DNA of 64,000 bases from Mariprofundus ferrinatatus (GCF_002795825.1 NZ_CP018800.1:682001-746000); one strand, 5' to 3'. Shown: positions 1 through 64,000, counted from the stretch's first letter. The notes: a model not told the origin generated them from the sequence alone. Made by a program: numbers and translations.

Positions 1-299
1 GGTTTGGCGTTGGGGGTGCCGCCGCCTGCTGCTGCTTCATCAGCAGATTCAGAATGTTCGGTTTCTTCATCTACATGTGCACATGAACCAAGCGTATCAC
101 CATGTGCCAGATGCGCTTGCACAGCTGATTCACCAACCTCAATGCTTTGCACGTTGTCAGGATTCCCTGGAGGCAGGTGGCACACTTTTACTTTTTCTGA
201 ATGCCCTGCATAGGCACTACTGGATGCAAGCAGGATAATCGCTGCGGCAGAAAAGATGGCCGACATGAACCTGATGCTCTTTCTATTGGAGTTTGTCAT
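1..299 (-). CDS. secreted protein with VCHxPPGNP motif (3' end off window)
   Basis: The reading frame starts with ATG at 299 and stays open for 99 codons to the window edge, so the C-terminus is missing. An AAGGAG ribosome site lies about 7 bases upstream. The N-terminus is a clear signal peptide: basic residues, a hydrophobic stretch and an AYA cleavage-like site near residue 36. The mature part contains KVKVCHLPPGNPDN, then AVQAHLAHGD and a second Cys. This Cys/His pattern (VCHxPPGN...AHxxHGD...C) is recurrent in secreted and surface bacterial proteins, but its function is not established to my knowledge. An acidic, low-complexity stretch follows. The conserved Cys and His residues could bind metal, which is inference only. 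Confidence 0.75.
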   Translation of the reverse strand, partial: MTNSNRKSIRFMSAIFSAAAIILLASSSAYAGHSEKVKVCHLPPGNPDNVQSIEVGESAVQAHLAHGDTLGSCAHVDEETEHSESADEAAAGGGTPNAK

Positions 300-504
300 T
301 TACGTTCTCCTTGGTAGGGAAGTCACTTCCAGTAACGGCAGGACAGTCGCTCATGATGGCGGCTGTTCAGGTCTCCAGATGTGTTCCAAGTCACTGTTTA
401 TATGATCGTTTTTAAAGAGGAGTTGGTCAGGGGCTTACTTGCGGATCAACACCATGTAAGCTACACATAGGGTATAGCTTTTCCCGAGCGGCGAAGGAGT
501 TCGT

Positions 505-1833
505 ATGGTGAAACGTGGGTCATCAAAGAGCAGTGTGACCGAGGTGGTTGTCGTGGCCGGTATCCGCACACCGATGGGAAAGGTCAGCGGCGCATTTGAT
601 CAGCTCTCTGCGGTCGATCTGGGTGCCATGGCAGTTCGGGAGGTGCTTGCCCGCTCACCGGTAAAAAGTGATGACATCGATCAGGTGATTATCGGCAATG
701 TGATCCAGCCCGCCGAAGCGGCCAATATCTCGCGGGTCATTGCCCTGACAGCCGGTATCCCGCGAAAAACACCTGCCCATACGGTTCACCGCAACTGCGC
801 TTCGGGTATGCAGGCGGTCACCGATGCGGCGGAGAAGATCCAGGCGGGTCGTGCCGAAGTGGTGCTGGCTGGTGGCGTGGAGTCGATGACACATTCACCG
901 CTGCTATTTCACGACCAGTTCCGGGCTGCCATGGCCAAGCTGTCCAGGGCGCGCAACCTGCAGCAGAAACTTGCCGCTTTTGCTGAGATAGCGAAATCAC
1001 CGCTGAAACCTCGCATTGCCCTGCTCGAAGGGCTCACCGATCCGACCGTCAAGATGGGTATGGGGCAGACCGCTGAACTGTTGGCGCGGGAATTTTCCAT
1101 TGCACGCGCCGAGCAGGATGCGTTCGCACTGCAGAGCCATCAACGGGCTGCGGCGGCATGGGATCGTGGCTGGTTCGACGATGAGGTGATGCATCTGTTC
1201 GCCCCGCCATCCTTTGCTTCCGTACACCGCGATGAAGGTATTCGTTCAGGCCAGAGTATGGAGGCGCTGGCCAGACTCAAACCTGTATTCGACAAGCCGC
1301 TCGGCACCGTGACTGCGGGCAACAGTTCACAGATTACCGATGGGGCGGCCATGCTGATTCTTGCCAGCCGCACGAAGGCAGAGGCTGAGGGTTGGCCGAT
1401 TTTGGGCTACCTGCACGACTGGGACTATACCGGTTGCGACCCTGAACGGATGGGTTTGGGACCGGTTTATGCCACGCATAAACTGCTATCCCGTTACAAC
1501 CTTTCAATCAGCGACCTGACACGCATGGAGATCAACGAGGCCTTTGCAGCTCAGGTACTCGCCTGTTTGAAGGCGATGGGATCCGACAGTTTTTGTCGTG
1601 AAAAACTGGGTATGAGCAAGGCGATGGGTGCTCCAGAGATGGACAGGCTCAATGTGAATGGCGGTGCCGTGGCTGTAGGTCACCCGGTTGGCATGAGCGG
1701 AGCACGCCTGGTGCTGACGCTGCTCAGGCAGCTGAAGAAGGATGCTGATGGCGGGCTGGGGGTGGCCACGTTATGCATTGGCGGCGGGCAGGGCGGAGCA
1801 GTTCTTGTCAGGAGTGAGCCATGGAAGTCGTAA
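505..1833 (+). CDS. fadI: acetyl-CoA C-acyltransferase (thiolase), FadI-like
   Basis: Thiolase that cleaves 3-ketoacyl-CoA with CoA in the last step of beta-oxidation. The 442 residues fit the family. Visible features are the nucleophile loop RNCASGMQAV (Cys near residue 98), NEAFAAQ, the catalytic His in NVNGGAVAVGHPVGMSGAR and the second Cys in LCIGGGQGGA. The ATG is preceded by GAAGGAG. The gene overlaps the next one by 13 nt, and that one overlaps the acyl-CoA ligase by 14 nt, so the three are probably translationally coupled. The FadI rather than FadA assignment rests on length and on the FadJ-like partner. A biosynthetic thiolase is less likely beside the multifunctional hydratase/dehydrogenase. 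Confidence 0.88.
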   Translation: MVKRGSSKSSVTEVVVVAGIRTPMGKVSGAFDQLSAVDLGAMAVREVLARSPVKSDDIDQVIIGNVIQPAEAANISRVIALTAGIPRKTPAHTVHRNCASGMQAVTDAAEKIQAGRAEVVLAGGVESMTHSPLLFHDQFRAAMAKLSRARNLQQKLAAFAEIAKSPLKPRIALLEGLTDPTVKMGMGQTAELLAREFSIARAEQDAFALQSHQRAAAAWDRGWFDDEVMHLFAPPSFASVHRDEGIRSGQSMEALARLKPVFDKPLGTVTAGNSSQITDGAAMLILASRTKAEAEGWPILGYLHDWDYTGCDPERMGLGPVYATHKLLSRYNLSISDLTRMEINEAFAAQVLACLKAMGSDSFCREKLGMSKAMGAPEMDRLNVNGGAVAVGHPVGMSGARLVLTLLRQLKKDADGGLGVATLCIGGGQGGAVLVRSEPWKS

Positions 1834-3926
1834 CCCTGATCCGGGAAGGAAACGAGGCACGCCTTAGTTTTGCGCGTTCGGACAAGTCGGTGAATGTGCT
1901 CGATGAGGCCTGCATCACTCAGCTTGAGGCGCATCTTGCGTCTCTTGAGAAAACGCCTCCGAAGGTGTTGGTGCTGGAGAGCAATATGCCTGGCTGTTTT
2001 ATCGCCGGAGCCGATCTTGATCTTATCGCGGCTGTCAGCGATCAATCCGAGGCGATGCGTCTTGCCGAACGCGGACAGTCACTCTGTCGTCGAATCGAGG
2101 TGTTACCTTCTGTCTCCATTGCCATGGTGAACGGCGCCTGCATGGGCGGCGGCCTGGAGGTGGCACTCGCCTGCGATCATATCGTAGCGGTTGAGGGGAA
2201 AAAGACACAGCTGGCGCTTCCGGAGATCAGGATCGGTATTCACCCCGGTTTCGGTGGCTGTGTGCGTCTGCCCAAGCGTGTTGGGTGGCTGAAGGGTGTG
2301 GAGATGATTCTCACAGGTTCTGCAGTCGATGCAAAAAGGGCGCGACGAATCGGACTTGCGGCACTGAGCTGCCAGCCCGAGCAGCAGGATGATGCCATCC
2401 GCTATCTGGCCACCAAAGGCAAGGTGAAAAATCGCAGGTTTACTCCATGGTGGCTGAAACTATGGCCAGCCCGCCAGCTCTTTTTCCGGCAGGTCGAGAA
2501 GCGTGCATATGCCCGACTCAAACATCTTGATGTGGAGTCGGCCTATCCGGCGGTTCCGGCTGCCATCTCTCTGCTGAAGGAGATTATCGGCATCTCCGAC
2601 GGCCTGGCGCTGGCGCGAGAGGCTGAATCGCTCGGCAGACTTGCCGTAACCCCGACCTGCAAAAACCTTATCCGGGTATTCCATCTTGGTGAGGCCCTGA
2701 GGAAACAGGAGTCCGCAGTGCGTGGTCGTGATGCGGTATCCGGCTTCAGAAAGGCTGCAGTTTATGGCGCCGGCGTGATGGGTGGTGGCATCGCATGGGT
2801 GGCTTCAAAAACCGTAGCTGTTGATCTTCACGAAGTGGCGGAAGAGCCGCTTTCACGTGGCATGAAAGGGATCGGCAGGCTGGCCACCCGTCGCGGCAGC
2901 ATTGACCGGAAACGTCTCTCCCGTATCCGTCCGGTTCTTGATAACAGCGGCCTAAGCGATGCCGATGTGGTGATCGAGGCGGTGCTTGAGGATATCAAGG
3001 TCAAACACAAGCTCTGGGGAGAGGTGGGCAAGCATGTGCCTAAGCGTGCGCTTCTGCTCTCCAATACATCTTCGCTATCGATCTCTGATATGCAGCAGCG
3101 GCGTGCCAATGCCGGACGAATTGCCGGCCTCCACTTTTTCAATCCGGCGCCGAAGATGCCGCTGGTTGAGGTGATTGCAGGTGAGAAAACCACGACTGAA
3201 ACCATTGATAAAACCTGTGCTCTGGCAGCCTCGTGGGGCAAGTATCCGATCATTGTGGCAGACCGACCGGGCTTTCTTGTCAATCGCTGCCTGATGCCGT
3301 TTATGGTGGCTGCACTGAAACTGGTCGAGTCGGGGCAGAAACCGGAACATGTGGATGGGGCGCTGAAAAATTTCGGTATGCCGATGGGAGCAATTGAGCT
3401 TGCTGATCGTGTGGGACTTGATATCTGCCACCATGTTGGCAGCCACTTGGGCGAGGCTCTCGCAGCCGAGCAGACCGGACGTTTTTCCATGCCTGCCTGG
3501 TTTAAGCGTATGGTGGATGATGGATTGCTGGGAGAGAAGTCCGGCAAAGGGTTCTTTCTTTACGAAAATGGCAGGCAGAAGGGGCTTAATCCACAGATAT
3601 CTTCCTACCTGCCGGCCATCAAGGCCAGCGAGCACGAGGGTGATGCCGACATCACGATTAACGGTTCGCCGATGAAAAACAGCGAGCTGACCGACGCTTG
3701 CCTGATTCCGATGTTGATTGAAGCGCTTGGCTGCCTCTCTGAACAGGTGGTGGAAAGTCCGATACATCTTGAGGCGGCTTTTATTTACGGCGTAGGCTTC
3801 CCGCCATTCAGGGGTGGCCTTCTGCGCTATTTTTCTGGCCGTGACAGGGAAGAGCTGAAGGTGAAGGTAGCGCAGTACGGCTACGTGGTACCTGCGAATC
3901 TGGAGGTGCTCGATGGTTTTCGGTGA
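1821..3926 (+). CDS. fadJ: bifunctional enoyl-CoA hydratase / 3-hydroxyacyl-CoA dehydrogenase, FadJ-like
   Basis: Multifunctional alpha subunit of the fatty acid oxidation complex, 701 residues. The N-terminal crotonase domain has the oxyanion-hole segment IAGADLDLI (about 61-69), GGGLEVALACD with Glu113, and LPEIRIGIHPGFGG with Glu135; these match the two catalytic glutamates of FadB/FadJ. The central NAD-binding domain begins at the glycine-rich GAGVMGGGI near residue 315 and is followed by LHFFNPAPKMPLVEVI, which holds the dehydrogenase His. Two C-terminal 3HCDH domains follow. AGGAG precedes the ATG inside the thiolase gene. It should convert trans-2-enoyl-CoA to 3-ketoacyl-CoA for the thiolase encoded just upstream. 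FadJ versus FadB is judged only from gene order and length. Confidence 0.9.
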   Translation: MEVVTLIREGNEARLSFARSDKSVNVLDEACITQLEAHLASLEKTPPKVLVLESNMPGCFIAGADLDLIAAVSDQSEAMRLAERGQSLCRRIEVLPSVSIAMVNGACMGGGLEVALACDHIVAVEGKKTQLALPEIRIGIHPGFGGCVRLPKRVGWLKGVEMILTGSAVDAKRARRIGLAALSCQPEQQDDAIRYLATKGKVKNRRFTPWWLKLWPARQLFFRQVEKRAYARLKHLDVESAYPAVPAAISLLKEIIGISDGLALAREAESLGRLAVTPTCKNLIRVFHLGEALRKQESAVRGRDAVSGFRKAAVYGAGVMGGGIAWVASKTVAVDLHEVAEEPLSRGMKGIGRLATRRGSIDRKRLSRIRPVLDNSGLSDADVVIEAVLEDIKVKHKLWGEVGKHVPKRALLLSNTSSLSISDMQQRRANAGRIAGLHFFNPAPKMPLVEVIAGEKTTTETIDKTCALAASWGKYPIIVADRPGFLVNRCLMPFMVAALKLVESGQKPEHVDGALKNFGMPMGAIELADRVGLDICHHVGSHLGEALAAEQTGRFSMPAWFKRMVDDGLLGEKSGKGFFLYENGRQKGLNPQISSYLPAIKASEHEGDADITINGSPMKNSELTDACLIPMLIEALGCLSEQVVESPIHLEAAFIYGVGFPPFRGGLLRYFSGRDREELKVKVAQYGYVVPANLEVLDGFR

Positions 3927-5706
3927 TTGCACGGTTCCGAGATGCCGGGGTCTTGAACAGGCTGAGAAGGCTACCTCTCTATCCGACCTGCTCTTTGAAT
4001 CTCCCGACGCATGGCTGAACAGGCCGCTTCTGCGCTTTCGTAACCCCAATGGCAGCTGGACCCGGTTAAGCCGCGCAGAGGTGCAGCAGGCAGTTCTTCG
4101 CGTCGGCGCATGGCTGGAGTCGAAGGGGGTCAAAGCGGGTGACCGCGTAGCGCTTCTTGGCCACAACTGCCCTGAATGGTTTATTGCAGATTTTGCTATC
4201 CTGAGAATGGGGGCGGTGACTGTACCTGCCTATTTCACCGATCCGCCTGAGGCTGTTCAATATGTGATCAACGATGCGGATGTTTCGGCAATCTTTGTCG
4301 AAGAGGGTGAGCAGCTGGAGAAGTTGCAGGGTGTGAATCTGCCGCTGCTGGCATTCCATGGCGCAGAGAACTCTGTCGCTGCTATCGGCAGGGATAAAAG
4401 ATGGGATGGAGCGTTAACCTCCCCGGCACCTGAGCGTTCAGCGCTGGCAACCCTGATCTACACATCGGGCACTACCGGTCACCCCAAAGGGGTAATGCTG
4501 ACGCATGACAACCTGCTCACCGATGTGGCCGCTGCTCTCGGTGGGGTGGCTGTGTTCGAAGATGATCTTTTTCTCTCATTTTTGCCCACATCGCACTCGT
4601 TTGAACGAACTGTAGGCCATTTCCTGCCTACAGCCTGTGGCTCCGAGATTGCCTACGCCGAGGCCGTAACAACCCTGCTGCGCGATATGCCGGATGTGAA
4701 ACCGACCATCATGATCTCCGTACCGCGCCTATACGAAAAGATATATGCCGGTGTGCAGACCAAGCTCGCCGAAGGCCCGCCGATCAAACGGAAACTGTTT
4801 GCGCTGGCCCAGAAGCTCGGCATGGAACGCTTTGAGTTGAAACAGAAGGGCGGGGAGTTGGGCAGCATCAAGGCACTGCTCTGGAATATTCTGGATAAGA
4901 TTGTGAATGCCAAGCTACGTGAAAAAATGGGCGGCCGTATTCGCGGCTTTATCTCGGGGGGGGCGGCGCTGCACCCCGACATCGCCCGTTTTTTATTGGC
5001 TGCCGATATCCCGGTGTTGCCGGGTTACGGGTTGACCGAAACCTCACCGGTACTTTCCTGCAACCGATATGGCGCAATCAAACCGGAAACGGTCGGGCCT
5101 GCACTTCCGAGTGTTGAATTCAGAGTCGCTGCTGATGGTGAACTTCTGGTCAAGGGGCCGATGGTGATGCAGGGCTACTGGCGCAAACCGGAGGCTACTG
5201 CTGAAGTATTGGATCGCGACGGTTGGCTGCATACCGGTGATATTGTGGAGGTTGATGCTGACGGCTATATAAAAATTGTTGATCGCAAGAAAGAGATCAT
5301 GGTTCTCTCCAATGGCGAAAATGTGCCACCTGCAGTGATCGAACAACATCTGGTTCAGTCACCTGCCATCCTTCAGGCCATGGTGGTGGCCGATAACCGG
5401 CCCGATGTTGTGGCGCTGGTTGTGCCCGAGATCGAAGGGTTTAAGAGGCTCTGGCAGAGTGCGATGAACGCACCGCTGCCTGATAACTGGCAACAGGATG
5501 CGCGAGTACATGGCTGGATGCTGGAGGAGATGCACAACAAGGAGCATGATCTTTCCAGCTTCATGCAGGTGAAGCGTTTTGCCTTTGTAGAGAAGGAGTG
5601 GACGCAGAACGATGGCCTGTTGACGCCGACGCTGAAGCTGAAGCGGCGCAGGATTACTGAACTCTATGCCGATATGATCGAGGGCCTCTACCCCAAAGAG
5701 CGCTGA
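3913..5706 (+). CDS. long-chain acyl-CoA synthetase (AMP-forming), FadD15-type
   Basis: ANL-superfamily ligase of 597 residues that activates a carboxylate, probably a long-chain fatty acid, to acyl-CoA through an acyl-adenylate. Seen are the P-loop-like YTSGTTGHPKGVML near residue 185, GYGLTETSP near 370, the hinge region DGWLHTGDIVEVDADGYIKIVDRKKEI and a C-terminal lysine-rich TPTLKLKRRRI segment that should carry the adenylation Lys. GGAGGTGCTCG directly precedes the ATG, which supports this start inside fadJ. Being last in the fadI-fadJ operon implies a fatty acid substrate. The chain-length preference cannot be read from sequence. It resembles the FACS/FadD15 subgroup more than classical FadD. 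Confidence 0.88.
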   Translation: MVFGDCTVPRCRGLEQAEKATSLSDLLFESPDAWLNRPLLRFRNPNGSWTRLSRAEVQQAVLRVGAWLESKGVKAGDRVALLGHNCPEWFIADFAILRMGAVTVPAYFTDPPEAVQYVINDADVSAIFVEEGEQLEKLQGVNLPLLAFHGAENSVAAIGRDKRWDGALTSPAPERSALATLIYTSGTTGHPKGVMLTHDNLLTDVAAALGGVAVFEDDLFLSFLPTSHSFERTVGHFLPTACGSEIAYAEAVTTLLRDMPDVKPTIMISVPRLYEKIYAGVQTKLAEGPPIKRKLFALAQKLGMERFELKQKGGELGSIKALLWNILDKIVNAKLREKMGGRIRGFISGGAALHPDIARFLLAADIPVLPGYGLTETSPVLSCNRYGAIKPETVGPALPSVEFRVAADGELLVKGPMVMQGYWRKPEATAEVLDRDGWLHTGDIVEVDADGYIKIVDRKKEIMVLSNGENVPPAVIEQHLVQSPAILQAMVVADNRPDVVALVVPEIEGFKRLWQSAMNAPLPDNWQQDARVHGWMLEEMHNKEHDLSSFMQVKRFAFVEKEWTQNDGLLTPTLKLKRRRITELYADMIEGLYPKER

Positions 5707-5763
5707 CAGCAGTTTTGCTATCCATGCATATACAGCTCAGATGGCGCTTGTAGTATTCGCAGC

Positions 5764-6408
5764 GTGATCAGAGAAAAGTTACTATATCAATGGCTGGGGC
5801 GACAGCCTTATGAGCCTGTATGGCGTAAGCTCTCTGCGCATGCCGGTGCGGTTGCGGGTGGCCTTGATAAAGAGATCATCTTTGCTTGTGAGCATGAGGC
5901 GGTTTACACGACAGGTCGCCGTGGTGTTGATAACAGAGTGGGCAGCACCCTTGCAGCACCCGTCGTGCACTCTGATCGGGGTGGCGAGATGACCTTTCAC
6001 GGCCCAGGCCAGATCATGTTCTATCCGATTATCAATCTCCGGAGCCGGGAGATCGGCATCAAGCAGTACGTGCACCTTCTTGAGGAGTCCTGCATACGAT
6101 TGCTGGCAGAGCACGGTATTGAAGCATGGCGAAAATGCGGGTTCCCAGGTGTATGGGCACGGGATGGAAAGATCGCTGCTCTTGGTGTGCGGGTAAGCCG
6201 CGGCGTGGCCTTTCACGGCATGGCGCTTAATGTGGATGTAGATCGCAAATGGTTTGCCGCCATCAACCCCTGCGGTCTTCAGCTGGGTATAGCCAATGTC
6301 ACTGATTTCACTGAATCACCACTACTGTCCGAAATGGCCGAGCGCTGGCAGGCCATATTTCAGGCGCTGCTGCATGCCAACCATGTAAGTGGCGGGTGTC
6401 CTAAATAG
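5764..6408 (+). CDS. lipB: lipoyl(octanoyl) transferase LipB
   Basis: Transfers octanoyl groups from acyl carrier protein to the lipoyl domains of 2-oxoacid dehydrogenases and GcvH, the first step of de novo lipoylation. The 214 residues match the family size. Signature segments are RRGVDNR, DRGGEMTFHGPGQ (about residue 71), GKIAALGVRVSRGVAFHG with the conserved Lys, and NPCGLQ with the catalytic Cys near residue 169. The start is GTG with no strong Shine-Dalgarno sequence, and no in-frame ATG lies near it. A short gap separates it from the fatty acid oxidation operon. No lipA is in the window. Confidence 0.93.
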   Translation: MIREKLLYQWLGRQPYEPVWRKLSAHAGAVAGGLDKEIIFACEHEAVYTTGRRGVDNRVGSTLAAPVVHSDRGGEMTFHGPGQIMFYPIINLRSREIGIKQYVHLLEESCIRLLAEHGIEAWRKCGFPGVWARDGKIAALGVRVSRGVAFHGMALNVDVDRKWFAAINPCGLQLGIANVTDFTESPLLSEMAERWQAIFQALLHANHVSGGCPK

Positions 6409-6498
6409 CATCATGACAGCATCTCTGCTAACATTATACATAGGATGCTAATTAAGATAAGCGGACGAGCTTAACAAATTTGATCAGGGGGTGTTTCA

Positions 6499-6705
6499 AT
6501 GAATAACAAGTTGGTTCTTCCGCTCACCCTTGCAGCTCTGGCAGTACTCTTCATCATTCAGAATGTCACGGTTGTCGAGATTAAGTTTCTTTTCTGGTCG
6601 CTCCAGATGTCGAGGTCACTGTTTATGATTCTCCTGCTTGCCATAGGGATGGCCATCGGCTGGTTCCTGCATGCGCACTTCCAGCATAAAAAGGAGAACG
6701 GATAA
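6499..6705 (+). CDS. LapA-domain inner membrane protein
   Basis: Small protein of 68 residues with two hydrophobic helices (about 5-22 and 38-57) and a short basic C-terminal tail. The pattern IIQNVTVVEIKFLFWSLQMSRSLFMILLLAIGMAIGW is typical of the LapA/DUF1049 family. In E. coli, LapA works with LapB in controlling lipopolysaccharide assembly, but most homologs are uncharacterised. No lapB-like gene is adjacent. A GGGGGTG stretch lies upstream of the ATG. It is convergent with the methyltransferase gene that ends 19 nt away. Confidence 0.75.
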   Translation: MNNKLVLPLTLAALAVLFIIQNVTVVEIKFLFWSLQMSRSLFMILLLAIGMAIGWFLHAHFQHKKENG

Positions 6706-6724
6706 CTCTGCAGTACTCTGGTTT

Positions 6725-7297
6725 TTACGGGATCGAACTGATTTCAATCCATTCCGGAGATGTTCCGCTATTCCCGGGTTGGTGAATGCAAACCTGATAT
6801 GAATTTCTCGAGAGCCTGTTTGCCCAGGCCTTGGCAGCTTCGGTCTCCTCCCTTCCTCCAGCATGGCCGGGATAGGCGAGGATCGAGATGTAGCCATTTT
6901 TTGAGAGCAGTTGCAACGCACTGTTAAGTGCCGTGATCGTTGTCGACTCCCGCGTAATCACAGATTTATCTGCCCTTGGAAGGTATCCAAGATTGAAAAC
7001 AATGATATCAACCTTGCCGTGATCAGCTTCGGGAATTCGTTCAAGCATGGTTTCGTGGCCGGCGCAGATCAGTGTCACCTGCTTGAGAAGCCCAGCCGCT
7101 GCCAGTCGAAGTTTTGTGCTGTCGATAGCCTGTTGCTGGACATCAAAGGCATAGACATGCCCTGACTCCCCGACATTCTCTGCGAGAAAGAGGGTGTCAA
7201 AGCCGTTTCCGGCCGTGGCATCAATGGCGACGGTATCTGAATGAATATGCCGAACAACGGCTCTGTGCACCTGTTCGGTCAGAGAAACCCTAACCAT
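6725..7297 (-). CDS. class I SAM methyltransferase, YtqB/MnmM family
   Basis: SAM-dependent methyltransferase of about 190 residues. Motif I is IDATAGNGFDTLFLAENVG and motif II is VYAFDVQ. The family-specific segment is FNLGYLPRADKSVITRESTT, followed by LAYPGHAGGREE. These match the rRNA_methylase/YtqB family, whose Bacillus member MnmM methylates nm5(s2)U34 of tRNA to mnm5(s2)U34. The ATG at 7297 overlaps the stop of the upstream FAD oxidoreductase gene by 8 nt; a TTG at 7303 is an alternative start. That overlap with a gene resembling the oxidase half of MnmC is strong context for wobble-uridine modification. The substrate remains inferred. Confidence 0.8.
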   Translation of the reverse strand: MVRVSLTEQVHRAVVRHIHSDTVAIDATAGNGFDTLFLAENVGESGHVYAFDVQQQAIDSTKLRLAAAGLLKQVTLICAGHETMLERIPEADHGKVDIIVFNLGYLPRADKSVITRESTTITALNSALQLLSKNGYISILAYPGHAGGREETEAAKAWANRLSRNSYQVCIHQPGNSGTSPEWIEISSIP

Positions 7298-8366
7298 ATG
7301 CAATTCTCGAGATGTCAGCCTCGGGCGGTAGCGGCAATCCTTTGCTCAGGCAGTCTGCAAATGCCGCGCTGTAGAAGGGGATCAGCATCGACCCCTTGGA
7401 GCCGAAGCCGTTGAAGATGCCGATTTCCGGACGAACCGGATGTAGCCCGATGAAGGGGTGCTTATCAAGCGTGTTGGGTCGCACGCCAGCCCGGTGGTCG
7501 AGCAGTGAGTATTCGATTGGGGAGGTAAGCAGCTTCTGCATACCGGCTATCAGTTCAGCCTTGCCTGCATCAGTTGGTTCAAGCGTCGAAAGATTGTGAT
7601 CATAGGTGGCGCCGGTTTTGAAGTGGCCGTTTTGCAGCGGCAGTATCCATTTGCCGCCATTGATGATCTTCTCCGGCAGCTTCACATCCGTTTTGAGGCT
7701 GAGAATCTCACCCTTGGCGGGCTGGAACGGTAGCCAGTTGAACCATGGGTTCTCCTTGGCCATAAACCCTTCACAGAAGATGATTCGCGCGGCTTTAAAG
7801 CCGCGCCATTCAATGCCTTCAGAGGTCACGTTTAGATCTGCATGATCGAAAGAGAAGGGGTGGTAAAAACCCTGTGCGATAAAATAATCTCTAAGGCAGT
7901 CAAGCAGACTGTTGGTGTCGAGGTAACCGGTCTTTCTCTGCTCAAACAGCCCGTTCGGGGCATTCACGAGTGCAGGCGTCGGCAGGATGGTTCCAAGATA
8001 GGGTATATAGTCAGATTCAACAGTCCGTTTCTCGAATGTCTCCTTCTCATGCCGCCCTTTGATGATGCGCAGCATTGGCTTTTCATGAAAGAAGCACTGC
8101 CCGAACCTTCTCTCCAGACTTCGATAAAGAGTGACTGCAGCTGGAATGACAGTTTCAGCATAGGGCTGCAGCACAAGGCGTTTCCCGGTAACAGGATTAA
8201 ACAGGCCTGCAGCCACACGGGAGGCAGATGGTAAGGATTCGTCACCAACCACCATGATCTTTTGTCCGTGTTGAATCAGTTGCCAGGCCAGCATGGAGCC
8301 CGCAAGTCCGTTGCCAATGATCAGGGTGTCAAACACGCTGTTTTCGGAGAACATGGAACGAATCAT
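7290..8366 (-). CDS. FAD-dependent oxidoreductase (DAO family), MnmC oxidase-domain-like
   Basis: Flavoprotein of about 358 residues. The Rossmann motif DTLIIGNGLAGSMLAWQL is followed by SRVAAGLFNPVTGKR, comparable to the ASG...LLYP loop after the FAD motif in the C-terminal oxidase domain of MnmC. The C-terminus has HRAGVRPNTLDKHPFIG and FNGFGSKGSMLIP, typical of the DAO fold. MnmC oxidase removes the carboxymethyl group from cmnm5U34. The gene overlaps the MnmM-like methyltransferase, so the pair may replace bifunctional MnmC. The start is uncertain: 8366 and 8354 are plausible ATGs and 8414 is possible, none with a strong ribosome site. A glycine oxidase-like role is the main alternative. 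Confidence 0.75.
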   Translation of the reverse strand: MIRSMFSENSVFDTLIIGNGLAGSMLAWQLIQHGQKIMVVGDESLPSASRVAAGLFNPVTGKRLVLQPYAETVIPAAVTLYRSLERRFGQCFFHEKPMLRIIKGRHEKETFEKRTVESDYIPYLGTILPTPALVNAPNGLFEQRKTGYLDTNSLLDCLRDYFIAQGFYHPFSFDHADLNVTSEGIEWRGFKAARIIFCEGFMAKENPWFNWLPFQPAKGEILSLKTDVKLPEKIINGGKWILPLQNGHFKTGATYDHNLSTLEPTDAGKAELIAGMQKLLTSPIEYSLLDHRAGVRPNTLDKHPFIGLHPVRPEIGIFNGFGSKGSMLIPFYSAAFADCLSKGLPLPPEADISRIAYG

Positions 8367-8560
8367 AGGGTGAATAGCTGAGATTGTCAGAAGCGAAGTG
8401 CTGTGCGGATGCATGGCTCATTTTAAGGTCGTCATGGCAGCAGTTTGTTGCTATAATCTCTTCAGGGCAGGTTTTATTTACACCATTCACCAGAATAGCT
8501 ATCTTTCGCGCCCTTTTTGAGAACCCTGTCTGGAGTTTTCTTTTTGTTGGAGGAGTTAGA

Positions 8561-8932
8561 ATGGCACTGACCAAGAAACAATTGGCTGAATTTGAGAAGC
8601 AACTGACTGAGTGGAAGGCTGAGCTTGAGGTCGGTCAGAGCGTAAATGTGCAGGCCATGACCGAGCAGGAGCAGACCTCTTTTCCTGATCCCACCGATCA
8701 GGCCAGCATGGAGACCGACCGCAATTTTGATCTGCGCATCAAGGATCGCGAGCGTCGGCTGATCAAGAAGATCGATCAGGCAATCACGCGCATTCATGAT
8801 GGCGAGTTCGGTGAATGCGAATCGTGTGGTGGCGATATCAGCGTTAAAAGGCTGCATGCCCGTCCTGTAACCACCCTCTGCATCGAGTGCAAAACTGCCC
8901 AGGAGCAGGAAGAGCGCACCCGTCTCGATTAA
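8561..8932 (+). CDS. dksA: RNA polymerase-binding transcription factor DksA
   Basis: DksA inserts its coiled-coil tip into the RNA polymerase secondary channel and acts with ppGpp on promoters such as those of rRNA. The protein is 123 residues, starting at the ATG behind GGAGGAG. The tip motif FPDPTDQAS retains the DPxDxA pattern, and RDRERRLIKKI-like sequence (here KDRERRLIKKID) lies in the second coil helix. The zinc finger CESCG...CIECK keeps all four cysteines, so it is a classic zinc-type DksA. A long palindromic terminator follows immediately. Confidence 0.95.
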   Translation: MALTKKQLAEFEKQLTEWKAELEVGQSVNVQAMTEQEQTSFPDPTDQASMETDRNFDLRIKDRERRLIKKIDQAITRIHDGEFGECESCGGDISVKRLHARPVTTLCIECKTAQEQEERTRLD

Positions 8933-8940
8933 TAACTATT

Positions 8941-8990
8941 CCTGAACATAAAAAAAGCCCGCTATTTAGCGGGCTTTTTTTATGTTCAGG
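8941..8990. terminator. bidirectional terminator, perfect 24-bp inverted repeat
   Basis: Two 24-base arms (8941-8964 and 8967-8990) are exact reverse complements with a 2-base centre. The core is A-rich, then AGCCCGCTA / TAGCGGGCT, then T-rich, so both strands give a GC hairpin followed by a U tract. It lies between convergent dksA and the FKBP lipoprotein gene and should terminate both. Confidence 0.92.
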
Positions 8991-9000
8991 TCAATGACTC

Positions 9001-9510
9001 TTACCAGACAATATCCAGTAATTCGATTTCGCAGATCAGGGTTTCATTAGGGCCAACGCCATCATTGCCCCGTGTGCTAAAAGCCATGTGCGGTGGAATA
9101 TAGACAATCCATCTGCTGCCTACAGTCATCTTGGTCAGCGTTTTTCTCCAGCCAGCGATGGCATGTTTGACATATACTTTAACCGGTTCGTCACTTCCAA
9201 ACGAGTCGTTAATGACTGTGCCGTCGATGTGTGACATGCGCAGGTGGATATTTACATCGTCTGTCAGTTTCGGAGTGCGACCCTCAGGGTTGCTGGTAAT
9301 CACCTTGTACTGAACACCGCCATCAATCGTGACAACGCCCTCCTTGCTGGCATTGGCCTCAAGGAACGCTTTGCCTTTCTCCAAATTTTCTGCAGCAATG
9401 CCTGTATCCACCTCTGGAGCCGGAGCTGAATTACTGCAACCTGCAAGTGCAATCAGAGCGCCGACTGCAAGGATAAAGATTTTGGATCGGTGCGATGTGT
9501 TCAGTTTCAT
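9001..9510 (-). CDS. FKBP-type peptidyl-prolyl isomerase lipoprotein
   Basis: Lipoprotein of 169 residues: basic N-terminus, hydrophobic core, lipobox LAGC (Cys near 25), then a linker helix and an FKBP domain. The FKBP signature is visible in VHLRMSHIDGTVI-like sequence (here NIHLRMSHIDGTVINDSF), the central GWRKTLTKMTVGSRWIVYIPPHMAF and the C-terminal LICEIELLDI. It probably assists folding in the periplasm, like Mip/FkpA proteins, although the N-terminal dimerisation part is short. The usual active-site aromatics are only partly kept, so isomerase activity is likely but unproven. It is transcribed towards dksA and shares its terminator. Confidence 0.85.
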   Translation of the reverse strand: MKLNTSHRSKIFILAVGALIALAGCSNSAPAPEVDTGIAAENLEKGKAFLEANASKEGVVTIDGGVQYKVITSNPEGRTPKLTDDVNIHLRMSHIDGTVINDSFGSDEPVKVYVKHAIAGWRKTLTKMTVGSRWIVYIPPHMAFSTRGNDGVGPNETLICEIELLDIVW

Positions 9511-9665
9511 GGCTTGCCCCTGTTAATAATATTAGCAAATACTAAAGTAATAAACCCATAGCGTCAATAGGCTTATTTTAATGGTGATTAATTGATCACC
9601 TTCTCCACGACAACAACTGCTGTTGCAGCCATTGCACCGAAGTAACCAAACCGTAGAGTGCCCTC

Positions 9666-11354
9666 ATGTCTTACTTGGTACTGGCGCGCCGATGGCGACC
9701 ACAGAAGTTCTCCGATCTTGTCGGTCAGGATGTGGTGGTGCGCACTCTGAAGAATGCCCTTGCCAGTGGCAACCTTGCCCATGCCTACCTGCTTTGCGGT
9801 ATCCGCGGGGTTGGTAAAACCACAATTGCCCGCCTGATGGCGATGGCAGTGAATTGTGAGGCTCCTGTCGAAGGTGAGCCTTGCGGAAGCTGTACGGCAT
9901 GTCAGGGCATTGCAAACGGCTCCAACCTTGATGTTCAGGAGATGGATGCTGCGAGCCATACCGGCGTTGATGATGTGCGGGAAATTCTCGATGGCGTACG
10001 TTATCCGCCCAGCACACTGAAGTTTAAGATCTACATTATCGATGAAGCGCACATGCTCTCCAAAAGCGCCTTTAACGCGTTGCTGAAAACGCTGGAGGAG
10101 CCTCCGGCGCGAGTTCTGTTTATTCTGGCAACTACGGAATCGGACAAGCTGCCGATAACCGTGCGCTCGCGCTGTCAGCGTTTTGACCTGCGCAGGCTGG
10201 GACAGGGCGAGATCGCTGCTTACCTGGAGCATGTTTTTGCATCGGAGAACATCACAGCCGATAGCGATGCAGTTGCTGCGATTGCAGCGGCGGCCGATGG
10301 CAGTGTTCGCGACGCTTTGTCACTGGCTGAACGTGTGCTTGCCTACAGCAGTGACAAGCTCTCCATTACCGATGTGCAGTCAGCACTTGGACTGGTCGGT
10401 TCCGAACTGGTGCGCAGGCTTTCGCAAGCACTGTTTGCAGGCGATGCGGCAGCTTCGATTGAGGTGTTGCGTGCGGCAGTAGGGCGGGGTCACGCTCCCC
10501 GGGCCCTGTTATTGGAGCTGAGTCGCTTGTGGCATCAGCTCTCCTGCCTGAAGGTCGATGCCTGCCTGGTTGGCGAAGAGGTAGATGGCGATTCGCGTGA
10601 CTGGCTTGAAGCCCATGCTGATCTTCTGAGTCTGAAGGCGCTGGATCTGCGTTATCAGGTGCTGCTCAGTGGCATTCGTGATCTGGCCATCGTGGATGAA
10701 CGCATGGGTTCTGAAATGGTGTTGATGCGCCTGTGTGGCCTGAACACCATCTCCCCGATTGATAGGGTGACGGTAGAGCCATTGCCTGCAATAGAGGAGC
10801 CCGGGAAGAACAGGAGCCCTGCACCAGCCAGGCAGAGGGCTACCATGATGTTTGAAGCGGTTCCCGAGCCTGAGGATGTCCAGCTCCAGGATCAGTCAGA
10901 TGAGTTGCAATCCGATGAAGTTGCTGCGGCTGCAGAACCCGACCTGCCGATAGAGAATCAGCCTCCGGGCAGGGATTTCGGTGACTGGCAGCAGGTAGTC
11001 GAAGCATTTGGCAAGGTGAAACCGGGCGTATCGGCGATGCTGGAGCATGTGATCTGTGTCGAGTTTGGAAAAAAGGTAAGGCTGGCGCTGGATAAGCATC
11101 AGGAGCGTGCCATTGCCACTGCAGACCGTCTGGCATTTGCCGAGTGGTTGGGTCGCGAGGTATTCTGGGAGTCACAGAAGGATCATCAGGGCGAATCACT
11201 TTCGCAGGAGCGCGATCGCCAGGCCAGGAATGAAATAGCTCGGTTGCGCAAGGCAGCTCAGGATGATCCGCATGTTCAGGCGCTGATGCGCGAGATGGAT
11301 GCGCAGCTGGTCAGGGTACTTCCGGCAGGCGTTCAGCCAGATGAAACGCCCTGA
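9666..11354 (+). CDS. dnaX: DNA polymerase III subunits gamma/tau
   Basis: Clamp-loader ATPase of 562 residues. It opens with MSYLVLARRWRPQKFSDLVGQ, the family hallmark. Walker A is GIRGVGKTT, a four-Cys zinc module lies at about residues 65-80 (including CGSCTAC), Walker B is IIDEAHML, and sensor residues follow in LATTESDKLPITVRSRC. A charged linker (about 390-440) leads to a tau-type C-terminal domain. It heads a conserved dnaX-ybaB-recR arrangement. The codons GGA AAA AAG at 11067-11075 give an A AAA AAG heptamer in the right phase for -1 slippage, noted separately. The ribosome site is weak. Confidence 0.95.
   Translation: MSYLVLARRWRPQKFSDLVGQDVVVRTLKNALASGNLAHAYLLCGIRGVGKTTIARLMAMAVNCEAPVEGEPCGSCTACQGIANGSNLDVQEMDAASHTGVDDVREILDGVRYPPSTLKFKIYIIDEAHMLSKSAFNALLKTLEEPPARVLFILATTESDKLPITVRSRCQRFDLRRLGQGEIAAYLEHVFASENITADSDAVAAIAAAADGSVRDALSLAERVLAYSSDKLSITDVQSALGLVGSELVRRLSQALFAGDAAASIEVLRAAVGRGHAPRALLLELSRLWHQLSCLKVDACLVGEEVDGDSRDWLEAHADLLSLKALDLRYQVLLSGIRDLAIVDERMGSEMVLMRLCGLNTISPIDRVTVEPLPAIEEPGKNRSPAPARQRATMMFEAVPEPEDVQLQDQSDELQSDEVAAAAEPDLPIENQPPGRDFGDWQQVVEAFGKVKPGVSAMLEHVICVEFGKKVRLALDKHQERAIATADRLAFAEWLGREVFWESQKDHQGESLSQERDRQARNEIARLRKAAQDDPHVQALMREMDAQLVRVLPAGVQPDETP
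11069..11095 (+). promoter_or_regulatory. candidate -1 frameshift site in dnaX
   Basis: A run of six A then G occupies 11069-11075 and reads as A AAA AAG relative to the dnaX frame, the same heptamer used by E. coli dnaX. After -1 slippage the new frame runs six codons and stops at TAA 11093-11095, giving a protein of about 476 residues cut inside the tau C-terminal domain. An imperfect stem can be drawn downstream (GGCGCT with AGCGTGCC). Two adjacent lysine codons could produce this by chance. Confidence 0.3.
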
Positions 11355-11402
11355 ACACCCTTTACGTTTCAAGTTATATTTGATGTATGGAGCTATTGTA
11401 AA

Positions 11403-11717
11403 ATGAATATCGCAAAAATGATGCAGCAGGCCAAAAAGATGCAGGAAAACATGCAGAAGATGCAGGAGGAGCTGGCTGCGATGGAGATCGGTGGTGAGGC
11501 CGGTGGCGGCATGGTTAAGGTATTGATGGGCGGCGATCGAACTGTACGCCGTATCACGATCGACCCGTCGCTATGGGATGAGCAGGACAAGGAGCTGGTC
11601 GAAGACTTGACGGCAGCCGCAATCAACAATGCATCACAGAAGGTAGAAGAGCTTGCCAAGCAGAAGCAGCAGGGGTTGATGGCGGGTATGCCGCTGCCTC
11701 CGGGCTTCTCGCTTTAA
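11403..11717 (+). CDS. YbaB/EbfC family nucleoid-associated protein
   Basis: Protein of 104 residues beginning MNIAKMMQQAKKMQENMQKM, a methionine- and lysine-rich helix typical of YbaB/EbfC. The core GGGMVKVLMGGDRTVRRITID and the LVEDLTAAAINNA segment follow. The family forms tweezer-like dimers that bind DNA. Position between dnaX and recR is the classic context and suggests a link with replication or repair. It is probably co-transcribed with both neighbours. Confidence 0.93.
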   Translation: MNIAKMMQQAKKMQENMQKMQEELAAMEIGGEAGGGMVKVLMGGDRTVRRITIDPSLWDEQDKELVEDLTAAAINNASQKVEELAKQKQQGLMAGMPLPPGFSL

Positions 11718-11738
11718 TTTCTTCAGGTTGCTCATTCG

Positions 11739-12359
11739 TTGATCCATTTTCCGGGAATGCCTGCACCGCTCGGGCGGGTGGTCGAGATGCTGTCGACACT
11801 ACCTGGCGTGGGGCCGAAGACTGCCATGCGTCTGGGCTTGAACCTGTTGTCGCGCCCTGCGTCAGAAACGGTTGCGTTGGCTGACGCGCTGAAGCTGCTG
11901 CATGAGCAGGTCGGATTCTGCGATATCTGCGGCTGCTTTGCTGAAAAAGGGCTATGTCAGCAGTGTGATGATCCGGCTCGCGAGGGAGACACAGTCTGCA
12001 TTGTCGAGCAGCCGGTGGATGTGCTGATGATGGAGAGGGGGCACAACTACCGAGGCCATTATCATGTACTGCACGGTCGCTTAAGCCCGGTTGATGGCGT
12101 AGGCCCTGAAGAGCTGAACCTTGCCGCACTGGACAGGCGTGTGGAAGCCGGCATCAAAGAGTTGATTCTGGCTACCAGTGCCACGGTGGATGGCGAAGCA
12201 ACGGCCCACTATATCGCACGCCGTTACCGTGATGCCGGTGTTCGCATTTCGCGTATTGCGCGCGGTGTTCCTGAGGGGGGCGAACTGGAATATCTCGATG
12301 AACACACCCTGAGCAGGGCGCTGGATCAGCGCATTTCATGGGACAATGGTTCCATCTAG
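11739..12359 (+). CDS. recR: recombination mediator protein RecR
   Basis: RecR works with RecF and RecO to load RecA on gapped DNA. The 206 residues contain the helix-hairpin-helix LPGVGPKTAMRL, a Cys4 zinc finger (CDICG...GLCQQC), a Toprim domain with VEQPVDV and ILATSATVDGEATAHYIA, and the C-terminal ARGVPEGGELEYLDEHTLSRAL. The TTG at 11739 matches family length; the ATG at 11757 would remove only six residues. No good ribosome site is visible for either. It follows ybaB by about 20 nt. Confidence 0.94.
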   Translation: MIHFPGMPAPLGRVVEMLSTLPGVGPKTAMRLGLNLLSRPASETVALADALKLLHEQVGFCDICGCFAEKGLCQQCDDPAREGDTVCIVEQPVDVLMMERGHNYRGHYHVLHGRLSPVDGVGPEELNLAALDRRVEAGIKELILATSATVDGEATAHYIARRYRDAGVRISRIARGVPEGGELEYLDEHTLSRALDQRISWDNGSI

Positions 12360-12366
12360 GGGTTGC

Positions 12367-12996
12367 ATGGATCCGCATCAGGAGATGGTTTCCCGCTGGC
12401 AGGCGCTTAAATCCGAACTGGATCAGGTAAAGCTGCTGGCAGTCAGTAAATATACCCCTGATGAGATGGTGCAGGTTCTGATCGATGCCGGCGAAACCGA
12501 ATTTGGTGAATCGCGGCCGCAGTCGCTCAGGGATCGCGCAGAGAAGTGGCCGCAGTGCAACTGGCATATGATCGGGCCGCTGCAGAAGAATAAAGCAAAA
12601 TATATCGGGCGCCATGCTGCCATGTGGCACAGTTGTGACGATATTGCGACCGCCGAGGCAGTGGCGCGCAGTGTCGAGGGGAGGGTGCTCCCCGTTCTGA
12701 TTCAGGTCAATATTGCCGGAAACCCGAACCAGCGTGGTGTGGCACCCGATAAAGTGGCTGCGTTTGCACATGACCTCTCTCAGATTGAGGGGCTGAAGCT
12801 TGCCGGTCTTATGGGGATGGGGCCGCAGGGTGAGGGAGTGCGCGATGCATTCCGTCAGTTGCGAAGCTTGCGGGATAATCTCTTCGGTGGAAGCTTTGGC
12901 GAATTGTGTATGGGGATGAGCAATGATTACCGGATTGCTGTGGAAGAGGGCGCAACCATTGTGCGACTGGGATCGATGCTGTTCGGTTCCAGATAA
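12367..12996 (+). CDS. YggS family PLP homeostasis protein
   Basis: Pyridoxal phosphate-binding protein of about 209 residues with an alanine racemase-like barrel. The PLP lysine lies in LLAVSKY. Other family marks are EFGESRPQSLRDRAE, WHMIGPLQKNKAK, LIQVNIAGNPNQRGV, LMGMG and LCMGMSNDYRIAVEEGATIVRLGSMLFG. YggS homologs control PLP levels and amino acid balance. The ATG at 12367 has AGGGG upstream and is preferred over an in-frame ATG at 12346 that lies inside recR. The next genes, proC and yggT, are a common yggS neighbourhood. Confidence 0.92.
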   Translation: MDPHQEMVSRWQALKSELDQVKLLAVSKYTPDEMVQVLIDAGETEFGESRPQSLRDRAEKWPQCNWHMIGPLQKNKAKYIGRHAAMWHSCDDIATAEAVARSVEGRVLPVLIQVNIAGNPNQRGVAPDKVAAFAHDLSQIEGLKLAGLMGMGPQGEGVRDAFRQLRSLRDNLFGGSFGELCMGMSNDYRIAVEEGATIVRLGSMLFGSR

Positions 12997-13015
12997 AGTG
13001 TTCAGGAACTAAAGG

Positions 13016-13825
13016 ATGACCATGCAGGATTTAAATATCGCATTTATCGGTGGCGGCAATATGGCCGAAGCGTTGATCGCAGGCCTGCGTCGGGCAGGAC
13101 ATGCCGCTGAGCGCATTATTGTGGCTGAGCCGCAGGCAGCGCGCCGCGACTTTCTTTCAAACAGCTATCAGATAAAAGCAGTCGCTGAGAATAGCGTAGC
13201 AGCAAGTGCGGCTGATCTGCTGGTTCTGGCGATGAAACCGCAACAGATGAAAGCCGCGGTTACAGGACTCGGCCTGCATCTGAAAGGCGATACCAGCGTG
13301 ATCAGTATCGCGGCAGGCGTTACCACCGCATCCATGCGTGCATGGCTGGGTGCAGCTGCCAACATTGTACGCGTGATGCCCAACACTCCGGCGCTGGTGG
13401 GGGCGGGGATGTCGGTGCTGTTCAGTGATGCAGACGAGCTGCACAAGCAGCGTACGGAATATCTGCTTGATGCATGCGGTGAATCGCTTCGGGTGGAGAA
13501 GGAGAGCCAGTTGCATGCCGTGACTGCCCTTTCAGGCAGTGGTCCGGCCTACTTCTTTCTGCTGACAGAGGTGATGCAGGCAACAGGCGAAAAACTTGGT
13601 CTTTCACCTGAACTGGCTGCAAAACTCGCGGCTCAGACAGCTCTTGGTGCAGGCAAAATGCTGACCGAGAGCGACCGCTCTGCTGCAGAGCTCAGACATC
13701 AGGTTACCAGTCCGGGCGGTACCACCCAGGCGGCACTCGATGTGATGTATGAGATGGGGCTTCCCGATGCGGTACGCAAGGCGGTTCTGGCAGCAAGTAA
13801 GAGATCAGAGGAGTTGGCGGGCTGA
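13016..13825 (+). CDS. proC: pyrroline-5-carboxylate reductase
   Basis: Catalyses the NAD(P)H-dependent last step of proline synthesis. The 269 residues start with the Rossmann motif IAFIGGGNMAEALIAGL. They continue with LAMKPQQM, VRVMPNTPALVGAGM and the C-terminal signature TALSGSGPAYFFLLTEVM, then HQVTSPGGTTQAAL. All are typical of ProC. Two ATGs (13016 and 13022) are possible, with AGGA upstream of the first. The stop overlaps the yggT start in a TGATG junction, implying coupling. Confidence 0.95.
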   Translation: MTMQDLNIAFIGGGNMAEALIAGLRRAGHAAERIIVAEPQAARRDFLSNSYQIKAVAENSVAASAADLLVLAMKPQQMKAAVTGLGLHLKGDTSVISIAAGVTTASMRAWLGAAANIVRVMPNTPALVGAGMSVLFSDADELHKQRTEYLLDACGESLRVEKESQLHAVTALSGSGPAYFFLLTEVMQATGEKLGLSPELAAKLAAQTALGAGKMLTESDRSAAELRHQVTSPGGTTQAALDVMYEMGLPDAVRKAVLAASKRSEELAG

Positions 13826-14130
13826 TGTATATTCTCGGTTATTTTCTGCAGGCGCTGGCCGGCGTGATTCATGTGTTGCTGATGACAGCAATGTTTGTGG
13901 TGATTGCCCGTGCGGTCCTTTCGTGGGTATCTCCCGATCCCTACAACCCGATTGTTCGGCTGATCAACCAGTTCTCCGAACCGCTGCTATTCCCTGTGCG
14001 TAAAAGGGTCCCCTATATCGGCGGCATCGATCTTTCGCCGTTAATCGTGCTGCTGGCTATCATGTTTCTGGATAACTTTCTCGTTGCTACGCTTCAGCGC
14101 ATGGCCTTTCAGATGATTCAGGGCGGTTAA
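13825..14130 (+). CDS. YggT family integral membrane protein
   Basis: Membrane protein of 101 residues with two long hydrophobic regions, roughly residues 5-30 and 65-95. The conserved ARAVLSWVSPDPYNPIVRLINQ and EPLLFPVRKRVPYIGGIDLSPLIVLL segments identify the YggT family. Homologs have been linked with osmotic tolerance and, in plastids and cyanobacteria, with cytochrome assembly or nucleoid positioning; the role here is unknown. It overlaps proC by one base (TGATG). Confidence 0.88.
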   Translation: MYILGYFLQALAGVIHVLLMTAMFVVIARAVLSWVSPDPYNPIVRLINQFSEPLLFPVRKRVPYIGGIDLSPLIVLLAIMFLDNFLVATLQRMAFQMIQGG

Positions 14131-14136
14131 TCCGCC

Positions 14137-15810
14137 TTGGTTCACAAACACGAGTCCATTCTGAAACAGCCGCTTTTCTGGCTGTTGATTATCTGTGCAG
14201 TCAATTTTTTTGCTTTCCTCGGAGGTCATACCCTCTGGGATGTCGATGAGCCGAACAATGCGGTGTGCGGCCGTGAAATGTGGCTGGAGGGTAACTGGTG
14301 GGTGCCGATGTTCAATGGTGACTACCGCTTTGATAAACCCATCCTGATCTACTGGCTGATGATTCCGCTTCATGCGCTGTTCGGCGTCAACGAGTGGACG
14401 GCGCGACTGCCATCAGCAATGGCCATGACAGGGCTTGTGGCTGTGATCTGGTTTATGAGTCACAGGCTGATCACGGCTGCCGGCTTCCATGTCAGAAAGA
14501 TTGAACATGAGATCATTCCGCTGATGGCGGCAGGGCTATTCGCTACGGCACTGCATATCGCCGTGATTGCGCGTGCAGCCGTTCCCGATCCGCTCTTGAT
14601 GCTCTCGCTCGGCTTCACGCTGCCGGCACTGCTGGTTGTATGGCTGGAAGGCAGAGAGAAGGCGCCGGAGGCTATGCCACGGCTGCTGATCGCCGCCTAT
14701 GTTGCTATTGGTCTTGGCGTGCTGGCCAAAGGGCCGATTGCAGGATTGATGCCGCTGCTGATCATGGCCTCTTTTCTGACACTGATGAAGGATTGGAAAA
14801 ACTGGCATCTGTTTCAGCCATTCAGGGGGGCTTCGATCGCGCTGCTGGTAGCCGCACCGTGGTACATTGCGGTGGGGGTGCTTACCGATGGCGTCTGGCT
14901 TGAAGGTTTCATCTTCCGGCACAATATCGAGCGATTTACCGATCCGCTGCAGGGGCACAGGGGTTTCCCCGGGCTCTATATCCTGACCGTTCTGGCCGGC
15001 TGGTTCCCCTGGAGCGGCCTGCTTGCTGCGATGCTTGCGTTCGGGGCATGGCGACTTGAGGCACTGCGCAGGGATCCTTTGCGCCTCTTCATGCTCTGCT
15101 GGATCGGCGTCTATATCCTCTTCTTCAGCATCGCCAGCACGCAGTTGCCGAACTATGTGCTGCCGCTATTCCCCGCAGCAGCATTCCTGATGGCCTTCGG
15201 CTGGGCGGAAGCCCCGGACAGGCTGCGCAACAGGGCGCGCCTGTGGCTTGCCTGGGGCGCATTGGTGCTCTCGCTGGCCCTGGTGATCGGCGGCGGTATC
15301 GCGGTTGAGAAGATGTGGCCCGGAGAGGGGTTTTATACTTTGGCCATGCTGCCTGTGGCACTCGTTTCAGGCTGGTGGCTGCTCAAAAGAAAAGGGGAGT
15401 TGTGGGCGCCTCTGGCATTTGCGATGCTGTTCTCCATTCTGCTGCTGACCGGCTGGTCGATTCCCGGTATCGATCACCACAAGATCAGCAGCAGCCTGGC
15501 TGCGAAGGCGGATGCGGAAGGGTTTAACAGCCAGAATCTTGCGACGTTCCACTACTTCCAGCCTTCGTTGCTCTACTATCATGGCGGGCGCCTGCCGATG
15601 CTGACCAGTGTGCAGGAGGTTGCAACGTGGCTGGAAGAGGGGAGAGGGCTGGTGATCGCGCAGGAGGCACTGGAGCTGTTGCCAAAGGAGATTGTCCCCT
15701 ATCTAATCGTGCATGATCGCGTTTACGGTATGTATGCGCGGCGATGGCTGCTTCTGGTAAGCTTGCAGCCAGTAGAGGAAGGGGAGGAGATACCATGGCC
15801 GAAACATTGA
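14137..15810 (+). CDS. ArnT/PMT-family polyprenyl-phosphate-sugar glycosyltransferase
   Basis: Polytopic membrane protein of 557 residues with about 10-12 predicted helices. The first periplasmic loop reads GHTLWDVDEPNNAVCGREMW and then YRFDKPILIYWLM, the conserved pattern (DE/DEP, then KP) of ArnT-like and PMT_2 family glycosyltransferases. These move a sugar from a polyprenyl phosphate carrier to lipid A, protein or another envelope acceptor. The TTG start lies 6 nt after yggT. Its 3' end overlaps the next gene, which makes exactly the kind of polyprenyl-phosphate sugar donor this enzyme would use. The acceptor and sugar are unknown. Confidence 0.85.
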   Translation: MVHKHESILKQPLFWLLIICAVNFFAFLGGHTLWDVDEPNNAVCGREMWLEGNWWVPMFNGDYRFDKPILIYWLMIPLHALFGVNEWTARLPSAMAMTGLVAVIWFMSHRLITAAGFHVRKIEHEIIPLMAAGLFATALHIAVIARAAVPDPLLMLSLGFTLPALLVVWLEGREKAPEAMPRLLIAAYVAIGLGVLAKGPIAGLMPLLIMASFLTLMKDWKNWHLFQPFRGASIALLVAAPWYIAVGVLTDGVWLEGFIFRHNIERFTDPLQGHRGFPGLYILTVLAGWFPWSGLLAAMLAFGAWRLEALRRDPLRLFMLCWIGVYILFFSIASTQLPNYVLPLFPAAAFLMAFGWAEAPDRLRNRARLWLAWGALVLSLALVIGGGIAVEKMWPGEGFYTLAMLPVALVSGWWLLKRKGELWAPLAFAMLFSILLLTGWSIPGIDHHKISSSLAAKADAEGFNSQNLATFHYFQPSLLYYHGGRLPMLTSVQEVATWLEEGRGLVIAQEALELLPKEIVPYLIVHDRVYGMYARRWLLLVSLQPVEEGEEIPWPKH

Positions 15811-16739
15811 TCTCGATTGTCGTACCGGTGTACCGCGAAGAGGAGAATGTTCCGCTGCTGGTGAACGAGGTGGCAGAGAAGCTTGCCGGTGTCGATTACG
15901 AACTGATTCTTGTCGATGACGGATCGGATGACGGAACCGTCGCAGCGGTGAAAAAGGCGCGTGCAGCAGATCCGCGTGTGATACTGGTGCAGCTGCGTCG
16001 TAATTTCGGTCAGACCGCAGCAATGAGTGCCGGTTTCGATCAGGCCTGTGGCCAGTATGTCGTATACATGGATGGCGACCTGCAGACCGATCCGGCCGAT
16101 ATCCCCAAGCTTCTGAAACGTTTGCAGGAAGATGATCTCGATATGGTCAACGGCTGGCGCAAGGATCGCCAGGATGCCAGCCTGTCACGAAACTTCCCCT
16201 CCAAAATTGCCAATGCGCTGATCCGCAGCTCCACGAATGTTCGCATGCACGATTACGGCTGTCCGATGAAGCTGATGCGCGCCGATGTCGCGAAGAACCT
16301 GCGTATCTATGGCGAGCAGCACCGTTTCCTTCCGGCTCTTGCCTCGATGTATGGTGCAAAAATCGGTGAGGAGGTGGTGACGCACAGGCCACGCCAGTTC
16401 GGTGAGAGCAAATACGGTATCGGACGCACGGTTCGCGTACTTGTCGATCTGCTGCTGGTGCTCTTTTTCCAGCGTTTCACCGATCGCCCTCTGCAGCTTT
16501 TCGGGCCGGCAGGGCTGATCTCGCTCGCTGCCGGTATTTTTATCGATCTGTGGCTGACCATGGATAAGCTGATTTTCGGAGCAGAGCTTTCCGCTCGCCC
16601 CATGCTCCAGCTGGGCTCCCTGCTGATCGTTACCGGTATTCTGCTTTTCGGTATCGGGCTGATGCTTGAGATGCAGGCACGCACCTATTACGAAGCCACC
16701 GGCCGACGCCATTACAGCGTAAGAAAAGAGGACGAATAG
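15795..16739 (+). CDS. family 2 glycosyltransferase, polyprenyl-phosphate sugar synthase type
   Basis: GT-A fold transferase of 314 residues resembling dolichyl-phosphate mannose synthase, ArnC and GtrB. Seen are SIVVPVYREEENVP, ILVDDGSDDGT, the DxD region YMDGDLQTDP, RRNFGQTAAMSAGF and YGIGRTVRVLVDLL. Two C-terminal membrane helices follow (about 230-260 and 270-300). The ATG at 15795 has GGGGAGGAG 5-7 nt upstream, making this start convincing. It overlaps the ArnT-like gene by 16 nt. The likely product is an undecaprenyl-phosphate-linked sugar for that enzyme. Confidence 0.9.
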   Translation: MAETLISIVVPVYREEENVPLLVNEVAEKLAGVDYELILVDDGSDDGTVAAVKKARAADPRVILVQLRRNFGQTAAMSAGFDQACGQYVVYMDGDLQTDPADIPKLLKRLQEDDLDMVNGWRKDRQDASLSRNFPSKIANALIRSSTNVRMHDYGCPMKLMRADVAKNLRIYGEQHRFLPALASMYGAKIGEEVVTHRPRQFGESKYGIGRTVRVLVDLLLVLFFQRFTDRPLQLFGPAGLISLAAGIFIDLWLTMDKLIFGAELSARPMLQLGSLLIVTGILLFGIGLMLEMQARTYYEATGRRHYSVRKEDE

Positions 16740-16772
16740 AAGTTGTTCGATCGCTTCAGGCAGTAACGAATC

Positions 16773-17687
16773 ATGCTCTGGATTAAACTCCTTCTTTCTG
16801 CGCTGCTGCTTGGCTATCTCATATGGGCACTCGATCTCGCTGCTATTGTCGAGCTACTGAAAACGGCCGACTGGTCGCTGGTCGTGGCTGCCACGTTATG
16901 CCTGATCATCGGCCAGATTTTCTCTGCCATCCGCTGGGCCTGGCTGGCACGGGGGCTCGGCCTGACCGTGCAGGTCGGGCGCAAGATCCAGCTCTATTTT
17001 CTCGGCATGTTTCTAAGCCTTTTCCTGCCATCGATTATCGGCGGCGATGTGGCGCGCGGTTATCTCCTGGCCAAAGGGCGGGCGAAGGCCGGCTGGCCGG
17101 CTGCAGCCAGTGTGATTCTCGAGCGTCTGAACGGCGTGGTGGGGCTGGCCATGGTGATCTCCTTCTGCATGCTCTTCCTCGATATCCCGGCGCACTGGGT
17201 CTGGCTCTGGAACGGTGGCCTGATGCTCGGATTCCTGCTGATGCTCAGCACCGGATTTTGGTGGCCGAAGCTTGCGGCCTCAGCATGGCAGGGAAAGCTC
17301 TCCGGCTGGAAGGAGCTTCAGATTGCCACACCTGAATTTTCAGCCGCATGGTGGAAAAGCCTGCCGGTGTCGCTTCTCTTCCAGTTGCTCGTCGTGCAGG
17401 CGCATGTGTTCCTTGGCGCTGCTGTAGGCTTGGAACTCTCCTGGTATGCCTACGGCTTTATCGTCTGCCTGATCGCGCTGGCATCGGCACTGCCTATATC
17501 ATTTAACGGTTTCGGAATTCGTGAGGCGGGCTATGTCGGCCTAGCCGTCTGGTTTGGCGGCGCATCCGAGGCAGCCGGTGCGATGGCCGCTCTCTGGGTG
17601 CTGGTGCTTCTGATCGCAGCGATTCCGGGCGGTATTGTGCTCTGGAAGCTCGGTGGTACGAAGGTTCTTCAGAAAGAAACGAACTGA
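16773..17687 (+). CDS. flippase-like / lysylphosphatidylglycerol synthase TM-domain protein
   Basis: Integral membrane protein of 304 residues with about eight helices, matching the LPG_synthase_TM (UPF0104) family: SAIRWAWLARGLGL, YFLGMFLSLFLPSIIGGDVARGYLL, SVILERLNGVVGL and PISFNGFGIREAGYV. The catalytic lysyl transferase domain of MprF is absent, so this is only the membrane part. Such proteins accompany glycosyltransferases and are suspected lipid or lipid-linked sugar translocators. It completes a cluster with the two upstream glycosyltransferases. Confidence 0.82.
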   Translation: MLWIKLLLSALLLGYLIWALDLAAIVELLKTADWSLVVAATLCLIIGQIFSAIRWAWLARGLGLTVQVGRKIQLYFLGMFLSLFLPSIIGGDVARGYLLAKGRAKAGWPAAASVILERLNGVVGLAMVISFCMLFLDIPAHWVWLWNGGLMLGFLLMLSTGFWWPKLAASAWQGKLSGWKELQIATPEFSAAWWKSLPVSLLFQLLVVQAHVFLGAAVGLELSWYAYGFIVCLIALASALPISFNGFGIREAGYVGLAVWFGGASEAAGAMAALWVLVLLIAAIPGGIVLWKLGGTKVLQKETN

Positions 17688-17752
17688 TTTCCTATGGCTG
17701 TTTCCGGCCAACTACGGTCATTCGAAGTTCAGCAAATAAGGTAAGGCCGCTC

Positions 17753-18706
17753 TTATCGCGGTATGAATATGCTTGAACTTTCTGCATCACAGGTTCCCCC
17801 TATAATGGCACTTACCTGAAATTGATCGTGGGTTGATGGTGAGTCCACGGCGCTTAAGTAGGCATGAAGAGTTATATCCCTATTACCCTGTTCAATTTCT
17901 TCAATAAGTGCTGCGCCAATTCTGATGTGATCAACATCGAGATGTGATCCCGGATGAATCACATCATTTGTATTTCCGCCATAGACAAGGTTGCCAGCTA
18001 GGGCGGTGATCACCGAAACCAGACCTCGATTGCAGTTTCCATCAATGCCGTAGGTTGATCGAGAAATGCAGGGCGGGTCTGACATAATGCGCAAAGATGG
18101 AGCTATTGCTGATCCTCGGCCAATATTAATGAGTCTTAATAGGAATAGTTTGCTGGAGTGTTCATCACGGAGACCAGGGAGGACAAGGAGTCTCAACTTT
18201 GCCTGCTTCCTTTTCCCAAACATATCGGCAACTTCAAAGTGTTCCATCTTTAGGAACTTATCTCCGGAACGTTTGAAATACTGATCCAACGAAGCTTTGG
18301 CCATATGGGGGCCGGAATCGCTTTCAGGGACGATTGTGACAGCGAGTCCGCGCTCACCATCTGTGGGAACCCTTTTGTGAAGAACCCCGTTAATGGAGGG
18401 ACTCACTTCGCTGGTGAACTCATTCAGTTTGGAAACAAATCTGGCAACATTATCAATATCAACAATGCCTTGGGCGCAATCAATGCCATCTTCATTTGCT
18501 CTGGCGTCAACCCCCCAAACAACAATTCCACCTTCAGAATTGGCAAATCCAGACAGCGCTTTAGCTAGGTTCTTCCTGTCAGCCCTACCCATACTGGATT
18601 GTTCAACGCACTTAAAATCCAGATGAACCGTTTCTTCTTTTTGTTCGCTGATCCACTCCTGAATCAGTTCAAGGTTTATTCTTTCGTAAAGTTCCTTATG
18701 AGGCAT
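17753..18706 (-). CDS. AlbA_2 (Schlafen-type) putative DNA-binding/ATP-binding protein
   Basis: Protein of 317 residues. The N-terminal half has the AlbA_2 pattern: EETVHLDFKCVE, DRKNLAKALSGFANSEGGIVVWGVDA, later FKRSGDKFLKM. This domain occurs in Schlafen-like and transcription-regulator-like proteins, many in accessory or defence loci. The C-terminal half (from about residue 175) is beta-rich, has no motif I recognise, and ends with polar sequence. It stands alone on the minus strand between envelope genes, and its base composition looks more AT-rich than its neighbours, suggesting acquisition. No nuclease or toxin partner is adjacent. Function unknown. Confidence 0.7.
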   Translation of the reverse strand: MPHKELYERINLELIQEWISEQKEETVHLDFKCVEQSSMGRADRKNLAKALSGFANSEGGIVVWGVDARANEDGIDCAQGIVDIDNVARFVSKLNEFTSEVSPSINGVLHKRVPTDGERGLAVTIVPESDSGPHMAKASLDQYFKRSGDKFLKMEHFEVADMFGKRKQAKLRLLVLPGLRDEHSSKLFLLRLINIGRGSAIAPSLRIMSDPPCISRSTYGIDGNCNRGLVSVITALAGNLVYGGNTNDVIHPGSHLDVDHIRIGAALIEEIEQGNRDITLHAYLSAVDSPSTHDQFQVSAIIGGTCDAESSSIFIPR

Positions 18707-18818
18707 GTTTGCATCCCCCCTATGGCAAAGGAATGTACCCTAAATCTCAAGTTACTGCATGTCCGGTTTTGGCCGCACCGAAGCTGCCACTCGAATCGTT
18801 TCATAATAATGGCCGATA

Positions 18819-19406
18819 TCAGGAGATCAGAAGCATCAGCCAGTGGGTCGGCAGGTAGATCAGCAGCGGAAAGCCGGCCATGAGCAGGGCGAGATAGAGG
18901 AGGGGAGGCAGGCGCTGCTGCGGCCTGTCGCCAAGCCCGTATACCCAATTCACATTCTCCTTCGGATTGCTGGCCAGATAACTGGCCGGCAGCACGATCC
19001 ACGCCAGCAGTGTCTGCCAGAGCAGTGCCCGCCCATCATAGCCGAGAGCGAAGACCATCCAGAGCAAAAGCAGCGGAAGGAAGATATGGAAGAGTGAGAG
19101 GGCGCGCAGGTAGCGCGGAAGCCGTTGATCGAACATGTAGTTGGCCAGCCCGCCAATCGGCCTGCCGGTAAGCACTCCTGAGAAGAAGCCGACATTCCAG
19201 AGTATCTCCGGCAGCAGTACGGCCAGCAGCATCATACTGGCCAACAGCGAGCTCTCGAGCCAGAGCGCCGGCACGGCGAGGACCAGGGCAATATCGGAGA
19301 ACCAGAGATAATTGCTTGGGCCATATTTGAACCAGTAGATCACGAGGGTGACCGCCACAAAGAGCGAATAGGCGACCTTCAGCCAGAGCGGCAGAAGTTC
19401 GGTCAA
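18819..19406 (-). CDS. conserved integral membrane protein, unknown function
   Basis: Hydrophobic protein of 195 residues with five to six predicted membrane helices. Distinctive segments include YWFKYGPSNYLWFSDIALVL, VPALWLESSLLASM and SNPKENVNWVYGLG. I recognise this as a recurring hypothetical family but no function is known to me. The start is TTG at 19406. It lies downstream of the M24 peptidase on the same strand, with about 30 nt between them. Confidence 0.65.
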   Translation of the reverse strand: MTELLPLWLKVAYSLFVAVTLVIYWFKYGPSNYLWFSDIALVLAVPALWLESSLLASMMLLAVLLPEILWNVGFFSGVLTGRPIGGLANYMFDQRLPRYLRALSLFHIFLPLLLLWMVFALGYDGRALLWQTLLAWIVLPASYLASNPKENVNWVYGLGDRPQQRLPPLLYLALLMAGFPLLIYLPTHWLMLLIS

Positions 19407-19436
19407 CGTATTCCCGTGCGCATGAAGAGTCTGCTA

Positions 19437-20564
19437 CTAGTCGATCTCAAGCCTGCGCTTGTGGTTGGTAAGGTTGTCGCAGCCGCCACCGCGCACCACC
19501 ACCATATCCTCGATGCGTACACCGCCGAGGCCCGGGTAGTAGAGGCCGGGCTCGACAGTAACCACCTGGCCTGCCTTGAGAATGTCGCTTTTCACCGAGA
19601 TGCGCGGCGCTTCATGGATCTGCAGGCCAACACCGTGGCCGGTGCCGTGGAAGAAGCCGGTCTGCCTGCCGCGGATCATTTTTGTGGGGTAGCCCTGCCT
19701 GTCGAAGTGGGTCGTAATCGCCTGATGAACTGCAGAGCCATCAATACCTGCCTGTACCATCGACAGGCCGATATCCTGCCCTTCACGCACGGTGTTATAG
19801 AGCTTCCTGACCTCCGGGGTTGCCTTGCCTTTGACATAGGTGCGCGTCATGTCTCCCCAGTAACCAGTTGATAATACGCGCGGGAAAATATCGATGATGA
19901 TCGGCTGATGCGCCCGGATAAAGCCGCTGCCGACGTTATGCGGATCGGCTCCCTCTTTTCCGCAGGCGACAATCGTGTGGGCAGGCATGGCGCCGTTGCC
20001 GATCAGGAAGGTTTCGATGGCGCGACGAACATCGGCAGCTTTCACCTTTTTGCCTGACTGGCTATCGCGCAGGATGCCGTCACTGCCAACAGAGCAGGCC
20101 GCCAGATAGTTTTCAGCCTGCATCATGGATTGCCTGGTCAGCTTCTCCGCATATGCAAGATGTCTGATCTCCAGTTCGGTTTTGACTGCACGTTCCGGAA
20201 AGAAAGCGCCTTCGCTGGCCCTGACCTCAAACCCCCATGATTTCAGCTGTTCGGCATAACCGAACGGGAAATGCGGAGGCACTTCAATTTTCTTTAACTT
20301 GCGCTCCTCGAGAAAGGCGGCAGCTACAGCGGCAAGGCCGCTGCGGCCGGCATTCTCTGCAGACAGTCTGAAGAGGGCATCAAGATGTATATGGTCGAAA
20401 TTGGAATCTTTGCGGGCACGATCTACCTCGAGCGGGGAGAAAAGGCCATGCCACTCGCTGTTCATCTCGACTGCGATAAAGGCATCGGGAACAAAGATGC
20501 CCGCGACATAGAGCATGTCCGCATCATGTTCAGAATCAGCAATGATAAGTCGGGCTTCAGTCAT
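19437..20564 (-). CDS. M24 family metallopeptidase (Xaa-Pro aminopeptidase-like)
   Basis: Peptidase of 375 residues with a creatinase-like N-terminal domain and a pita-bread catalytic domain. Metal ligands are visible as Asp in IIIDIFPR, Asp in GYWGDMTRTYVKG, His in GFFHGTGHGVGLQIHEAP, and two Glu in TVEPGLYYPGLGGVRIED. It probably releases N-terminal residues before proline from peptides in the cytoplasm. The start overlaps the end of the yihY gene by 8 nt, so the two are likely translated together. The exact specificity is not inferable. Confidence 0.9.
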   Translation of the reverse strand: MTEARLIIADSEHDADMLYVAGIFVPDAFIAVEMNSEWHGLFSPLEVDRARKDSNFDHIHLDALFRLSAENAGRSGLAAVAAAFLEERKLKKIEVPPHFPFGYAEQLKSWGFEVRASEGAFFPERAVKTELEIRHLAYAEKLTRQSMMQAENYLAACSVGSDGILRDSQSGKKVKAADVRRAIETFLIGNGAMPAHTIVACGKEGADPHNVGSGFIRAHQPIIIDIFPRVLSTGYWGDMTRTYVKGKATPEVRKLYNTVREGQDIGLSMVQAGIDGSAVHQAITTHFDRQGYPTKMIRGRQTGFFHGTGHGVGLQIHEAPRISVKSDILKAGQVVTVEPGLYYPGLGGVRIEDMVVVRGGGCDNLTNHKRRLEID

Positions 20565-21936
20565 TCATCGACTCGTTCAGAACCTCTTCCAGGGCATCAT
20601 CCTTCTCCTGTTCCCGCTCCATGATATCCTTGATGTTCATGCCCTTTAGCAGGCCGGAACGTTCACGGCCCAAACGGAAATAGAGTCCTGCAAGCTGACG
20701 GCCCAGCGAGGTCTCCTGCCACTCCTCAGGGACCTCCATCGGCACCTCGTTCAGGCGGAGAAAAATCTCGTACAGGCTCATCTGCTCGGCATCAAATCCC
20801 GGCACCCAGCCCGGCGCTTCATCGCCTGACTCGGTGTAGCGAAGCAACTTGATGGTGCAGAGCGTGTCCAGCCACTCCTGCAGAATATTGTTCGGCAGAT
20901 CAGTCTCTTCAATCAGGTGCCCCATCTTTAACGTGCTTCCTGCACGAACTGCCTGGGCAGCCCGCAGCAGGATAAGGTGCGAGAAGAATTGACGGATACC
21001 CGGCTGCTGGAAGCTGCTCTGCTGCCGGTGCGACTGCTCGGGGTGCTGCAGACAGAAGGCAACCTCGGAGCCGATCAATACGACCACCCAGACCAGATAG
21101 ATCCAGATTAGGAAGACCGGCAATGTGGACAGGGCCCCGTAAAGGCGTTCGTAGTCGACTACTTCGGTAACATAGAATGCGAAGCCGAATTTGGTCCATT
21201 CGAACAGTGCGCCTGCCACCAGGCCGCCGACGGCAGCATAGCGGAAGGGCACCGAGGTGTTTGGCAATACGCTGTACATGGTCGCCATGGCCAGCGAGGA
21301 CATCAGCCATGGCACAAGAAACGGTGCTTCCCGGATATAGGAGGCGCCTTCAGCCACCTCTTTGATGACCGGCAGGGCCGTGAAGTATGAGGTGATGGTG
21401 ATGGAGGCGCCGATCAGGATCGGGGCAAGCGTGAGCGTTGCCCAGAAGGTGACAAACTTGGAGAGCCATGCACGGGCGCGGGTAATACGCCAGATATCAT
21501 TGAATGCCTCCTCAATCGTGTTGAGCAGGGCGGTGGCAGTGAAGAGAAGTCCGAGCACACCGAATACGGAGATGGCGGTGGTTTTATCGGCGACGGTGCC
21601 CAGATAGTCCTGTACGACCTGCTGGCTGGTGGGCAGCAGGTACTCCAGCAGTGAGTTGCTGATGCTGCCAGCCATCGCATCAAATGCCTGGAAGCTTGTG
21701 AATACAGAAATTCCGAGTGCAACCATCGGCACGATTGCCAGCAGTGACGCATAGGCGAGGGCTGAGGCACGCTGGATACAGCGATCGTCGATAAAGCGCA
21801 TAATGACCCGGTAGGCAAAACGCAGAAGGTGGGTGGCGTGGCGATAGAGGGCGGGAAGGCTGGCAATATCTGCAACATCCATTTCCAGGGCTTTGGAAAG
21901 CTGCTGTGAAAGTTTCGGTTTTTTTGAACCGGCCAT
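20557..21936 (-). CDS. YihY/BrkB family inner membrane protein
   Basis: About 459 residues with roughly six membrane helices in the first 290. Family marks are RASALAYASLLAIVPMVALG, LFTATALLNTIEEAFNDIW, SSLAMATMYSVLPNTSVPFRYAAVGGLVAGALFEW and YGALSTLPVFLIWIYLVWVVVLIGSEV. The C-terminal cytoplasmic part looks like a winged-helix regulator followed by an acidic tail. The family was once annotated as RNase BN, wrongly. I chose the ATG at 21936, which has AGGAGG 5 nt upstream; an ATG at 21969 would add 11 residues. Function unknown, perhaps transport or envelope maintenance. Confidence 0.85.
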   Translation of the reverse strand: MAGSKKPKLSQQLSKALEMDVADIASLPALYRHATHLLRFAYRVIMRFIDDRCIQRASALAYASLLAIVPMVALGISVFTSFQAFDAMAGSISNSLLEYLLPTSQQVVQDYLGTVADKTTAISVFGVLGLLFTATALLNTIEEAFNDIWRITRARAWLSKFVTFWATLTLAPILIGASITITSYFTALPVIKEVAEGASYIREAPFLVPWLMSSLAMATMYSVLPNTSVPFRYAAVGGLVAGALFEWTKFGFAFYVTEVVDYERLYGALSTLPVFLIWIYLVWVVVLIGSEVAFCLQHPEQSHRQQSSFQQPGIRQFFSHLILLRAAQAVRAGSTLKMGHLIEETDLPNNILQEWLDTLCTIKLLRYTESGDEAPGWVPGFDAEQMSLYEIFLRLNEVPMEVPEEWQETSLGRQLAGLYFRLGRERSGLLKGMNIKDIMEREQEKDDALEEVLNESMND

Positions 21937-22188
21937 GCCATCCTCCTGAAAATATCGCGCTATGTTCACTATCTTAGTGGATTACAAAGAGAATAAAAGA
22001 GAAAACATGGTTGATTCGGCGATGCAATGATCTCCTTTGCGATGAAGAAAAGCCGGACTCAGCAGGGGAGTGCGCCGCACATGGTTACGCCACGGCGGCT
22101 GGTGTAGCGGATCGGAACTGCATCGATCCCGATATATTCAGATGGAGTTCAATGAAGGCGGTTTTTTGCCGGAGGGGTTGGGGCTTGT

Positions 22189-23838
22189 TTAAGACCTGTT
22201 TTTGTTGCGAATATAACTCTCGAATTCGTCAGCAGGCAGTGGTTTGCTGAAGTAGTAGCCCTGGATTTGGTTGCAGTTGTGCGTTTTCAGCCAGTTGTGC
22301 TGGTCGGAATCCTCAACCCCTTCACAGATGACATTAAGATTCAGGTTGTGCGACAGCCCGATAATCGCTGCGACGATTTTTGCATCATCATTGCTGTTGG
22401 TTACATTATCGATAAATGATTTGTCGATTTTCAATTTGTTGATCGGGAAGCGCTTCAGGTAGCTGAGGGATGAATAGCCGGTGCCAAAATCATCAATCGC
22501 CAGATCAAGCCCCATCTCCGAAAGTAGCTCCAGCTGCTTAATCGTGCTGTTAATGTCGTTCATGATGATGCTTTCGGTGATTTCCATCTCTAGAGCGTTT
22601 GCGTTCAGTCCGACCGAGTCCAGTGCCCTGCGAATCTTGGCAATCAGTTCCCGGTCGGAGAATTGGCGCGCCGAGAGATTGACTGCAACTTTCAATCCTG
22701 TCAGTCCCGCCTCTCCGCTATTCTGCCATGCTTTGGTCTGACGGCAGGCCTCATGCACGACCCATTCACCGATGGGGGCAATCAAACCGGTCTCTTCGGC
22801 AACCGGAATGAAATGGAACGGAGGCATCATGCCTTTCTCAGGATGGTGCCAGCGAATCAGGGCCTCCATGCCCAGAACTTCGCCAGTATGGGTGTGAACC
22901 TGGGGCTGGTAGTGAAGCACAAACTCATCGCGCTCAATCGCCTTTCGCATGGCGCTTTCAAGGCTTAATCGATTGATGGCGGATCTCTGGATGGATGGCT
23001 TGAAGAACTGATAGCTGTTTCGCCCTTCAGATTTCACTTTATACATCGACTCTTCCGCATGCTGAAGAAGAGATTCGCTGTCCTCGCCATCGCCGGGGAA
23101 GATAACGATCCCGGTGCTGATGGTGACAAACACCTCCTGCCCGTCGATATCAAAGGGTGTCTCCAGGGTGCGCATTAATTTCCTGGTAACCAAACTTGCA
23201 TCTTCCGGATGGGCCAGCTTGGCAAGCAGTATGGCAAACTGGTTGCTGCCAAGGCTTGCAATGACGTCATTGCCCCGCAGCTGGCCTTCCAGTCGCTCAG
23301 CAATCAAACGCAGCAAGGCGTCGCCTTTGCTATAACCCAGGGAGTCGTTGACCACCTTGAAATTGTCAATGTCGATCAGGAGTACGCCGAGCTGAAAGTT
23401 TTGCCGTTTGGCGTTTTCCTGCTCCTGGGCCAGTATCCCTTTAAACAGATGGCGGTTAGGCAGTTGCGTATTCTGATCGTAGGAGCTTGATCTCTCTTCT
23501 GTATCCCGGGCTTCGATAATATGAATGTAGTGCGTGATATTGCCCTGTTCATCTGAAGCGGAAACGGTGGTTCGAACGGTATTGAGCGTGGAGTTATCTT
23601 TTTTTCTGAGGTTTATATGCGATGTCCAGATACCTTCATTCTCCGGACTCTCCAGTTCGGGGTGCTCAAATACTTCTGCTTGTTGTGGTTCAGGATAGAG
23701 CAGGCTTGATGGTTGTCCGAGCAGGTTTTCCTTGGAGTAGCCTGTTAAGGCGCTGAAAGCTGCATTGATGCGTATGATTCGATGCTCTTTATCAGTAATC
23801 ATGACAGCACCGGAAACAGGCTTGTGTTCAATACTCAT
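22189..23838 (-). CDS. PAS-GGDEF-EAL protein with degenerate GGDEF, probable c-di-GMP phosphodiesterase
   Basis: Cytoplasmic protein of 549 residues with no membrane segment. An N-terminal PAS domain (ITDKEHRIIRINAAFSALTGYSKENLLG) is followed by a GGDEF domain near 120-280, whose active-site loop reads LGSNQF instead of GGDEF, so cyclase activity is probably lost. The EAL domain is complete by eye: MEALIRWHHPEKG, NLSARQF, MEITESI, IDDFGTGYSSLSYLKRFP and LKIDKSFI. The most likely activity is c-di-GMP hydrolysis, with the GGDEF domain perhaps binding GTP. The start ATG at 23838 has only a weak ribosome site. Confidence 0.9.
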   Translation of the reverse strand: MSIEHKPVSGAVMITDKEHRIIRINAAFSALTGYSKENLLGQPSSLLYPEPQQAEVFEHPELESPENEGIWTSHINLRKKDNSTLNTVRTTVSASDEQGNITHYIHIIEARDTEERSSSYDQNTQLPNRHLFKGILAQEQENAKRQNFQLGVLLIDIDNFKVVNDSLGYSKGDALLRLIAERLEGQLRGNDVIASLGSNQFAILLAKLAHPEDASLVTRKLMRTLETPFDIDGQEVFVTISTGIVIFPGDGEDSESLLQHAEESMYKVKSEGRNSYQFFKPSIQRSAINRLSLESAMRKAIERDEFVLHYQPQVHTHTGEVLGMEALIRWHHPEKGMMPPFHFIPVAEETGLIAPIGEWVVHEACRQTKAWQNSGEAGLTGLKVAVNLSARQFSDRELIAKIRRALDSVGLNANALEMEITESIIMNDINSTIKQLELLSEMGLDLAIDDFGTGYSSLSYLKRFPINKLKIDKSFIDNVTNSNDDAKIVAAIIGLSHNLNLNVICEGVEDSDQHNWLKTHNCNQIQGYYFSKPLPADEFESYIRNKNRS

Positions 23839-24120
23839 TCTGACCGCAGTCTCTCTTTTCGACTCGAACTGACATTCATGGAGGCACCTTGATCCCCGGA
23901 AAATGATATTGCTTCTTTGCCATTGGACAGGCCAGATTCAGCTGGCCGCTGGGGCTGTGGAGCCACGTGTCATTTAACGGTCAGGGTCCGGGAATCTTTA
24001 ATTAAGTGTAAACCATGTCAGTCGAATATCAAGGTGAGTGGGGAAGCGCTTGCTGTTCCCTGTACGGATCATCGTTTCAATGACCAGGATAAGCTGGTTC
24101 GGAACTGTTTTGCGGATAAA
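23839..24120. other. intergenic region with no recognised gene
   Basis: About 280 bases upstream of the PAS-EAL gene (minus strand) and downstream of the terminator of the small Cys/His gene. I looked for a c-di-GMP (GEMM-type) aptamer here and did not find its conserved blocks. It probably holds the PAS-EAL promoter. Confidence 0.4.
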
Positions 24121-24147
24121 AAAAGCCGCCCGGAAGGCGGCTTTTAA
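24117..24147 (-). terminator. rho-independent terminator of the small Cys/His protein gene
   Basis: Perfect 10-bp stem AAAAGCCGCC / GGCGGCTTTT (24121-24130 and 24136-24145) with a 5-base loop. On the minus strand it ends in a run of seven T. It lies 20 nt past the stop of the minus-strand gene at 24168. Confidence 0.88.
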
Positions 24148-24167
24148 TGAATTGAGATAAAGGTTGG

Positions 24168-24341
24168 TTACTTTTCGGTTGAGCAGACCAGCTCTTCTTC
24201 GACTTTACCGGCCTCAATTTCATCAATGATTCTCTGGTAGTGCTCGTTCACAGGGCAGCCGCAGGTGTGCTGGGATGTTGCGTGCAGGCGAGCCTGTTCA
24301 ATATGCCACTGTGCAACTTTCAGGTGTTGATCAACGTTCAT
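24168..24341 (-). CDS. small Cys/His-containing protein, unknown function
   Basis: Protein of 57 residues starting at ATG 24341, with AGAGGA about 6 nt upstream and a strong terminator downstream, so it looks like a real single-gene unit. The frame stays open upstream but no sensible start is found there. The sequence has a helical start, then SQHTCGCPVNEHYQRIIDEIE and a final Cys in LVCSTEK. The CxC with nearby His could bind metal, which is inference. I do not recognise the family. Confidence 0.65.
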   Translation of the reverse strand: MNVDQHLKVAQWHIEQARLHATSQHTCGCPVNEHYQRIIDEIEAGKVEEELVCSTEK

Positions 24342-24599
24342 GTGATATCCTCTACTTAAAACTTCGTTGTTTGCATCGGTATGCAATGTAAGCGAAAGCC
24401 TAGCAGTTGTAGTGGTAAATAAAAAGTTGAAGGCGCGGGTTGATGCCCCTTTCATTTTTGCGGCGATTGCCTGGTCCTGGAACGGAAAATTCGGCTGCTT
24501 TGAAATTGCAGGTGGAACTGCTATTGCAGATGGATAAGTATTGCTCTTGTGTTGCATGCTCGGCAAACCATGAAATATTTGTAGCAGCAGGGAGATGGA

Positions 24600-24881
24600 A
24601 TGGCCAATCAGCAAAAAAGTACCTGGAAACCCGGCAAAAGGGACATGTTGTTTCTTGGTGTCGTGGCTGCTGTAGTGCTGGTGCTGGTGCTGGGGAGCGG
24701 GGAACGAAAAACCAATCCGGTTCCTAACGATGAGGTGCATCAGGGCGCCTCTACCATGGCAGAGTGCATGGGTTGCCACGGCAATGAGGGCGTGCGCCCG
24801 CAACCGAAAGGACATATTCAGGGCGGGCAGTGTTTCCAGTGCCACCTTCAGCCAGAGGGCTGGCGAGGAGCTGCCAGGTGA
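24600..24881 (+). CDS. small membrane-anchored diheme cytochrome c
   Basis: Protein of 93 residues. A basic N-terminus (WKPGKRD) leads to a single hydrophobic anchor of about 17 residues. A short periplasmic part then holds two heme-binding motifs, CMGCH and CFQCH, with further His residues (EVHQGAS, KGHIQGG) that could serve as distal ligands. AGGGAG precedes the ATG. It would be an electron carrier on the periplasmic face of the inner membrane. It overlaps nadK by 4 nt (GTGA), an unusual partnership. Its redox partner is unknown. Confidence 0.82.
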   Translation: MANQQKSTWKPGKRDMLFLGVVAAVVLVLVLGSGERKTNPVPNDEVHQGASTMAECMGCHGNEGVRPQPKGHIQGGQCFQCHLQPEGWRGAAR

Positions 24882-25753
24882 ATCGAATCGGCATCAGTGT
24901 CAAACCCAATGATCCGCGTGCCTGCGCACTCCTCTGTGAGCTGCATAAGTGGTTGATTGAACGCGACTGCTCAGTCTATGTGGATCATGAACTGCAGGTT
25001 TGTGCCGGCTGCTCAACCGGTTGCGATCGACTTCCCGTTTCCGAGATGCCAGACAAGGTGCAACTCATGATCGTGCTCGGCGGCGATGGCACACTGCTGC
25101 ACGCTGCGCGCGACTTTATCGGTTCGGATACACCGATTCTCGGCATCAATCTCGGTCGACTCGGCTTCCTCACCGATACGCCGGTTGGCCACATGTTTGA
25201 TGTGGTGGAAAAGATTCTGGGCGGCAACCTGAAGACGATTCGCCATTTTAGCCTCTGTGCAGAGGTGTGGCGGGGTGATGAGATGCTCGCCAGTGCCAGC
25301 GCCATGAACGATGTCGTGCTGGAGCGCCGGGGGCATCCGCGCATGATCGGATTCGAGATGTATGTGCATGATCGCTTTGTTTTCCGCATGCGCGGCGACG
25401 GGCTGATTCTGGCAACACCTGCCGGTTCCACCGCTTATGCGCTCTCTGCCGGAGGCCCTATTGTGCATCCGGCCATCGATGCGATCACTGTGGTCCCTGT
25501 ATGCCCGCATACGCTCTCCAATCGGCCCGTAGTGGTGCCCGCCGATGATCAGATTGAGCTGCATCTTGTGGAGTCCTCAACTGAATCTGCCGCCCTCAAT
25601 CTCGACGGTATTGAATTGATTCCTCTCGAACAGGGTGACCGCGTGGTGGTGAAAAAGAGAGGAACGGTCTCTCTTGTATACCTTCCGGATCGCCACTACT
25701 ACGAGGTGCTGAGAACCAAGCTGAAATGGGCAGGGCAGGTTGAAACCGGCTGA
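24878..25753 (+). CDS. nadK: NAD kinase
   Basis: Phosphorylates NAD to NADP. The core is LGGDGTLLHAARDF (GGDGT motif), followed by LGINLGRLGFLTD, SAMNDVVLERRGHPRM and the glycine-rich TPAGSTAYALSAGGPIVHP. The GTG at 24878 overlaps the stop of the diheme cytochrome gene and gives about 291 residues, the normal size; GAGGAG lies about 10 nt upstream. The next gene, recN, starts in a TGATG overlap, and nadK-recN adjacency is common in bacteria. Confidence 0.95.
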   Translation: MNRIGISVKPNDPRACALLCELHKWLIERDCSVYVDHELQVCAGCSTGCDRLPVSEMPDKVQLMIVLGGDGTLLHAARDFIGSDTPILGINLGRLGFLTDTPVGHMFDVVEKILGGNLKTIRHFSLCAEVWRGDEMLASASAMNDVVLERRGHPRMIGFEMYVHDRFVFRMRGDGLILATPAGSTAYALSAGGPIVHPAIDAITVVPVCPHTLSNRPVVVPADDQIELHLVESSTESAALNLDGIELIPLEQGDRVVVKKRGTVSLVYLPDRHYYEVLRTKLKWAGQVETG

Positions 25754-27423
25754 TGCTCACATCGCTCACCGTCAAACAATTCGCACTGATTGATAAGGCC
25801 CAGCTTGAACTGGAGCCGGGGATGACCGTGTTTACCGGTGAGACAGGTGCCGGAAAGTCGATGCTGGTGGATGCTCTGGGGGCGGCCTTCGGCGCGCGCG
25901 CCAGTTCCGACTGGGTGCGCCATGGTGCAGAGCGGGCTGAGGTGGTCGCTGTCTGGGATGGCGAGGATGATAGAATCAATGCGTTGCTCTCTGATCAGGA
26001 TATCGAGCTTGAGGATGAACTTATTCTGAAACGGGTGATTGGCCGGGATGGCCGTTCGCGCGCCTACATCAACGCAACACCTGTTCCTTTGAAGACGCTG
26101 CAGAAGCTCGGGCAGATCTGCCTGGATCTGCACGGCCAGCATGAACACCAGATGCTGATGAAGCCGGGGTTTCAGTGTTCCCTGCTTGATGAGCGGGTTA
26201 ATGATGCGGTCCGGCATGAAGTTGAAGAGGCATTTAAGCAGTGGCGGCAAATAGTGAGACGCATGGAGACTCTGCAGTCCGAACGCGGCGAGACGGAACA
26301 GAAGGCTGCGTGGATGCGCGATGAGTTTGCCCGTTTGCAGGCACTGGAGGTTGAAGAGGGGCTTGGCGAACAGCTGCAGGCAGAGGTCGAAGCTGGGCGC
26401 CATCATGCCCAGATTCAACAGGCTGCTGCCGAGGCGCTGATGCTTCTTGATGAGGCCGAGCCCAGTGCGCGCCAGCTGGTCGCACGGGCGGGGCATGCTG
26501 TTGAAACAGCATCCTCCTATCATGATGGCCTGAAGCGAGCCGGCGAAATGATCGAGCAGATCGATGTTTTGATGGGGGAGCTGGAGCCTGAGCTGCATGC
26601 CGTACTTGATGAGTCCTTCGATCCGCAGCTGCTGCGGCAGCATGAAGAGCGGCTTATGCAGCTGCATGAGGCGATGCGCAGGCATGGTACCGATGAAGGC
26701 GGGCTGCTTCAGCTTATGCGTGAGTGGGAAGAGCGGCTTTCGGCGCTGGATACGGCGGGCTGGGATGAGGCGTCGCTGGCTAAAGCGCTGAGTGAGGCTG
26801 AAGGACGATTCAGTCAAGCAGCCGAGACACTGACTGCGGCCAGGGTGGCTTGTGGTAAAGAGCTCGCTGAAGCCCTGAGGCCGTTTATGGATCGTCTCTC
26901 CCTTGCAAGCATGGAGATCCGTTTTGATGTTCGTCCGGATGGGAGTAAGTCATCATGGAGTGCGGCCGGATGGGATAGTGTATCGATGCAGGTGATGTCC
27001 AATCCGGGTGAGCCGTGGCGTGAACTGGGCTCGGTTGCTTCTGGCGGTGAGCTGTCAAGGCTGGTTCTGGCCCTGAAAGGGTGTGGGGCACTTGCCCGGA
27101 TGCCCCATATTGCGGTTTTTGATGAGGTGGATACGGGTATCGGCGGAGAGACGGCATGGTGTGTTGGCGAACTGCTCGCGCTGATGGGGAATGATCGCCA
27201 GGTATTGGTGATTTCACACCTGCCACAGGTGGCATCCTGTGCAGATCAGCAGGTCGTAATCAGCAAGCGTGAGCGGGATGGTCGGACCTTAACCTCGCTC
27301 AATCCTGTGCTTGATGATCAGCGTATGCAGGAGATCGCGCGCATGCTTGGCGGTGTGGACAACGATTCGCGCCGGCATGCGGAAACCATGCTGGGTCGAG
27401 GCAGTATGGTGAGGTCACAATGA
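25753..27423 (+). CDS. recN: DNA repair protein RecN
   Basis: SMC-like ATPase of 556 residues acting in double-strand break repair. It opens with LTSLTVKQFALIDKAQLELE and Walker A GETGAGKSMLVDAL. Coiled-coil arms (about 155-360) are rich in Glu, Gln and Leu. The C-terminus has the ABC signature SVASGGELSRLVLALK, Walker B HIAVFDEVDTGIGG and VISHLPQVAS. The start shares a TGATG junction with nadK, and the stop overlaps the next start by 4 nt, so nadK-recN-GNAT looks like one operon. Confidence 0.95.
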   Translation: MLTSLTVKQFALIDKAQLELEPGMTVFTGETGAGKSMLVDALGAAFGARASSDWVRHGAERAEVVAVWDGEDDRINALLSDQDIELEDELILKRVIGRDGRSRAYINATPVPLKTLQKLGQICLDLHGQHEHQMLMKPGFQCSLLDERVNDAVRHEVEEAFKQWRQIVRRMETLQSERGETEQKAAWMRDEFARLQALEVEEGLGEQLQAEVEAGRHHAQIQQAAAEALMLLDEAEPSARQLVARAGHAVETASSYHDGLKRAGEMIEQIDVLMGELEPELHAVLDESFDPQLLRQHEERLMQLHEAMRRHGTDEGGLLQLMREWEERLSALDTAGWDEASLAKALSEAEGRFSQAAETLTAARVACGKELAEALRPFMDRLSLASMEIRFDVRPDGSKSSWSAAGWDSVSMQVMSNPGEPWRELGSVASGGELSRLVLALKGCGALARMPHIAVFDEVDTGIGGETAWCVGELLALMGNDRQVLVISHLPQVASCADQQVVISKRERDGRTLTSLNPVLDDQRMQEIARMLGGVDNDSRRHAETMLGRGSMVRSQ

Positions 27424-27941
27424 GCCACACGGTTCGGATTCGGAGTGCGGCAGCGGGGGATGTGGACGCGATCCTTTCGCTGCTCAAGCCCTTTGCAGAA
27501 AAGAACATTATCCTGGAGCGGGATAAGGATAATATTTTCCAGCATCTGCAGGAGTTTCTCGTAGCAGAATACGACGACAGGCTGGCCGGGGTGGTATGCG
27601 TGCACATTTATGGCGAAAAACTTGCCGAGGTGCGCTCCCTTGTTGTCGATCCTGCATATCAGAAGCACGGTGTTGGTCGGCTGCTGGTGGAGGGGTGTGA
27701 AAAGTGGGCGAAAGGGCTGGGCGTTGCCAAGCTGTTTGCGCTGACCTATGTCACCGGTTTCTTTTTGAAGCTCGGCTATCGTATTGTCTCCAAGGAGAGC
27801 CTGCCGCACAAGGTGTGGACAGTCTGCGTGCACTGCGCCCGCTTCGCCGACTGTGATGAGATCGCTGTTGAGAAGATGCTTGCCGATACCCCTATTCGTC
27901 CGGTGGCAGTGATGCCTATAATCGAGATTGACGATGCATGA
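27420..27941 (+). CDS. GNAT acetyltransferase, short N-acetylglutamate synthase type
   Basis: Acetyltransferase of 173 residues. The acetyl-CoA site is VRSLVVDPAYQKHGVGRLLVEGC, followed by LFALTYVTGFFLKLGYR. The C-terminal LPHKVWTVCVHCARFADCDEIAV, with three Cys, is typical of the short ArgA-like GNAT proteins that make N-acetylglutamate for arginine synthesis without an amino acid kinase domain. The ATG overlaps the recN stop by 4 nt. The assignment to arginine synthesis rests on this resemblance; another acetylated substrate is possible. Confidence 0.78.
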   Translation: MSHTVRIRSAAAGDVDAILSLLKPFAEKNIILERDKDNIFQHLQEFLVAEYDDRLAGVVCVHIYGEKLAEVRSLVVDPAYQKHGVGRLLVEGCEKWAKGLGVAKLFALTYVTGFFLKLGYRIVSKESLPHKVWTVCVHCARFADCDEIAVEKMLADTPIRPVAVMPIIEIDDA

Positions 27942-28002
27942 TCTGTTGCGCCATGCTGCGGGAGGGGTTCGTTTTTCCCCAAGGATGAAGGTGATATAGT
28001 TT

Positions 28003-28365
28003 ATGGAAGTATTGATCGTTGATGACCTCGAACACTCCAGAGTTTCTCTGGCCCGTATCGTGGCGCATTTTGGATGTGTGCCCGTAGAGGCTCTGGGTGC
28101 GAAAGATGCGATTGAGATCCTCGCTCGAAGGCCGGAAATTGGCGTGGTGTTGTTGAGGTCCAGAAAATCAGCGGTGAACGGATATAACCTTCTCTCCGAA
28201 ATGAAGTCGAGACCGAAGCCTCCCAAGGTGGTGGTTGTTGGCAAAGAGGAAGATATGCCGAGCATGCTGAAGATGCTGGCTGAGGGCGCTGACGAATACA
28301 TTATCAAGCCCTATGACAGTGAGGCGATTGCCCGGAAAATGAGGAGTGTCGGCGCCTGCTGTTAA
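28003..28365 (+). CDS. receiver-domain protein lacking the phospho-acceptor Asp
   Basis: Single receiver-like domain of 120 residues without an output domain. The acidic pair VDD (residues 7-8) and the conserved Lys in IIKPYDS are present. The position normally holding the phosphorylated Asp after VVLL is Arg52 (VVLLRSRKSAVNG), and the usual Thr/Ser is Gly in VVVVGK. Aspartyl phosphorylation is therefore unlikely, and the protein may act by binding a partner. It stands alone between the GNAT gene and the cox operon, with a terminator downstream. Its partner is unknown. Confidence 0.82.
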   Translation: MEVLIVDDLEHSRVSLARIVAHFGCVPVEALGAKDAIEILARRPEIGVVLLRSRKSAVNGYNLLSEMKSRPKPPKVVVVGKEEDMPSMLKMLAEGADEYIIKPYDSEAIARKMRSVGACC

Positions 28366-28542
28366 GGGATTGTACCGCCTTGTTGCGAACCTGCAGTGCG
28401 TTTTGTGATGGAATCTTCATGCAAAAGCCTTTGTGGCTCACTGAATGGCGTGTCGGAGAGCTTCCTTTGCGAAGCATTATCTGACCGGCCCTGTTTGTAA
28501 CTGTCCGGATTCCCTCGTCTTTATTCATGCCTGGTGAAACAA

Positions 28543-28566
28543 AGCCCTTCGCGGGGCTGTTTTATT
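28543..28566 (+). terminator. probable terminator after the receiver gene
   Basis: Stem AGCCC / GGGCT (28543-28547 and 28554-28558) with loop TTCGCG, followed by GTTTTATT. It separates the receiver gene from the cox operon. The short stem makes it moderate in strength. Confidence 0.55.
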
Positions 28567-28613
28567 GCGTGAAGTCAACATGAACGAACATTAAATTTTA
28601 TTTAAAATTGTGC

Positions 28614-28642
28614 TTGATATGCCCATTTCAGATATGCAGAAT
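28614..28642 (+). promoter_or_regulatory. putative sigma70 promoter of the cox operon
   Basis: TTGATA (28614-28619), 17 bases, then CAGAAT (28637-28642). The -35 box matches consensus well and the -10 only partly. It lies about 75 nt before the coxC start and is preceded by an AT-rich stretch that could act as an UP element. Confidence 0.35.
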
Positions 28643-28682
28643 GCCGGCCACTTATGTTACGAGAAGTATGTTAAATAGTAAC

Positions 28683-28698
28683 TTAAGCTTTGGCTTAA
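28683..28698 (+). promoter_or_regulatory. inverted repeat in the cox leader
   Basis: TTAAGC and GCTTAA (28683-28688, 28693-28698) flank TTTG, a perfect 6-bp inverted repeat about 7 nt upstream of the GAGGAGG ribosome site of coxC. It could be an operator or an mRNA hairpin affecting translation. No regulator is assigned. Confidence 0.35.
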
Positions 28699-28717
28699 CA
28701 ACACGAGGAGGGTATAA

Positions 28718-29476
28718 ATGAGTGAAGAAATAAAACATTATACGGCCCATTGGCATACCAGTCCTAATCCGTTGCTCGTAGGCTTCGGTGCAGGTCTGTT
28801 CCTACCATTGGCGTTCATGCTGCAGTTTGTTTATGAAATGCAAACAGCAGCTCTGGTTGTTCTGGCAGTTGGTGCCGGCATGACTATTATGGGTGGTCTT
28901 GGCTGGGCAGCTGAAACCATCGGCGTGATTGACGACGAGAACTGGTCTCCATCGGCCATGTTCATGTTTATCGGTACTGAAATCATGACCATCGGCGGCG
29001 TACTGGCCGGCTACTGGGTTGCCCGTCTGGGTGCACCTGTATGGCCACCTGAAGGTACTCCTGCAAACATCGGTGCGAACGAAGCGACTATCGCTACGCT
29101 CATCCTGATCGTATCAAGCTTCACAGTCGGTATTGCACGTAAGAAAGAGCTAAACGGCGATGCTTCCGGATTTGCTACATTCACACTGATCTCAGTCGCG
29201 ATCTGGGTTGTGTTCATGTACATGACAATTTCCGGTTGGTCTGACCTGTCAGCACAGGGCTTCACCATTGGTATTAACGCATTCGCAACATCACTGTACG
29301 GCTTCACCGGTATCCACTTTGCTCACTTGGTAATGGGTATCCTGGTTATGCTGACCTGTGTTCCGTCTGCATTTAAAGGCCGTCTGAGCTTCTCATACAC
29401 CCGCGCCATGAGCATGTATGTTCACTTTGTGAACGTACTGGGCGTTTGGGTGCTGCTCCAGGTTTACTACTGGTAA
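28718..29476 (+). CDS. coxC: cytochrome c oxidase subunit III
   Basis: Membrane protein of 252 residues with seven likely helices. Family segments include WHTSPNPLLVGFGAGLFLPL, WSPSAMFMFIGTEIMTIGGVLAGYW, ITIS-like WSDLSAQGF, GFTGIHFAHLVMG and the C-terminal SMYVHFVNVLGVWVLLQVYYW. It is the non-catalytic subunit that stabilises the oxidase. GAGGAGG precedes the ATG. The gene comes first in the operon (III, SCO-like, II, I), which differs from the common II-I-III order. Codon choice is strongly restricted, as in the other cox genes here. Confidence 0.88.
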   Translation: MSEEIKHYTAHWHTSPNPLLVGFGAGLFLPLAFMLQFVYEMQTAALVVLAVGAGMTIMGGLGWAAETIGVIDDENWSPSAMFMFIGTEIMTIGGVLAGYWVARLGAPVWPPEGTPANIGANEATIATLILIVSSFTVGIARKKELNGDASGFATFTLISVAIWVVFMYMTISGWSDLSAQGFTIGINAFATSLYGFTGIHFAHLVMGILVMLTCVPSAFKGRLSFSYTRAMSMYVHFVNVLGVWVLLQVYYW

Positions 29477-29504
29477 GCAGGCGTAGTCAGAGACTGTAAC
29501 TAAA

Positions 29505-30383
29505 TTGAACCTTACCTCCTCATACTCAGCGAAATCGTCATGGTTGAGCCTGCGCAAGCTGGCGCTGACCATGGCGGTTTCCGCTGTAGCCATGTTGGGG
29601 TACGCAAACGGTGCCAATGCCGCATACGGTAATGTCACCAAGGAATCATTGGTTGATCCAAGCATTCTCAAGATCGATGAAATCAAGTTCTTGGGTGAGA
29701 AGGTTGATTACGACTTCGTCCTGCAGGATGAAAGCGGAGCAGACTTCAAGCTGGGCTCAATGATTGGCAAGCCGCTGGTGCTGGCGTTCAGCTACTACAC
29801 CTGCGACGGTGCCTGCTCGGTAATCAATAAAAACCTTGCCGAGACCCTGAAAGGTGTGGAGCGCTGGAAGATTGGTCAGGACTATAATGTGCTGACAGTC
29901 TCTTTCGACCAGAATGATACGCCTGCAACACTTGTGGACTTCATGGAGAAGTCAGGTTTTTCGGGTGGGCAACTGCCATCCGGCTGGAAGATGACCACCA
30001 TGCGGGAGAAAGAGAATATCGAGAAGCTCACGGGTTCCATGGGTTTCAAGTTTTTCTGGTCTCCACGTGATGCCCTGTTCCTGCATCCGAACGTCTATAT
30101 CATGCTGTCCCCGAAAGGGCGGGTAACGCGTTACCTGTATGGCGGTACGATTACCCCGACGGATATGGAGCTGGCCATCACCAAGGCGATGGGTGAGAAA
30201 ATTGCAGCTGCCAACGTGATCGATTTCGTTGTTGGTGCATGTTACAGCTATAACTACAAAGATGGTAAATACACAATCAACATTCCACTTTTCGTCGCTG
30301 CTGGCGGCCTGATTTTCGGACTGTTACTGATTGCTGGAAGTTTTTCGTATATGAAATTTAGGAGGGTAAAACATGAAATTTAA
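29505..30383 (+). CDS. SCO1/SenC-like copper chaperone with C-terminal membrane anchor
   Basis: Protein of 292 residues with an N-terminal signal-like stretch, a thioredoxin-fold domain, and a C-terminal helix (about 262-283) followed by basic residues. The copper site is C100-x3-C104 in YYTCDGAC with His194 in FLHPNVY, as in SCO proteins that supply copper to CuA. It lies between subunits III and II, so it probably serves the neighbouring CuA subunit. The first codon is uncertain: TTG 29505 has no clear ribosome site and ATG 29571 would shorten the signal peptide. The anchor at the C-terminus is unusual, since most SCO proteins are N-terminally anchored. Confidence 0.8.
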   Translation: MNLTSSYSAKSSWLSLRKLALTMAVSAVAMLGYANGANAAYGNVTKESLVDPSILKIDEIKFLGEKVDYDFVLQDESGADFKLGSMIGKPLVLAFSYYTCDGACSVINKNLAETLKGVERWKIGQDYNVLTVSFDQNDTPATLVDFMEKSGFSGGQLPSGWKMTTMREKENIEKLTGSMGFKFFWSPRDALFLHPNVYIMLSPKGRVTRYLYGGTITPTDMELAITKAMGEKIAAANVIDFVVGACYSYNYKDGKYTINIPLFVAAGGLIFGLLLIAGSFSYMKFRRVKHEI

Positions 30384-31155
30384 ATCACTTATGCATAAAG
30401 TGATGGGGGCAATGCTCGCACTGCCTCTGATTCCGTCACTCGCGCATGCGTTCCAGGCTGCACCGGCGCATCGTGCTGACTACAACGGCTGGACCCCGCA
30501 TGAGCACTATGATGCAGTCTGGCACGAAACCATGCTGGATATCACCGTTCTCGGTGTCGTCTTTGCAATCGTCACATTCGCGTTCATGATCATGTACCGT
30601 CGTCACGGTCATGGTGAGCGCGGCAAACTGCCTCACCTTTCCGGTCAGGCAAAAATCGGCTGGGTTGTTATTCCCTGCATGCTGTTCCTGGGCGATGACC
30701 TGTTCCTGTACGTGAAGGGTTTTGATCTGCACAACCACTTCCGTAACGTTCCTGCCGATGCAACTGAAGTGAAACTCACCGGTTCTATGTGGAACTGGAA
30801 CTACGTTGACGTCAACGGTATCGACTCTGATAACGAACTGGTTGTGAAGCAGGGTAGCCCTGTTGTTCTGCGCATGGTTTCTGATGACGTACTGCACTCG
30901 CACTACATGAATCGCTACCGTGTAACAGAAGATCTGATGCCTGGTCGTATCACCTGGCAGTGGTTCATGCCGGATCAGTTGGGCGAGTCTGTTGTTACCT
31001 GTCGTGAGTACTGCGGTACCATGCACTCAGGTATGTACGGCAAGATCAACGTTCTTTCTGCTGAAGACTACGATGCGTACGTAGCTGAGCAGACTGCATC
31101 CGTCCCTGCTGTTACAGGCGTTGCTTCCGCTGCAACCGCTGCAGACAAGATTTAA
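30373..31155 (+). CDS. coxB: cytochrome c oxidase subunit II (CuA)
   Basis: Protein of 260 residues: signal-like N-terminus ending near AHA, two membrane helices (about 53-74 and 95-112), then the periplasmic cupredoxin domain. The CuA site is complete: His in VLHSHYM and CREYCGTMHSGM with Cys, Glu, Cys, His and Met in the right spacing. The aromatic patch SMWNWNYVDV is the electron entry region. It overlaps the SCO-like gene by 11 nt and is preceded by AGGAGGG. There is no heme-binding C-terminal extension, so this is not a caa3 subunit. Confidence 0.93.
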   Translation: MKFKSLMHKVMGAMLALPLIPSLAHAFQAAPAHRADYNGWTPHEHYDAVWHETMLDITVLGVVFAIVTFAFMIMYRRHGHGERGKLPHLSGQAKIGWVVIPCMLFLGDDLFLYVKGFDLHNHFRNVPADATEVKLTGSMWNWNYVDVNGIDSDNELVVKQGSPVVLRMVSDDVLHSHYMNRYRVTEDLMPGRITWQWFMPDQLGESVVTCREYCGTMHSGMYGKINVLSAEDYDAYVAEQTASVPAVTGVASAATAADKI

Positions 31156-31180
31156 TTAAAATAATAGAGGAGGAAAACTT

Positions 31181-32863
31181 ATGAGTGGTTTTATGGGACA
31201 TGAGCCGGATGGTAAGCCGGGTCAGCCAAAAACAGTAAAAGAGTGGGTATTTACCCTTGACCATAAGGTCATCGGCGTATGGTACCTGATCGGTGCAATT
31301 GCATCGTTCATCGTTGCAGGTCTTGCAGCATCCGCAATGCGTATCGAGCTGGGCTCCGTAGGTCCGGATATCACAGACAACGGTGATATCTACAACCTGT
31401 GGCTGACCATGCACGGTGCCGTAATGATTCTGGGCTTCCAGATTCCTGCCCTGCTGGGCTTCGTAGCTAACTGGGCTGTGCCTATCATGGTTGGCGGCAA
31501 GGACATGGCGTTCCCTCGTGTAAACGCAATGTCTGTTTGGCTGCTGTGGTCTGGTATCCTGCTGGCTCTGATGAACCTTGTTATTCCTGACTCCTACAAC
31601 GGTATGTGGACCGGCTACCCGCCATACTCCCTGACCGACGCTGTAGGTAACACTGCACTTTACTCGTCAGTAGTAATCATCCTGGGTATGTCTTCCGTAT
31701 TCGGTGCTGTTAACCTGGCCTGTACTGTTGCGTTCATGCGCTGCAAGGGCATGGGCTGGTTCCAGATGCCTCTGACTGTATGGTGCGTATTCACTGCAAA
31801 CGTGATTCAGCTGATCTTCGTACCTGTGCTGGCTGCATCTGTACTGCTGCTGTCTCTGGACAAATACCTCGGCTTCGGTTTCTACAATCCTGAAGTTGGT
31901 GGTGACGTGCTGCTGTACCAGAACCTCTTCTGGTTCTACTCACATCCAGCTGTATACGTGATCCTGCTGCCGTTCATGGGTATCCTGTTCGAGATCTTCG
32001 CAACATCTGCCCGCAACGACGTATTCAACTACAAGGCTACTGTATGGTCGGTAATCGCGTTCATTCCTGTATCTTCTGACGTTTGGGTACATCACGCATA
32101 CGTTGCAGGTCTTCCTGACTGGCTGCGTCTGCTGCAGACATTCACTACCCTGCTGATCTCGCTGCCATTCGGCCTGCTGATGCTGTCACTGACCGGTACC
32201 ATGTACCGCGGTGCTATCCGTTACACCGGTCCAATGTGGTGGGCGGTTGCAGCATTCTTCATGCTGATCATCGGCGCACTGACCGGTATTCCGAACGCAC
32301 TGTCTGCAGTTGACTACGGTATCTCCGACTCTTACGTAATTATGTCTCACTTCCATTACGTAATGGCGGTATCCGGCGGTATGGCGATCTTCGCCGGTGT
32401 ATTCTACTGGTTCCCTAAACTGACCGGTCGTATGTGCAACGAGATGATGACCAAGCTGACTGCTGCTGGTTTCTTCATCGGCATGAACTTGGTAATGGGT
32501 CCACTCTACTTCGCTGGTATCGAAGGTATGCCACGTCGTTACATGGACTACCAGATGTTCGCTGATAACGCGACCATCACTTCAGCTCACCACTGGTCAA
32601 CTATCGGTCTGTACATCACCTTCGTCAGCGCACTGCTGATGATTGTTGTATGGCTGCACGGCGCAATCGCCGGTGAGAAAGCTACCTCTGCGAACCCTTG
32701 GGGTTCTCAGAGCCTGGAATTCACTGCAACTGCAATCATTCCAGGTCAGGGTAACTTCCCGACTCCGGTTAGCGTGCCAGAAGGTTGGCATCCATATAAC
32801 TACATTGATAACCCAGCTCCAGTATTTGAGCCGCATCCCGGCCATACTGGTGGTCATCACTAA
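31181..32863 (+). CDS. coxA: cytochrome c oxidase subunit I, A2-type, without K-channel residues
   Basis: Catalytic subunit of 560 residues with about 12 helices. Heme and CuB ligands are intact: His78 in TMHGAVM, His255 and Tyr259 in YSHPAVY, His304-His305 in VWVHHAY, and His390 and His392 in SHFHYV. YSHPAVY replaces GHPEVY, the mark of A2-type oxidases. The D-channel residues Asn97, Asp108 and Asn115 are kept. A gapless match to the Paracoccus enzyme puts Phe270, Phe330 and Leu333 at S291, T351 and K354 of the K-channel. Ribosome site GAGGAGG. Highly restricted codon use suggests strong expression. A terminator follows. Confidence 0.93.
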   Translation: MSGFMGHEPDGKPGQPKTVKEWVFTLDHKVIGVWYLIGAIASFIVAGLAASAMRIELGSVGPDITDNGDIYNLWLTMHGAVMILGFQIPALLGFVANWAVPIMVGGKDMAFPRVNAMSVWLLWSGILLALMNLVIPDSYNGMWTGYPPYSLTDAVGNTALYSSVVIILGMSSVFGAVNLACTVAFMRCKGMGWFQMPLTVWCVFTANVIQLIFVPVLAASVLLLSLDKYLGFGFYNPEVGGDVLLYQNLFWFYSHPAVYVILLPFMGILFEIFATSARNDVFNYKATVWSVIAFIPVSSDVWVHHAYVAGLPDWLRLLQTFTTLLISLPFGLLMLSLTGTMYRGAIRYTGPMWWAVAAFFMLIIGALTGIPNALSAVDYGISDSYVIMSHFHYVMAVSGGMAIFAGVFYWFPKLTGRMCNEMMTKLTAAGFFIGMNLVMGPLYFAGIEGMPRRYMDYQMFADNATITSAHHWSTIGLYITFVSALLMIVVWLHGAIAGEKATSANPWGSQSLEFTATAIIPGQGNFPTPVSVPEGWHPYNYIDNPAPVFEPHPGHTGGHH

Positions 32864-32876
32864 GTAGGAAATGACT

Positions 32877-32904
32877 GGTGGCCTCCCTCGGGAGGCCACC
32901 TTTT
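32877..32904 (+). terminator. rho-independent terminator after coxA
   Basis: GGTGGCCTCC pairs with GGAGGCCACC around a short loop, followed by TTTT and more T-rich sequence. It closes the coxC-sco-coxB-coxA unit and leaves ctaB to its own promoter or to read-through. Confidence 0.88.
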
Positions 32905-32983
32905 CATTTGCTTAAACGCGGTAAGCCTGTCCAAAACGGCATGTTTATCAGGTTTAATCAAGGGAGAGAGGGTTTCTATTCCA

Positions 32984-33874
32984 ATGAGTCACTCAATAGC
33001 TGAACAGCAGGTTAGGGTGCGTTCCGCAATCGCGGACTACGTCTCTCTATCCAAGCCCGGTATTGTAGGATTGACCCTTGTTGCTGCGCTGACCGGAATC
33101 TATTTCGGCAATCATGGTGTGATGCCGCACTGGCATCTGATCGGCTGGACATTCCTGACGCTGGGGCTTGCGACTGCAGGTTCCTGTATGCTCAACAACC
33201 ATTACGATCGGGATATCGATCAGCTGATGAAGCGCACGAGCAACCGAGCCCTGGCTGCAGGCGCTGTATCTGCAAATCGTGTTCTTTATGTCTCTTTGAT
33301 TCTTACTGTCGGTTCACTTGCACTGATGGCCTGGGCCGTTAATCCGCTGACAGCGGTTGTTACCGGTGTTGGTGTGGTTGGCTATGTGGGCGTTTACACC
33401 ATGTGGATGAAGCGCAGAACACCCTGGGCCAACCAGTTTGGCGGCATTGCCGGCGCCGTGCCCCCGATGGTTGGTTATGCGGCCGTGACCAACGAACTCG
33501 GTGCTGCTGCGTGGATACTGTTCGCTATCATGGTAGTCTGGCAGCAACCGCATGCACTGAGCTTGGCGCTGAAGTATCGTGGAGATTATGCACGTGCCAA
33601 GGTTCCCGTGATTCCTGTTGCTTGCGGTGTTTATGCCACTAAGCTGCGTATCCTGCTTTATACCATTGCACTGATCCCTGTAGCCATGACACCGTGGTAC
33701 TTCGATATTGCAGGCAGCATCTATCTGGCGGCATCCGTGATTCTGAGTGCAATCTTCCTGTTTATGGCGGTTCGTTTTTACCGTTCAGAACGTGATTGTG
33801 ATATGCGCGTATTTGCCTACTCGATCGTATATCTTATTCTGCTGTTTGGAACCATGGTGATCGACTCCATCTGA
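32984..33874 (+). CDS. ctaB: protoheme IX farnesyltransferase (heme O synthase)
   Basis: UbiA-family prenyltransferase of 296 residues with about nine helices. The Asp-rich site is NNHYDRDIDQLMKRTSNRALAAG, with VMWMKRRTPW-like sequence (here TMWMKRRTPWANQFGGIAGAVPP) and WQQPHALSLALKYRGDYARA. It farnesylates heme B to heme O, the precursor of heme A for the oxidase upstream; the ctaA that completes heme A lies at 40863. AGGGAGAGAGG precedes the ATG at some distance. Confidence 0.94.
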   Translation: MSHSIAEQQVRVRSAIADYVSLSKPGIVGLTLVAALTGIYFGNHGVMPHWHLIGWTFLTLGLATAGSCMLNNHYDRDIDQLMKRTSNRALAAGAVSANRVLYVSLILTVGSLALMAWAVNPLTAVVTGVGVVGYVGVYTMWMKRRTPWANQFGGIAGAVPPMVGYAAVTNELGAAAWILFAIMVVWQQPHALSLALKYRGDYARAKVPVIPVACGVYATKLRILLYTIALIPVAMTPWYFDIAGSIYLAASVILSAIFLFMAVRFYRSERDCDMRVFAYSIVYLILLFGTMVIDSI

Positions 33875-33918
33875 TTCAACCTGCAAAACCTGTCCCACTT
33901 TAATTTCGCTGTGATAGT

Positions 33919-34503
33919 ATGCAGCGCGTGCGTATATCATTACTTTATAAATACCTAACAGCTTTGCTTATTGCGGTGACCCTGCTGCTTTCCTCATGTA
34001 CAAGTGAACCGCAAAACGCCAAGGACTTTACTCTTCAATCGGTTGACGGGCCTGTCTCCCTGCACGATTTCAGAGGTAAAACAGTCCTGCTGTTTTTCGG
34101 TTATACCCACTGTCCGGATATCTGTCCTGCAACCATGAACAATGTTGCGATGGCTTTACGCATGCTGAAAGAGCAGGCCAGTCAGGTTCAGGTGCTGTTT
34201 GTGACGGTTGATCCTGAGCGTGACAGTGCCGAACATCTGGCAAAATATGTGGCATTCTTTCACCCCAATATTACAGGTCTTACCGGTACGCCTGAAGAGA
34301 TCAAGAGGGCGGCAGGCGCCTACGATGCGGAATTTTTTAAGCAGGATGCTCAGGATCCGGACGGTTATGAGATGATCCATACCAGTATGCTGTTTATGAT
34401 CAACAGCGAGGGAAAAATTCTCGATATCATGAGCCATCATACCGAACCTGATGATATTGCTATTGCCCTGCGTAACTGGCTTAATTCCGGTTCGGCCGGT
34501 TAA
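33919..34503 (+). CDS. SCO1/SenC family lipoprotein
   Basis: Protein of 194 residues with a lipoprotein signal ending in LSSC (Cys27), then a thioredoxin fold. The copper ligands are CPDIC in FFGYTHCPDICP and the His in IHTSMLFMI. The typical VTVDPERDSAEHLAKYV and GLTG-x-PEE segments are present. It should deliver copper to, or reduce, the CuA site of cytochrome oxidase. It follows ctaB by 44 nt and is probably co-transcribed with it. This is a second, more canonical SCO beside the one inside the cox operon. Confidence 0.92.
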   Translation: MQRVRISLLYKYLTALLIAVTLLLSSCTSEPQNAKDFTLQSVDGPVSLHDFRGKTVLLFFGYTHCPDICPATMNNVAMALRMLKEQASQVQVLFVTVDPERDSAEHLAKYVAFFHPNITGLTGTPEEIKRAAGAYDAEFFKQDAQDPDGYEMIHTSMLFMINSEGKILDIMSHHTEPDDIAIALRNWLNSGSAG

Positions 34504-34545
34504 CAGGCCACTTAACATCCCGCTGTACCAGTTAACGGAGAAAAC

Positions 34546-35103
34546 ATGCTAAACAAAGTTGCAATTCTGCTTGTCTGTATAGGCCTGATTTCATGCGGTT
34601 CAGAGACTACGACTAATCCGGCTGCTCCTCTGGTGACTGGTGTGAGCGACCCTGCAGAATCGATTGCCGATCAGGCCCTTTTGCTGGCCAGTAAGGGAGA
34701 AAATACCAAGGCAGCAGAGCTTTTTCTTGAGGCGGCTGAGCAGGGGAATCGCCCTGCGCAGTATTTTCTTGGCTTAATCTATGCTCGCGGTGATGGCGTG
34801 GAAAAGGATATGAATAAAGCATTTATGTGGCTTGAGAAGGCCTCCATGGGTGGGCACCCCAAGGCTGTATATCACCTTGCAGAGATGTATGTACACGGTG
34901 AGGGTACAAGTATCGACCATGTCAAAGCGATGGCATGGTTCTGGGTTGGAACCACGCTTGGTGATCGTTATGCCGAGAAGCGGCTGAGGGCAGTTGCGCC
35001 CCGCCTGACACCCGAAGAGATGGGTGATGCTAAGGTGCTTTCCAAAGAGTTGATGAGTAAAATCCCTCAGGATTTGAAGGTGAAACGCGTATCGCTTCAC
35101 TGA
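34546..35103 (+). CDS. Sel1-repeat lipoprotein
   Basis: Protein of 185 residues with a lipobox LISC (Cys17) and two to three Sel1-type repeats: NRPAQYFLGLIYARGDGVEKDMNKAFMWLEKAS, then HPKAVYHLAEMYVHGEGTS...KAMAWFWVG. Sel1 repeats form alpha-alpha solenoids for protein binding. It lies in the ctaB-sco gene run and may scaffold oxidase assembly, but this is only suggested by position. The ribosome site is weak (GGAGAA). Confidence 0.82.
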   Translation: MLNKVAILLVCIGLISCGSETTTNPAAPLVTGVSDPAESIADQALLLASKGENTKAAELFLEAAEQGNRPAQYFLGLIYARGDGVEKDMNKAFMWLEKASMGGHPKAVYHLAEMYVHGEGTSIDHVKAMAWFWVGTTLGDRYAEKRLRAVAPRLTPEEMGDAKVLSKELMSKIPQDLKVKRVSLH

Positions 35104-35142
35104 CCATGTTTCAGGAAGAAATGTATTACAGGAGATTAGAAG

Positions 35143-35265
35143 ATGAACGACCAGAATAATGAAGAGAAGGCCAGAGAGAAGAAGAAGGTGCTGACAGGTC
35201 TTTTGCTGACAGCAATTGTCTTCGGTTGGTTCCTCTACTACCTGATTTCCCATATTCCGGGATAA
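35143..35265 (+). CDS. 40-residue single-span membrane protein
   Basis: Short open frame with a good ribosome site (AGGAG about 7 nt before ATG). The product is 40 residues: a charged N-terminus (MNDQNNEEKAREKKK) and one hydrophobic helix (about 16-36) ending ISHIPG. It lies at the end of the ctaB-sco-sel1 run and just before a terminator. Small one-helix proteins of this type often accompany cytochrome oxidases as assembly or accessory subunits. No family was recognised, so this role is inference. Confidence 0.6.
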   Translation: MNDQNNEEKAREKKKVLTGLLLTAIVFGWFLYYLISHIPG

Positions 35266-35336
35266 CAGGTTCAAGCTATACCCTCAGGTGAATTCCTGAG
35301 GCTTCCCCGGCGATCTGTCTGTGATAAGTCTGAGAT

Positions 35337-35362
35337 AACCGGCTCTGACCTGCCGGTTTTCT
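35337..35362 (+). terminator. probable terminator after the ctaB-sco gene run
   Basis: AACCGGC (35337-35343) pairs with GCCGGTT (35352-35358) over an 8-base loop, followed by TTCTTC. A second stem, CCTCAGG / CCTGAGG at 35282-35300, lies upstream. Confidence 0.65.
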
Positions 35363-35390
35363 TCACTGAATTACGGTTTGTTCGATTAAA

Positions 35391-35409
35391 TCGCCCATTT
35401 GATGGGCGA
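35391..35409 (-). terminator. probable terminator of the GyrI-like gene
   Basis: Perfect 8-bp stem TCGCCCAT / ATGGGCGA with a 3-base loop, 14 nt past the minus-strand stop at 35424. On that strand it continues into TTTAAT, a weak T tract. Confidence 0.5.
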
Positions 35410-35423
35410 ACTACCTGTTTAAA

Positions 35424-35987
35424 TCAGTACTGCTTCTTGTGGATAGGCAGCTGATACTCCACGTTGCCATCCGGATGATAGATTTCAAAGGCTGGAAGTG
35501 AGAGCTGATAACCGTTGGCGCGCGCCCAGTCTCGCATACCGGTATAAGCCTTATGGGAACCGAGCAGCGTTCCTCCCTCAAATCTCGCAACCACCACCTC
35601 ACGCGATTGAATGGTCATCTGCTCGAGTGGGGCGGGGATGTAGTCACTAGGCCTGATCAGGTATCCGATCTTGCTCTGACGATTCTCCTCTGCAACCTCA
35701 GATACGCTGTCCATATAAAGCGCTGCAGCGGTCAACGGCTCGACATTGGACTCTTTCAGATGCTTGGCCACCTCTTCCAGAATCGGGTCGATCTTGGCAT
35801 ATGAACCTTTATGGTTGATATAAGCCAGGTGATACTCTTTGGTGACACTCCTGTAAACTTCTGGGTCCTTGAAGGCGCCGAGATAGAGCATGACCACTGC
35901 ACCACCACCCAGGGTAAGTGCAAGGCCAATTAGAATAAGGATGAGCATTTTTGAGGTAACTGGTCTCTCTTGGTTGTCTGCTGCCAT
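35424..35987 (-). CDS. membrane-anchored GyrI-like effector-binding domain protein
   Basis: Protein of 187 residues: a short cytoplasmic tail, one hydrophobic helix (about 13-36) and a domain resembling the GyrI/AraC effector-binding (SOUL-type) fold. Clues are YHLAYINHKGSYAKI, a central IGYLI, and the C-terminal FEIYHPDG followed by YQLPIHK. Such domains bind small or amphipathic molecules, but the ligand here is unknown. It is convergent with the cox assembly genes and divergent from the CuA subunit II at 36150. A regulator-type DNA-binding domain is absent. Confidence 0.72.
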   Translation of the reverse strand: MAADNQERPVTSKMLILILIGLALTLGGGAVVMLYLGAFKDPEVYRSVTKEYHLAYINHKGSYAKIDPILEEVAKHLKESNVEPLTAAALYMDSVSEVAEENRQSKIGYLIRPSDYIPAPLEQMTIQSREVVVARFEGGTLLGSHKAYTGMRDWARANGYQLSLPAFEIYHPDGNVEYQLPIHKKQY

Positions 35988-36149
35988 CTGAAATCACATC
36001 CTGTTGTTGAGTATGGGTAAGTCACTGTAGGGTTGCGCATGTTATTTTGTATTGCCTGATCGGTAAAGTACGGTCAACTTTGTTACGTTTCGATCAATTA
36101 TCTACTGCCTTGCTGTCATAGCAGACAACGTGAAAGGAATTTATCAATT

Positions 36150-36710
36150 ATGAGTCAAGAGAAACCCAATAAAGGGCTGAACTACAAACTTCTGCTGGTA
36201 ACGATTGTCTTCTGCGTTGCTGTGGGTGTACCTGTGGTTATGAATATCAAAGCGAAGAATCCTGATATGACGGTTACCAAGGAGAAGATTACCCGTGAAG
36301 ATCTTGTCGGTTTCCAGGACAAGGTAAAACAGATGGTTGAGACATACACCGTTCGCGTTGAAGGTGAAACTCCGGTTGTGCATCCGCCGGCAGGTTCTGA
36401 TATCTATCTGCTGGCTAAAAACTACGACTGGGGCAACTTCACGCTGGAACTCGAGAAGGGGCAAACCTACCGGTTGCACCTTGCAACACTGGATATGAAA
36501 CATGCCATTGTCGTACGTGAATTGAAGCTTATGAACCGGATCAAGGTGGGTGAGTTTAAAACCCTTGAATTCGCCCCGATCAGGGCGGGTCGCTTTGATA
36601 TCATTTGCGGTGAATTCTGTGGCGCAGGCCATGCCAGCATGGTGGGTTCCATCATTGTGACCGATACCACAGTTGCAGCTCCCGAACAGGGTGTAGCGTC
36701 GCCGCAATGA
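36150..36710 (+). CDS. second CuA-containing oxidase subunit II (single-span type)
   Basis: Protein of 186 residues with one N-terminal helix (about 14-31) and a periplasmic cupredoxin domain. The CuA set is complete: His in LDMKHAIVV and CGEFCGAGHASM with Cys, Glu, Cys, His and Met correctly spaced. The single-helix build resembles subunit II of B-type (ba3) oxidases and of some NO reductases. A divergent subunit I-like gene lies 2.8 kb downstream, and heme A synthase follows that. It should accept electrons from a periplasmic cytochrome or cupredoxin. Confidence 0.88.
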   Translation: MSQEKPNKGLNYKLLLVTIVFCVAVGVPVVMNIKAKNPDMTVTKEKITREDLVGFQDKVKQMVETYTVRVEGETPVVHPPAGSDIYLLAKNYDWGNFTLELEKGQTYRLHLATLDMKHAIVVRELKLMNRIKVGEFKTLEFAPIRAGRFDIICGEFCGAGHASMVGSIIVTDTTVAAPEQGVASPQ

Positions 36711-36771
36711 AAAATTGCAGTTCAAGCCGGATTGAAGCTGAGTTCGGGATAACCAATATAGTGGTGCATTA

Positions 36772-37671
36772 ATGGATCTTCTGTCCAAAGAACATATCGA
36801 TGGCGTCTCCAGACATGATCGGCTGTTTATTCTGAAGCTGGCGGCCGGGGGGATCTTTACCGCACTGGGTGCCTACAAGCTGGGCTTTAATATTGAGCTA
36901 TCCTTTGCTGCACTGGTGTTTGTTCCTGCCATCGGCATGTTTTTCACCTATCTCAAGCAGGAGGCCGATTCCAATATCCTGCGGTGGCTGAGTATTTTTG
37001 TTTTTTCGGCACTGTTTGGAATGTTTGTGGGCTCCTATTATCTCGCGATTGCCGTCTTCCTGTTGATGGAAGGTGCTACACACCATAAGTCGATTACACG
37101 CTGCAGCGATGCCAAGTGGATGCGTATCGTGCGTGCTGAATCATCGATGGATGATCTGCACCGTTTGATTGTTGGCCATTCACTTTTCCATTCACTCTCA
37201 GTTGAAACGCGCCAGAGCCTTGCCGAGCAGTCTACCGTGATGGAGGTCGAACCGGGCGCGGCACTGATTCGAAAAGGTGAGTTCAACTATTATCTGTTCC
37301 TGCTTGCCAAGGGCGAGGCCACTGTCATTCGAAACGGGGAAAATGTCGCCACCCTTCGTTCCGGTGATATTTTCGGCGAAGTCTCTGCTGTCGGCTTGAG
37401 TCTTCCGGTGGCCGATGTGGTGGCCAAAACTGATGCGCTCGCCTTTGCCATTCCGGTTGATGCACTCTGGGCAGTTGTCTCCGAGAATCCTCAGTTTGCC
37501 GTTGAGCTGAGAGAGCTTGGCATGAGCGTTGTTGATATGGCTCTGCCTGCCGAAGAGGCCGAAGCGGTTGCCGATTCCCATCAGCTTTTCGATGATGATG
37601 AAGAGGCAAAAGTGAATGCACTGTTTGATAATGAAGCTGCGCTGAATAAAGACGACGGCAAAGCGGCTTGA
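36772..37671 (+). CDS. membrane protein with cyclic nucleotide-binding-type domain
   Basis: Protein of 299 residues. The first 110 hold three to four membrane helices. A beta-roll domain of the CNB type follows (about 135-250): PGAALIRKGEFNYYLFLLAKGEATVI, LRSGDIFGEVSAVGLSLPVADVVA. In the phosphate-binding cassette the Glu is kept, but the Arg that contacts the cyclic phosphate is Val, so cyclic nucleotide binding is doubtful. The C-terminus is acidic (DDDEEAK). It sits between CuA subunit II and the PAS sensor and could modulate the oxidase-like complex. No function is known. Confidence 0.75.
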   Translation: MDLLSKEHIDGVSRHDRLFILKLAAGGIFTALGAYKLGFNIELSFAALVFVPAIGMFFTYLKQEADSNILRWLSIFVFSALFGMFVGSYYLAIAVFLLMEGATHHKSITRCSDAKWMRIVRAESSMDDLHRLIVGHSLFHSLSVETRQSLAEQSTVMEVEPGAALIRKGEFNYYLFLLAKGEATVIRNGENVATLRSGDIFGEVSAVGLSLPVADVVAKTDALAFAIPVDALWAVVSENPQFAVELRELGMSVVDMALPAEEAEAVADSHQLFDDDEEAKVNALFDNEAALNKDDGKAA

Positions 37672-37684
37672 GCAGGGAGAGCAG

Positions 37685-38734
37685 ATGAAGTCGATTTTCA
37701 GCAGTTGGGCCAGTTTGAGTAAACATGCAGGGGCCATGCTGATGGTTCCCTCTGTTCTGGCTCTTTCTGTTGTCGGATTCTCATTCTTTTCATGGAATAA
37801 GCAGATGGTTCAGGAGGCGCCGCTTCTCGATGTGGTGATGGAGGTGAGGGTGGACCTCGAACATGCCCATCAGCTGCTGTTTAAGATGGAGAAAGATCTT
37901 AATGAACTCCGCTCGGTCAGAGACGACCAGGAGGAACTGGAAACACTCCACAATCGGGTGATTGCCGGAGTCGATGACTTCGTCGCATCCATGCAGACGC
38001 TGAAGAACCATCTCGCGGAACTAAGTGAAGGGACCGCGATGATGGGGTCTGTCACATTGAGTAATATCGAAGTAACAAAGATCAGCGATGATGAACTCGC
38101 GCTCAAAATTGTTGATCTGGAGAATACGATAGAGATTCTTGATGCACACCTTATGCCTGAGCTGCTGGGTGATGCATACCAGGAGTTTGCCTACTCGGAG
38201 CATGATCAGGAGCTCTTTGTCGACGCAATCGATTCTGCAAAGGTTTGTGATGGTCGGGTACACGCCCTGATCAAGGAACGGCTTGATCTTCAGCGCCGCC
38301 TGTTCCTGCTTCTGATCGTCGTATTTTCAGCACTGATCGCCTATATCTTCTTCAAATGGCGTCAACTCAATCGCCAGATGGAAGATAGTCTGGCCGATAT
38401 CTATCTTACTTCTCAGGCAACAGAGCAGTTGCCCGAGCCTGTTCTGATTATCAGCAGCGGTGGTATTATCGAATATGGTAATCCGGCCTATTTTGAGCAG
38501 AGCGGTTTTGGCGCAACAGATGTGATCGGCAAACACCTTTCAACGATTGCTGTTGATGATCACGCCAGCTGGGTCGATGATGTCATCAAAAACAGCAGTG
38601 AGCGGCAGCAGTGGCAGGGGGAGGTTCGTACACTGAATCGACAGGGGGGTAGTTACGGTAGCTTCATCATGAGTTCACCAATTCTTGATCGCACCCTCTC
38701 TCCGACCTTTTTCCTGCTGCGCCAGAACCTCTGA
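37685..38734 (+). CDS. membrane PAS sensor protein without an output domain
   Basis: Protein of 349 residues: an N-terminal helix (about 17-36), a helical periplasmic sensor region (40-195), a second helix (about 205-223) and a cytoplasmic PAS domain (EPVLIISSGGIIEYGNPAYFEQSGFGATDVIGKHL). It ends soon after the PAS domain, with no kinase, GGDEF or methyl-accepting module. It may signal to a separate partner. AGGGAG precedes the ATG. It follows the CNB-fold gene by 13 nt and is probably in one operon with it and subunit II. Confidence 0.8.
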   Translation: MKSIFSSWASLSKHAGAMLMVPSVLALSVVGFSFFSWNKQMVQEAPLLDVVMEVRVDLEHAHQLLFKMEKDLNELRSVRDDQEELETLHNRVIAGVDDFVASMQTLKNHLAELSEGTAMMGSVTLSNIEVTKISDDELALKIVDLENTIEILDAHLMPELLGDAYQEFAYSEHDQELFVDAIDSAKVCDGRVHALIKERLDLQRRLFLLLIVVFSALIAYIFFKWRQLNRQMEDSLADIYLTSQATEQLPEPVLIISSGGIIEYGNPAYFEQSGFGATDVIGKHLSTIAVDDHASWVDDVIKNSSERQQWQGEVRTLNRQGGSYGSFIMSSPILDRTLSPTFFLLRQNL

Positions 38735-38751
38735 GCCCCATCTGACTGAAG

Positions 38752-39339
38752 CTACTGTTCATCGTTGGCTGTAAACATTTTCTGCAATACCCTGTGTCCT
38801 TTGATCTGGTGTAGCAGTGCCATCAACAGGTGGCCAACAACAAAGAACCAAAGTGTAGTTCCAAGCAGTTCATGGAGTTCCTTAATGGTATGAACTGCGG
38901 GGGGCATACCACCGTCATGTTTCATGCCGAGATAGATGATCGAGCCGGTCAATCCCAGTCCTGTTGCCAGCATCAGCCCAAGACCGTGTACTGTACCTGC
39001 AATCAGGTGCGCCTGTTCAGGAGGAGGGAGGACCCCTTTAAACCAGCCGGGAATATCGCATTTTATCTCAGTAATGAGCGACTTGCGCTTCGCAGGATCG
39101 AGCCATGGAAAAAGGCGAAGCCTGCTTTCATCTCGGTCCAGCACAGTCATCAGGTAGGCAATGGCAACAATCAGTACAACAAAACCTCCGAACTGATGAA
39201 TCGAAAAGATAAACCCGGCCAGCTGATCAATCGCCTTTCCGGGTTTGGGAACCTGCATGAACTGCTCACTTAGCAGCTGTGCGAGAACTGTGAGCATGAG
39301 CAGGATGTGGAGGATTCGGGTACTCTTTTCATATTTCAT
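38752..39339 (-). CDS. cytochrome b561-type membrane protein
   Basis: Integral membrane protein of about 195 residues with four helices and well-placed His: RILHILLMLTV in helix 1, SIHQFGG in helix 2, TVHGLGLMLATGL in helix 3 and VVGHLLMALLHQIKGH in helix 4. This is the pattern of the bacterial di-heme cytochrome b561 family. It may pass electrons between quinol and periplasmic carriers. The ATG at 39339 (MKYEKS) is preferred; one at 39357 adds six residues. It is inserted on the opposite strand between the two halves of the second oxidase-like cluster. Confidence 0.82.
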   Translation of the reverse strand: MKYEKSTRILHILLMLTVLAQLLSEQFMQVPKPGKAIDQLAGFIFSIHQFGGFVVLIVAIAYLMTVLDRDESRLRLFPWLDPAKRKSLITEIKCDIPGWFKGVLPPPEQAHLIAGTVHGLGLMLATGLGLTGSIIYLGMKHDGGMPPAVHTIKELHELLGTTLWFFVVGHLLMALLHQIKGHRVLQKMFTANDEQ

Positions 39340-39495
39340 AATCGCCAATATCCACATAATCGAGCCATTTGGAAAGTAATAAATAGCCCGGCTCTTCTAG
39401 TATATTGCCAGATAAATCTGCTGCGCTTGATGGCGGCGGGTGTTAGGATGCGCGCCCAAAATTGATGCATCTATTAACGCAGAACAGGATTTATC

Positions 39496-40866
39496 ATGAC
39501 GACAAAATACTCCCTGCCGATATCCGAATCTCATCAGACTCAGCTGGCTGTTGGCTGGCTCTATGTGGCCGTCGGCTTTCTGCTCGCTTCCGGCATCTAT
39601 CCGCTGCTTCTGGCACTGGCCAGGACCACCTATGAGATGCCGTGGAAAGATTTCTTCTACACAGCCCTTGTGCTGCATGTGGACTTTACGGTGCTCTGGT
39701 GGCTGATCGCCATTGCCGGTGTTTTCTGGACGCTGAATACCAGTAGTCGTCAGGTGATGACCGGCTGGCTCTCACTGCTTCTGGTTGTGGGCGGTGGCAT
39801 TATTATCGGTGTTTCACCTCTGACCGGTGATGCCAATCCACTGACCAACAACTACATTCCGATGCTGGAAAACAAGATATTCATCAAGGGGCTGATTGTC
39901 TTTGGTGGTGGTGTTCTGCTGCTGGTACTGCGCAGCATGTGGGCGCTCGAATGCAGCAAGTCACGTCAAGTGAGCGGCGAGGGTGCCATCCGTTTCGGCA
40001 CTCTGACAGCAGCAATTGCTGCGCTGATTGCAATGATCGCACTGATCTGGAGCTTTACAGATGCGCCTGTTTCCCAAGGCCGCTCCTACTACGAAAGTCT
40101 CTACTGGGCAGGCGGACATATTCTGCAGTTTGCCCACACCGCGCTACTCTGCGTTTCCTGGCTCTGGATTGCCCAGGCCTGTGGTCTTGAGATAAAAGCA
40201 AAGCCGATCTACCTGATGGCAGCATTTGCCATCGGTGTGGCACCGGTATTGATGATGCCGTGGCCATTCCTGAGCTACGATATTGGTGGTCCGGAATTTA
40301 TGAGCTGGTATGTCTGGCTGATGCGTGATGGCAATGGTGTGGCGCCACTGCTGATCGGCCTGCCTGTGGTATGGGCACTGCTCACCCAACCGGCTGCAGA
40401 AAAGGGTTCTCGCCATCTCTATATGGCACTGCTCTTCTCGATTGTTCTCTTTGCTATGGGTGGCATGCTCGGTCTGTTTATTGGTGAAAGCAGCACGCTG
40501 ATTACAGCGCACTACCATGGTTCGATTGTATCCGTGACCATGGCGTTTATGGCAATGACCTACTACTGGCTGCCGAAATTCGGCTTTGCAAACGTTAACC
40601 TGAAATGGGCGCGCATTCAGGTTTACGCTTATGCGATTGGCCAGATCCTTCACATCGTGGGCCTTGCCTGGGGCGGTGGCCACGGCATGAAGCGCAAGGT
40701 GGTTGGCACCACGCAGGATATCGGGGTACAGGCGGTGCTTACGCCGCAGGACCTTGTTGGCGTTGGTGGCGTGATAGCAGTTCTTTCGGGTGTTCTGTTC
40801 GCCATCGTGGTTCTGCCGGTGATGCTGAAAGGGCGTAAAATGATGCGTGAGGAAGCCCGGTCATGA
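39496..40866 (+). CDS. divergent heme-copper oxidase/NO reductase superfamily subunit I
   Basis: Polytopic protein of 456 residues, about 12 helices. The heme ligands appear intact: His61 in LHVDFTVLWWL and His339/His341 in TAHYHGSIVS. In helix VI a His is present (His208 in WAGGHILQF), but the Tyr four residues on, cross-linked in oxidases, is Phe212. The HH pair expected in helix VII is not found; the region reads WYVWLMRDGNGVAP. The helix-II motif resembles NO reductases. With a CuA subunit and ctaA nearby, it could be one of the non-canonical NOR families or a modified oxidase. The ctaA gene overlaps it by 4 nt. Confidence 0.8.
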   Translation: MTTKYSLPISESHQTQLAVGWLYVAVGFLLASGIYPLLLALARTTYEMPWKDFFYTALVLHVDFTVLWWLIAIAGVFWTLNTSSRQVMTGWLSLLLVVGGGIIIGVSPLTGDANPLTNNYIPMLENKIFIKGLIVFGGGVLLLVLRSMWALECSKSRQVSGEGAIRFGTLTAAIAALIAMIALIWSFTDAPVSQGRSYYESLYWAGGHILQFAHTALLCVSWLWIAQACGLEIKAKPIYLMAAFAIGVAPVLMMPWPFLSYDIGGPEFMSWYVWLMRDGNGVAPLLIGLPVVWALLTQPAAEKGSRHLYMALLFSIVLFAMGGMLGLFIGESSTLITAHYHGSIVSVTMAFMAMTYYWLPKFGFANVNLKWARIQVYAYAIGQILHIVGLAWGGGHGMKRKVVGTTQDIGVQAVLTPQDLVGVGGVIAVLSGVLFAIVVLPVMLKGRKMMREEARS

Positions 40867-41903
40867 GCGATATCGATCAGATCAGAAATGACAGGCAGAT
40901 CGCCTACTGGCTGCTTTTTGTATGTGCGGCGATTTTCATCATGCTGGTGATTGGCGGCGCAACCAGGCTGACCCATTCAGGCCTTTCCATGATGACATGG
41001 GACCCTCTTATGGGCTGGATCCCGCCACTTTCTGAGGCCGCATGGCTGGAGTCATTTAAACACTACAAGCAGATTCCTGAGTTTTATGAGCTCAATCCGG
41101 ATATGGATCTGGAAGGATACAAAGGCATCTTTATGCTTGAGTATATCCATCGTGTGTGGGGACGCCTGATCGGTATATTCTTCCTGCTGCCGTTTCTCTA
41201 TTTCCTTTTTGCAGGAAAGATTCGCAAATCTCTGCGTACCCAGCTGATCACCATGTTTGCTCTCGGCGGACTGCAGGGTTTGCTGGGCTGGTATATGGTG
41301 AGCAGTGGTTTCGATCAGGCCTATGTAAGCCAGTATCGACTGACCGCTCACCTGATGGCCGCATTCGTGATTTTTGCCTATATCCTCTGGGTGGCTGCAG
41401 GACTTCTTTTTCCACGCCGTGAACCATCACTCTACAGCGTTAAGCCGCTCTTCATGGCCGTTGCAGGTGTGACTGCCCTGATTGCCCTGACCGTGGCTGC
41501 TGGTGGCTTTGTAGCGGGTCTGAAGGCTGGATTTGCCTATAACACCTTCCCGTTGATGGATGGTCACTTTGTTCCCGAAGGCTATGGTATGCTGCAGCCT
41601 TTCTATCTGAACTGGTTTGAGAATATTGCTGCGGTTCAGTTCAATCACCGGCTACTGGCTGAAACAGTATTGTTGCTGGTGATCGGGCTCTGGTTCTACG
41701 CCAAGCGTTTTGAACTGCATGGTCCCGCCAAGATCGGTATTCACCTGATGTTCGGCATGGTGATGATACAGTTCTCGCTTGGCCTTGCGACGCTGCTCTC
41801 GGTTGTCCAGCTACACCTTGGTGTCGCTCATCAGGGAGGCGCGATGCTTCTTTTCGCCTTCTCGCTGTTTACCCTGCGGATGCTTCAGTCAACTGAAAAG
41901 TAG
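40863..41903 (+). CDS. ctaA: heme A synthase (CtaA/Cox15)
   Basis: Integral membrane protein of 346 residues with eight helices that converts heme O to heme A. Seen are GGATRLTHSGLSMMTWDPLMGWIPP, YIHRVWGRLIG, GGLQGLLGWYMV, RLTAHLMAA, the second half FNHRLLAETVLL and LHLGVAHQGGAMLL. This is the longer proteobacterial/mitochondrial class. The ATG overlaps the end of the divergent subunit I gene by 4 nt, so the two are translationally coupled, which implies that the complex carries heme A. It can also serve the A2-type oxidase at 28.7-32.9 kb. Confidence 0.94.
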   Translation: MSDIDQIRNDRQIAYWLLFVCAAIFIMLVIGGATRLTHSGLSMMTWDPLMGWIPPLSEAAWLESFKHYKQIPEFYELNPDMDLEGYKGIFMLEYIHRVWGRLIGIFFLLPFLYFLFAGKIRKSLRTQLITMFALGGLQGLLGWYMVSSGFDQAYVSQYRLTAHLMAAFVIFAYILWVAAGLLFPRREPSLYSVKPLFMAVAGVTALIALTVAAGGFVAGLKAGFAYNTFPLMDGHFVPEGYGMLQPFYLNWFENIAAVQFNHRLLAETVLLLVIGLWFYAKRFELHGPAKIGIHLMFGMVMIQFSLGLATLLSVVQLHLGVAHQGGAMLLFAFSLFTLRMLQSTEK

Positions 41904-41913
41904 ACTTTAACCC

Positions 41914-43272
41914 ATGAATCAGCTCGAACGTCGCAGCGTATTTTCGCTGGCGGGAATTTACGGCCTGCGCATGCTGGGACTGTTCATGATCCTGCCGGTA
42001 TTTTCGCTTTATGCTGAGGGGCTTGAGGGGGTCACCCCGATGCTTGTCGGCGTAGCACTAGGTGTTTACGGGTTGACCATGGCGATCTTCCAGATCCCGT
42101 TTGGTATGCTATCCGACCGTTTTGGTCGCAAGCCGATCATCACTATAGGCCTGCTTCTTTTTGCCCTCGGCAGCTTGATTGCCGCGATGTCCGATACGAT
42201 ATGGGGTGTAATTATCGGTCGTGCTATTCAGGGCTCAGGTGCCATAGCTGCTGCAATGATGGCACTGATGGCCGATCTCACTGAAGAGCAGGAGCGCACC
42301 AAGGCGATGGCGATCATGGGCGTTGCCATCGGTATGTCATTCACGCTGGCGCTTATGGTGGGACCAATACTTAACGCGAGCATGGGTGTGGATGGTATTT
42401 TCTGGCTGACAGCTGTTCTGGCCGCAGCAGGCATTGCCATACTCTTCCTGCTGGTTCCTGATCCCAAACACCTCAATTTCCACCGCGAGGTAGAGACAGT
42501 ACCTGCGCAACTGAAACAGGTATTTTTCGATGCGCAGCTGTTCAGGCTCGATGTCGGTATTTTGGTACAGCACGGCATTATGATGGCTATGTTCACTGCA
42601 CTACCTTTTGTCCTCAGGGATAAGCTGGGTTTGCCTGCAGATGAACATGCATGGTTCTATCTGCCGGTACTGATGCTCTCTGTGCTAGGTATGGCCCCAC
42701 TGGTCATGCTTGCCGAGAAAAAACAGAAGATGAAACAGGTGTTTATCGGTTCGGTCCTGTTGATGGCTCTGTCCGAAATTCTCCTGGGTACTGACCAGCG
42801 CTCTCTGGTCGCCGTCGGAATCGGCCTGTTTTTCTTTTTCGTCGCTTTTAATGTGCTTGAGGCGAGCCTGCCGTCACTGATCTCACGTCTGGCCCCGGTG
42901 GAAAGCAAGGGCACCGCGATGGGGGTTTATTCAACTTCTCAGTTCCTCGGTGCCTTTATTGGCGGGGCAGGGGGCGGCTGGCTGTCGGGGGCATTCGGCA
43001 TACAGGCCGTTTTTTTCGCCTGCGCGATCGTTGCGCTGGGATGGTTGCTGCTTGCGCTGGGCATGAAGGTTCCAGCCTATCTCTCTTCATTCATGCTGCA
43101 TGTCGAGGTGTCTGATCAGCGTGCTGCAGAGCAGTTGGCCGCCAAACTGATGCAGCTGCCCGGGGTGCACGAAGCCAGCGTGATAGTAGAGGATGGCGTT
43201 GCCTATCTGAAAGTGGATAAAAAGAAGTTTGATTCGAAGCTGGCAACTTCATTAACTGAAGCGCTCTCCTGA
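41914..43272 (+). CDS. YajR-type MFS transporter with C-terminal ferredoxin-like domain
   Basis: Protein of 452 residues with twelve helices and MFS motif A in FGMLSDRFGRKPIITIG. After the last helix (about 385) comes a soluble domain of about 65 residues (HVEVSDQRAAEQLAAKLMQLPGV...EDGVAYLKVDKKKFD) with a beta-alpha-beta plan like the YAM domain of E. coli YajR. The substrate of this class is unknown. It follows ctaA by 10 nt and may be co-transcribed; given the setting, a metal or heme-related solute is conceivable but not shown. Confidence 0.85.
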   Translation: MNQLERRSVFSLAGIYGLRMLGLFMILPVFSLYAEGLEGVTPMLVGVALGVYGLTMAIFQIPFGMLSDRFGRKPIITIGLLLFALGSLIAAMSDTIWGVIIGRAIQGSGAIAAAMMALMADLTEEQERTKAMAIMGVAIGMSFTLALMVGPILNASMGVDGIFWLTAVLAAAGIAILFLLVPDPKHLNFHREVETVPAQLKQVFFDAQLFRLDVGILVQHGIMMAMFTALPFVLRDKLGLPADEHAWFYLPVLMLSVLGMAPLVMLAEKKQKMKQVFIGSVLLMALSEILLGTDQRSLVAVGIGLFFFFVAFNVLEASLPSLISRLAPVESKGTAMGVYSTSQFLGAFIGGAGGGWLSGAFGIQAVFFACAIVALGWLLLALGMKVPAYLSSFMLHVEVSDQRAAEQLAAKLMQLPGVHEASVIVEDGVAYLKVDKKKFDSKLATSLTEALS

Positions 43273-43324
43273 CGGGCAGCAGAATAACGCCCTGTTCCGG
43301 CTAATGTGGATGTCGTTGTTCTTA

Positions 43325-43492
43325 CTACTTCAACCTTAGTTTTTCCAGGATTCCGACCCGATTCTCCAACTCAAGTATTGCTGTTTGCAGGTCATTTGCC
43401 GTCCACGACGAGTATATCAACAATAAAACTATTACCAGCAAAAGGACAATTATTATTCCCCTTTCATAACTGAAGTCTTCCATAAAGCCCAT
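43325..43492 (-). CDS. 55-residue single-span membrane protein
   Basis: Small open frame in the otherwise empty 43273-43678 interval. The ATG at 43492 has GAGGT about 7 nt upstream. The product starts MGFMEDFSYERG, has one strongly hydrophobic helix (about 13-28) and ends with a heptad-like helix LQTAILELENRVGILEKLRLK, suggesting oligomerisation. No family recognised. The good start and amphipathic C-terminus favour a real gene. Confidence 0.5.
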   Translation of the reverse strand: MGFMEDFSYERGIIIVLLLVIVLLLIYSSWTANDLQTAILELENRVGILEKLRLK

Positions 43493-43678
43493 TTGGTTTA
43501 CCTCAAATCATATTTCGAAGTCATTCCACTTATATAATCCGGTTACCGTTATTATAGGACATATTTCTTTCATTTGCAGAACAGCACTGGCTTGATATAT
43601 GTGAGATCTGCTTTTAGGGGAACAGGGGTGCAGCAGACATCCCTATAAACCGGTGCAGGCTGTCAGTCGCATCTATGT

Positions 43679-44284
43679 TTATTCAGCCCAGCGTATCCAC
43701 TTTCGCAGCGCTTCCACAATCTCTTCAGAGGAGCTCTGGTGGCTGATAAGCTCGCCAAGCTTGCCGTCAGGACGCATAACATAAACATAGGTGCCATGGT
43801 TCATGAGATAGTTGCCCTTGGCATTCACCTCGTCCTTCTCAAAAGGCACCATGAAGGCTTTGGTTGCAACCTTCAGCTCTTCTTCACTGCCGGTCAGGCC
43901 GATGATATCCGGATGAAAATAGGTGGCATACTTATGGACTCTTTCAGGAGTGTCTCGTCCAAAGTCAATGGCGATAAAGACAGCGCGTACTTTCTCCTTT
44001 TCATCCTCATTAAGCATTCTCAGTGCATTGCCAAAGTTGACCAGCGTGTTGGGGCAGACATCAGGGCAGTGTGTGTATCCAAAGAAGACGACACTTGCTT
44101 TGCCGGCAAGATCTGAAAATGAAACCGATCTGTCTGCACCGTGCAACGTAAAGTCAGTAAGTTTCTCATCAAATTCCGGATACTTGGGTGTCGGAATTTT
44201 ATTCAGGTTATAGAGCCCGAAGCCGATCATGCAGAGGGCCAGAATCAGGACAATAATTGGAAACTTGCTGGAATTGCTGCTCAT
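43679..44284 (-). CDS. SCO1/SenC family protein, membrane anchored
   Basis: Protein of 201 residues with one N-terminal helix (about 8-26) and a thioredoxin fold. The copper site is CPDVC in FFGYTHCPDVCPNTL with His in MNHGTYVYV. Asp in FIAIDFGRDTPERV replaces the more usual DPxRDT pattern, a small departure. It is the third SCO-type protein in the window and lies in the second oxidase-like region, so it probably matures that CuA subunit. It is divergent from the membrane protein gene at 44382. Confidence 0.9.
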   Translation of the reverse strand: MSSNSSKFPIIVLILALCMIGFGLYNLNKIPTPKYPEFDEKLTDFTLHGADRSVSFSDLAGKASVVFFGYTHCPDVCPNTLVNFGNALRMLNEDEKEKVRAVFIAIDFGRDTPERVHKYATYFHPDIIGLTGSEEELKVATKAFMVPFEKDEVNAKGNYLMNHGTYVYVMRPDGKLGELISHQSSSEEIVEALRKWIRWAE

Positions 44285-44381
44285 ATTGTGGGTTTCTCCA
44301 TGAAACGGTATGCGAAGTAGCCTTTGCTAGGATCGAAGCATAGCATCACTGTAGCAGCCAATACAGAATGACAGAGGAGGG

Positions 44382-44792
44382 GTGATGAATGACTATCTAG
44401 TCTCATTCCTCTTTTATCTGGTGCCGGCCAACGTACTCGCCATTACCATCATCCTTCTGGGCCGTCGTAAAGATGTATACTTCAGCTTTATCGAATACCT
44501 TTTGATCTACCTGCCGTGGGCGGGTTTTATTGCTCTGACGCTGGTGATCTTCGGGGGGCTCGATAAGGTCCCGTCGCTGCCCGTTATCAAGGTGTTTCTG
44601 ATCGTACTGCAGTCTATCGGAGCAGGTGTGATGGGCGGTGCGATACTGATGCCTCGACTGGTGATGAGGGACTCCAAGATGCGACCGCTCGGCATTACGG
44701 CAATCAGTGCAACACTGATAACTGTGCTTTATGTGAAATTCAGGATGATGCTCTTTATCATGGTCGAAGGTCTCTCTGCAGCTATTACCTGA
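44382..44792 (+). CDS. conserved membrane protein, unknown function
   Basis: Hydrophobic protein of 136 residues with four predicted helices. AGGAGG sits about 6 nt before the ATG at 44382. I recognise no motif. Its neighbours are a SCO protein and a c-type cytochrome, so a respiratory link is possible. It ends 3 nt from the convergent cytochrome gene. Confidence 0.65.
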   Translation: MMNDYLVSFLFYLVPANVLAITIILLGRRKDVYFSFIEYLLIYLPWAGFIALTLVIFGGLDKVPSLPVIKVFLIVLQSIGAGVMGGAILMPRLVMRDSKMRPLGITAISATLITVLYVKFRMMLFIMVEGLSAAIT

Positions 44793-44795
44793 GGC

Positions 44796-45179
44796 CTAGA
44801 TATGTTTCAGATATTCGACGATCAGTGCACGTTTCTCCGCATCCTTGATGCCGGGGATCTTCATACGGGTTTCAGGGTGGACGCCTGTCGGGCTTTCGAT
44901 CCAGGCATCGAGTGAAACCTCATTCCACACTTCGACCGGAATTCCCTTGGTTCTAGGGGCTTGGCCAAAGATGCCTTTCAGCGACGGGCCGACCTTGCGC
45001 ACGGTTTTATCGAAGAAGTGACAGTTGCCGCACTCGGTTCGCGCAATGGCGGCTCCCGGCATCGACTCCAGTTCAATGTTTTTGGCGGTGGAGCCGATGA
45101 CGCCACCGGAATCCTCCCCACATCCTGCCATTGTTGCAGCAGATAGAATTAGCAGTGCCGGGATAGTAGAGCGTTTCAT
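44796..45179 (-). CDS. monoheme c-type cytochrome lipoprotein
   Basis: Protein of about 127 residues with a lipobox MAGC, so it is probably anchored in a membrane by lipid. The class I heme motif is ECGNCHFFD, followed by KVGPSLKGIFGQAPRT. The likely distal Met is in TRMKIPGIKDAEKRALIVEYLKHI, in the expected place. It probably carries electrons to one of the CuA subunits nearby. The ATG at 45179 has AGGTGAGG upstream; a GTG at 45191 is the alternative. Confidence 0.87.
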   Translation of the reverse strand: MKRSTIPALLILSAATMAGCGEDSGGVIGSTAKNIELESMPGAAIARTECGNCHFFDKTVRKVGPSLKGIFGQAPRTKGIPVEVWNEVSLDAWIESPTGVHPETRMKIPGIKDAEKRALIVEYLKHI

Positions 45180-45391
45180 GGTCAACCTCACCTGTTCGGA
45201 AGTGGACGCATGCTACCATATCCGGCATGTATTATTCATCTTCCTGTCGAGTGGCTAATGGCCGTCTGGAATCCCTGTTTGCGTACCCCTGAAAAGCGTC
45301 TATAAAAATAGATAGCAGCGAAGGAGGGAGCATGAACCATTCAATCAAATCACATCGTCTGTATGAATAAAACGCACCTATTGATTTCCAG

Positions 45392-46166
45392 TTGTCACCA
45401 AACAGAAGTTCAGTGATCAAGCCGGAAGGGATCATTTTACATGATACAGCCGGAAGGCTGGATAAAGGCAACTGTGTCAGCTGGTTTCTAAAAAAAGAGG
45501 CAAGTGCTTCTGCGCATCTAGTGGTGGAACGTGATGGCTCGGTTACCCAGATGGTGCCATTCAATATCAAAGCGTGGCATGCAGGCAGTTCCATTCTGGA
45601 CGGGCGCAGTGGCTGTAACGGCTTTTCCATCGGCATTGAAATTGTTAATCCAGGAAAGCTAGAAAAAACCGAGGGAGGTTATCGCTCCTGGTTCAAGAAA
45701 GTCTATACGGAAGCTGATGGTGATATCCGTGCAGCTTCTTCACGCTATCATGGCGATGGCTATTGGATGGACTATACAGAGGCGCAAATCAACTCTGTTA
45801 CCGATATCTGCAGCGCGCTAGCGACCAAATACGATATGAACTTTATCGAACCTCACTGGTTTGTCAGTCCGGGAAGGAAGCGGGATACAAACCCGCTATT
45901 TCCGCTCGATCACCTTCGAACCTTCGCACTTGGCCGCGGGGATAACGGAGTCGAAAGGGTTGAAAAGAGAGTCGTTGCCACGAGCCTGAATGTACGTGGC
46001 GGAGCCGGCATCGGGTTTGAAAAGATGGAGTGGGGGCCTCTCAGAGGGGGGGGCGATAGTTAAAGTGCTTGGTCAGGATGTAGACGAGCAGGGCGGCACC
46101 TGGTCGTTTGTTGCACTTGATGAAAATAATGGATGGGTAAGCGACCGCTATCTGGCAGCTGTCTAA
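45392..46166 (+). pseudogene. N-acetylmuramoyl-L-alanine amidase with SH3-like tail, frameshifted at a G8 tract
   Basis: The amidase_2-type domain includes GIILHDTAG, SAHLVVERDGSVTQMVPFNIKAWHAG, NGFSIGIEIVNPG and IEPHWFVSPGRKRDTNP. A bacterial SH3 domain begins VVATSLNVRGGAGIGF. The frame then meets eight G (46046-46053) and stops at 46063. Reading seven G restores GPLRGGAIVKVLG and runs to the TAA at 46164-46166 with NNGWVSDRYLAAV, a proper SH3 end. The start is also unclear: TTG 45392, or ATG 45363 in another frame. It is either a pseudogene, a phase-variable gene or a sequencing error. The amidase domain itself is uninterrupted. Confidence 0.8.
46046..46053 (+). repeat. homopolymer run of eight G at the amidase frameshift
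   Basis: Eight consecutive G sit exactly where the SH3 domain reading frame breaks. Deleting one G joins the two frames without loss. Runs of this length are prone to slippage in replication and to base-calling errors. Confidence 0.9.
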
Positions 46167-46169
46167 TTC

Positions 46170-46679
46170 CTACTGACAGATAATATCCCGGAGCAGGCGG
46201 AAGAGGGCACGCGAGGATTTGTGCGGCTTGTTCTCCAGAGCCTCCTTGTTGGCATTGCGCACCAGCTGCCTGATCTGGCCGGAATCGGCCAGCGGGTAGA
46301 GACCCATGAACTCGGTAAGGGCATCATGCCCCTCAGAAATCAGGCGATCGCGCCAGCGTTCGGTACGGTGGAAATTTTTGTCCTGCTCACTCTTCTTCGC
46401 ATCTAGTTCCGCAATGGTTTCCATGAATGATTCGGTTTCGATCTGGCGAAGCAGTTTGACGATGAACTTGAACTGACGCTTTTCGGCGCCATGTTTCATG
46501 CTCTGAACATCAATCAGCGCCTGAAAGAGCTCTTTCGGAAGATCCATCTTTTCAAGTGCAACGGCATCCAGCCTGGAGAGGCTTTTGGCCAGATCGTGCA
46601 ACTCGGCGATTTCACGCTTCTGCTGGGTCTTGTTCAACCGAGCGACGTTTTCGTGTTCCTCATCATAGGTATCGTACAT
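46170..46679 (-). CDS. darP: ribosome-associated protein DarP/YjgA family (DUF615)
   Basis: Protein of 169 residues, very charged and helical. The family segments are KTQQKREIAELHDLAKSLSRL, IDVQSMKHGAEKRQFKFIVKLLRQ, ERWRDRLISEGHDALTEFMGLYPLADSGQIRQLVRNANKE and SSRALFRLLRDII. In E. coli this protein associates with late 50S assembly intermediates. It is convergent with the frameshifted amidase gene, with only 3 nt between the ends. Confidence 0.9.
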   Translation of the reverse strand: MYDTYDEEHENVARLNKTQQKREIAELHDLAKSLSRLDAVALEKMDLPKELFQALIDVQSMKHGAEKRQFKFIVKLLRQIETESFMETIAELDAKKSEQDKNFHRTERWRDRLISEGHDALTEFMGLYPLADSGQIRQLVRNANKEALENKPHKSSRALFRLLRDIICQ

Positions 46680-46786
46680 GGGTCGCTAGTGTAGCGAGCC
46701 GTTCAGCGAAATACAGAGCGCTCTTTCACAGATCTGCTTACATAAACTGTAGATGGAACTCTTAAACCCTTCCGATGCTGTATCTG

Positions 46787-47008
46787 TTGTAAAGGACACA
46801 ATAGTCATTTGGGCAGCCATCAGGCCGCCCGAAGGATGAGGGAGGGACATGGAGCCCCGAATCACAAATCTACAGGAGAGTAGATTTGGACGAGCTTGAG
46901 CTCGCCCGTCGGGTGAGGGACATGAAGGCCTCGAATCACAAATCTACAGGAGAGTAGATTTGGACGAGCTTGAGTTCGCCCGTCGGGTGAGGGACATGGA
47001 CGCCCCGA
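46787..47008. repeat. tandem 74-bp repeats next to prfC
   Basis: Two near-identical 74-base units (46861-46934 and 46935-47008) differ at four positions. A degenerate partial copy, clearest over its last 35 bases, precedes them. Each unit contains an 8-bp hairpin (AAATCTAC / GTAGATTT around AGGAGA), a weaker CGAGC / GCTCG hairpin (intact only in the first unit) and CCCG / CGGG. The array ends one base before the prfC stop codon. The remaining 46680-46786 shows nothing I recognise. Confidence 0.85.
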
Positions 47009-47009
47009 A

Positions 47010-48602
47010 TCAGATATGTTCTCTGGTTTTATGGAAGGTGATATCCGGCCACTGCTCTTCGGTGTAGCTGAGTTTCCATGCACTTGGTGCGAGATAGGCC
47101 AGACAACCATCCGCATCCTCGGCGAGTGCCGAGTCGAACAGGCGGATGAACTCGGCCAGCTTCTTCTCATTGTCTGAGGTGATCCAGCGCGCAACCTGGA
47201 AGTCTGTGGCGACATAGTCGGCATCCACCTTGTACTCCGCCTTCAGTCTTGCCACGGTTACATCGAACTGCAGTACGCCAACTGCGCCGAGGATATAGTC
47301 GCCACCAAGATTGGTCTTGAACACCTGTACTGCGCCCTCTTCGGAAAGCTGAACGAGTCCTTTGTGCAGCTGTTTACGTTTCATCGGATCAATCAGGCGA
47401 ACACGACGGAACAGCTCAGGCGCAAAGTTCGGAATACCGGTGAACTTCAGAGGTTCCTTTGTGGTGAATGTGTCGCCAATCTTGATCGTGCCGTGGTTAT
47501 GAATGCCGATAATGTCGCCGGCATAAGCCTCCTCAACATGAGCGCGATCCTGTGACATAAATATTACGGCATTAGGAATCTTCACATCTTTAGCAATGCG
47601 GTGATGGCGTACAGCCATACCCTTCTTGAACTTGCCTGAACAGATGCGGAAAAAGGCGATACGGTCGCGGTGGGCGGGATCCATATTGGCCTGAATCTTG
47701 AAACAGAAACCGGAGAACTGTTCCTCATCCGGATTTACAGTGCGCTCCATCGCTTCGCGCGGACCCGGATGGGGGGCAAGTTCGCAGAAGGCATCCAGCA
47801 ACTCTTTAACGCCGAAGTTGTTAACCGCTGAGCCGAAAAACACTGGCGACTGACTTCCAGCCAGGAAGTGCTCGAGATCGAATGGATCTGCGGCACCTTC
47901 TAGCAGTTCAATATTCTCGCGCAGTTCCTGGGCCTGATGGCCGAGCAGTTCGTCGAGTTTCGGATCGCTGAGATCTTCGATATGGACCGTTTTGAAATCG
48001 CGTGTTTCAGCGCCTGCTGCAAATAGGTTAAGCTCCTTCTTATAGAGGTTGTATACGCCCTTAAACGATTTTCCCATGCCGATCGGCCAGGTCATCGGCG
48101 TGCACTCGATCTGCAGCTTCTCCTCAATGTCGGCAAGGATATCGAGTGGTTCCATGCCTTCGCGGTCGAGTTTGTTGATAAAGGTAACGATAGGGGTGTT
48201 ACGCATACGGCACACCTCCATCAGCTTCTCAGTTTGAGGCTCCACACCTTTGGCTGAATCAATTACCATCATGGCTGAATCGACTGCGGTAAGTACGCGG
48301 TAGGTATCTTCAGAGAAGTCCTGATGACCCGGAGTGTCGAGCAGGTTGACTTCGAATTCACGCTTGTCGATTTTGTAGTTGAATTTCATCACCGATGAGG
48401 CGACAGAGATACCGCGCTCCTGCTCGATTTTCATCCAGTCGGAGGTGGCGTGCCTGCTTGCTTTGCGTGCTTTCACAGCACCGGCCATCTGAATCGCGCC
48501 ACCGAACATTAACAGCTTTTCGGTCAGCGTGGTTTTACCGGCATCGGGATGTGAAATGATCCCGAATGTGCGACGTTTCTCGATTTCAGACTGCAAACTC
48601 AT
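47010..48602 (-). CDS. prfC: peptide chain release factor 3
   Basis: Translational GTPase of 530 residues that removes RF1/RF2 from the ribosome after termination. G1 is [14 protein letters not shown], followed by the RF3-type [17 protein letters not shown] and [12 protein letters not shown]3 [14 protein letters not shown] and G4 FINKLDREG. The C-terminus has [19 protein letters not shown], typical of RF3 rather than EF-G. The ATG at 48602 has AGGAG 8 nt upstream, so an in-frame start further upstream is not needed. The stop lies at the edge of the 74-bp repeat array. Confidence 0.96.
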
Positions 48603-48745
48603 GTAGACATCTCCTGCAAAGGTCGCGCAGTGTACAGAAGCGGAGGGTGCTTGTGGAATATCTGTTTTCATTAATCTGTAATCGCTGGCGCCTTTGCCCG
48701 ACTAAGGTGGCATGCGATTGAATATGAAGTTGAGGATCTCCTGAT

Positions 48746-49450
48746 ATGGTGAAACGCCTGCTACCTCTGGGGCTGATTGCTGCAGTCGCGGTTCTGTTCA
48801 TGTTTTTTGATATGGATCGCTTCATAAGCATAGAGGCTCTACGCGAACACAGATCGCAGCTTCTGGATTGGGTTGCTGAACATGATCTTGCTGCACCAAT
48901 TGCCTATATGGCTGTCTATGTCGCTATCGTTGCCTTCTCCTTGCCTGCGGGGACAGCGATGACGGTAGCGGGCGGTTTTCTGTTCGGTGCCTTTGCCGGA
49001 GGAGTATATACGGTTGTTGGAGCAACCATAGGGGCAGTAGCCCTGTTTCTGATTGCCAAAACTTCGCTCGGTGACTATCTGCTGGCCAGAGCGGGAAATG
49101 GTGTAAAAAAGATGCAGGCAGGTTTCGCTGAAAATGCCTGGAGCTATATGTTCGTACTGCGTCTGGTGCCGATCTTCCCCTTTTTCCTTGTCAATCTGGT
49201 GCCGGCATTCCTTGGTGTGCCTCTGAGAATCTATGTTGTTGCCACCTTCCTGGGAATTATGCCGGCAACCTTTGTCTTTGCTTTGGCCGGATCGGGCTTG
49301 GGGAGTGTGCTGGATCAGGGGGGTGAGGTCTCGATTCAGGGCGTGATGACGCTTGAGGTTGTCGCTGCTCTTTTCGGTCTGGCCCTGTTAAGCATGATTC
49401 CAGTGATTTATAAACATATTCGCAAACCGGCAAATGGAGAGATTAAGTGA
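48746..49450 (+). CDS. TVP38/TMEM64 (DedA-like) membrane protein
   Basis: Membrane protein of 234 residues with five to six helices. The conserved core is FSLPAGTAMTVAGGFLFGAFAGGVYTVVGATIGAVALFLIAKTSLGDYL, with VLRLVPIFPFFLVNLVPAFLGVPLRIYVVATFLGIMPATFVFA. The family includes lipid scramblase-like proteins. It overlaps the following flavoprotein gene by 4 nt. TVP38 domains adjacent or fused to MerA-like disulfide reductases are a recurring arrangement, which suggests joint function, though the reaction is not known. Confidence 0.87.
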   Translation: MVKRLLPLGLIAAVAVLFMFFDMDRFISIEALREHRSQLLDWVAEHDLAAPIAYMAVYVAIVAFSLPAGTAMTVAGGFLFGAFAGGVYTVVGATIGAVALFLIAKTSLGDYLLARAGNGVKKMQAGFAENAWSYMFVLRLVPIFPFFLVNLVPAFLGVPLRIYVVATFLGIMPATFVFALAGSGLGSVLDQGGEVSIQGVMTLEVVAALFGLALLSMIPVIYKHIRKPANGEIK

Positions 49451-50871
49451 GCAATAAGATCAGTGTGGATATCTGCATCATTGGAGCCGGTTCCGGTGGT
49501 TTAAGTGTGGCTGCAGGGGCATCTCAGATGGGGGCAAAGGTGGCGCTCATTGAGAAGGGGGAGATGGGGGGTGACTGCCTGAATTCGGGTTGTGTGCCAT
49601 CCAAGGCGCTGCTTGCTGCAGCCCATGCAGCCCAAAATATGCGTGATGCAGGCCGGTTTGGCATCCAGACTGTCGAACCTGAGGTGGACTGGAGTGCAGT
49701 TCACGGTCACGTGCATGAAGTGATAAAGTCGATTGCTCCGAACGATTCGCAGGAACGCTTTGAGGGGCTTGGCGTGACCGTGGTTCGAGCTGCAGCCAGC
49801 TTTATCAATGAACGGACTGTTCTGGCCGGCGATTATGAGGTCCGGGCCAAATACTTCGTGCTGGCGACAGGTTCTTCACCATTCGTGCCGCCTATAGAAG
49901 GGCTGGATAAGGTGTCCTATTTCACCAATGAGAATATCTTTGCCAATCGCGATCCGGTCAGACACCTGATCGTGATAGGAGGAGGGCCGATCGGCATTGA
50001 GATGGCACAGGCGTATCGGCGCCTGGGTGCCAGGGTGACCGTGATGGAGATGGCGCGACTGTTAATGAAGGATGATCCCGAACTGTCGAAGGTGGTGATC
50101 CGGAAGCTGACAGACGAGGGGGTCGAGTTTCATGAAGGGTGCAGAAACCTGAGGCTGGAAAAACAGGACGACGGTGGGATTGCGGCACTTTGTGAAACGG
50201 ATGCCGGAGCGCAGTGCGTATCTGGTTCGCACCTGCTGATTGCTACGGGGCGCAGGGCTAATGTGAAAGGCCTGAATCTGGACGCGGCAGCTGTTTCATA
50301 CAGCCCTCACGGCGTTGAAGTGGATACTCGCCTGCGAACAAGCAACAGACGGATATTTGCCATCGGCGATGTTGCAGGCCCTTATCAGTTCACCCACATG
50401 GCCGCATATCAGGCCGGTATCGTGATCCGAAATATGCTGTTCAAGCTTCCTGCCAGGGTAAATTACTCATCGGTTCCATGGGTTACCTACAGCGACCCGG
50501 AGCTGGCGCATGTCGGAATGAGTGAGGCAGATGCGATTCAGGCAGGTAGGGAGGTTCGCATACTGCGTTGGAGCTTTACGGAGAATGACCGTGCACAGTC
50601 TGAGAGGCGGACCGAAGGGTTGATCAAGGTGGTGACTACAGCAAAAGGGGTGATCCTTGGCGCCAGTATCGTTGGCTTGCATGCAGGGGAGTTGATCCAG
50701 CCGTGGGTATTGGCCATTACTCAGAAACTGAAGATCGGTGCAATGGCTTCGATGATCGCGCCTTACCCTACGCTTGCGGAGGCAAACAAACGGATTGCCG
50801 GCAGTTTTTTCACCGACAGGCTTTTTTCTTCGGCGACAAGGAGGCTGGTCAGGTTATTGTTGAAATTTTGA
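49447..50871 (+). CDS. MerA-like pyridine nucleotide-disulfide oxidoreductase
   Basis: FAD/NAD(P)H flavoprotein of 474 residues. FAD motif ICIIGAGSGGLSVAAGA, redox disulfide GGDCLNSGCVPSKALL, NAD(P) motif LIVIGGGPIGIEMAQAYRRLGARVTVME, and the second FAD contact IFAIGDVAG. The C-terminal dimer domain ends with IAPYPTLAEANKR, where dihydrolipoamide dehydrogenase has HPTLSE, so the base His is Tyr as in mercuric reductase. No heavy-metal-binding N-terminal domain or C-terminal CC pair is present, so mercury reduction is unlikely. GTG start overlaps the TVP38 stop (GTGA). Confidence 0.88.
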   Translation: MSNKISVDICIIGAGSGGLSVAAGASQMGAKVALIEKGEMGGDCLNSGCVPSKALLAAAHAAQNMRDAGRFGIQTVEPEVDWSAVHGHVHEVIKSIAPNDSQERFEGLGVTVVRAAASFINERTVLAGDYEVRAKYFVLATGSSPFVPPIEGLDKVSYFTNENIFANRDPVRHLIVIGGGPIGIEMAQAYRRLGARVTVMEMARLLMKDDPELSKVVIRKLTDEGVEFHEGCRNLRLEKQDDGGIAALCETDAGAQCVSGSHLLIATGRRANVKGLNLDAAAVSYSPHGVEVDTRLRTSNRRIFAIGDVAGPYQFTHMAAYQAGIVIRNMLFKLPARVNYSSVPWVTYSDPELAHVGMSEADAIQAGREVRILRWSFTENDRAQSERRTEGLIKVVTTAKGVILGASIVGLHAGELIQPWVLAITQKLKIGAMASMIAPYPTLAEANKRIAGSFFTDRLFSSATRRLVRLLLKF

Positions 50872-50956
50872 CGCTCCCCCCAAATCCGGTTTGCATGAGC
50901 CGAAAATAGTGTTTATGCTCTATGCGTTACGCCAATTCTTGGAGGAGGGAGTGTTC

Positions 50957-52207
50957 ATGAAACGAAATATTCTATTGGTTTCGATGCTGTTTGCCGGCAT
51001 TTCGACCGCACAGGCGGGTGGATATATGGTCGGTGAGATGGCCACTCGTGCCACCGGTATGGCAAGCGCCTTTACTGCGGTGGCCGATGACGCTTCGGCG
51101 GCCTGGCACAATCCGGCCGGGGTGGCCTTTACCGAAGGCAGGCAGCTGATGCTTGGCAGTGCCGTGATCCTTACCAGCAACGATTTTACCAGCAACAGTT
51201 CCAACCTGATTCCTGCACCTGCTACATCGGTGAAGGCAAAGGATGGGACCTTCTTTATTCCACATGCCTATTTCACCTACTGGGATGAGGAGTCAAGCCT
51301 GGGGGCTTCTCTCAGCATCAATTCCCCTTTTGGATTGGAGACCGATTGGCCCACAACAGGGTTGTTTGCAAGCAAGAATACATTTTCCCGAATTAACATG
51401 GTGATGATCAACCCGAGCGTTATTTTCGAGGTTTCAGGTCACCTCTCTTTTGCAGCAGGTGTCGACTATGCCTATGTTAACAAAGTTGATCTCAATAATA
51501 CCGCACAGCTTCTTAGTGGAGATGGCGATGGCTGGGGCGGCAACGCTTCCATTCTCTATAAAGGAGATAGTTTCAATTTTGGTGTTACATATCGAAGCAG
51601 GATTAAGGTCGACATTAAAAATGGGTTGATTACTGGTGGGCCTGCGTTGGCCGGAGTTCTTCCCGCTCTGGTTGGTGCCACAACCACAGGCAATACATCA
51701 CTTACCCTTCCTGACCAGCTTAATGTTGGGTTTGCATTTATGCCTAACGAGCAGTGGACATTGAGTTTTGATGCTGATTGGGTGAACTGGAAGACCTTCA
51801 AGGAGATTCGTATCCAGTATACCCCTTCCCTTCTGTCGACTGTTCTGACTGGTGGTACCAATGTGAATACTCTTCCTGAAAACTGGAAAGCAACTATCGA
51901 CCTCAGGGCAGGTGCTGAGTGGAAATATCTGCCGAACATGCGCGCACGGTTTGGCTATATCTTCTCTCCTACTCCGATCAAAGATGTTGATTTCTCACCA
52001 TCAATTCCGGGAAATGACCGTCATATTGTATCAATCGGGCATGGCTACGACTTCACTCCTGAAACAACACTTGATCTCGCATATGCCTATGTTCATATCA
52101 ACAAGAGAAACCAGACACAGTCAACCGGTGGAACGAATGCTTTGAAGAACGGAACCTATAAAGGTAATGCACATATTCTTATGGCATCAATTAATCACCG
52201 TTTCTAA
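50957..52207 (+). CDS. fadL: outer membrane fatty acid transporter, FadL/OmpP1 family
   Basis: Protein of about 416 residues with a signal peptide ending near AQA and the FadL hatch-region start GGYMVGEMATRATGMASAFTAVADDASAAWHNPAGVAF. The rest alternates beta strands, and the C-terminus ends in Phe (LMASINHRF), as usual for outer membrane barrels. GGAGGAGGGAG precedes the ATG at 50957. FadL proteins bring long-chain fatty acids or hydrocarbons across the outer membrane. The fadE gene follows, and the remaining fad genes are at the other end of the window, supporting fatty acids as substrate. Confidence 0.92.
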   Translation: MKRNILLVSMLFAGISTAQAGGYMVGEMATRATGMASAFTAVADDASAAWHNPAGVAFTEGRQLMLGSAVILTSNDFTSNSSNLIPAPATSVKAKDGTFFIPHAYFTYWDEESSLGASLSINSPFGLETDWPTTGLFASKNTFSRINMVMINPSVIFEVSGHLSFAAGVDYAYVNKVDLNNTAQLLSGDGDGWGGNASILYKGDSFNFGVTYRSRIKVDIKNGLITGGPALAGVLPALVGATTTGNTSLTLPDQLNVGFAFMPNEQWTLSFDADWVNWKTFKEIRIQYTPSLLSTVLTGGTNVNTLPENWKATIDLRAGAEWKYLPNMRARFGYIFSPTPIKDVDFSPSIPGNDRHIVSIGHGYDFTPETTLDLAYAYVHINKRNQTQSTGGTNALKNGTYKGNAHILMASINHRF

Positions 52208-52229
52208 TTGGCTGTCATCACCTGCTTTG

Positions 52230-52254
52230 AAGGGGGCCATAGGCCCCCTTTTTG
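52230..52254 (+). terminator. rho-independent terminator after fadL
   Basis: AAGGGGGCC (52230-52238) pairs with GGCCCCCTT (52242-52250) around ATA, followed by a T tract. It separates fadL from fadE. Confidence 0.9.
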
Positions 52255-52328
52255 TTGGGGATGTGTAAGTTTCATGTCTATACTAGTGACAAAGGTTCAC
52301 ATGGTTCGTTAAGCCTTTGGAGGTGAGC

Positions 52329-54785
52329 ATGTTCTGGATTCTGCTTTTGGCCCTGCTTTTCGGATCACTACTTCTGCTGGTGCATACCAGACTCTCCCTC
52401 CAGCTATGGCTAGCCCTGCTGGCCGTTTCTGATGTTTTGCTGATGAGCGCCGGCATGAATTATGTGGTTGGTGTTCTGCTTCTTCTTTTGATCGCAGCCA
52501 TATATCTCATCCTCTGCTTTGACGATACTCGCAGAATGCGGGTGAGCAGGCCGCTGCTCGATTATATCCGCAACGTACTGCCACCTATGTCACAGACTGA
52601 ACGTGATGCGGTGGAGGCGGGTACGGTCTGGTGGGATGCGGAGCTTTTCCAGGGTAATCCGGACTGGAACATCCTGCTTAGCACACCGAAACCTGAACTC
52701 AGTGAAGAGGAACAAGCCTTCCTTGACGGCCCCGTGAACGAACTGTGTGGGATGCTTGATGATTGGCAGATCAATCACGAGTTGCGCGATCTTCCTGCCC
52801 ATGTCTGGGATTTTATCCGCAGCAACGGCTTCTTTGGAATGATTATTCCGAAAAGCTACGGTGGACTGGAATTTTCCGCCTATGCGCATGGCTGTGTAAT
52901 CCAGAAAATCGCCAGCCGAAGTGGTGCGGCAGCAGTGACGGTCATGGTGCCCAACTCGCTTGGCCCGGCTGAGCTCCTGCTGGCCTACGGTAGCGATGAG
53001 CAGAAAGATTATTATCTGCCGCGTCTTGCCAGCGGTGAGGAAATCCCCTGTTTTGCGTTGACAGGTCCGGATGCCGGCTCTGATGCCGGCTCGATCCCTG
53101 ACACGGGCATTGTCTGCAAGGTTGAATTTGAAGGGCGGGAGACGCTTGGGCTTAGGCTTAACTGGGAGAAGCGTTATATTACTTTGGGGCCGATTGCCAC
53201 GGTGCTTGGTCTGGCATTCCACGCTTACGATCCAGAGCACCTGCTGGGCGAAAAGGAGGACCTCGGCATTACCTGTGCATTGGTGCCGGCCAACTTTCCA
53301 GGTGTGGAGATTGGCGCCCGGCATGACCCGTTGAATATCGCTTTTCTTAATGGTCCGAATTACGGCAGAGATGTATTTATTCCGCTTGAGTGGGTGATTG
53401 GCGGAGAGAAGATGATAGGAAAAGGGTGGCGCATGCTGGTGGAGCGACTCTCCATCGGGCGCGGCATTTCCCTGCCTTCGCTGAGTGCAGCGGCGGGTAA
53501 AATGGCGTGTGATACTGCCGGTTCCTATGCCCGCCTGCGCAAGCAGTTCAGGACATCGATCGGCCGCTTTGAGGGGGTGGAGGAGGCGCTGGGCCGGATC
53601 GGCGGTATGACCTATATGATGGATGCTACGGTAAGGTTGACCACCTCTGCCCTTGATCAGGGTGAGAAGCCTGCTGTACTGACAGCTATCGCCAAACGCT
53701 ATCTGACCGAAAGCATGCGCCAGGTCATCAACGATGCGATGGATGTACATGGTGGCCGCGGCATATGTCTCGGTCCATCCAATTATCTGGGACGAACCTA
53801 CCAGTCGATACCTGTCGCCATTACCGTGGAGGGGGCAAATATCCTGACACGCAATATGATGGTGTTCGGTCAGGGTGCGATGCGATGCCATCCATGGCTG
53901 CAGAAAGAGATTGAGGCTGCCTCGGTTGAAGATGGGGATGAGGCGCTTCTCCGGTTCGATGAGGCGCTGATGTCCCACATCAGGTATACCATCTCCAATG
54001 CGGCCAGAGCGGCTCTCTACGGCCTGACAGGTGGCTACGCGGCATCTTCACCTGTGTCAGGTGTGACTGCGACCTACTATCGGCAGATTGCCCGGTATAG
54101 CGCTGCGATGTCAGCAATGGCCGATCTGGCTCTTTTGACGTTGGGTGGAACTCTGAAACGGAAGGAGTCCATATCCGGGCGTTTTGCCGATGCCATGGCC
54201 TATCTCTACCTCGCATCTGCGGTACTTAAACGTTTCGAAGATGAGGGGCGCCAGCAGGGGGATCTGCCGCTGGTTCACTGGTCGTGTCAGTTTTCACTTT
54301 ATCAGGTGGAGCAGGCACTGGCCGGCGTGATTCGCAATTTCCCGATCAGACTGGCGGCATGGAAGATGCGTGCCTGGGCTTTTCCGCTGGGCATGCATCG
54401 CAATCCTCCGAATGATCACCTCACCCATCAGGTGGCGAAGCTTCTGATCGAACCCTCAGGGTCCCGTGAGCGCCTTGTTGCTGGCATCTATAGCCCAGCA
54501 GATGAAGAGGATATGACCGGTCGTCTGCACCATGCAATGGCGTTGACCATTCAGGTTGAACCGATTGAGAAACGACTTCATAAAGCAGGTATTATTTATA
54601 CCCCGGATCACTCCTATAGCGACTGGATCGCGATGCTTGTTAAGGATCAGACTATAAACAGAGAGGAGGGGGACTTGCTCATGGCCGCAAAAGCTGCTGT
54701 AAGAAATGCCATCATGGTCGATGATTTCCCGATTGACATGTGGGGAGGTAAGCATGCCAATGAAAAGGAACTGGCTCCGATCTAG
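52329..54785 (+). CDS. fadE: acyl-CoA dehydrogenase FadE
   Basis: Large membrane-associated acyl-CoA dehydrogenase of about 818 residues, close to the E. coli enzyme in size. Two or three N-terminal hydrophobic helices precede the dehydrogenase fold. Segments seen include GFFGMIIPKSYGGLEFSAYAHG, CFALTGPDAGSDAGSIPDTG, KRYITLGPIATVLG, LSIGRGISLPSLS, FRTSIGRFEGVEEALGRI and AMDVHGGRGICLGPSNYLG. It makes trans-2-enoyl-CoA in the first oxidative step of beta-oxidation. The ATG at 52329 has GGAGGTGA upstream. The stop codon lies in a CTAG shared with the convergent lipoprotein gene. Confidence 0.95.
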   Translation: MFWILLLALLFGSLLLLVHTRLSLQLWLALLAVSDVLLMSAGMNYVVGVLLLLLIAAIYLILCFDDTRRMRVSRPLLDYIRNVLPPMSQTERDAVEAGTVWWDAELFQGNPDWNILLSTPKPELSEEEQAFLDGPVNELCGMLDDWQINHELRDLPAHVWDFIRSNGFFGMIIPKSYGGLEFSAYAHGCVIQKIASRSGAAAVTVMVPNSLGPAELLLAYGSDEQKDYYLPRLASGEEIPCFALTGPDAGSDAGSIPDTGIVCKVEFEGRETLGLRLNWEKRYITLGPIATVLGLAFHAYDPEHLLGEKEDLGITCALVPANFPGVEIGARHDPLNIAFLNGPNYGRDVFIPLEWVIGGEKMIGKGWRMLVERLSIGRGISLPSLSAAAGKMACDTAGSYARLRKQFRTSIGRFEGVEEALGRIGGMTYMMDATVRLTTSALDQGEKPAVLTAIAKRYLTESMRQVINDAMDVHGGRGICLGPSNYLGRTYQSIPVAITVEGANILTRNMMVFGQGAMRCHPWLQKEIEAASVEDGDEALLRFDEALMSHIRYTISNAARAALYGLTGGYAASSPVSGVTATYYRQIARYSAAMSAMADLALLTLGGTLKRKESISGRFADAMAYLYLASAVLKRFEDEGRQQGDLPLVHWSCQFSLYQVEQALAGVIRNFPIRLAAWKMRAWAFPLGMHRNPPNDHLTHQVAKLLIEPSGSRERLVAGIYSPADEEDMTGRLHHAMALTIQVEPIEKRLHKAGIIYTPDHSYSDWIAMLVKDQTINREEGDLLMAAKAAVRNAIMVDDFPIDMWGGKHANEKELAPI

Positions 54786-55195
54786 TAAAGGCCTCCACTG
54801 ATTTTCCAGCCCTGAACCGTTCTGGTCAGTTCAATACGTTCGCGCTGAGTGGTCTCACGCCACATGTTGTCAGCTTTGACCTTCAGCCTGTAACTCTGTT
54901 CGCAGAGGGCATGCTCATCATCGATCATGTAGATGGTACGATCACTGGAGCCCATCTCCATCGCATCGAATTGAGTGAATAACCTCTTCATTCTGGCTGT
55001 GGCCTCAGCTGCGCTCTGGTTCTTGTCTCCGTAGTCTGGATGAAGCAGGCTTTTATAGCTGTTAATATCCTGGCTTCTGATTGCCGCTTCACGGGCATCA
55101 AGTGTCTGGTGAATTGCCTGCCTTTCATTGTCACAAGAGCAGAGCAGCAGCAATGCCATCACTAGAGCAGCAGTTATATTGTGGGAATTCAGCAA
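54782..55195 (-). CDS. NTF2-like lipoprotein, unknown function
   Basis: Protein of 137 residues with a lipoprotein signal ending LCSC (Cys22). The mature part begins with a helix (QAIHQTLDAREAAIRSQDINSYKSLLHPDY) and continues with strands ending WKISGGLY, an NTF2/SnoaL-like plan seen in DUF4440-type proteins. No catalytic residues can be named. It lies downstream of bamD on the same strand, 15 nt away, so is probably the last gene of the rne-rluD-pgeF-bamD run. Confidence 0.7.
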   Translation of the reverse strand: MLNSHNITAALVMALLLLCSCDNERQAIHQTLDAREAAIRSQDINSYKSLLHPDYGDKNQSAAEATARMKRLFTQFDAMEMGSSDRTIYMIDDEHALCEQSYRLKVKADNMWRETTQRERIELTRTVQGWKISGGLY

Positions 55196-55210
55196 TGTAA
55201 CGTTCCAGGC

Positions 55211-55945
55211 TTAGAGATACTCTTTGACCCTGCTGCTCCATTCGCTGTTCGGATAGTTGTGTCTGAGTAAGAGGGCCATCTGGCGTGCATCTTTAAAGAG
55301 GCCCATTTCGGCATATGAAGCTGCAAGATAATAGAGCGATTCTTCGATTGCCGAAGTTGTCTGATACTCCTTGATCACCGTCTGGAAACGGTTGGCAGCT
55401 GCGACATAGCGCTCGCGATCAAAATAGTATTTACCTACGATCAGTTCGTGCGATGCAATGGTGTCGTACAACTTCTGCAGTCGGGCCTGCCCGTCTTTGG
55501 CATATTTGCTTCTCGGGTGCTCACTGATCAGTCTTTTGAAGGCTTCGATGGCAAGCTTATTGTGTGTCGGATCCTTTGATTCCGAGCCCCGCTGTTTATA
55601 GTGACTCATGGCCAGCATATATAATGCGTAGTCGACATGTGGATGCTTGGGGTGACGTTCTACGAAGCTCTCGCTCAACATTTCAGACAGGATGAACTCA
55701 CTGCCTTTATAGGCGGCAAAGATGCGCAGCAGTTCTCCTTTGGCGGCATAGGTACTGTACGGGAAGTTGGCGCTGAACTTCTCAAGTTCGAACGCGGCCA
55801 TATTATACTCGCCTTTTTCAACTCTCTTTTTCGCAGCTTCATACTGTTTTTCAGCTTCGGTGTACTCAATGTCATCGGAAGCACATCCCGAGAACAGGGC
55901 CAGCAGAGGGATAACGGACAGATGGCGGAGAAGGCGGATATTCAT
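55211..55945 (-). CDS. bamD: outer membrane assembly lipoprotein BamD
   Basis: Protein of 244 residues with lipobox FSGC (Cys21) and a TPR solenoid: YEAAKKRVEKGEYNMAAFELEKFSANFPYSTYA, then HPHVDYALYMLAMSHYKQRG, FKRLISEHPRSKYAKDG and YLAASYAEMG. The CASDDIEYTEAEKQYEAA start and length are typical of BamD (YfiO), an essential part of the complex that inserts beta-barrel proteins. In E. coli, yfiO, rluD and pgeF (yfiH) are also neighbours, although there bamD is divergent. Confidence 0.93.
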   Translation of the reverse strand: MNIRLLRHLSVIPLLALFSGCASDDIEYTEAEKQYEAAKKRVEKGEYNMAAFELEKFSANFPYSTYAAKGELLRIFAAYKGSEFILSEMLSESFVERHPKHPHVDYALYMLAMSHYKQRGSESKDPTHNKLAIEAFKRLISEHPRSKYAKDGQARLQKLYDTIASHELIVGKYYFDRERYVAAANRFQTVIKEYQTTSAIEESLYYLAASYAEMGLFKDARQMALLLRHNYPNSEWSSRVKEYL

Positions 55946-55956
55946 AGTTGCGGAGT

Positions 55957-56721
55957 TTACGGTCTTGAGGGCAGTGCGACAACGGCCAGATGTCTGCCAC
56001 TGTTTCGTCCATTTCTGCGATAGGAGTAATAGCGCTCAGGATGGCATACGGTACACTCATCAAAGCTCTCAATGTTCTCAGGGTTCAGGCCACTCTGCTT
56101 TAGTTGCAGTCGGTTCAGCTCCCTGATATCGGCCCTGATTTCGGAGCTGTGTCGAATACAGGTTGCTGCATCCTCACAGCAATCTGCAAGTTGTTCAGCG
56201 GCCTCTTCGCCGATGACAAAGCAGCAATTTCCGATGCATGGTCCCAGCGTAGCAATCATCCTCTCAGGTCTGGCACCGAGTTGTTTCATCGCATCAACTG
56301 CCCGTGCGGCAACCGCTGCTGCAGTACCGCGCCAGCCTGCATGAACTGCAGCAATGATACCGGCTTCGGAATCAGCCAGTAGGAGCGGCAGACAGTCTGC
56401 AGTCCGCACGCCGAGTGCAGTGCCAGGCCGGGATGCAATCAAAATATCAGCACAAGCATCATGCAGATAACCTGTGCCGGAACAGTTGCAAATGTCTGTG
56501 CCATGCACCTGTCTGGCCTGATGCGGAAGCGCAGTGAGTCCGGCTGTTTTCAGAAGGATATCCAGATTCTGATCGATGTTATGATCGGCGTCGCCGATGT
56601 CCTTGCCGAAATTAAAACTGTCAAACGGAGCGGGACTTACTCCTCCGGTCCGCCGGGTAAACAGGCCGATAAGGCCATGTCGTTCAAGCAGCTCTGAGCG
56701 AAGGAGAGGGGAATCAGCCAT
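55957..56721 (-). CDS. pgeF: peptidoglycan editing factor PgeF (YfiH, laccase domain)
   Basis: Protein of 254 residues of the YfiH family, which trims wrong amino acids from cell wall precursors in E. coli and also shows phenol oxidase activity in some homologs. Metal-site residues are visible as His in RQVHGTDI, Cys in RTADCLPLLLAD and His in AAVHAGWRGTAA, followed by GPCIGNCCFVIGEE and YYSYRRNGRNSGRHLAVVAL. It overlaps the end of rluD by 8 nt. The pair rluD-pgeF is widely conserved. Confidence 0.93.
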   Translation of the reverse strand: MADSPLLRSELLERHGLIGLFTRRTGGVSPAPFDSFNFGKDIGDADHNIDQNLDILLKTAGLTALPHQARQVHGTDICNCSGTGYLHDACADILIASRPGTALGVRTADCLPLLLADSEAGIIAAVHAGWRGTAAAVAARAVDAMKQLGARPERMIATLGPCIGNCCFVIGEEAAEQLADCCEDAATCIRHSSEIRADIRELNRLQLKQSGLNPENIESFDECTVCHPERYYSYRRNGRNSGRHLAVVALPSRP

Positions 56722-57688
56722 AGTTCTGTTTCAAAGCCAGAGAGAGCCGTCGCAGGTCATCCGGCAGTGGTGCGGTAAAATGCAGGGCCTCGTCAGTGAT
56801 CGGGTGCTTGAATGCAAGAACCTCTGCATGCAGCGCCTGTCTGGTCAGGGAGCAGATCAGACCTCTCGTCGGTTCGGGAATGTTAGAACCAGGATTATAA
56901 CTGCGGCCATAAACCGGATCGCCAAGAATCGGAAGTTTTTCATGCGAGAGGTGGACGCGAATCTGGTGGGTGCGTCCGGTATGCAGTTGCAGCCTGAGCT
57001 GGCTGAACGGGCCGAAAATGTGTTCGACGGTTGCATCAGTAATCGCCTCGCGACCTCCGGTTACCACAGCCATCTTCTGACGTTGTTGCGGATGTCTGCC
57101 GACTGGCAGTTCAATTCTTTTCACGCGCCAGCTGGGGTTGCCGCGACACCAGGCAACGTACTGCCTGTCGAGATCATGTGCGGCAAACATTTCAGTCAAC
57201 CGGCGGTGGCTGATCTCGGTTTTGGCAATCAGAAGGCTTCCAGAGGTGTCTTTATCTAGCCTGTGCACGATTCCCGGCCGCTCTACACCATTAATGCCGG
57301 GAAGGTTGGGGCAGTGGTGCAACAGAGCATGCACGAGTGTTCCCTGATCATGACCATGCGACGGATGCACGACCATGCCTGCCGGCTTGTTAATCACCAG
57401 CAGATGCTCATCCTCAAAGAGAATGTCGAGGGGGATATCCTCCGCGCTCAGTTCAAGCGGCTTTGTTGGGGGCAGGTCGATAGTGAACTGCTCACCCTCA
57501 CGGACGCGCCTTGAGGGTTGAGTAAACAGGCAGCCATTACCATCCCGGATGAAGCCATCCTTGAGAAGTTGCTGGATATGATTCCGGCTCAGGCCACTTC
57601 CTGAGGCCAGAATCGCATCCGCACGTTTACCATCCTGATCGCTGGTTACGCAGACGAGCAGGGGATGTAAAGGGTCAGCTATGCTCAC
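56714..57688 (-). CDS. rluD: 23S rRNA pseudouridine synthase RluD-type
   Basis: Pseudouridine synthase of 324 residues with an N-terminal S4 RNA-binding domain (KRADAILASGSGLSRNHIQQLLKDG) and a catalytic RluA-type domain. The catalytic Asp lies in PGIVHRLDKDTSGSLLIAKT, with INKPAGMVVHPSHGHDQGTLVHALLHH upstream and GRTHQIRVHL downstream. The link with pgeF supports RluD (uridines 1911, 1915 and 1917 of 23S rRNA). GTG start overlaps the rne stop by 4 nt. Confidence 0.9.
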   Translation of the reverse strand: MSIADPLHPLLVCVTSDQDGKRADAILASGSGLSRNHIQQLLKDGFIRDGNGCLFTQPSRRVREGEQFTIDLPPTKPLELSAEDIPLDILFEDEHLLVINKPAGMVVHPSHGHDQGTLVHALLHHCPNLPGINGVERPGIVHRLDKDTSGSLLIAKTEISHRRLTEMFAAHDLDRQYVAWCRGNPSWRVKRIELPVGRHPQQRQKMAVVTGGREAITDATVEHIFGPFSQLRLQLHTGRTHQIRVHLSHEKLPILGDPVYGRSYNPGSNIPEPTRGLICSLTRQALHAEVLAFKHPITDEALHFTAPLPDDLRRLSLALKQNYG

Positions 57689-59961
57689 TCGCTCGGGGCA
57701 GCCACCGCGTCGGGTTTGCTCTCCTGCCTGGCTGCTGGATTCTGTTTTTCAGGGTTGGTTGCCACCTCAGATGCTGAGCTGGCGGATTCCTGTTTCTCAG
57801 CGCTGGCAGGTGTATCCTGACTGCTTGCAGCAGGTTTCCGCCTTCTTGGCCTGGAGCGTTTTTCCCTGCTCTCCTGACTGTTCTCACCACCTGTTTCAGG
57901 AGTTTCGCCGGAGCTGGCGCCCTGGCCTTCAGTCAGGCTCTGGTCCTGAGACTGAGATGAGTCGCCATCTTTACTGGCTGGGCGTCTACGCCTGCGCCTG
58001 CGCCTGCGAGGTTTGGCTTCACCGGCTGATTCATCATTTTCACTGGCGACAATATCAGTTGGCTCCGTTCTCTCAGGTCTGGGCTTGCGGGTGCGTTTGC
58101 GTTTTGGTTTCTGCGCTTCGCTGCTCTGCTTCTGTTCACTGTCGGAGGCAGCGACCTCGTCACCGTTTCTCTCACTTGAACCACGGCGACGATTCCTGCC
58201 GCCACGACTGCGACGTCGTTTCTGGCGCTGCTCTTCCTCTTCCTTGCGACGCTCCTCCTCTTCAGCCTCTCTCTGCAACCTCTCCTTGCGATTGGCCCCG
58301 GTGAGTATGTTGAGCAAGGTCTTTAGCGGCCCATCTTTCTTCACTTCAGGTTCAGGTGGAGGAGGTGTTGGGATGCCTACCACAGGTTTTACCGGCTTGA
58401 GTTTGCGACCGGAACGTGGTGGCTTGATCTTTTTGCTGGTGTCTTCAAGCACTTCAACCCGCTGCTGGTTGTTTTCAGTCCACTGGCGTTCGATACGGTA
58501 GTGCGGGATATCGAGATCCGGCCTGATCTGCAGGGTAATCTGAACCTCATTCACCTCTTCAATACGTGCGATATTTGCCCGCTTGTTGTTCATCAGGTAT
58601 TCGCCGGTGTCCGATGGCACCTGAACGATAAGGGTCGGTTTTTTACCCTCTTCAGCCCAGTCCTCCATACGGGTGAGCATTTGCAAGGCCATCGATTCGA
58701 CGGTGCGGATCGAGCCGCGGCCCTGGCAGCGCGGACAAGGTTCGGTGGTCGATTCCCGAACGGAGGGATGCAGGCGCTGACGACTCATTTCGAGCAGACC
58801 AAAGCGGGAAATGCGGGCGAACTGAATACGCGCCTTATCACCTTTGCACGCCTTGCGCAGCGTCTCTTCAACCTGTTGGCCATGCTTGCGGCTGGCCATA
58901 TCGATAAAGTCGATCACGATCAGGCCGCCGATGTCGCGGATGCGTAATTGACGGGCAATCTCTTCTGCCGCCTCCAGATTGATGGCCAGGGCGGTATCAT
59001 CGATATGCTTGCCTTTGGTGGCACGCGATGAGTTGATGTCAATTGCAGTCAGTGCTTCGGTCGGATCCAGAACAATGGAACCGCCAGAAGGCAGACGGAT
59101 TTCACGCTCATGGATCTCTTCACACTGTGATTCAACACCATAATGGCGGAACAGTGGTTTTCTGCCGCGATAGAGTTTAACCAGTTTCTCTTTGCCGGGC
59201 AGTACGGCGTGAACAAACGCCTTGGTCTGGGTGTAGACCTCATGGTTATCAACCCATATCTCCTGTACATCATCGGAAAAGTGGTCGCGGATGGCACGGG
59301 TTGCCAGATCGCCCTCAAGGTAGATCAGGGCAGGGGACGGGGTGGTCTCGCTCTTGATGCGAATCTCATCCCAGAGACGGCGCAGGTAGTTGTAATCGCG
59401 CTGCAGTGCTTCAAGGTTCTGATCCTTTCCAGCAGTGCGGATAATCAACCCCATGTTTTCGGGCACTTCCAGCTGGGAGAGGATCTCCTTCATGGAGCGT
59501 CGCTCATCATCGGAGAGTTTGCGTGAGATGCCGCCACGTGTGGTGTTTGGGCTGAGGACCAGATAGCGGCCGGCCAGCGAAATCTGGGTGGTCAGCGCTG
59601 CACCCTTGTTGCCGCGCTCCTCTTTTACCACTTGAACAAGGATCTCCTGCTTCGGTTGCAGAATGTCCTGAATCGAGAGGTTTCGAGGATTGGCTGATTT
59701 ATCGACACCCTCTTTCCAGTAGTCGGGGTGAATTTCGCTCAATGAGAGGAAACCCTGACGATTGGATCCGTATTCGACAAAAGCAGCCTGCAGGCTGGCC
59801 TCAACCTTGGTGATCTTGCCCTTATAAATGTTGCTTTTGGTCAGTGCTTTGCTTGCTGACTCGATATCCAGTTCATGCAGATATCCGTCCTCAACAATGG
59901 CTACGCGACTCTCTTCGTCGTGGTTTGCATTGATGAGCATGAGTTTCTTTGGTGTAGTCAC
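57685..59961 (-). CDS. rne: ribonuclease E
   Basis: RNase E/G family endonuclease of 758 residues. The catalytic half (about 1-500) begins with MLINANHDEESRVAIVEDG, contains an S1 domain, ALTAIDINSSRATKG and VIDFIDM with metal-binding Asp, and the zinc-link EPCPRCQGRGS. The C-terminal half is low complexity: proline, then Glu/Arg and Lys/Arg-rich blocks (RRRRRRRRRRP) and Ser/Glu-rich tail, the expected RNA-binding and degradosome scaffold region. GTG start with AGGA upstream. This length and tail favour RNase E over RNase G. It is divergent from rluC. Confidence 0.94.
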   Translation of the reverse strand: MTTPKKLMLINANHDEESRVAIVEDGYLHELDIESASKALTKSNIYKGKITKVEASLQAAFVEYGSNRQGFLSLSEIHPDYWKEGVDKSANPRNLSIQDILQPKQEILVQVVKEERGNKGAALTTQISLAGRYLVLSPNTTRGGISRKLSDDERRSMKEILSQLEVPENMGLIIRTAGKDQNLEALQRDYNYLRRLWDEIRIKSETTPSPALIYLEGDLATRAIRDHFSDDVQEIWVDNHEVYTQTKAFVHAVLPGKEKLVKLYRGRKPLFRHYGVESQCEEIHEREIRLPSGGSIVLDPTEALTAIDINSSRATKGKHIDDTALAINLEAAEEIARQLRIRDIGGLIVIDFIDMASRKHGQQVEETLRKACKGDKARIQFARISRFGLLEMSRQRLHPSVRESTTEPCPRCQGRGSIRTVESMALQMLTRMEDWAEEGKKPTLIVQVPSDTGEYLMNNKRANIARIEEVNEVQITLQIRPDLDIPHYRIERQWTENNQQRVEVLEDTSKKIKPPRSGRKLKPVKPVVGIPTPPPPEPEVKKDGPLKTLLNILTGANRKERLQREAEEEERRKEEEEQRQKRRRSRGGRNRRRGSSERNGDEVAASDSEQKQSSEAQKPKRKRTRKPRPERTEPTDIVASENDESAGEAKPRRRRRRRRRPASKDGDSSQSQDQSLTEGQGASSGETPETGGENSQESREKRSRPRRRKPAASSQDTPASAEKQESASSASEVATNPEKQNPAARQESKPDAVAAPSE

Positions 59962-60405
59962 GCCATCTTCCTTTTGGCGTTTGAGAGACTTCTCTGGTTA
60001 CAGATTGGCAGCAACAGGTCCGCACGAACAGCCCTGCCAAACGGCGGAACAGCCCGCTGTTTTCGGGATGGATTAACCCCTTACAGCTGCAGAGTTGCGG
60101 ACTATTCAGTCACGTCTTTTTTCGCTCACACCCTCGTTTTGTCGGGGCGGCAAGCAATAAGTCTTTCAAACACTTTCTAGTTACTTATGCAGGCTCAACG
60201 TTGGCAAACGATCACATGACATCTTCGCATCTCAGGCAATACGGGTTATAAATTCCCTGCCGTCTACTTCGTCGGAGGCTGGGATTCCCGGGTACAAATC
60301 ACTACCATTGCCTGTGTGCCGGTGGTTGTCGTGTGATGCAGGAAAACACGGAGCTCACTGCATAGCGATGCGACTCTATAGACCAAAGGCGGTTTGGCAA
60401 GAAAA
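59962..60405. other. rne-rluC divergent control region
   Basis: About 440 bases without a gene. It must hold the promoters of rne (minus) and rluC (plus). A TATAAC-like -10 on the minus strand is at 60245-60250, with a poor -35. If that is used, the rne leader would be about 280 nt, and E. coli rne has a long 5' leader that mediates autoregulation. Several weak stems can be drawn, for example around 60042-60066. No strong motif was recognised. Confidence 0.5.
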
Positions 60406-61344
60406 ATGCACGAAAACGGTATCTTAACTGTAGACCAAAATGAAGAAGGAAGCCGCCTGGATCGGGTGCTGATTCGCCAGCTTGGTATTTCACATCGCTC
60501 ATTGATTCTTCGACTGATCCGCAAAGGCAATGTGCGCGTCAACAGGAAGCGTGCAAAACCTGAAACACGCCTTTCATGTGGCGACCAGATCTTTCTACCT
60601 GCCAGCCTGCGTGAACCGGAGCAGCAGGATCATGCTGTGGTCCCACTCTCTCTTCTCAGGAAGGCAGAGGCACTGTCCGTGCTTTTCGAGGATGAGTGGC
60701 TGCTGGCAGTCAACAAGCCCGCAGGGGTCGTCGTGCACGGCGGTTCCGGTCACGATGCCGGGCTGATAGAAGCGCTCAAGGAGCAGCGCGGGCTGGCTGA
60801 TCTCAGGCTTGCCCACCGACTTGATCGCGATACCTCCGGAGTACTGCTGTTGGCCAAGAATCTGGAGGCATTGAGAAGGCTTACCGAGTCCTTTCGTGAA
60901 CGCGATATGCAGAAAACCTATTTCGCCCTTGTGGCTGGCCACCCCTTTGCCCATGCCGGGCGTATGACATCGAAACTAACCAAGGGCGTTGTGCGCGGCG
61001 GTGAGCGTATGGTGGTCGATTCGGAAGAGGGCAAAGAGTCCATCACAGACTATCAGGTCATCATGCAGTACAAGAAAAATGGTTTCGACTATTCGATGGT
61101 TGCGCTCACCCCTCATAGCGGGCGCACCCATCAATTGCGCGTGCAGATGCAGAATGAAGGGCATTCGATTCTCGGTGACGGTAAATACGGTGAAAGGGAG
61201 CAGCTTGCCGCCTATAAATCACTGGGTGGCAAAGGGCTGATGCTGCATGCATGGCGCTTACGTTTGAATCATCCGGTTACAGGCAGGCAGTTCGAACTTC
61301 AGGCGCCCTGGCCCAAGAGTTGGTCTCCGCTGCTTGAGAAATAG
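60406..61344 (+). CDS. rluC: 23S rRNA pseudouridine synthase RluC
   Basis: Pseudouridine synthase of about 312 residues. The S4 domain is GSRLDRVLIRQLGISHRSLILRLIRKGNVRVN, and the catalytic Asp is in LAHRLDRDTSGVLLLAKN, with LAVNKPAGVVVHGGSG and PHSGRTHQLRVQM. Divergent placement from rne is the classic rluC arrangement and separates it from rluD. The ATG at 60406 is chosen by family alignment; a TTG at 60394 is possible and no strong ribosome site is seen. It modifies 23S rRNA uridines (955, 2504 and 2580 in E. coli). Confidence 0.92.
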   Translation: MHENGILTVDQNEEGSRLDRVLIRQLGISHRSLILRLIRKGNVRVNRKRAKPETRLSCGDQIFLPASLREPEQQDHAVVPLSLLRKAEALSVLFEDEWLLAVNKPAGVVVHGGSGHDAGLIEALKEQRGLADLRLAHRLDRDTSGVLLLAKNLEALRRLTESFRERDMQKTYFALVAGHPFAHAGRMTSKLTKGVVRGGERMVVDSEEGKESITDYQVIMQYKKNGFDYSMVALTPHSGRTHQLRVQMQNEGHSILGDGKYGEREQLAAYKSLGGKGLMLHAWRLRLNHPVTGRQFELQAPWPKSWSPLLEK

Positions 61345-61437
61345 CTTCAAAGTTCAAAATCGGATGAAATAGGTCTCTGCAGATTCGGCAACCGCGATTT
61401 GCATCTGCTATAATAATAGCAGTAGAGGAGGTCTGTT

Positions 61438-61872
61438 ATGAACGCTTCCGACCACCCGAATTCGAATAAAATCCCATCCGCGAAAGCAAATGATTTTGAT
61501 GGGCCCGGCTCGCCGTATGGCGAGGGCTTTACAAAAACGAAAGACCCGAATGTAACGTACGGAAGGCGGGCCAGTCACCGGATTGGCAGCTGCGTTTCAA
61601 AAATGGGCGAGATGTTGCACGGTTGTTTGGATCGTTGTGAGAATAGTGAAGTGGTGAACATCTCTATCGATCGTGGCGGCTGGTTGTTGATCGTACCCTA
61701 CACTGTCGGTGTTATCCTGTTTCTGGTGGGATGGTTTCTCAGTGCAGAGGCGGTAAGAGTCCTGTGGCTGTTGATTACCGGGTTGATTGCAGTAGTCGGA
61801 TTTGTCGGACTGGTGATGGTGTACCTGATTATTCGGGATCGCTCCCAAGGTGGGCATGGCAAAGGTTATTAG
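61438..61872 (+). CDS. two-span membrane protein with polar N-terminus, unknown function
   Basis: Protein of 144 residues. The first 78 are polar and include DFDGPGSPYGEGFTKTKDPN and three Cys (IGSCVSK, HGCLDRCEN). Two hydrophobic helices follow (about 81-100 and 107-130), then a short Gly/His-rich tail. GAGGAGG precedes the ATG. I recognise no family. It is convergent with the cyclase gene and follows rluC by 93 nt. Confidence 0.65.
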   Translation: MNASDHPNSNKIPSAKANDFDGPGSPYGEGFTKTKDPNVTYGRRASHRIGSCVSKMGEMLHGCLDRCENSEVVNISIDRGGWLLIVPYTVGVILFLVGWFLSAEAVRVLWLLITGLIAVVGFVGLVMVYLIIRDRSQGGHGKGY

Positions 61873-61905
61873 CAGCAGTTCTTCGCGCAAATATGATGCG
61901 ACATC

Positions 61906-63972
61906 TCAGGTGCCGGGGCGCGAGTCGATCTCCATATCTACCAGTTCATAGACAACCACGGCGTTCTGTTTGCCCTTTACCTTTACCTCATCCAGACGTC
62001 TTGCCTCGACATGTCCAAAGCCATCTTTTATGCCTGTTCCGTTTTTGTCAGGCAGAAGATGGCTGATTTCTGCCAGGGTGAATTCCGTAACCATCAGGTG
62101 TGCATTGTAGTTGCGGGTCAGGGCTTCAACGCGTGCGCCCAGGTTTACTGCGTCACCAATAATCGTGTAATCCATCTTCTTCGACTCGGAGCCGATATTG
62201 CCGACCACCACTTCACCGCTGTTCAAACCGATACCAATGTCCAGTTTTTCTCTGCCTTCAGCCTCCCATTTCTCATGCAATTCATAGAGTCGGTGCAGCA
62301 TATGCAGAGCGCAGTGGGTAGCCAGCTCTGCATGGTTTTTCTGCTCCCCGGGAGCGCCCCAGAAAGCCATGATCTCGTCGCCGACAAACTTATCGAGCGT
62401 GCCATTCCAGTGCATGATCACATCGGTCATTTCAGATAGCAGCTCGTTGAGTACCGACACCACCTCCTCCGGGGTATGGTTCTCGGAGAAGGTGGTGAAT
62501 CCGCGCACATCGGAAAACAGGACAGTTACATTCCTGCGCACGCCACCCAGCTTTGCCATCTCCGGATGTTCAATCATCTCATCGACGACCTTCTCGGTGG
62601 TATAACGCGAAAAGATTGAGCGGATCTGCCTTGCCCTGTTCTCCTCGGTGAAAAAGCGGTAGGTGGTTAACGTGGTATACAGGATGCTCAGGGTAAGTGC
62701 CGGAACGACAACATGAACCCAGATATTATGAGCCACAAATGCGTACTGTGTGAGGCCAAGGTATATGAGCAGCAGCACTCCGAAGAAGAGGCCGCTTGCG
62801 AATGCGCCGAAGTAGGGCACTGTCAAAGCCATCACAAAGGCGAAGAATACGATTGCGACCACATCGAGCAGCGTCGTCCACTCCTCTTTGACCATGTAGT
62901 TGAGGCTGAGAATGTTCTCAATCACGGTGGCCTGCTTTTCAACACCGGTAAGTTCGGTAAAGGGCGTGACATGGATGTCACCGGTGCCTAGTGCTGCAGC
63001 GCCGATCAGGACAATCTTTCCTTTCAAACTGGAAACAGGGATTTGCCCTTTCAGAATATCGATGGCGGGATAGGTGGGGAAGTTCCCGCGCTCTCCGAGA
63101 TAGTTGATCAAAATACGACCGGAAACATCGGTCGGCAAATCGATTTTATCTCCGAGAATAATACGGTCGCCGGTGACTACCTTCACATCCTGTTGCCGCA
63201 ACCCTTTATAAATGCGCACAATTTCAAAACCAAACGAGGGATAGATATCCTCTCCCATCTTGATATAAAGTGCTTCCCAGCGAATGGCGCCGTCCGGATC
63301 ATACAGGGAATAGACATGCCCGATTGATGCAGAGACTTCTGCCAGCCTCTCAAACGGCGTCAGGGCTGTTTGGGCCACAACCGGCTTGTAGGCCGGACCA
63401 GGCTTGGAAAGCATAAAGGCGTACCATGGCATGAATTCCGGGAGGGCAGCTACATGTTCCCTGTTTTCCATCGCCTCGAATACATGCGGGGCAAATGCCA
63501 GAACCACATTGCCGGCATTACCGACGGCTTTTACCAGTGCGGCATCAACATCATTGGCCTGCTCCAGTAGCTGCAGTTGCTTCAGGTATTCCTTATTTGC
63601 GTCCGGAAGCATCTGATATGCGCTGCTGAGGTTACGGACCGACTCCAGCCCTTTACTCGTTTCAGGTAGTTGATAGAGGTAATCAATGCCGATAACAGCG
63701 GGCTCCATGGTCGATAGTTTTTCGACCAGGGTAGCCATGTTGCCGCGCGTCCAGATATTGAGGCCAAGGCTGTCCAGCGTTTTGTCATCGATGGCAACGA
63801 TCGCGATATCTGCCTCAGCGGATCGCTCACCGCGCAGAAGCGTGCGGATATCAAATGTTTTCGCTTCCAGATAATCGACAAAAATGGGCGGTGTGACTGT
63901 TACATATACGGCAGCCGCCACCATGAGTGCGGCAAGCACAAAGTAGGGGGCTTTTTGCTTAACCGGCCGCAT
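61906..63972 (-). CDS. CHASE2-domain class III adenylate/guanylate cyclase
   Basis: Membrane protein of 688 residues. An N-terminal helix (about 10-28) leads to a CHASE2 extracytoplasmic domain (about 35-340, with IAIVAIDDKTLDSLG, AVIGIDYLYQ and KGKIVLIGAAALGTGDIHVTP). Three close helices (about 360-440) follow, then the cyclase domain. Catalytic parts are VLFSDVRGFTTFSE and FVGDEIMAFWGAP with the two metal Asp, and KMDYTIIGDAVNLGARVEAL with substrate and transition-state residues. It probably makes cAMP in response to a periplasmic signal. The ATG is 28 nt from the window end, so its upstream region is not seen. Confidence 0.92.
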   Translation of the reverse strand: MRPVKQKAPYFVLAALMVAAAVYVTVTPPIFVDYLEAKTFDIRTLLRGERSAEADIAIVAIDDKTLDSLGLNIWTRGNMATLVEKLSTMEPAVIGIDYLYQLPETSKGLESVRNLSSAYQMLPDANKEYLKQLQLLEQANDVDAALVKAVGNAGNVVLAFAPHVFEAMENREHVAALPEFMPWYAFMLSKPGPAYKPVVAQTALTPFERLAEVSASIGHVYSLYDPDGAIRWEALYIKMGEDIYPSFGFEIVRIYKGLRQQDVKVVTGDRIILGDKIDLPTDVSGRILINYLGERGNFPTYPAIDILKGQIPVSSLKGKIVLIGAAALGTGDIHVTPFTELTGVEKQATVIENILSLNYMVKEEWTTLLDVVAIVFFAFVMALTVPYFGAFASGLFFGVLLLIYLGLTQYAFVAHNIWVHVVVPALTLSILYTTLTTYRFFTEENRARQIRSIFSRYTTEKVVDEMIEHPEMAKLGGVRRNVTVLFSDVRGFTTFSENHTPEEVVSVLNELLSEMTDVIMHWNGTLDKFVGDEIMAFWGAPGEQKNHAELATHCALHMLHRLYELHEKWEAEGREKLDIGIGLNSGEVVVGNIGSESKKMDYTIIGDAVNLGARVEALTRNYNAHLMVTEFTLAEISHLLPDKNGTGIKDGFGHVEARRLDEVKVKGKQNAVVVYELVDMEIDSRPGT

Positions 63973-64000
63973 CTATCTCAACCCCAATGAGGATAAGGGG

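Follow-up and report, generated by a model that had tools for sequence, protein, structure and literature searches.

The window analyzed here, 64,000 nucleotides from the genome of the iron-oxidizing bacterium Mariprofundus ferrinatatus, encodes, besides an ordinary aa3 oxidase, a second protein with the fold and heme ligands of subunit I of the heme-copper (HCO) superfamily, from which the histidine pair of helix VII is missing. Relatives with the same loss form one clade, and most of their genes lie close to those of an aa3 oxidase or of eNOR. Our best explanation, put forward tentatively and as possible rather than probable, is that the protein is a dedicated CuB-less diheme paralogue of HCO subunit I, serving a heme A-type HCO as a partner in assembly or heme A handling.

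Gene Content of the Window

The genome of M. ferrinatatus is closed (2.30 Mb) and contains only two genes of the COX1 family, CoxA and the CuB-less gene. The aa3 genes form a run in the order COX3-SCO-CoxB-CoxA-CtaB-SCO. The features are as follows (positions in the window):

28718-29476, plus strand: COX3 of the aa3 cluster (Pfam)
29505-30383, plus strand: SCO-like protein of the aa3 cluster (Pfam)
30373-31155, plus strand: CoxB with CuA, aa3 cluster (Pfam; NCBIfam CoxB)
31181-32863, plus strand: CoxA of an ordinary A-family aa3 oxidase (HPAVY, HH), proposed as cognate to the CuB-less protein
32984-33874, plus strand: CtaB heme O synthase (Pfam UbiA)
33919-34503, plus strand: SCO (Pfam SCO1-SenC)
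36150-36710, plus strand: short CuA-type subunit II, 186 amino acids, one N-terminal hydrophobic segment (CuA motif at residues 153-164)
36772-37671, plus strand: membrane protein with a cyclic-nucleotide-binding domain (Pfam cNMP_binding, 5.5e-12)
37685-38734, plus strand: PAS-domain protein (Pfam PAS, 2.9e-07)
38752-39357, minus strand: cytochrome b561 family protein (Pfam Ni_hydr_CYTB, 4.5e-21)
39496-40866, plus strand: CuB-less HCO-like subunit I, 456 amino acids (Pfam COX1, 7.9e-17; 82-sequence alignment; AF2 model)
40863-41903, plus strand: CtaA heme A synthase (Pfam COX15-CtaA, 7e-98)

The alignment gives HPAVY and VHH as the motifs of CoxA. Passages on M. ferrinatatus CP-8 report aa3 as present and the cbb3 oxidase as absent (PMC5513912). 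Genome searches return no match to SURF1 (PF02104), no Cox11, and no eNOR, NirS or NirK above the cut-off.

The preliminary description of this DNA treated positions 36150-41903 as one oxidase-like system. This does not hold, since three genes (cNMP-binding, PAS and, on the other strand, cytochrome b561) separate subunit II from subunit I, and in our neighborhood comparison they are confined to the closest Mariprofundus loci. The same description drew attention to the heme A synthase beside the unusual protein. The gene is indeed there, its start overlapping the stop of subunit I by four bases. As the single match in a genome search, however, it is the sole heme A synthase gene of the organism and must serve the aa3 oxidase (31181-32863) too; adjacency to CtaA alone is therefore rejected as proof of heme A in the CuB-less protein. 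Across the family, CtaA is the direct neighbor in only 13 of 91 loci.

Directly upstream of the CuA subunit gene lies a gene on the minus strand (35424-35987) for a GyrI-like small-molecule-binding protein whose N-terminal part includes a hydrophobic segment; this arrangement is conserved in Zetaproteobacteria (cluster c24).

The Active Site of the CuB-less Subunit I

The only Pfam match of the protein is COX1 (PF00115, 7.9e-17, above the cut-off). Its AF2 model (mean pLDDT 86, pTM 0.90) has the fold of HCO subunit I, with TM-scores of up to 0.76 against the PDB and HCOs only among the top 50 matches, so that both the 12-TM subunit I and the COX1 profile that define the superfamily are present. 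The three heme histidines noticed at the outset are H61 in helix II and H339 and H341 in helix X (HYH), and all are kept in 82 of 82 aligned relatives. The Phe reported at the position of the cross-linked Tyr is F212; 79 of the 82 relatives also have Phe there, the rest Ile, Tyr and Met.

The HH pair is likewise missing from the helix VII columns (236-266) in every one of the 82 relatives, as had been said of this protein. The segment cited for it, WYVWLMRDGNG (271-281), is the wrong place: alignment with CoxA, B-family oxidases and eNOR puts the HH columns at W256-P257, within MPWPF. Conserved at this site instead are P255 (76 of 82) and Tyr or Phe at 258 (81 of 82). We looked for intact copper ligands lost through misalignment and found none in three alignments, and we reject misalignment of the HH pair as an explanation. 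The statement that no CuB site can be recognized needs qualification. The two helix VII histidines are gone, but the helix VI ligand H208 (GGHxLQF) is invariant in the 82 relatives, as is Q211. The CuB site is thus degenerate rather than wholly erased, one ligand being kept and two lost across the family, and four of the six histidines of the superfamily sextet (61, 208, 339 and 341) are present.

It follows from established HCO biochemistry that, without the helix VII pair, there can be no ordinary CuB or FeB center and no standard reduction of O2 or NO. We infer that two hemes are almost certainly bound, one low-spin with bis-His ligation and one high-spin with H339 proximal and H208/Q211 distal; a heme type can be assigned only provisionally.

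The reading frame of the gene is undisturbed, and a dN/dS of 0.08-0.13 against four relatives indicates purifying selection. These values and the conservation of the protein reject a pseudogene. M. ferrinatatus does have an eNOR-like CuA subunit II while lacking eNOR itself, as might be the case if an eNOR-like enzyme had been lost and the CuB-less gene were what is left of it, in decay. This reading is largely refuted and has hardly any probability left, given the intact frame, the low dN/dS and a ligand pattern shared by 82 relatives of several phyla.

A Separate Clade of the Superfamily

A genome scan for relatives yielded at least 572 confirmed loci, of which 80 were kept, from Zeta-, Gamma- and Betaproteobacteria, Nitrospirota and Nitrospinota. 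Among the matches listed, the nearest named relatives are from Mariprofundus (82-88% identical). In a maximum-likelihood tree, in which long-branch effects are possible, all members fall into a single clade, whose long stem attaches on the eNOR side with a support of 99; the A, B and C oxidases lie apart. It has no name of its own in Pfam beyond COX1, in NCBIfam or in the PDB: NCBIfam holds no equivalog, distant members match no NCBIfam model, and neither single-sequence nor profile search finds a solved relative in the PDB. A search of plasmids found no CuB-less protein. The published passages on Zetaproteobacteria and Gallionellaceae that we consulted report eNOR and aa3 and do not describe the protein. 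In one distant lineage, in the class of genome G060, C-terminal TPR repeats are fused to the HCO-like domain, giving proteins of 640-938 amino acids (L018:1459-3378, L171:6270-9086), which suggests protein contacts.

How does the protein compare with known families? It resembles aa3 subunit I in fold, heme ligands, gene neighborhood and, in Zetaproteobacteria, a CuA partner; it differs in lacking the CuB histidine pair and the cross-linked Tyr and in its separate clade. In the C family of oxygen reductases the cross-linked Tyr lies elsewhere; with F212 and no HH pair, the protein lacks the features of oxygen reductases of all three families. To eNOR, a B-family-related NO reductase with a CuA subunit II and the nearest clade, it is similar in having GHxxQ in helix VI, in the similar short CuA subunit II and in often sharing an operon, with CtaB, SCO and CtaA. 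However, eNOR has SSQQ (Gln at the Tyr position), the helix VII HH pair and about 580 amino acids, whereas the CuB-less protein has xLQF, no HH pair and about 455 amino acids (here HILQF, against HSSQQ or HGAQQ), in a genome without eNOR. The Glu, the full set of three FeB histidines and the cytochrome c or fused quinol domain of cNOR and qNOR are not found, and the accompanying subunit carries CuA rather than heme c.

The preliminary description had suggested, as one possibility, a NO reductase of a non-cNOR kind. In described NO reductases the Tyr is replaced by Glu, Gln, Asp or Asn, and at most one metal histidine is lost, to Asp (PMC3475470, PMC8756737). With Phe at this position and two metal histidines gone, the suggestion fails for the described families; sNOR and CuANOR (bNOR), with Asn, and gNOR, with Asp (PMC8756737, Table A4), are set apart by their descriptions. 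A search for a clean match to a characterized family found none among the oxygen reductases, cNOR and qNOR, eNOR, sNOR, gNOR and CuANOR. Murali et al. proposed sNOR, gNOR and nNOR besides eNOR (as cited in passages of PMC11388526), and the protein might belong to such a proposed, sparsely described family, for example nNOR. We consider this very unlikely, since gNOR and sNOR have Asp and Asn where Phe stands here (PMC8756737) and the loss of two of three metal histidines is not described for NO reductases in the literature consulted (PMC3475470). Against the families compared, it is apparently a new and undescribed CuB-less clade of the HCO superfamily.

Gene Neighborhoods and Co-occurrence

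Forty-eight loci are well covered (at least 6 kb on both sides). In 41 of them another HCO is encoded within 8 kb (eNOR in 33, CoxA in 8), and CtaB is present in nearly all. The partner depends on the lineage: eNOR in Beta- and Gammaproteobacteria; aa3 in Zetaproteobacteria, Nitrospirota and Nitrospinota, where the gene lies near CoxA and CtaB; and both kinds in the class of G060. In Zetaproteobacteria CtaA directly follows the CuB-less gene. The usual order in Beta- and Gammaproteobacteria is CuA subunit II, eNOR subunit I (GHSSQQ, AHH), CtaB, SCO, a cytochrome b-[4Fe-4S]x2-FlpD fusion, a 171-amino-acid protein and, at the end of the operon, the CuB-less protein; nirS, NirDL and NirJ genes often adjoin. 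The aa3 context is scattered across the family tree, which implies that partners were exchanged more than once.

Two members of these eNOR operons are of interest in themselves. The fusion of a cytochrome b to two [4Fe-4S] domains and a FlpD/MvhD domain is a standard member (L059:7913-9508, L133:9558-11138), and the conserved 171-amino-acid protein has no Pfam match (L068:9425-9940); together they suggest an unrecognized electron donor to eNOR. The small protein is rejected as a dedicated partner of the CuB-less protein, since a 172-amino-acid protein takes the same place in a Defluviimonas eNOR operon without the CuB-less gene. The plasmid-borne eNORs of Thermus and Defluviimonas have no neighboring CuB-less gene. 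An alphaproteobacterial plasmid (NZ_CP156080.1, L133) carries an eNOR operon with hemerythrin but without the CuB-less gene.

Does the protein occur together with these enzymes at the level of whole genomes? Eleven of 41 zetaproteobacterial genomes encode it. All 11 have aa3 (a long A-family CoxA, about 530-567 amino acids, 380-412 bits), against none of the 30 others (Fisher p-value about 3e-10, kinship ignored). Genomes G034 and G036, which have both aa3 and eNOR, carry two copies each, the second 42-43% identical to the protein of the window; in G036 this second copy shares a contig with eNOR. Among 30 genomes of the class of G060, aa3 or eNOR is found in 22 of 23 carriers and in one of six clear non-carriers, by a hand tally in which aa3 and eNOR were split by length and score and G075 has only a fragment. 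The exception is G080, a carrier in which neither aa3 nor eNOR was detected.

The link to NO that the preliminary description had proposed is visible in the eNOR operons and nirS genes of Beta- and Gammaproteobacteria and is missing from this genome, with no eNOR, no NirS and no NirK above the cut-off. NO metabolism as the sole general link is rejected, since zetaproteobacterial carriers have no NirK above the cut-off. For the same reason, and for want of NirS in M. ferrinatatus, we think it unlikely that the protein is an enzyme of a new kind, catalyzing NO reduction, NO dismutation, peroxide reduction or a similar reaction at its high-spin heme without copper. The linkage to eNOR and nirS clusters speaks for such an enzyme, as does the plausible electron path through CuA and two hemes. 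Against it, the helices in the 82-sequence alignment contain few conserved polar residues that could deliver protons, and to our knowledge single-metal heme sites in the HCO fold do not reduce O2 or NO efficiently. The putative NO dismutases, qNOR relatives with a fused quinol-type N-terminus, share the HCO fold, changed active-site residues and a possible link to NO, and differ by that N-terminal domain, which is absent here. The changed amino acids of the proposed NO dismutases (PMC6094997) count in favor of a copper-free enzyme. A more specific proposal, which we judge quite unlikely, is a clade of HCO-fold heme enzymes with neither Cu nor Fe at the CuB site, which would be fed through CuA and the low-spin heme. 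Their substrate, be it NO, peroxide or some other small ligand, would be converted at the heme next to the invariant His and Gln, in coordination with the neighboring aa3 or eNOR.

The CuA Subunit

Subunit II has the complete set of CuA ligands, as first described: the motif CGEFCGAGHASM at residues 153-164 and an upstream His (DMKH). It is 35-46% identical to the eNOR-type subunit II of relatives. All 11 zetaproteobacterial carriers have a short CuA subunit II; none was found in carriers G042 and G060. In two genomes the matches to the CuA gene contain one internal stop codon (TAA, TGA; G023:C7:20989-21462, G036:C33:11054-11584), for which sequencing error, frameshift or match boundary are all possible reasons.

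The co-inheritance of the CuA subunit in Zetaproteobacteria raises the idea of an electron-transferring, ligand-binding accessory subunit, in which electrons would pass from CuA to the low-spin heme and to a high-spin heme without copper. By binding O2 or NO at the latter, the subunit would regulate or protect the neighboring aa3 or eNOR without turnover. The invariance of all heme ligands agrees with this idea, and so does that of H208 and Q211, which, we infer, are reminiscent of ligand-stabilizing distal residues in other heme proteins. PAS and cNMP-binding genes lie near by in Mariprofundus, but they are not conserved; further, the two subunit I genes of eNOR clusters are accompanied by a single CuA gene, and G042 and G060 yielded no short CuA subunit. 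On balance this role seems somewhat unlikely.

Comparison with SURF1

SURF1 is an insertion factor for heme A. By homology the protein is not a SURF1, as it matches COX1 and not PF02104. The two are unrelated in sequence and fold, SURF1 consisting of two TM helices and a large outer domain (PMC9145763). The likeness is in their distribution: they occur with aa3 in mutual exclusion, apparently with one copy per cognate enzyme. SURF1 is present in 10 of 61 related genomes; all 10 encode aa3, and the CuB-less protein is absent from each of them. The 24 aa3-bearing relatives accordingly comprise 14 with the CuB-less protein and no SURF1 and 10 with SURF1 and no CuB-less protein. This exclusion predicts that aa3-linked carriers elsewhere lack SURF1. 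Indeed it is absent from five of five in other lineages (L030, L031, L032, L076, L095), weak evidence since these are draft genomes of uncertain completeness. SURF1 is present in 27 of 50 named, mostly eNOR-linked carrier genomes, which would fit one factor per enzyme without proving it. In Paracoccus there is one Surf1 per oxidase, Surf1c and Surf1q (PMC9145763).

Co-occurrence and one copy per enzyme thus fit a SURF1-type role, yet lineage and oxidase subtype confound the exclusion: the CuB-less set comes from few classes, and where the CoxA motif was read it is HPEVY in SURF1 genomes against YSHPAVY in CuB-less genomes. We know of no CuB-less protein in Bacillota. These also lack SURF1 (PMC9145763), and hence such a factor is not always needed.

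Discussion

What might the CuB-less protein do? As the usual binuclear heme-copper center is impossible, it would not be an O2 or NO reductase of a known kind. Made beside CtaB, CtaA and SCO, it may help to load heme A into, or to assemble, its cognate HCO, which would be aa3 here and eNOR in many Beta- and Gammaproteobacteria. It may take the place of SURF1 in these lineages, one copy per cognate enzyme; the two would then be equivalent in role. The preliminary description had also allowed for another job than that of a NO reductase. Service to heme A-type HCOs is the form of this idea that we favor; nothing found favors sensing or the oxidation of a small molecule.

Several computed observations favor such a partner: the HCO fold, the invariant heme ligands, the absence of HH from all 82 relatives and monophyly on the eNOR side; the linkage in 41 of 48 loci, the co-occurrence (11 of 11 versus 0 of 30; 22 of 23) and the two copies in genomes with both aa3 and eNOR; and the recurrent aa3 context in the family tree, the SURF1 exclusion (10 versus 14) and its prediction in five of five aa3-linked carriers. 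The single Surf1 per oxidase in Paracoccus (PMC9145763) and the TPR-fused members point the same way. Against it stand the confounding of the SURF1 pattern, the Bacillota, SURF1 in 27 of 50 mostly eNOR-linked carriers, the Thermus and Defluviimonas plasmid eNORs without a neighboring gene, and G080. Moreover, both heme sites are perfectly kept, which goes beyond the apparent needs of a simple chaperone, and the CuA subunit co-inherited in Zetaproteobacteria hints at electron input. A protein-level partnership and a role in assembly are possible rather than probable. Given the strict retention of the heme sites and the zetaproteobacterial CuA partner, the protein may instead act in electron transfer or in catalysis without copper.

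In practical terms the family is an annotation trap, as surveys can count its members as oxidases or NO reductases. Within the respiratory superfamily that has been studied most, it is a widespread branch that has lost the defining metal pair, has kept both heme sites unchanged and travels with working heme A enzymes. According to a recent review, the route of heme A from CtaA to subunit I is an open question and the role of SURF1 is still unclear (PMC9145763). If the CuB-less protein is a helper in heme A insertion, it would bear on this transfer; if it is catalytic, it would break the rule that the HCO fold needs a second metal.
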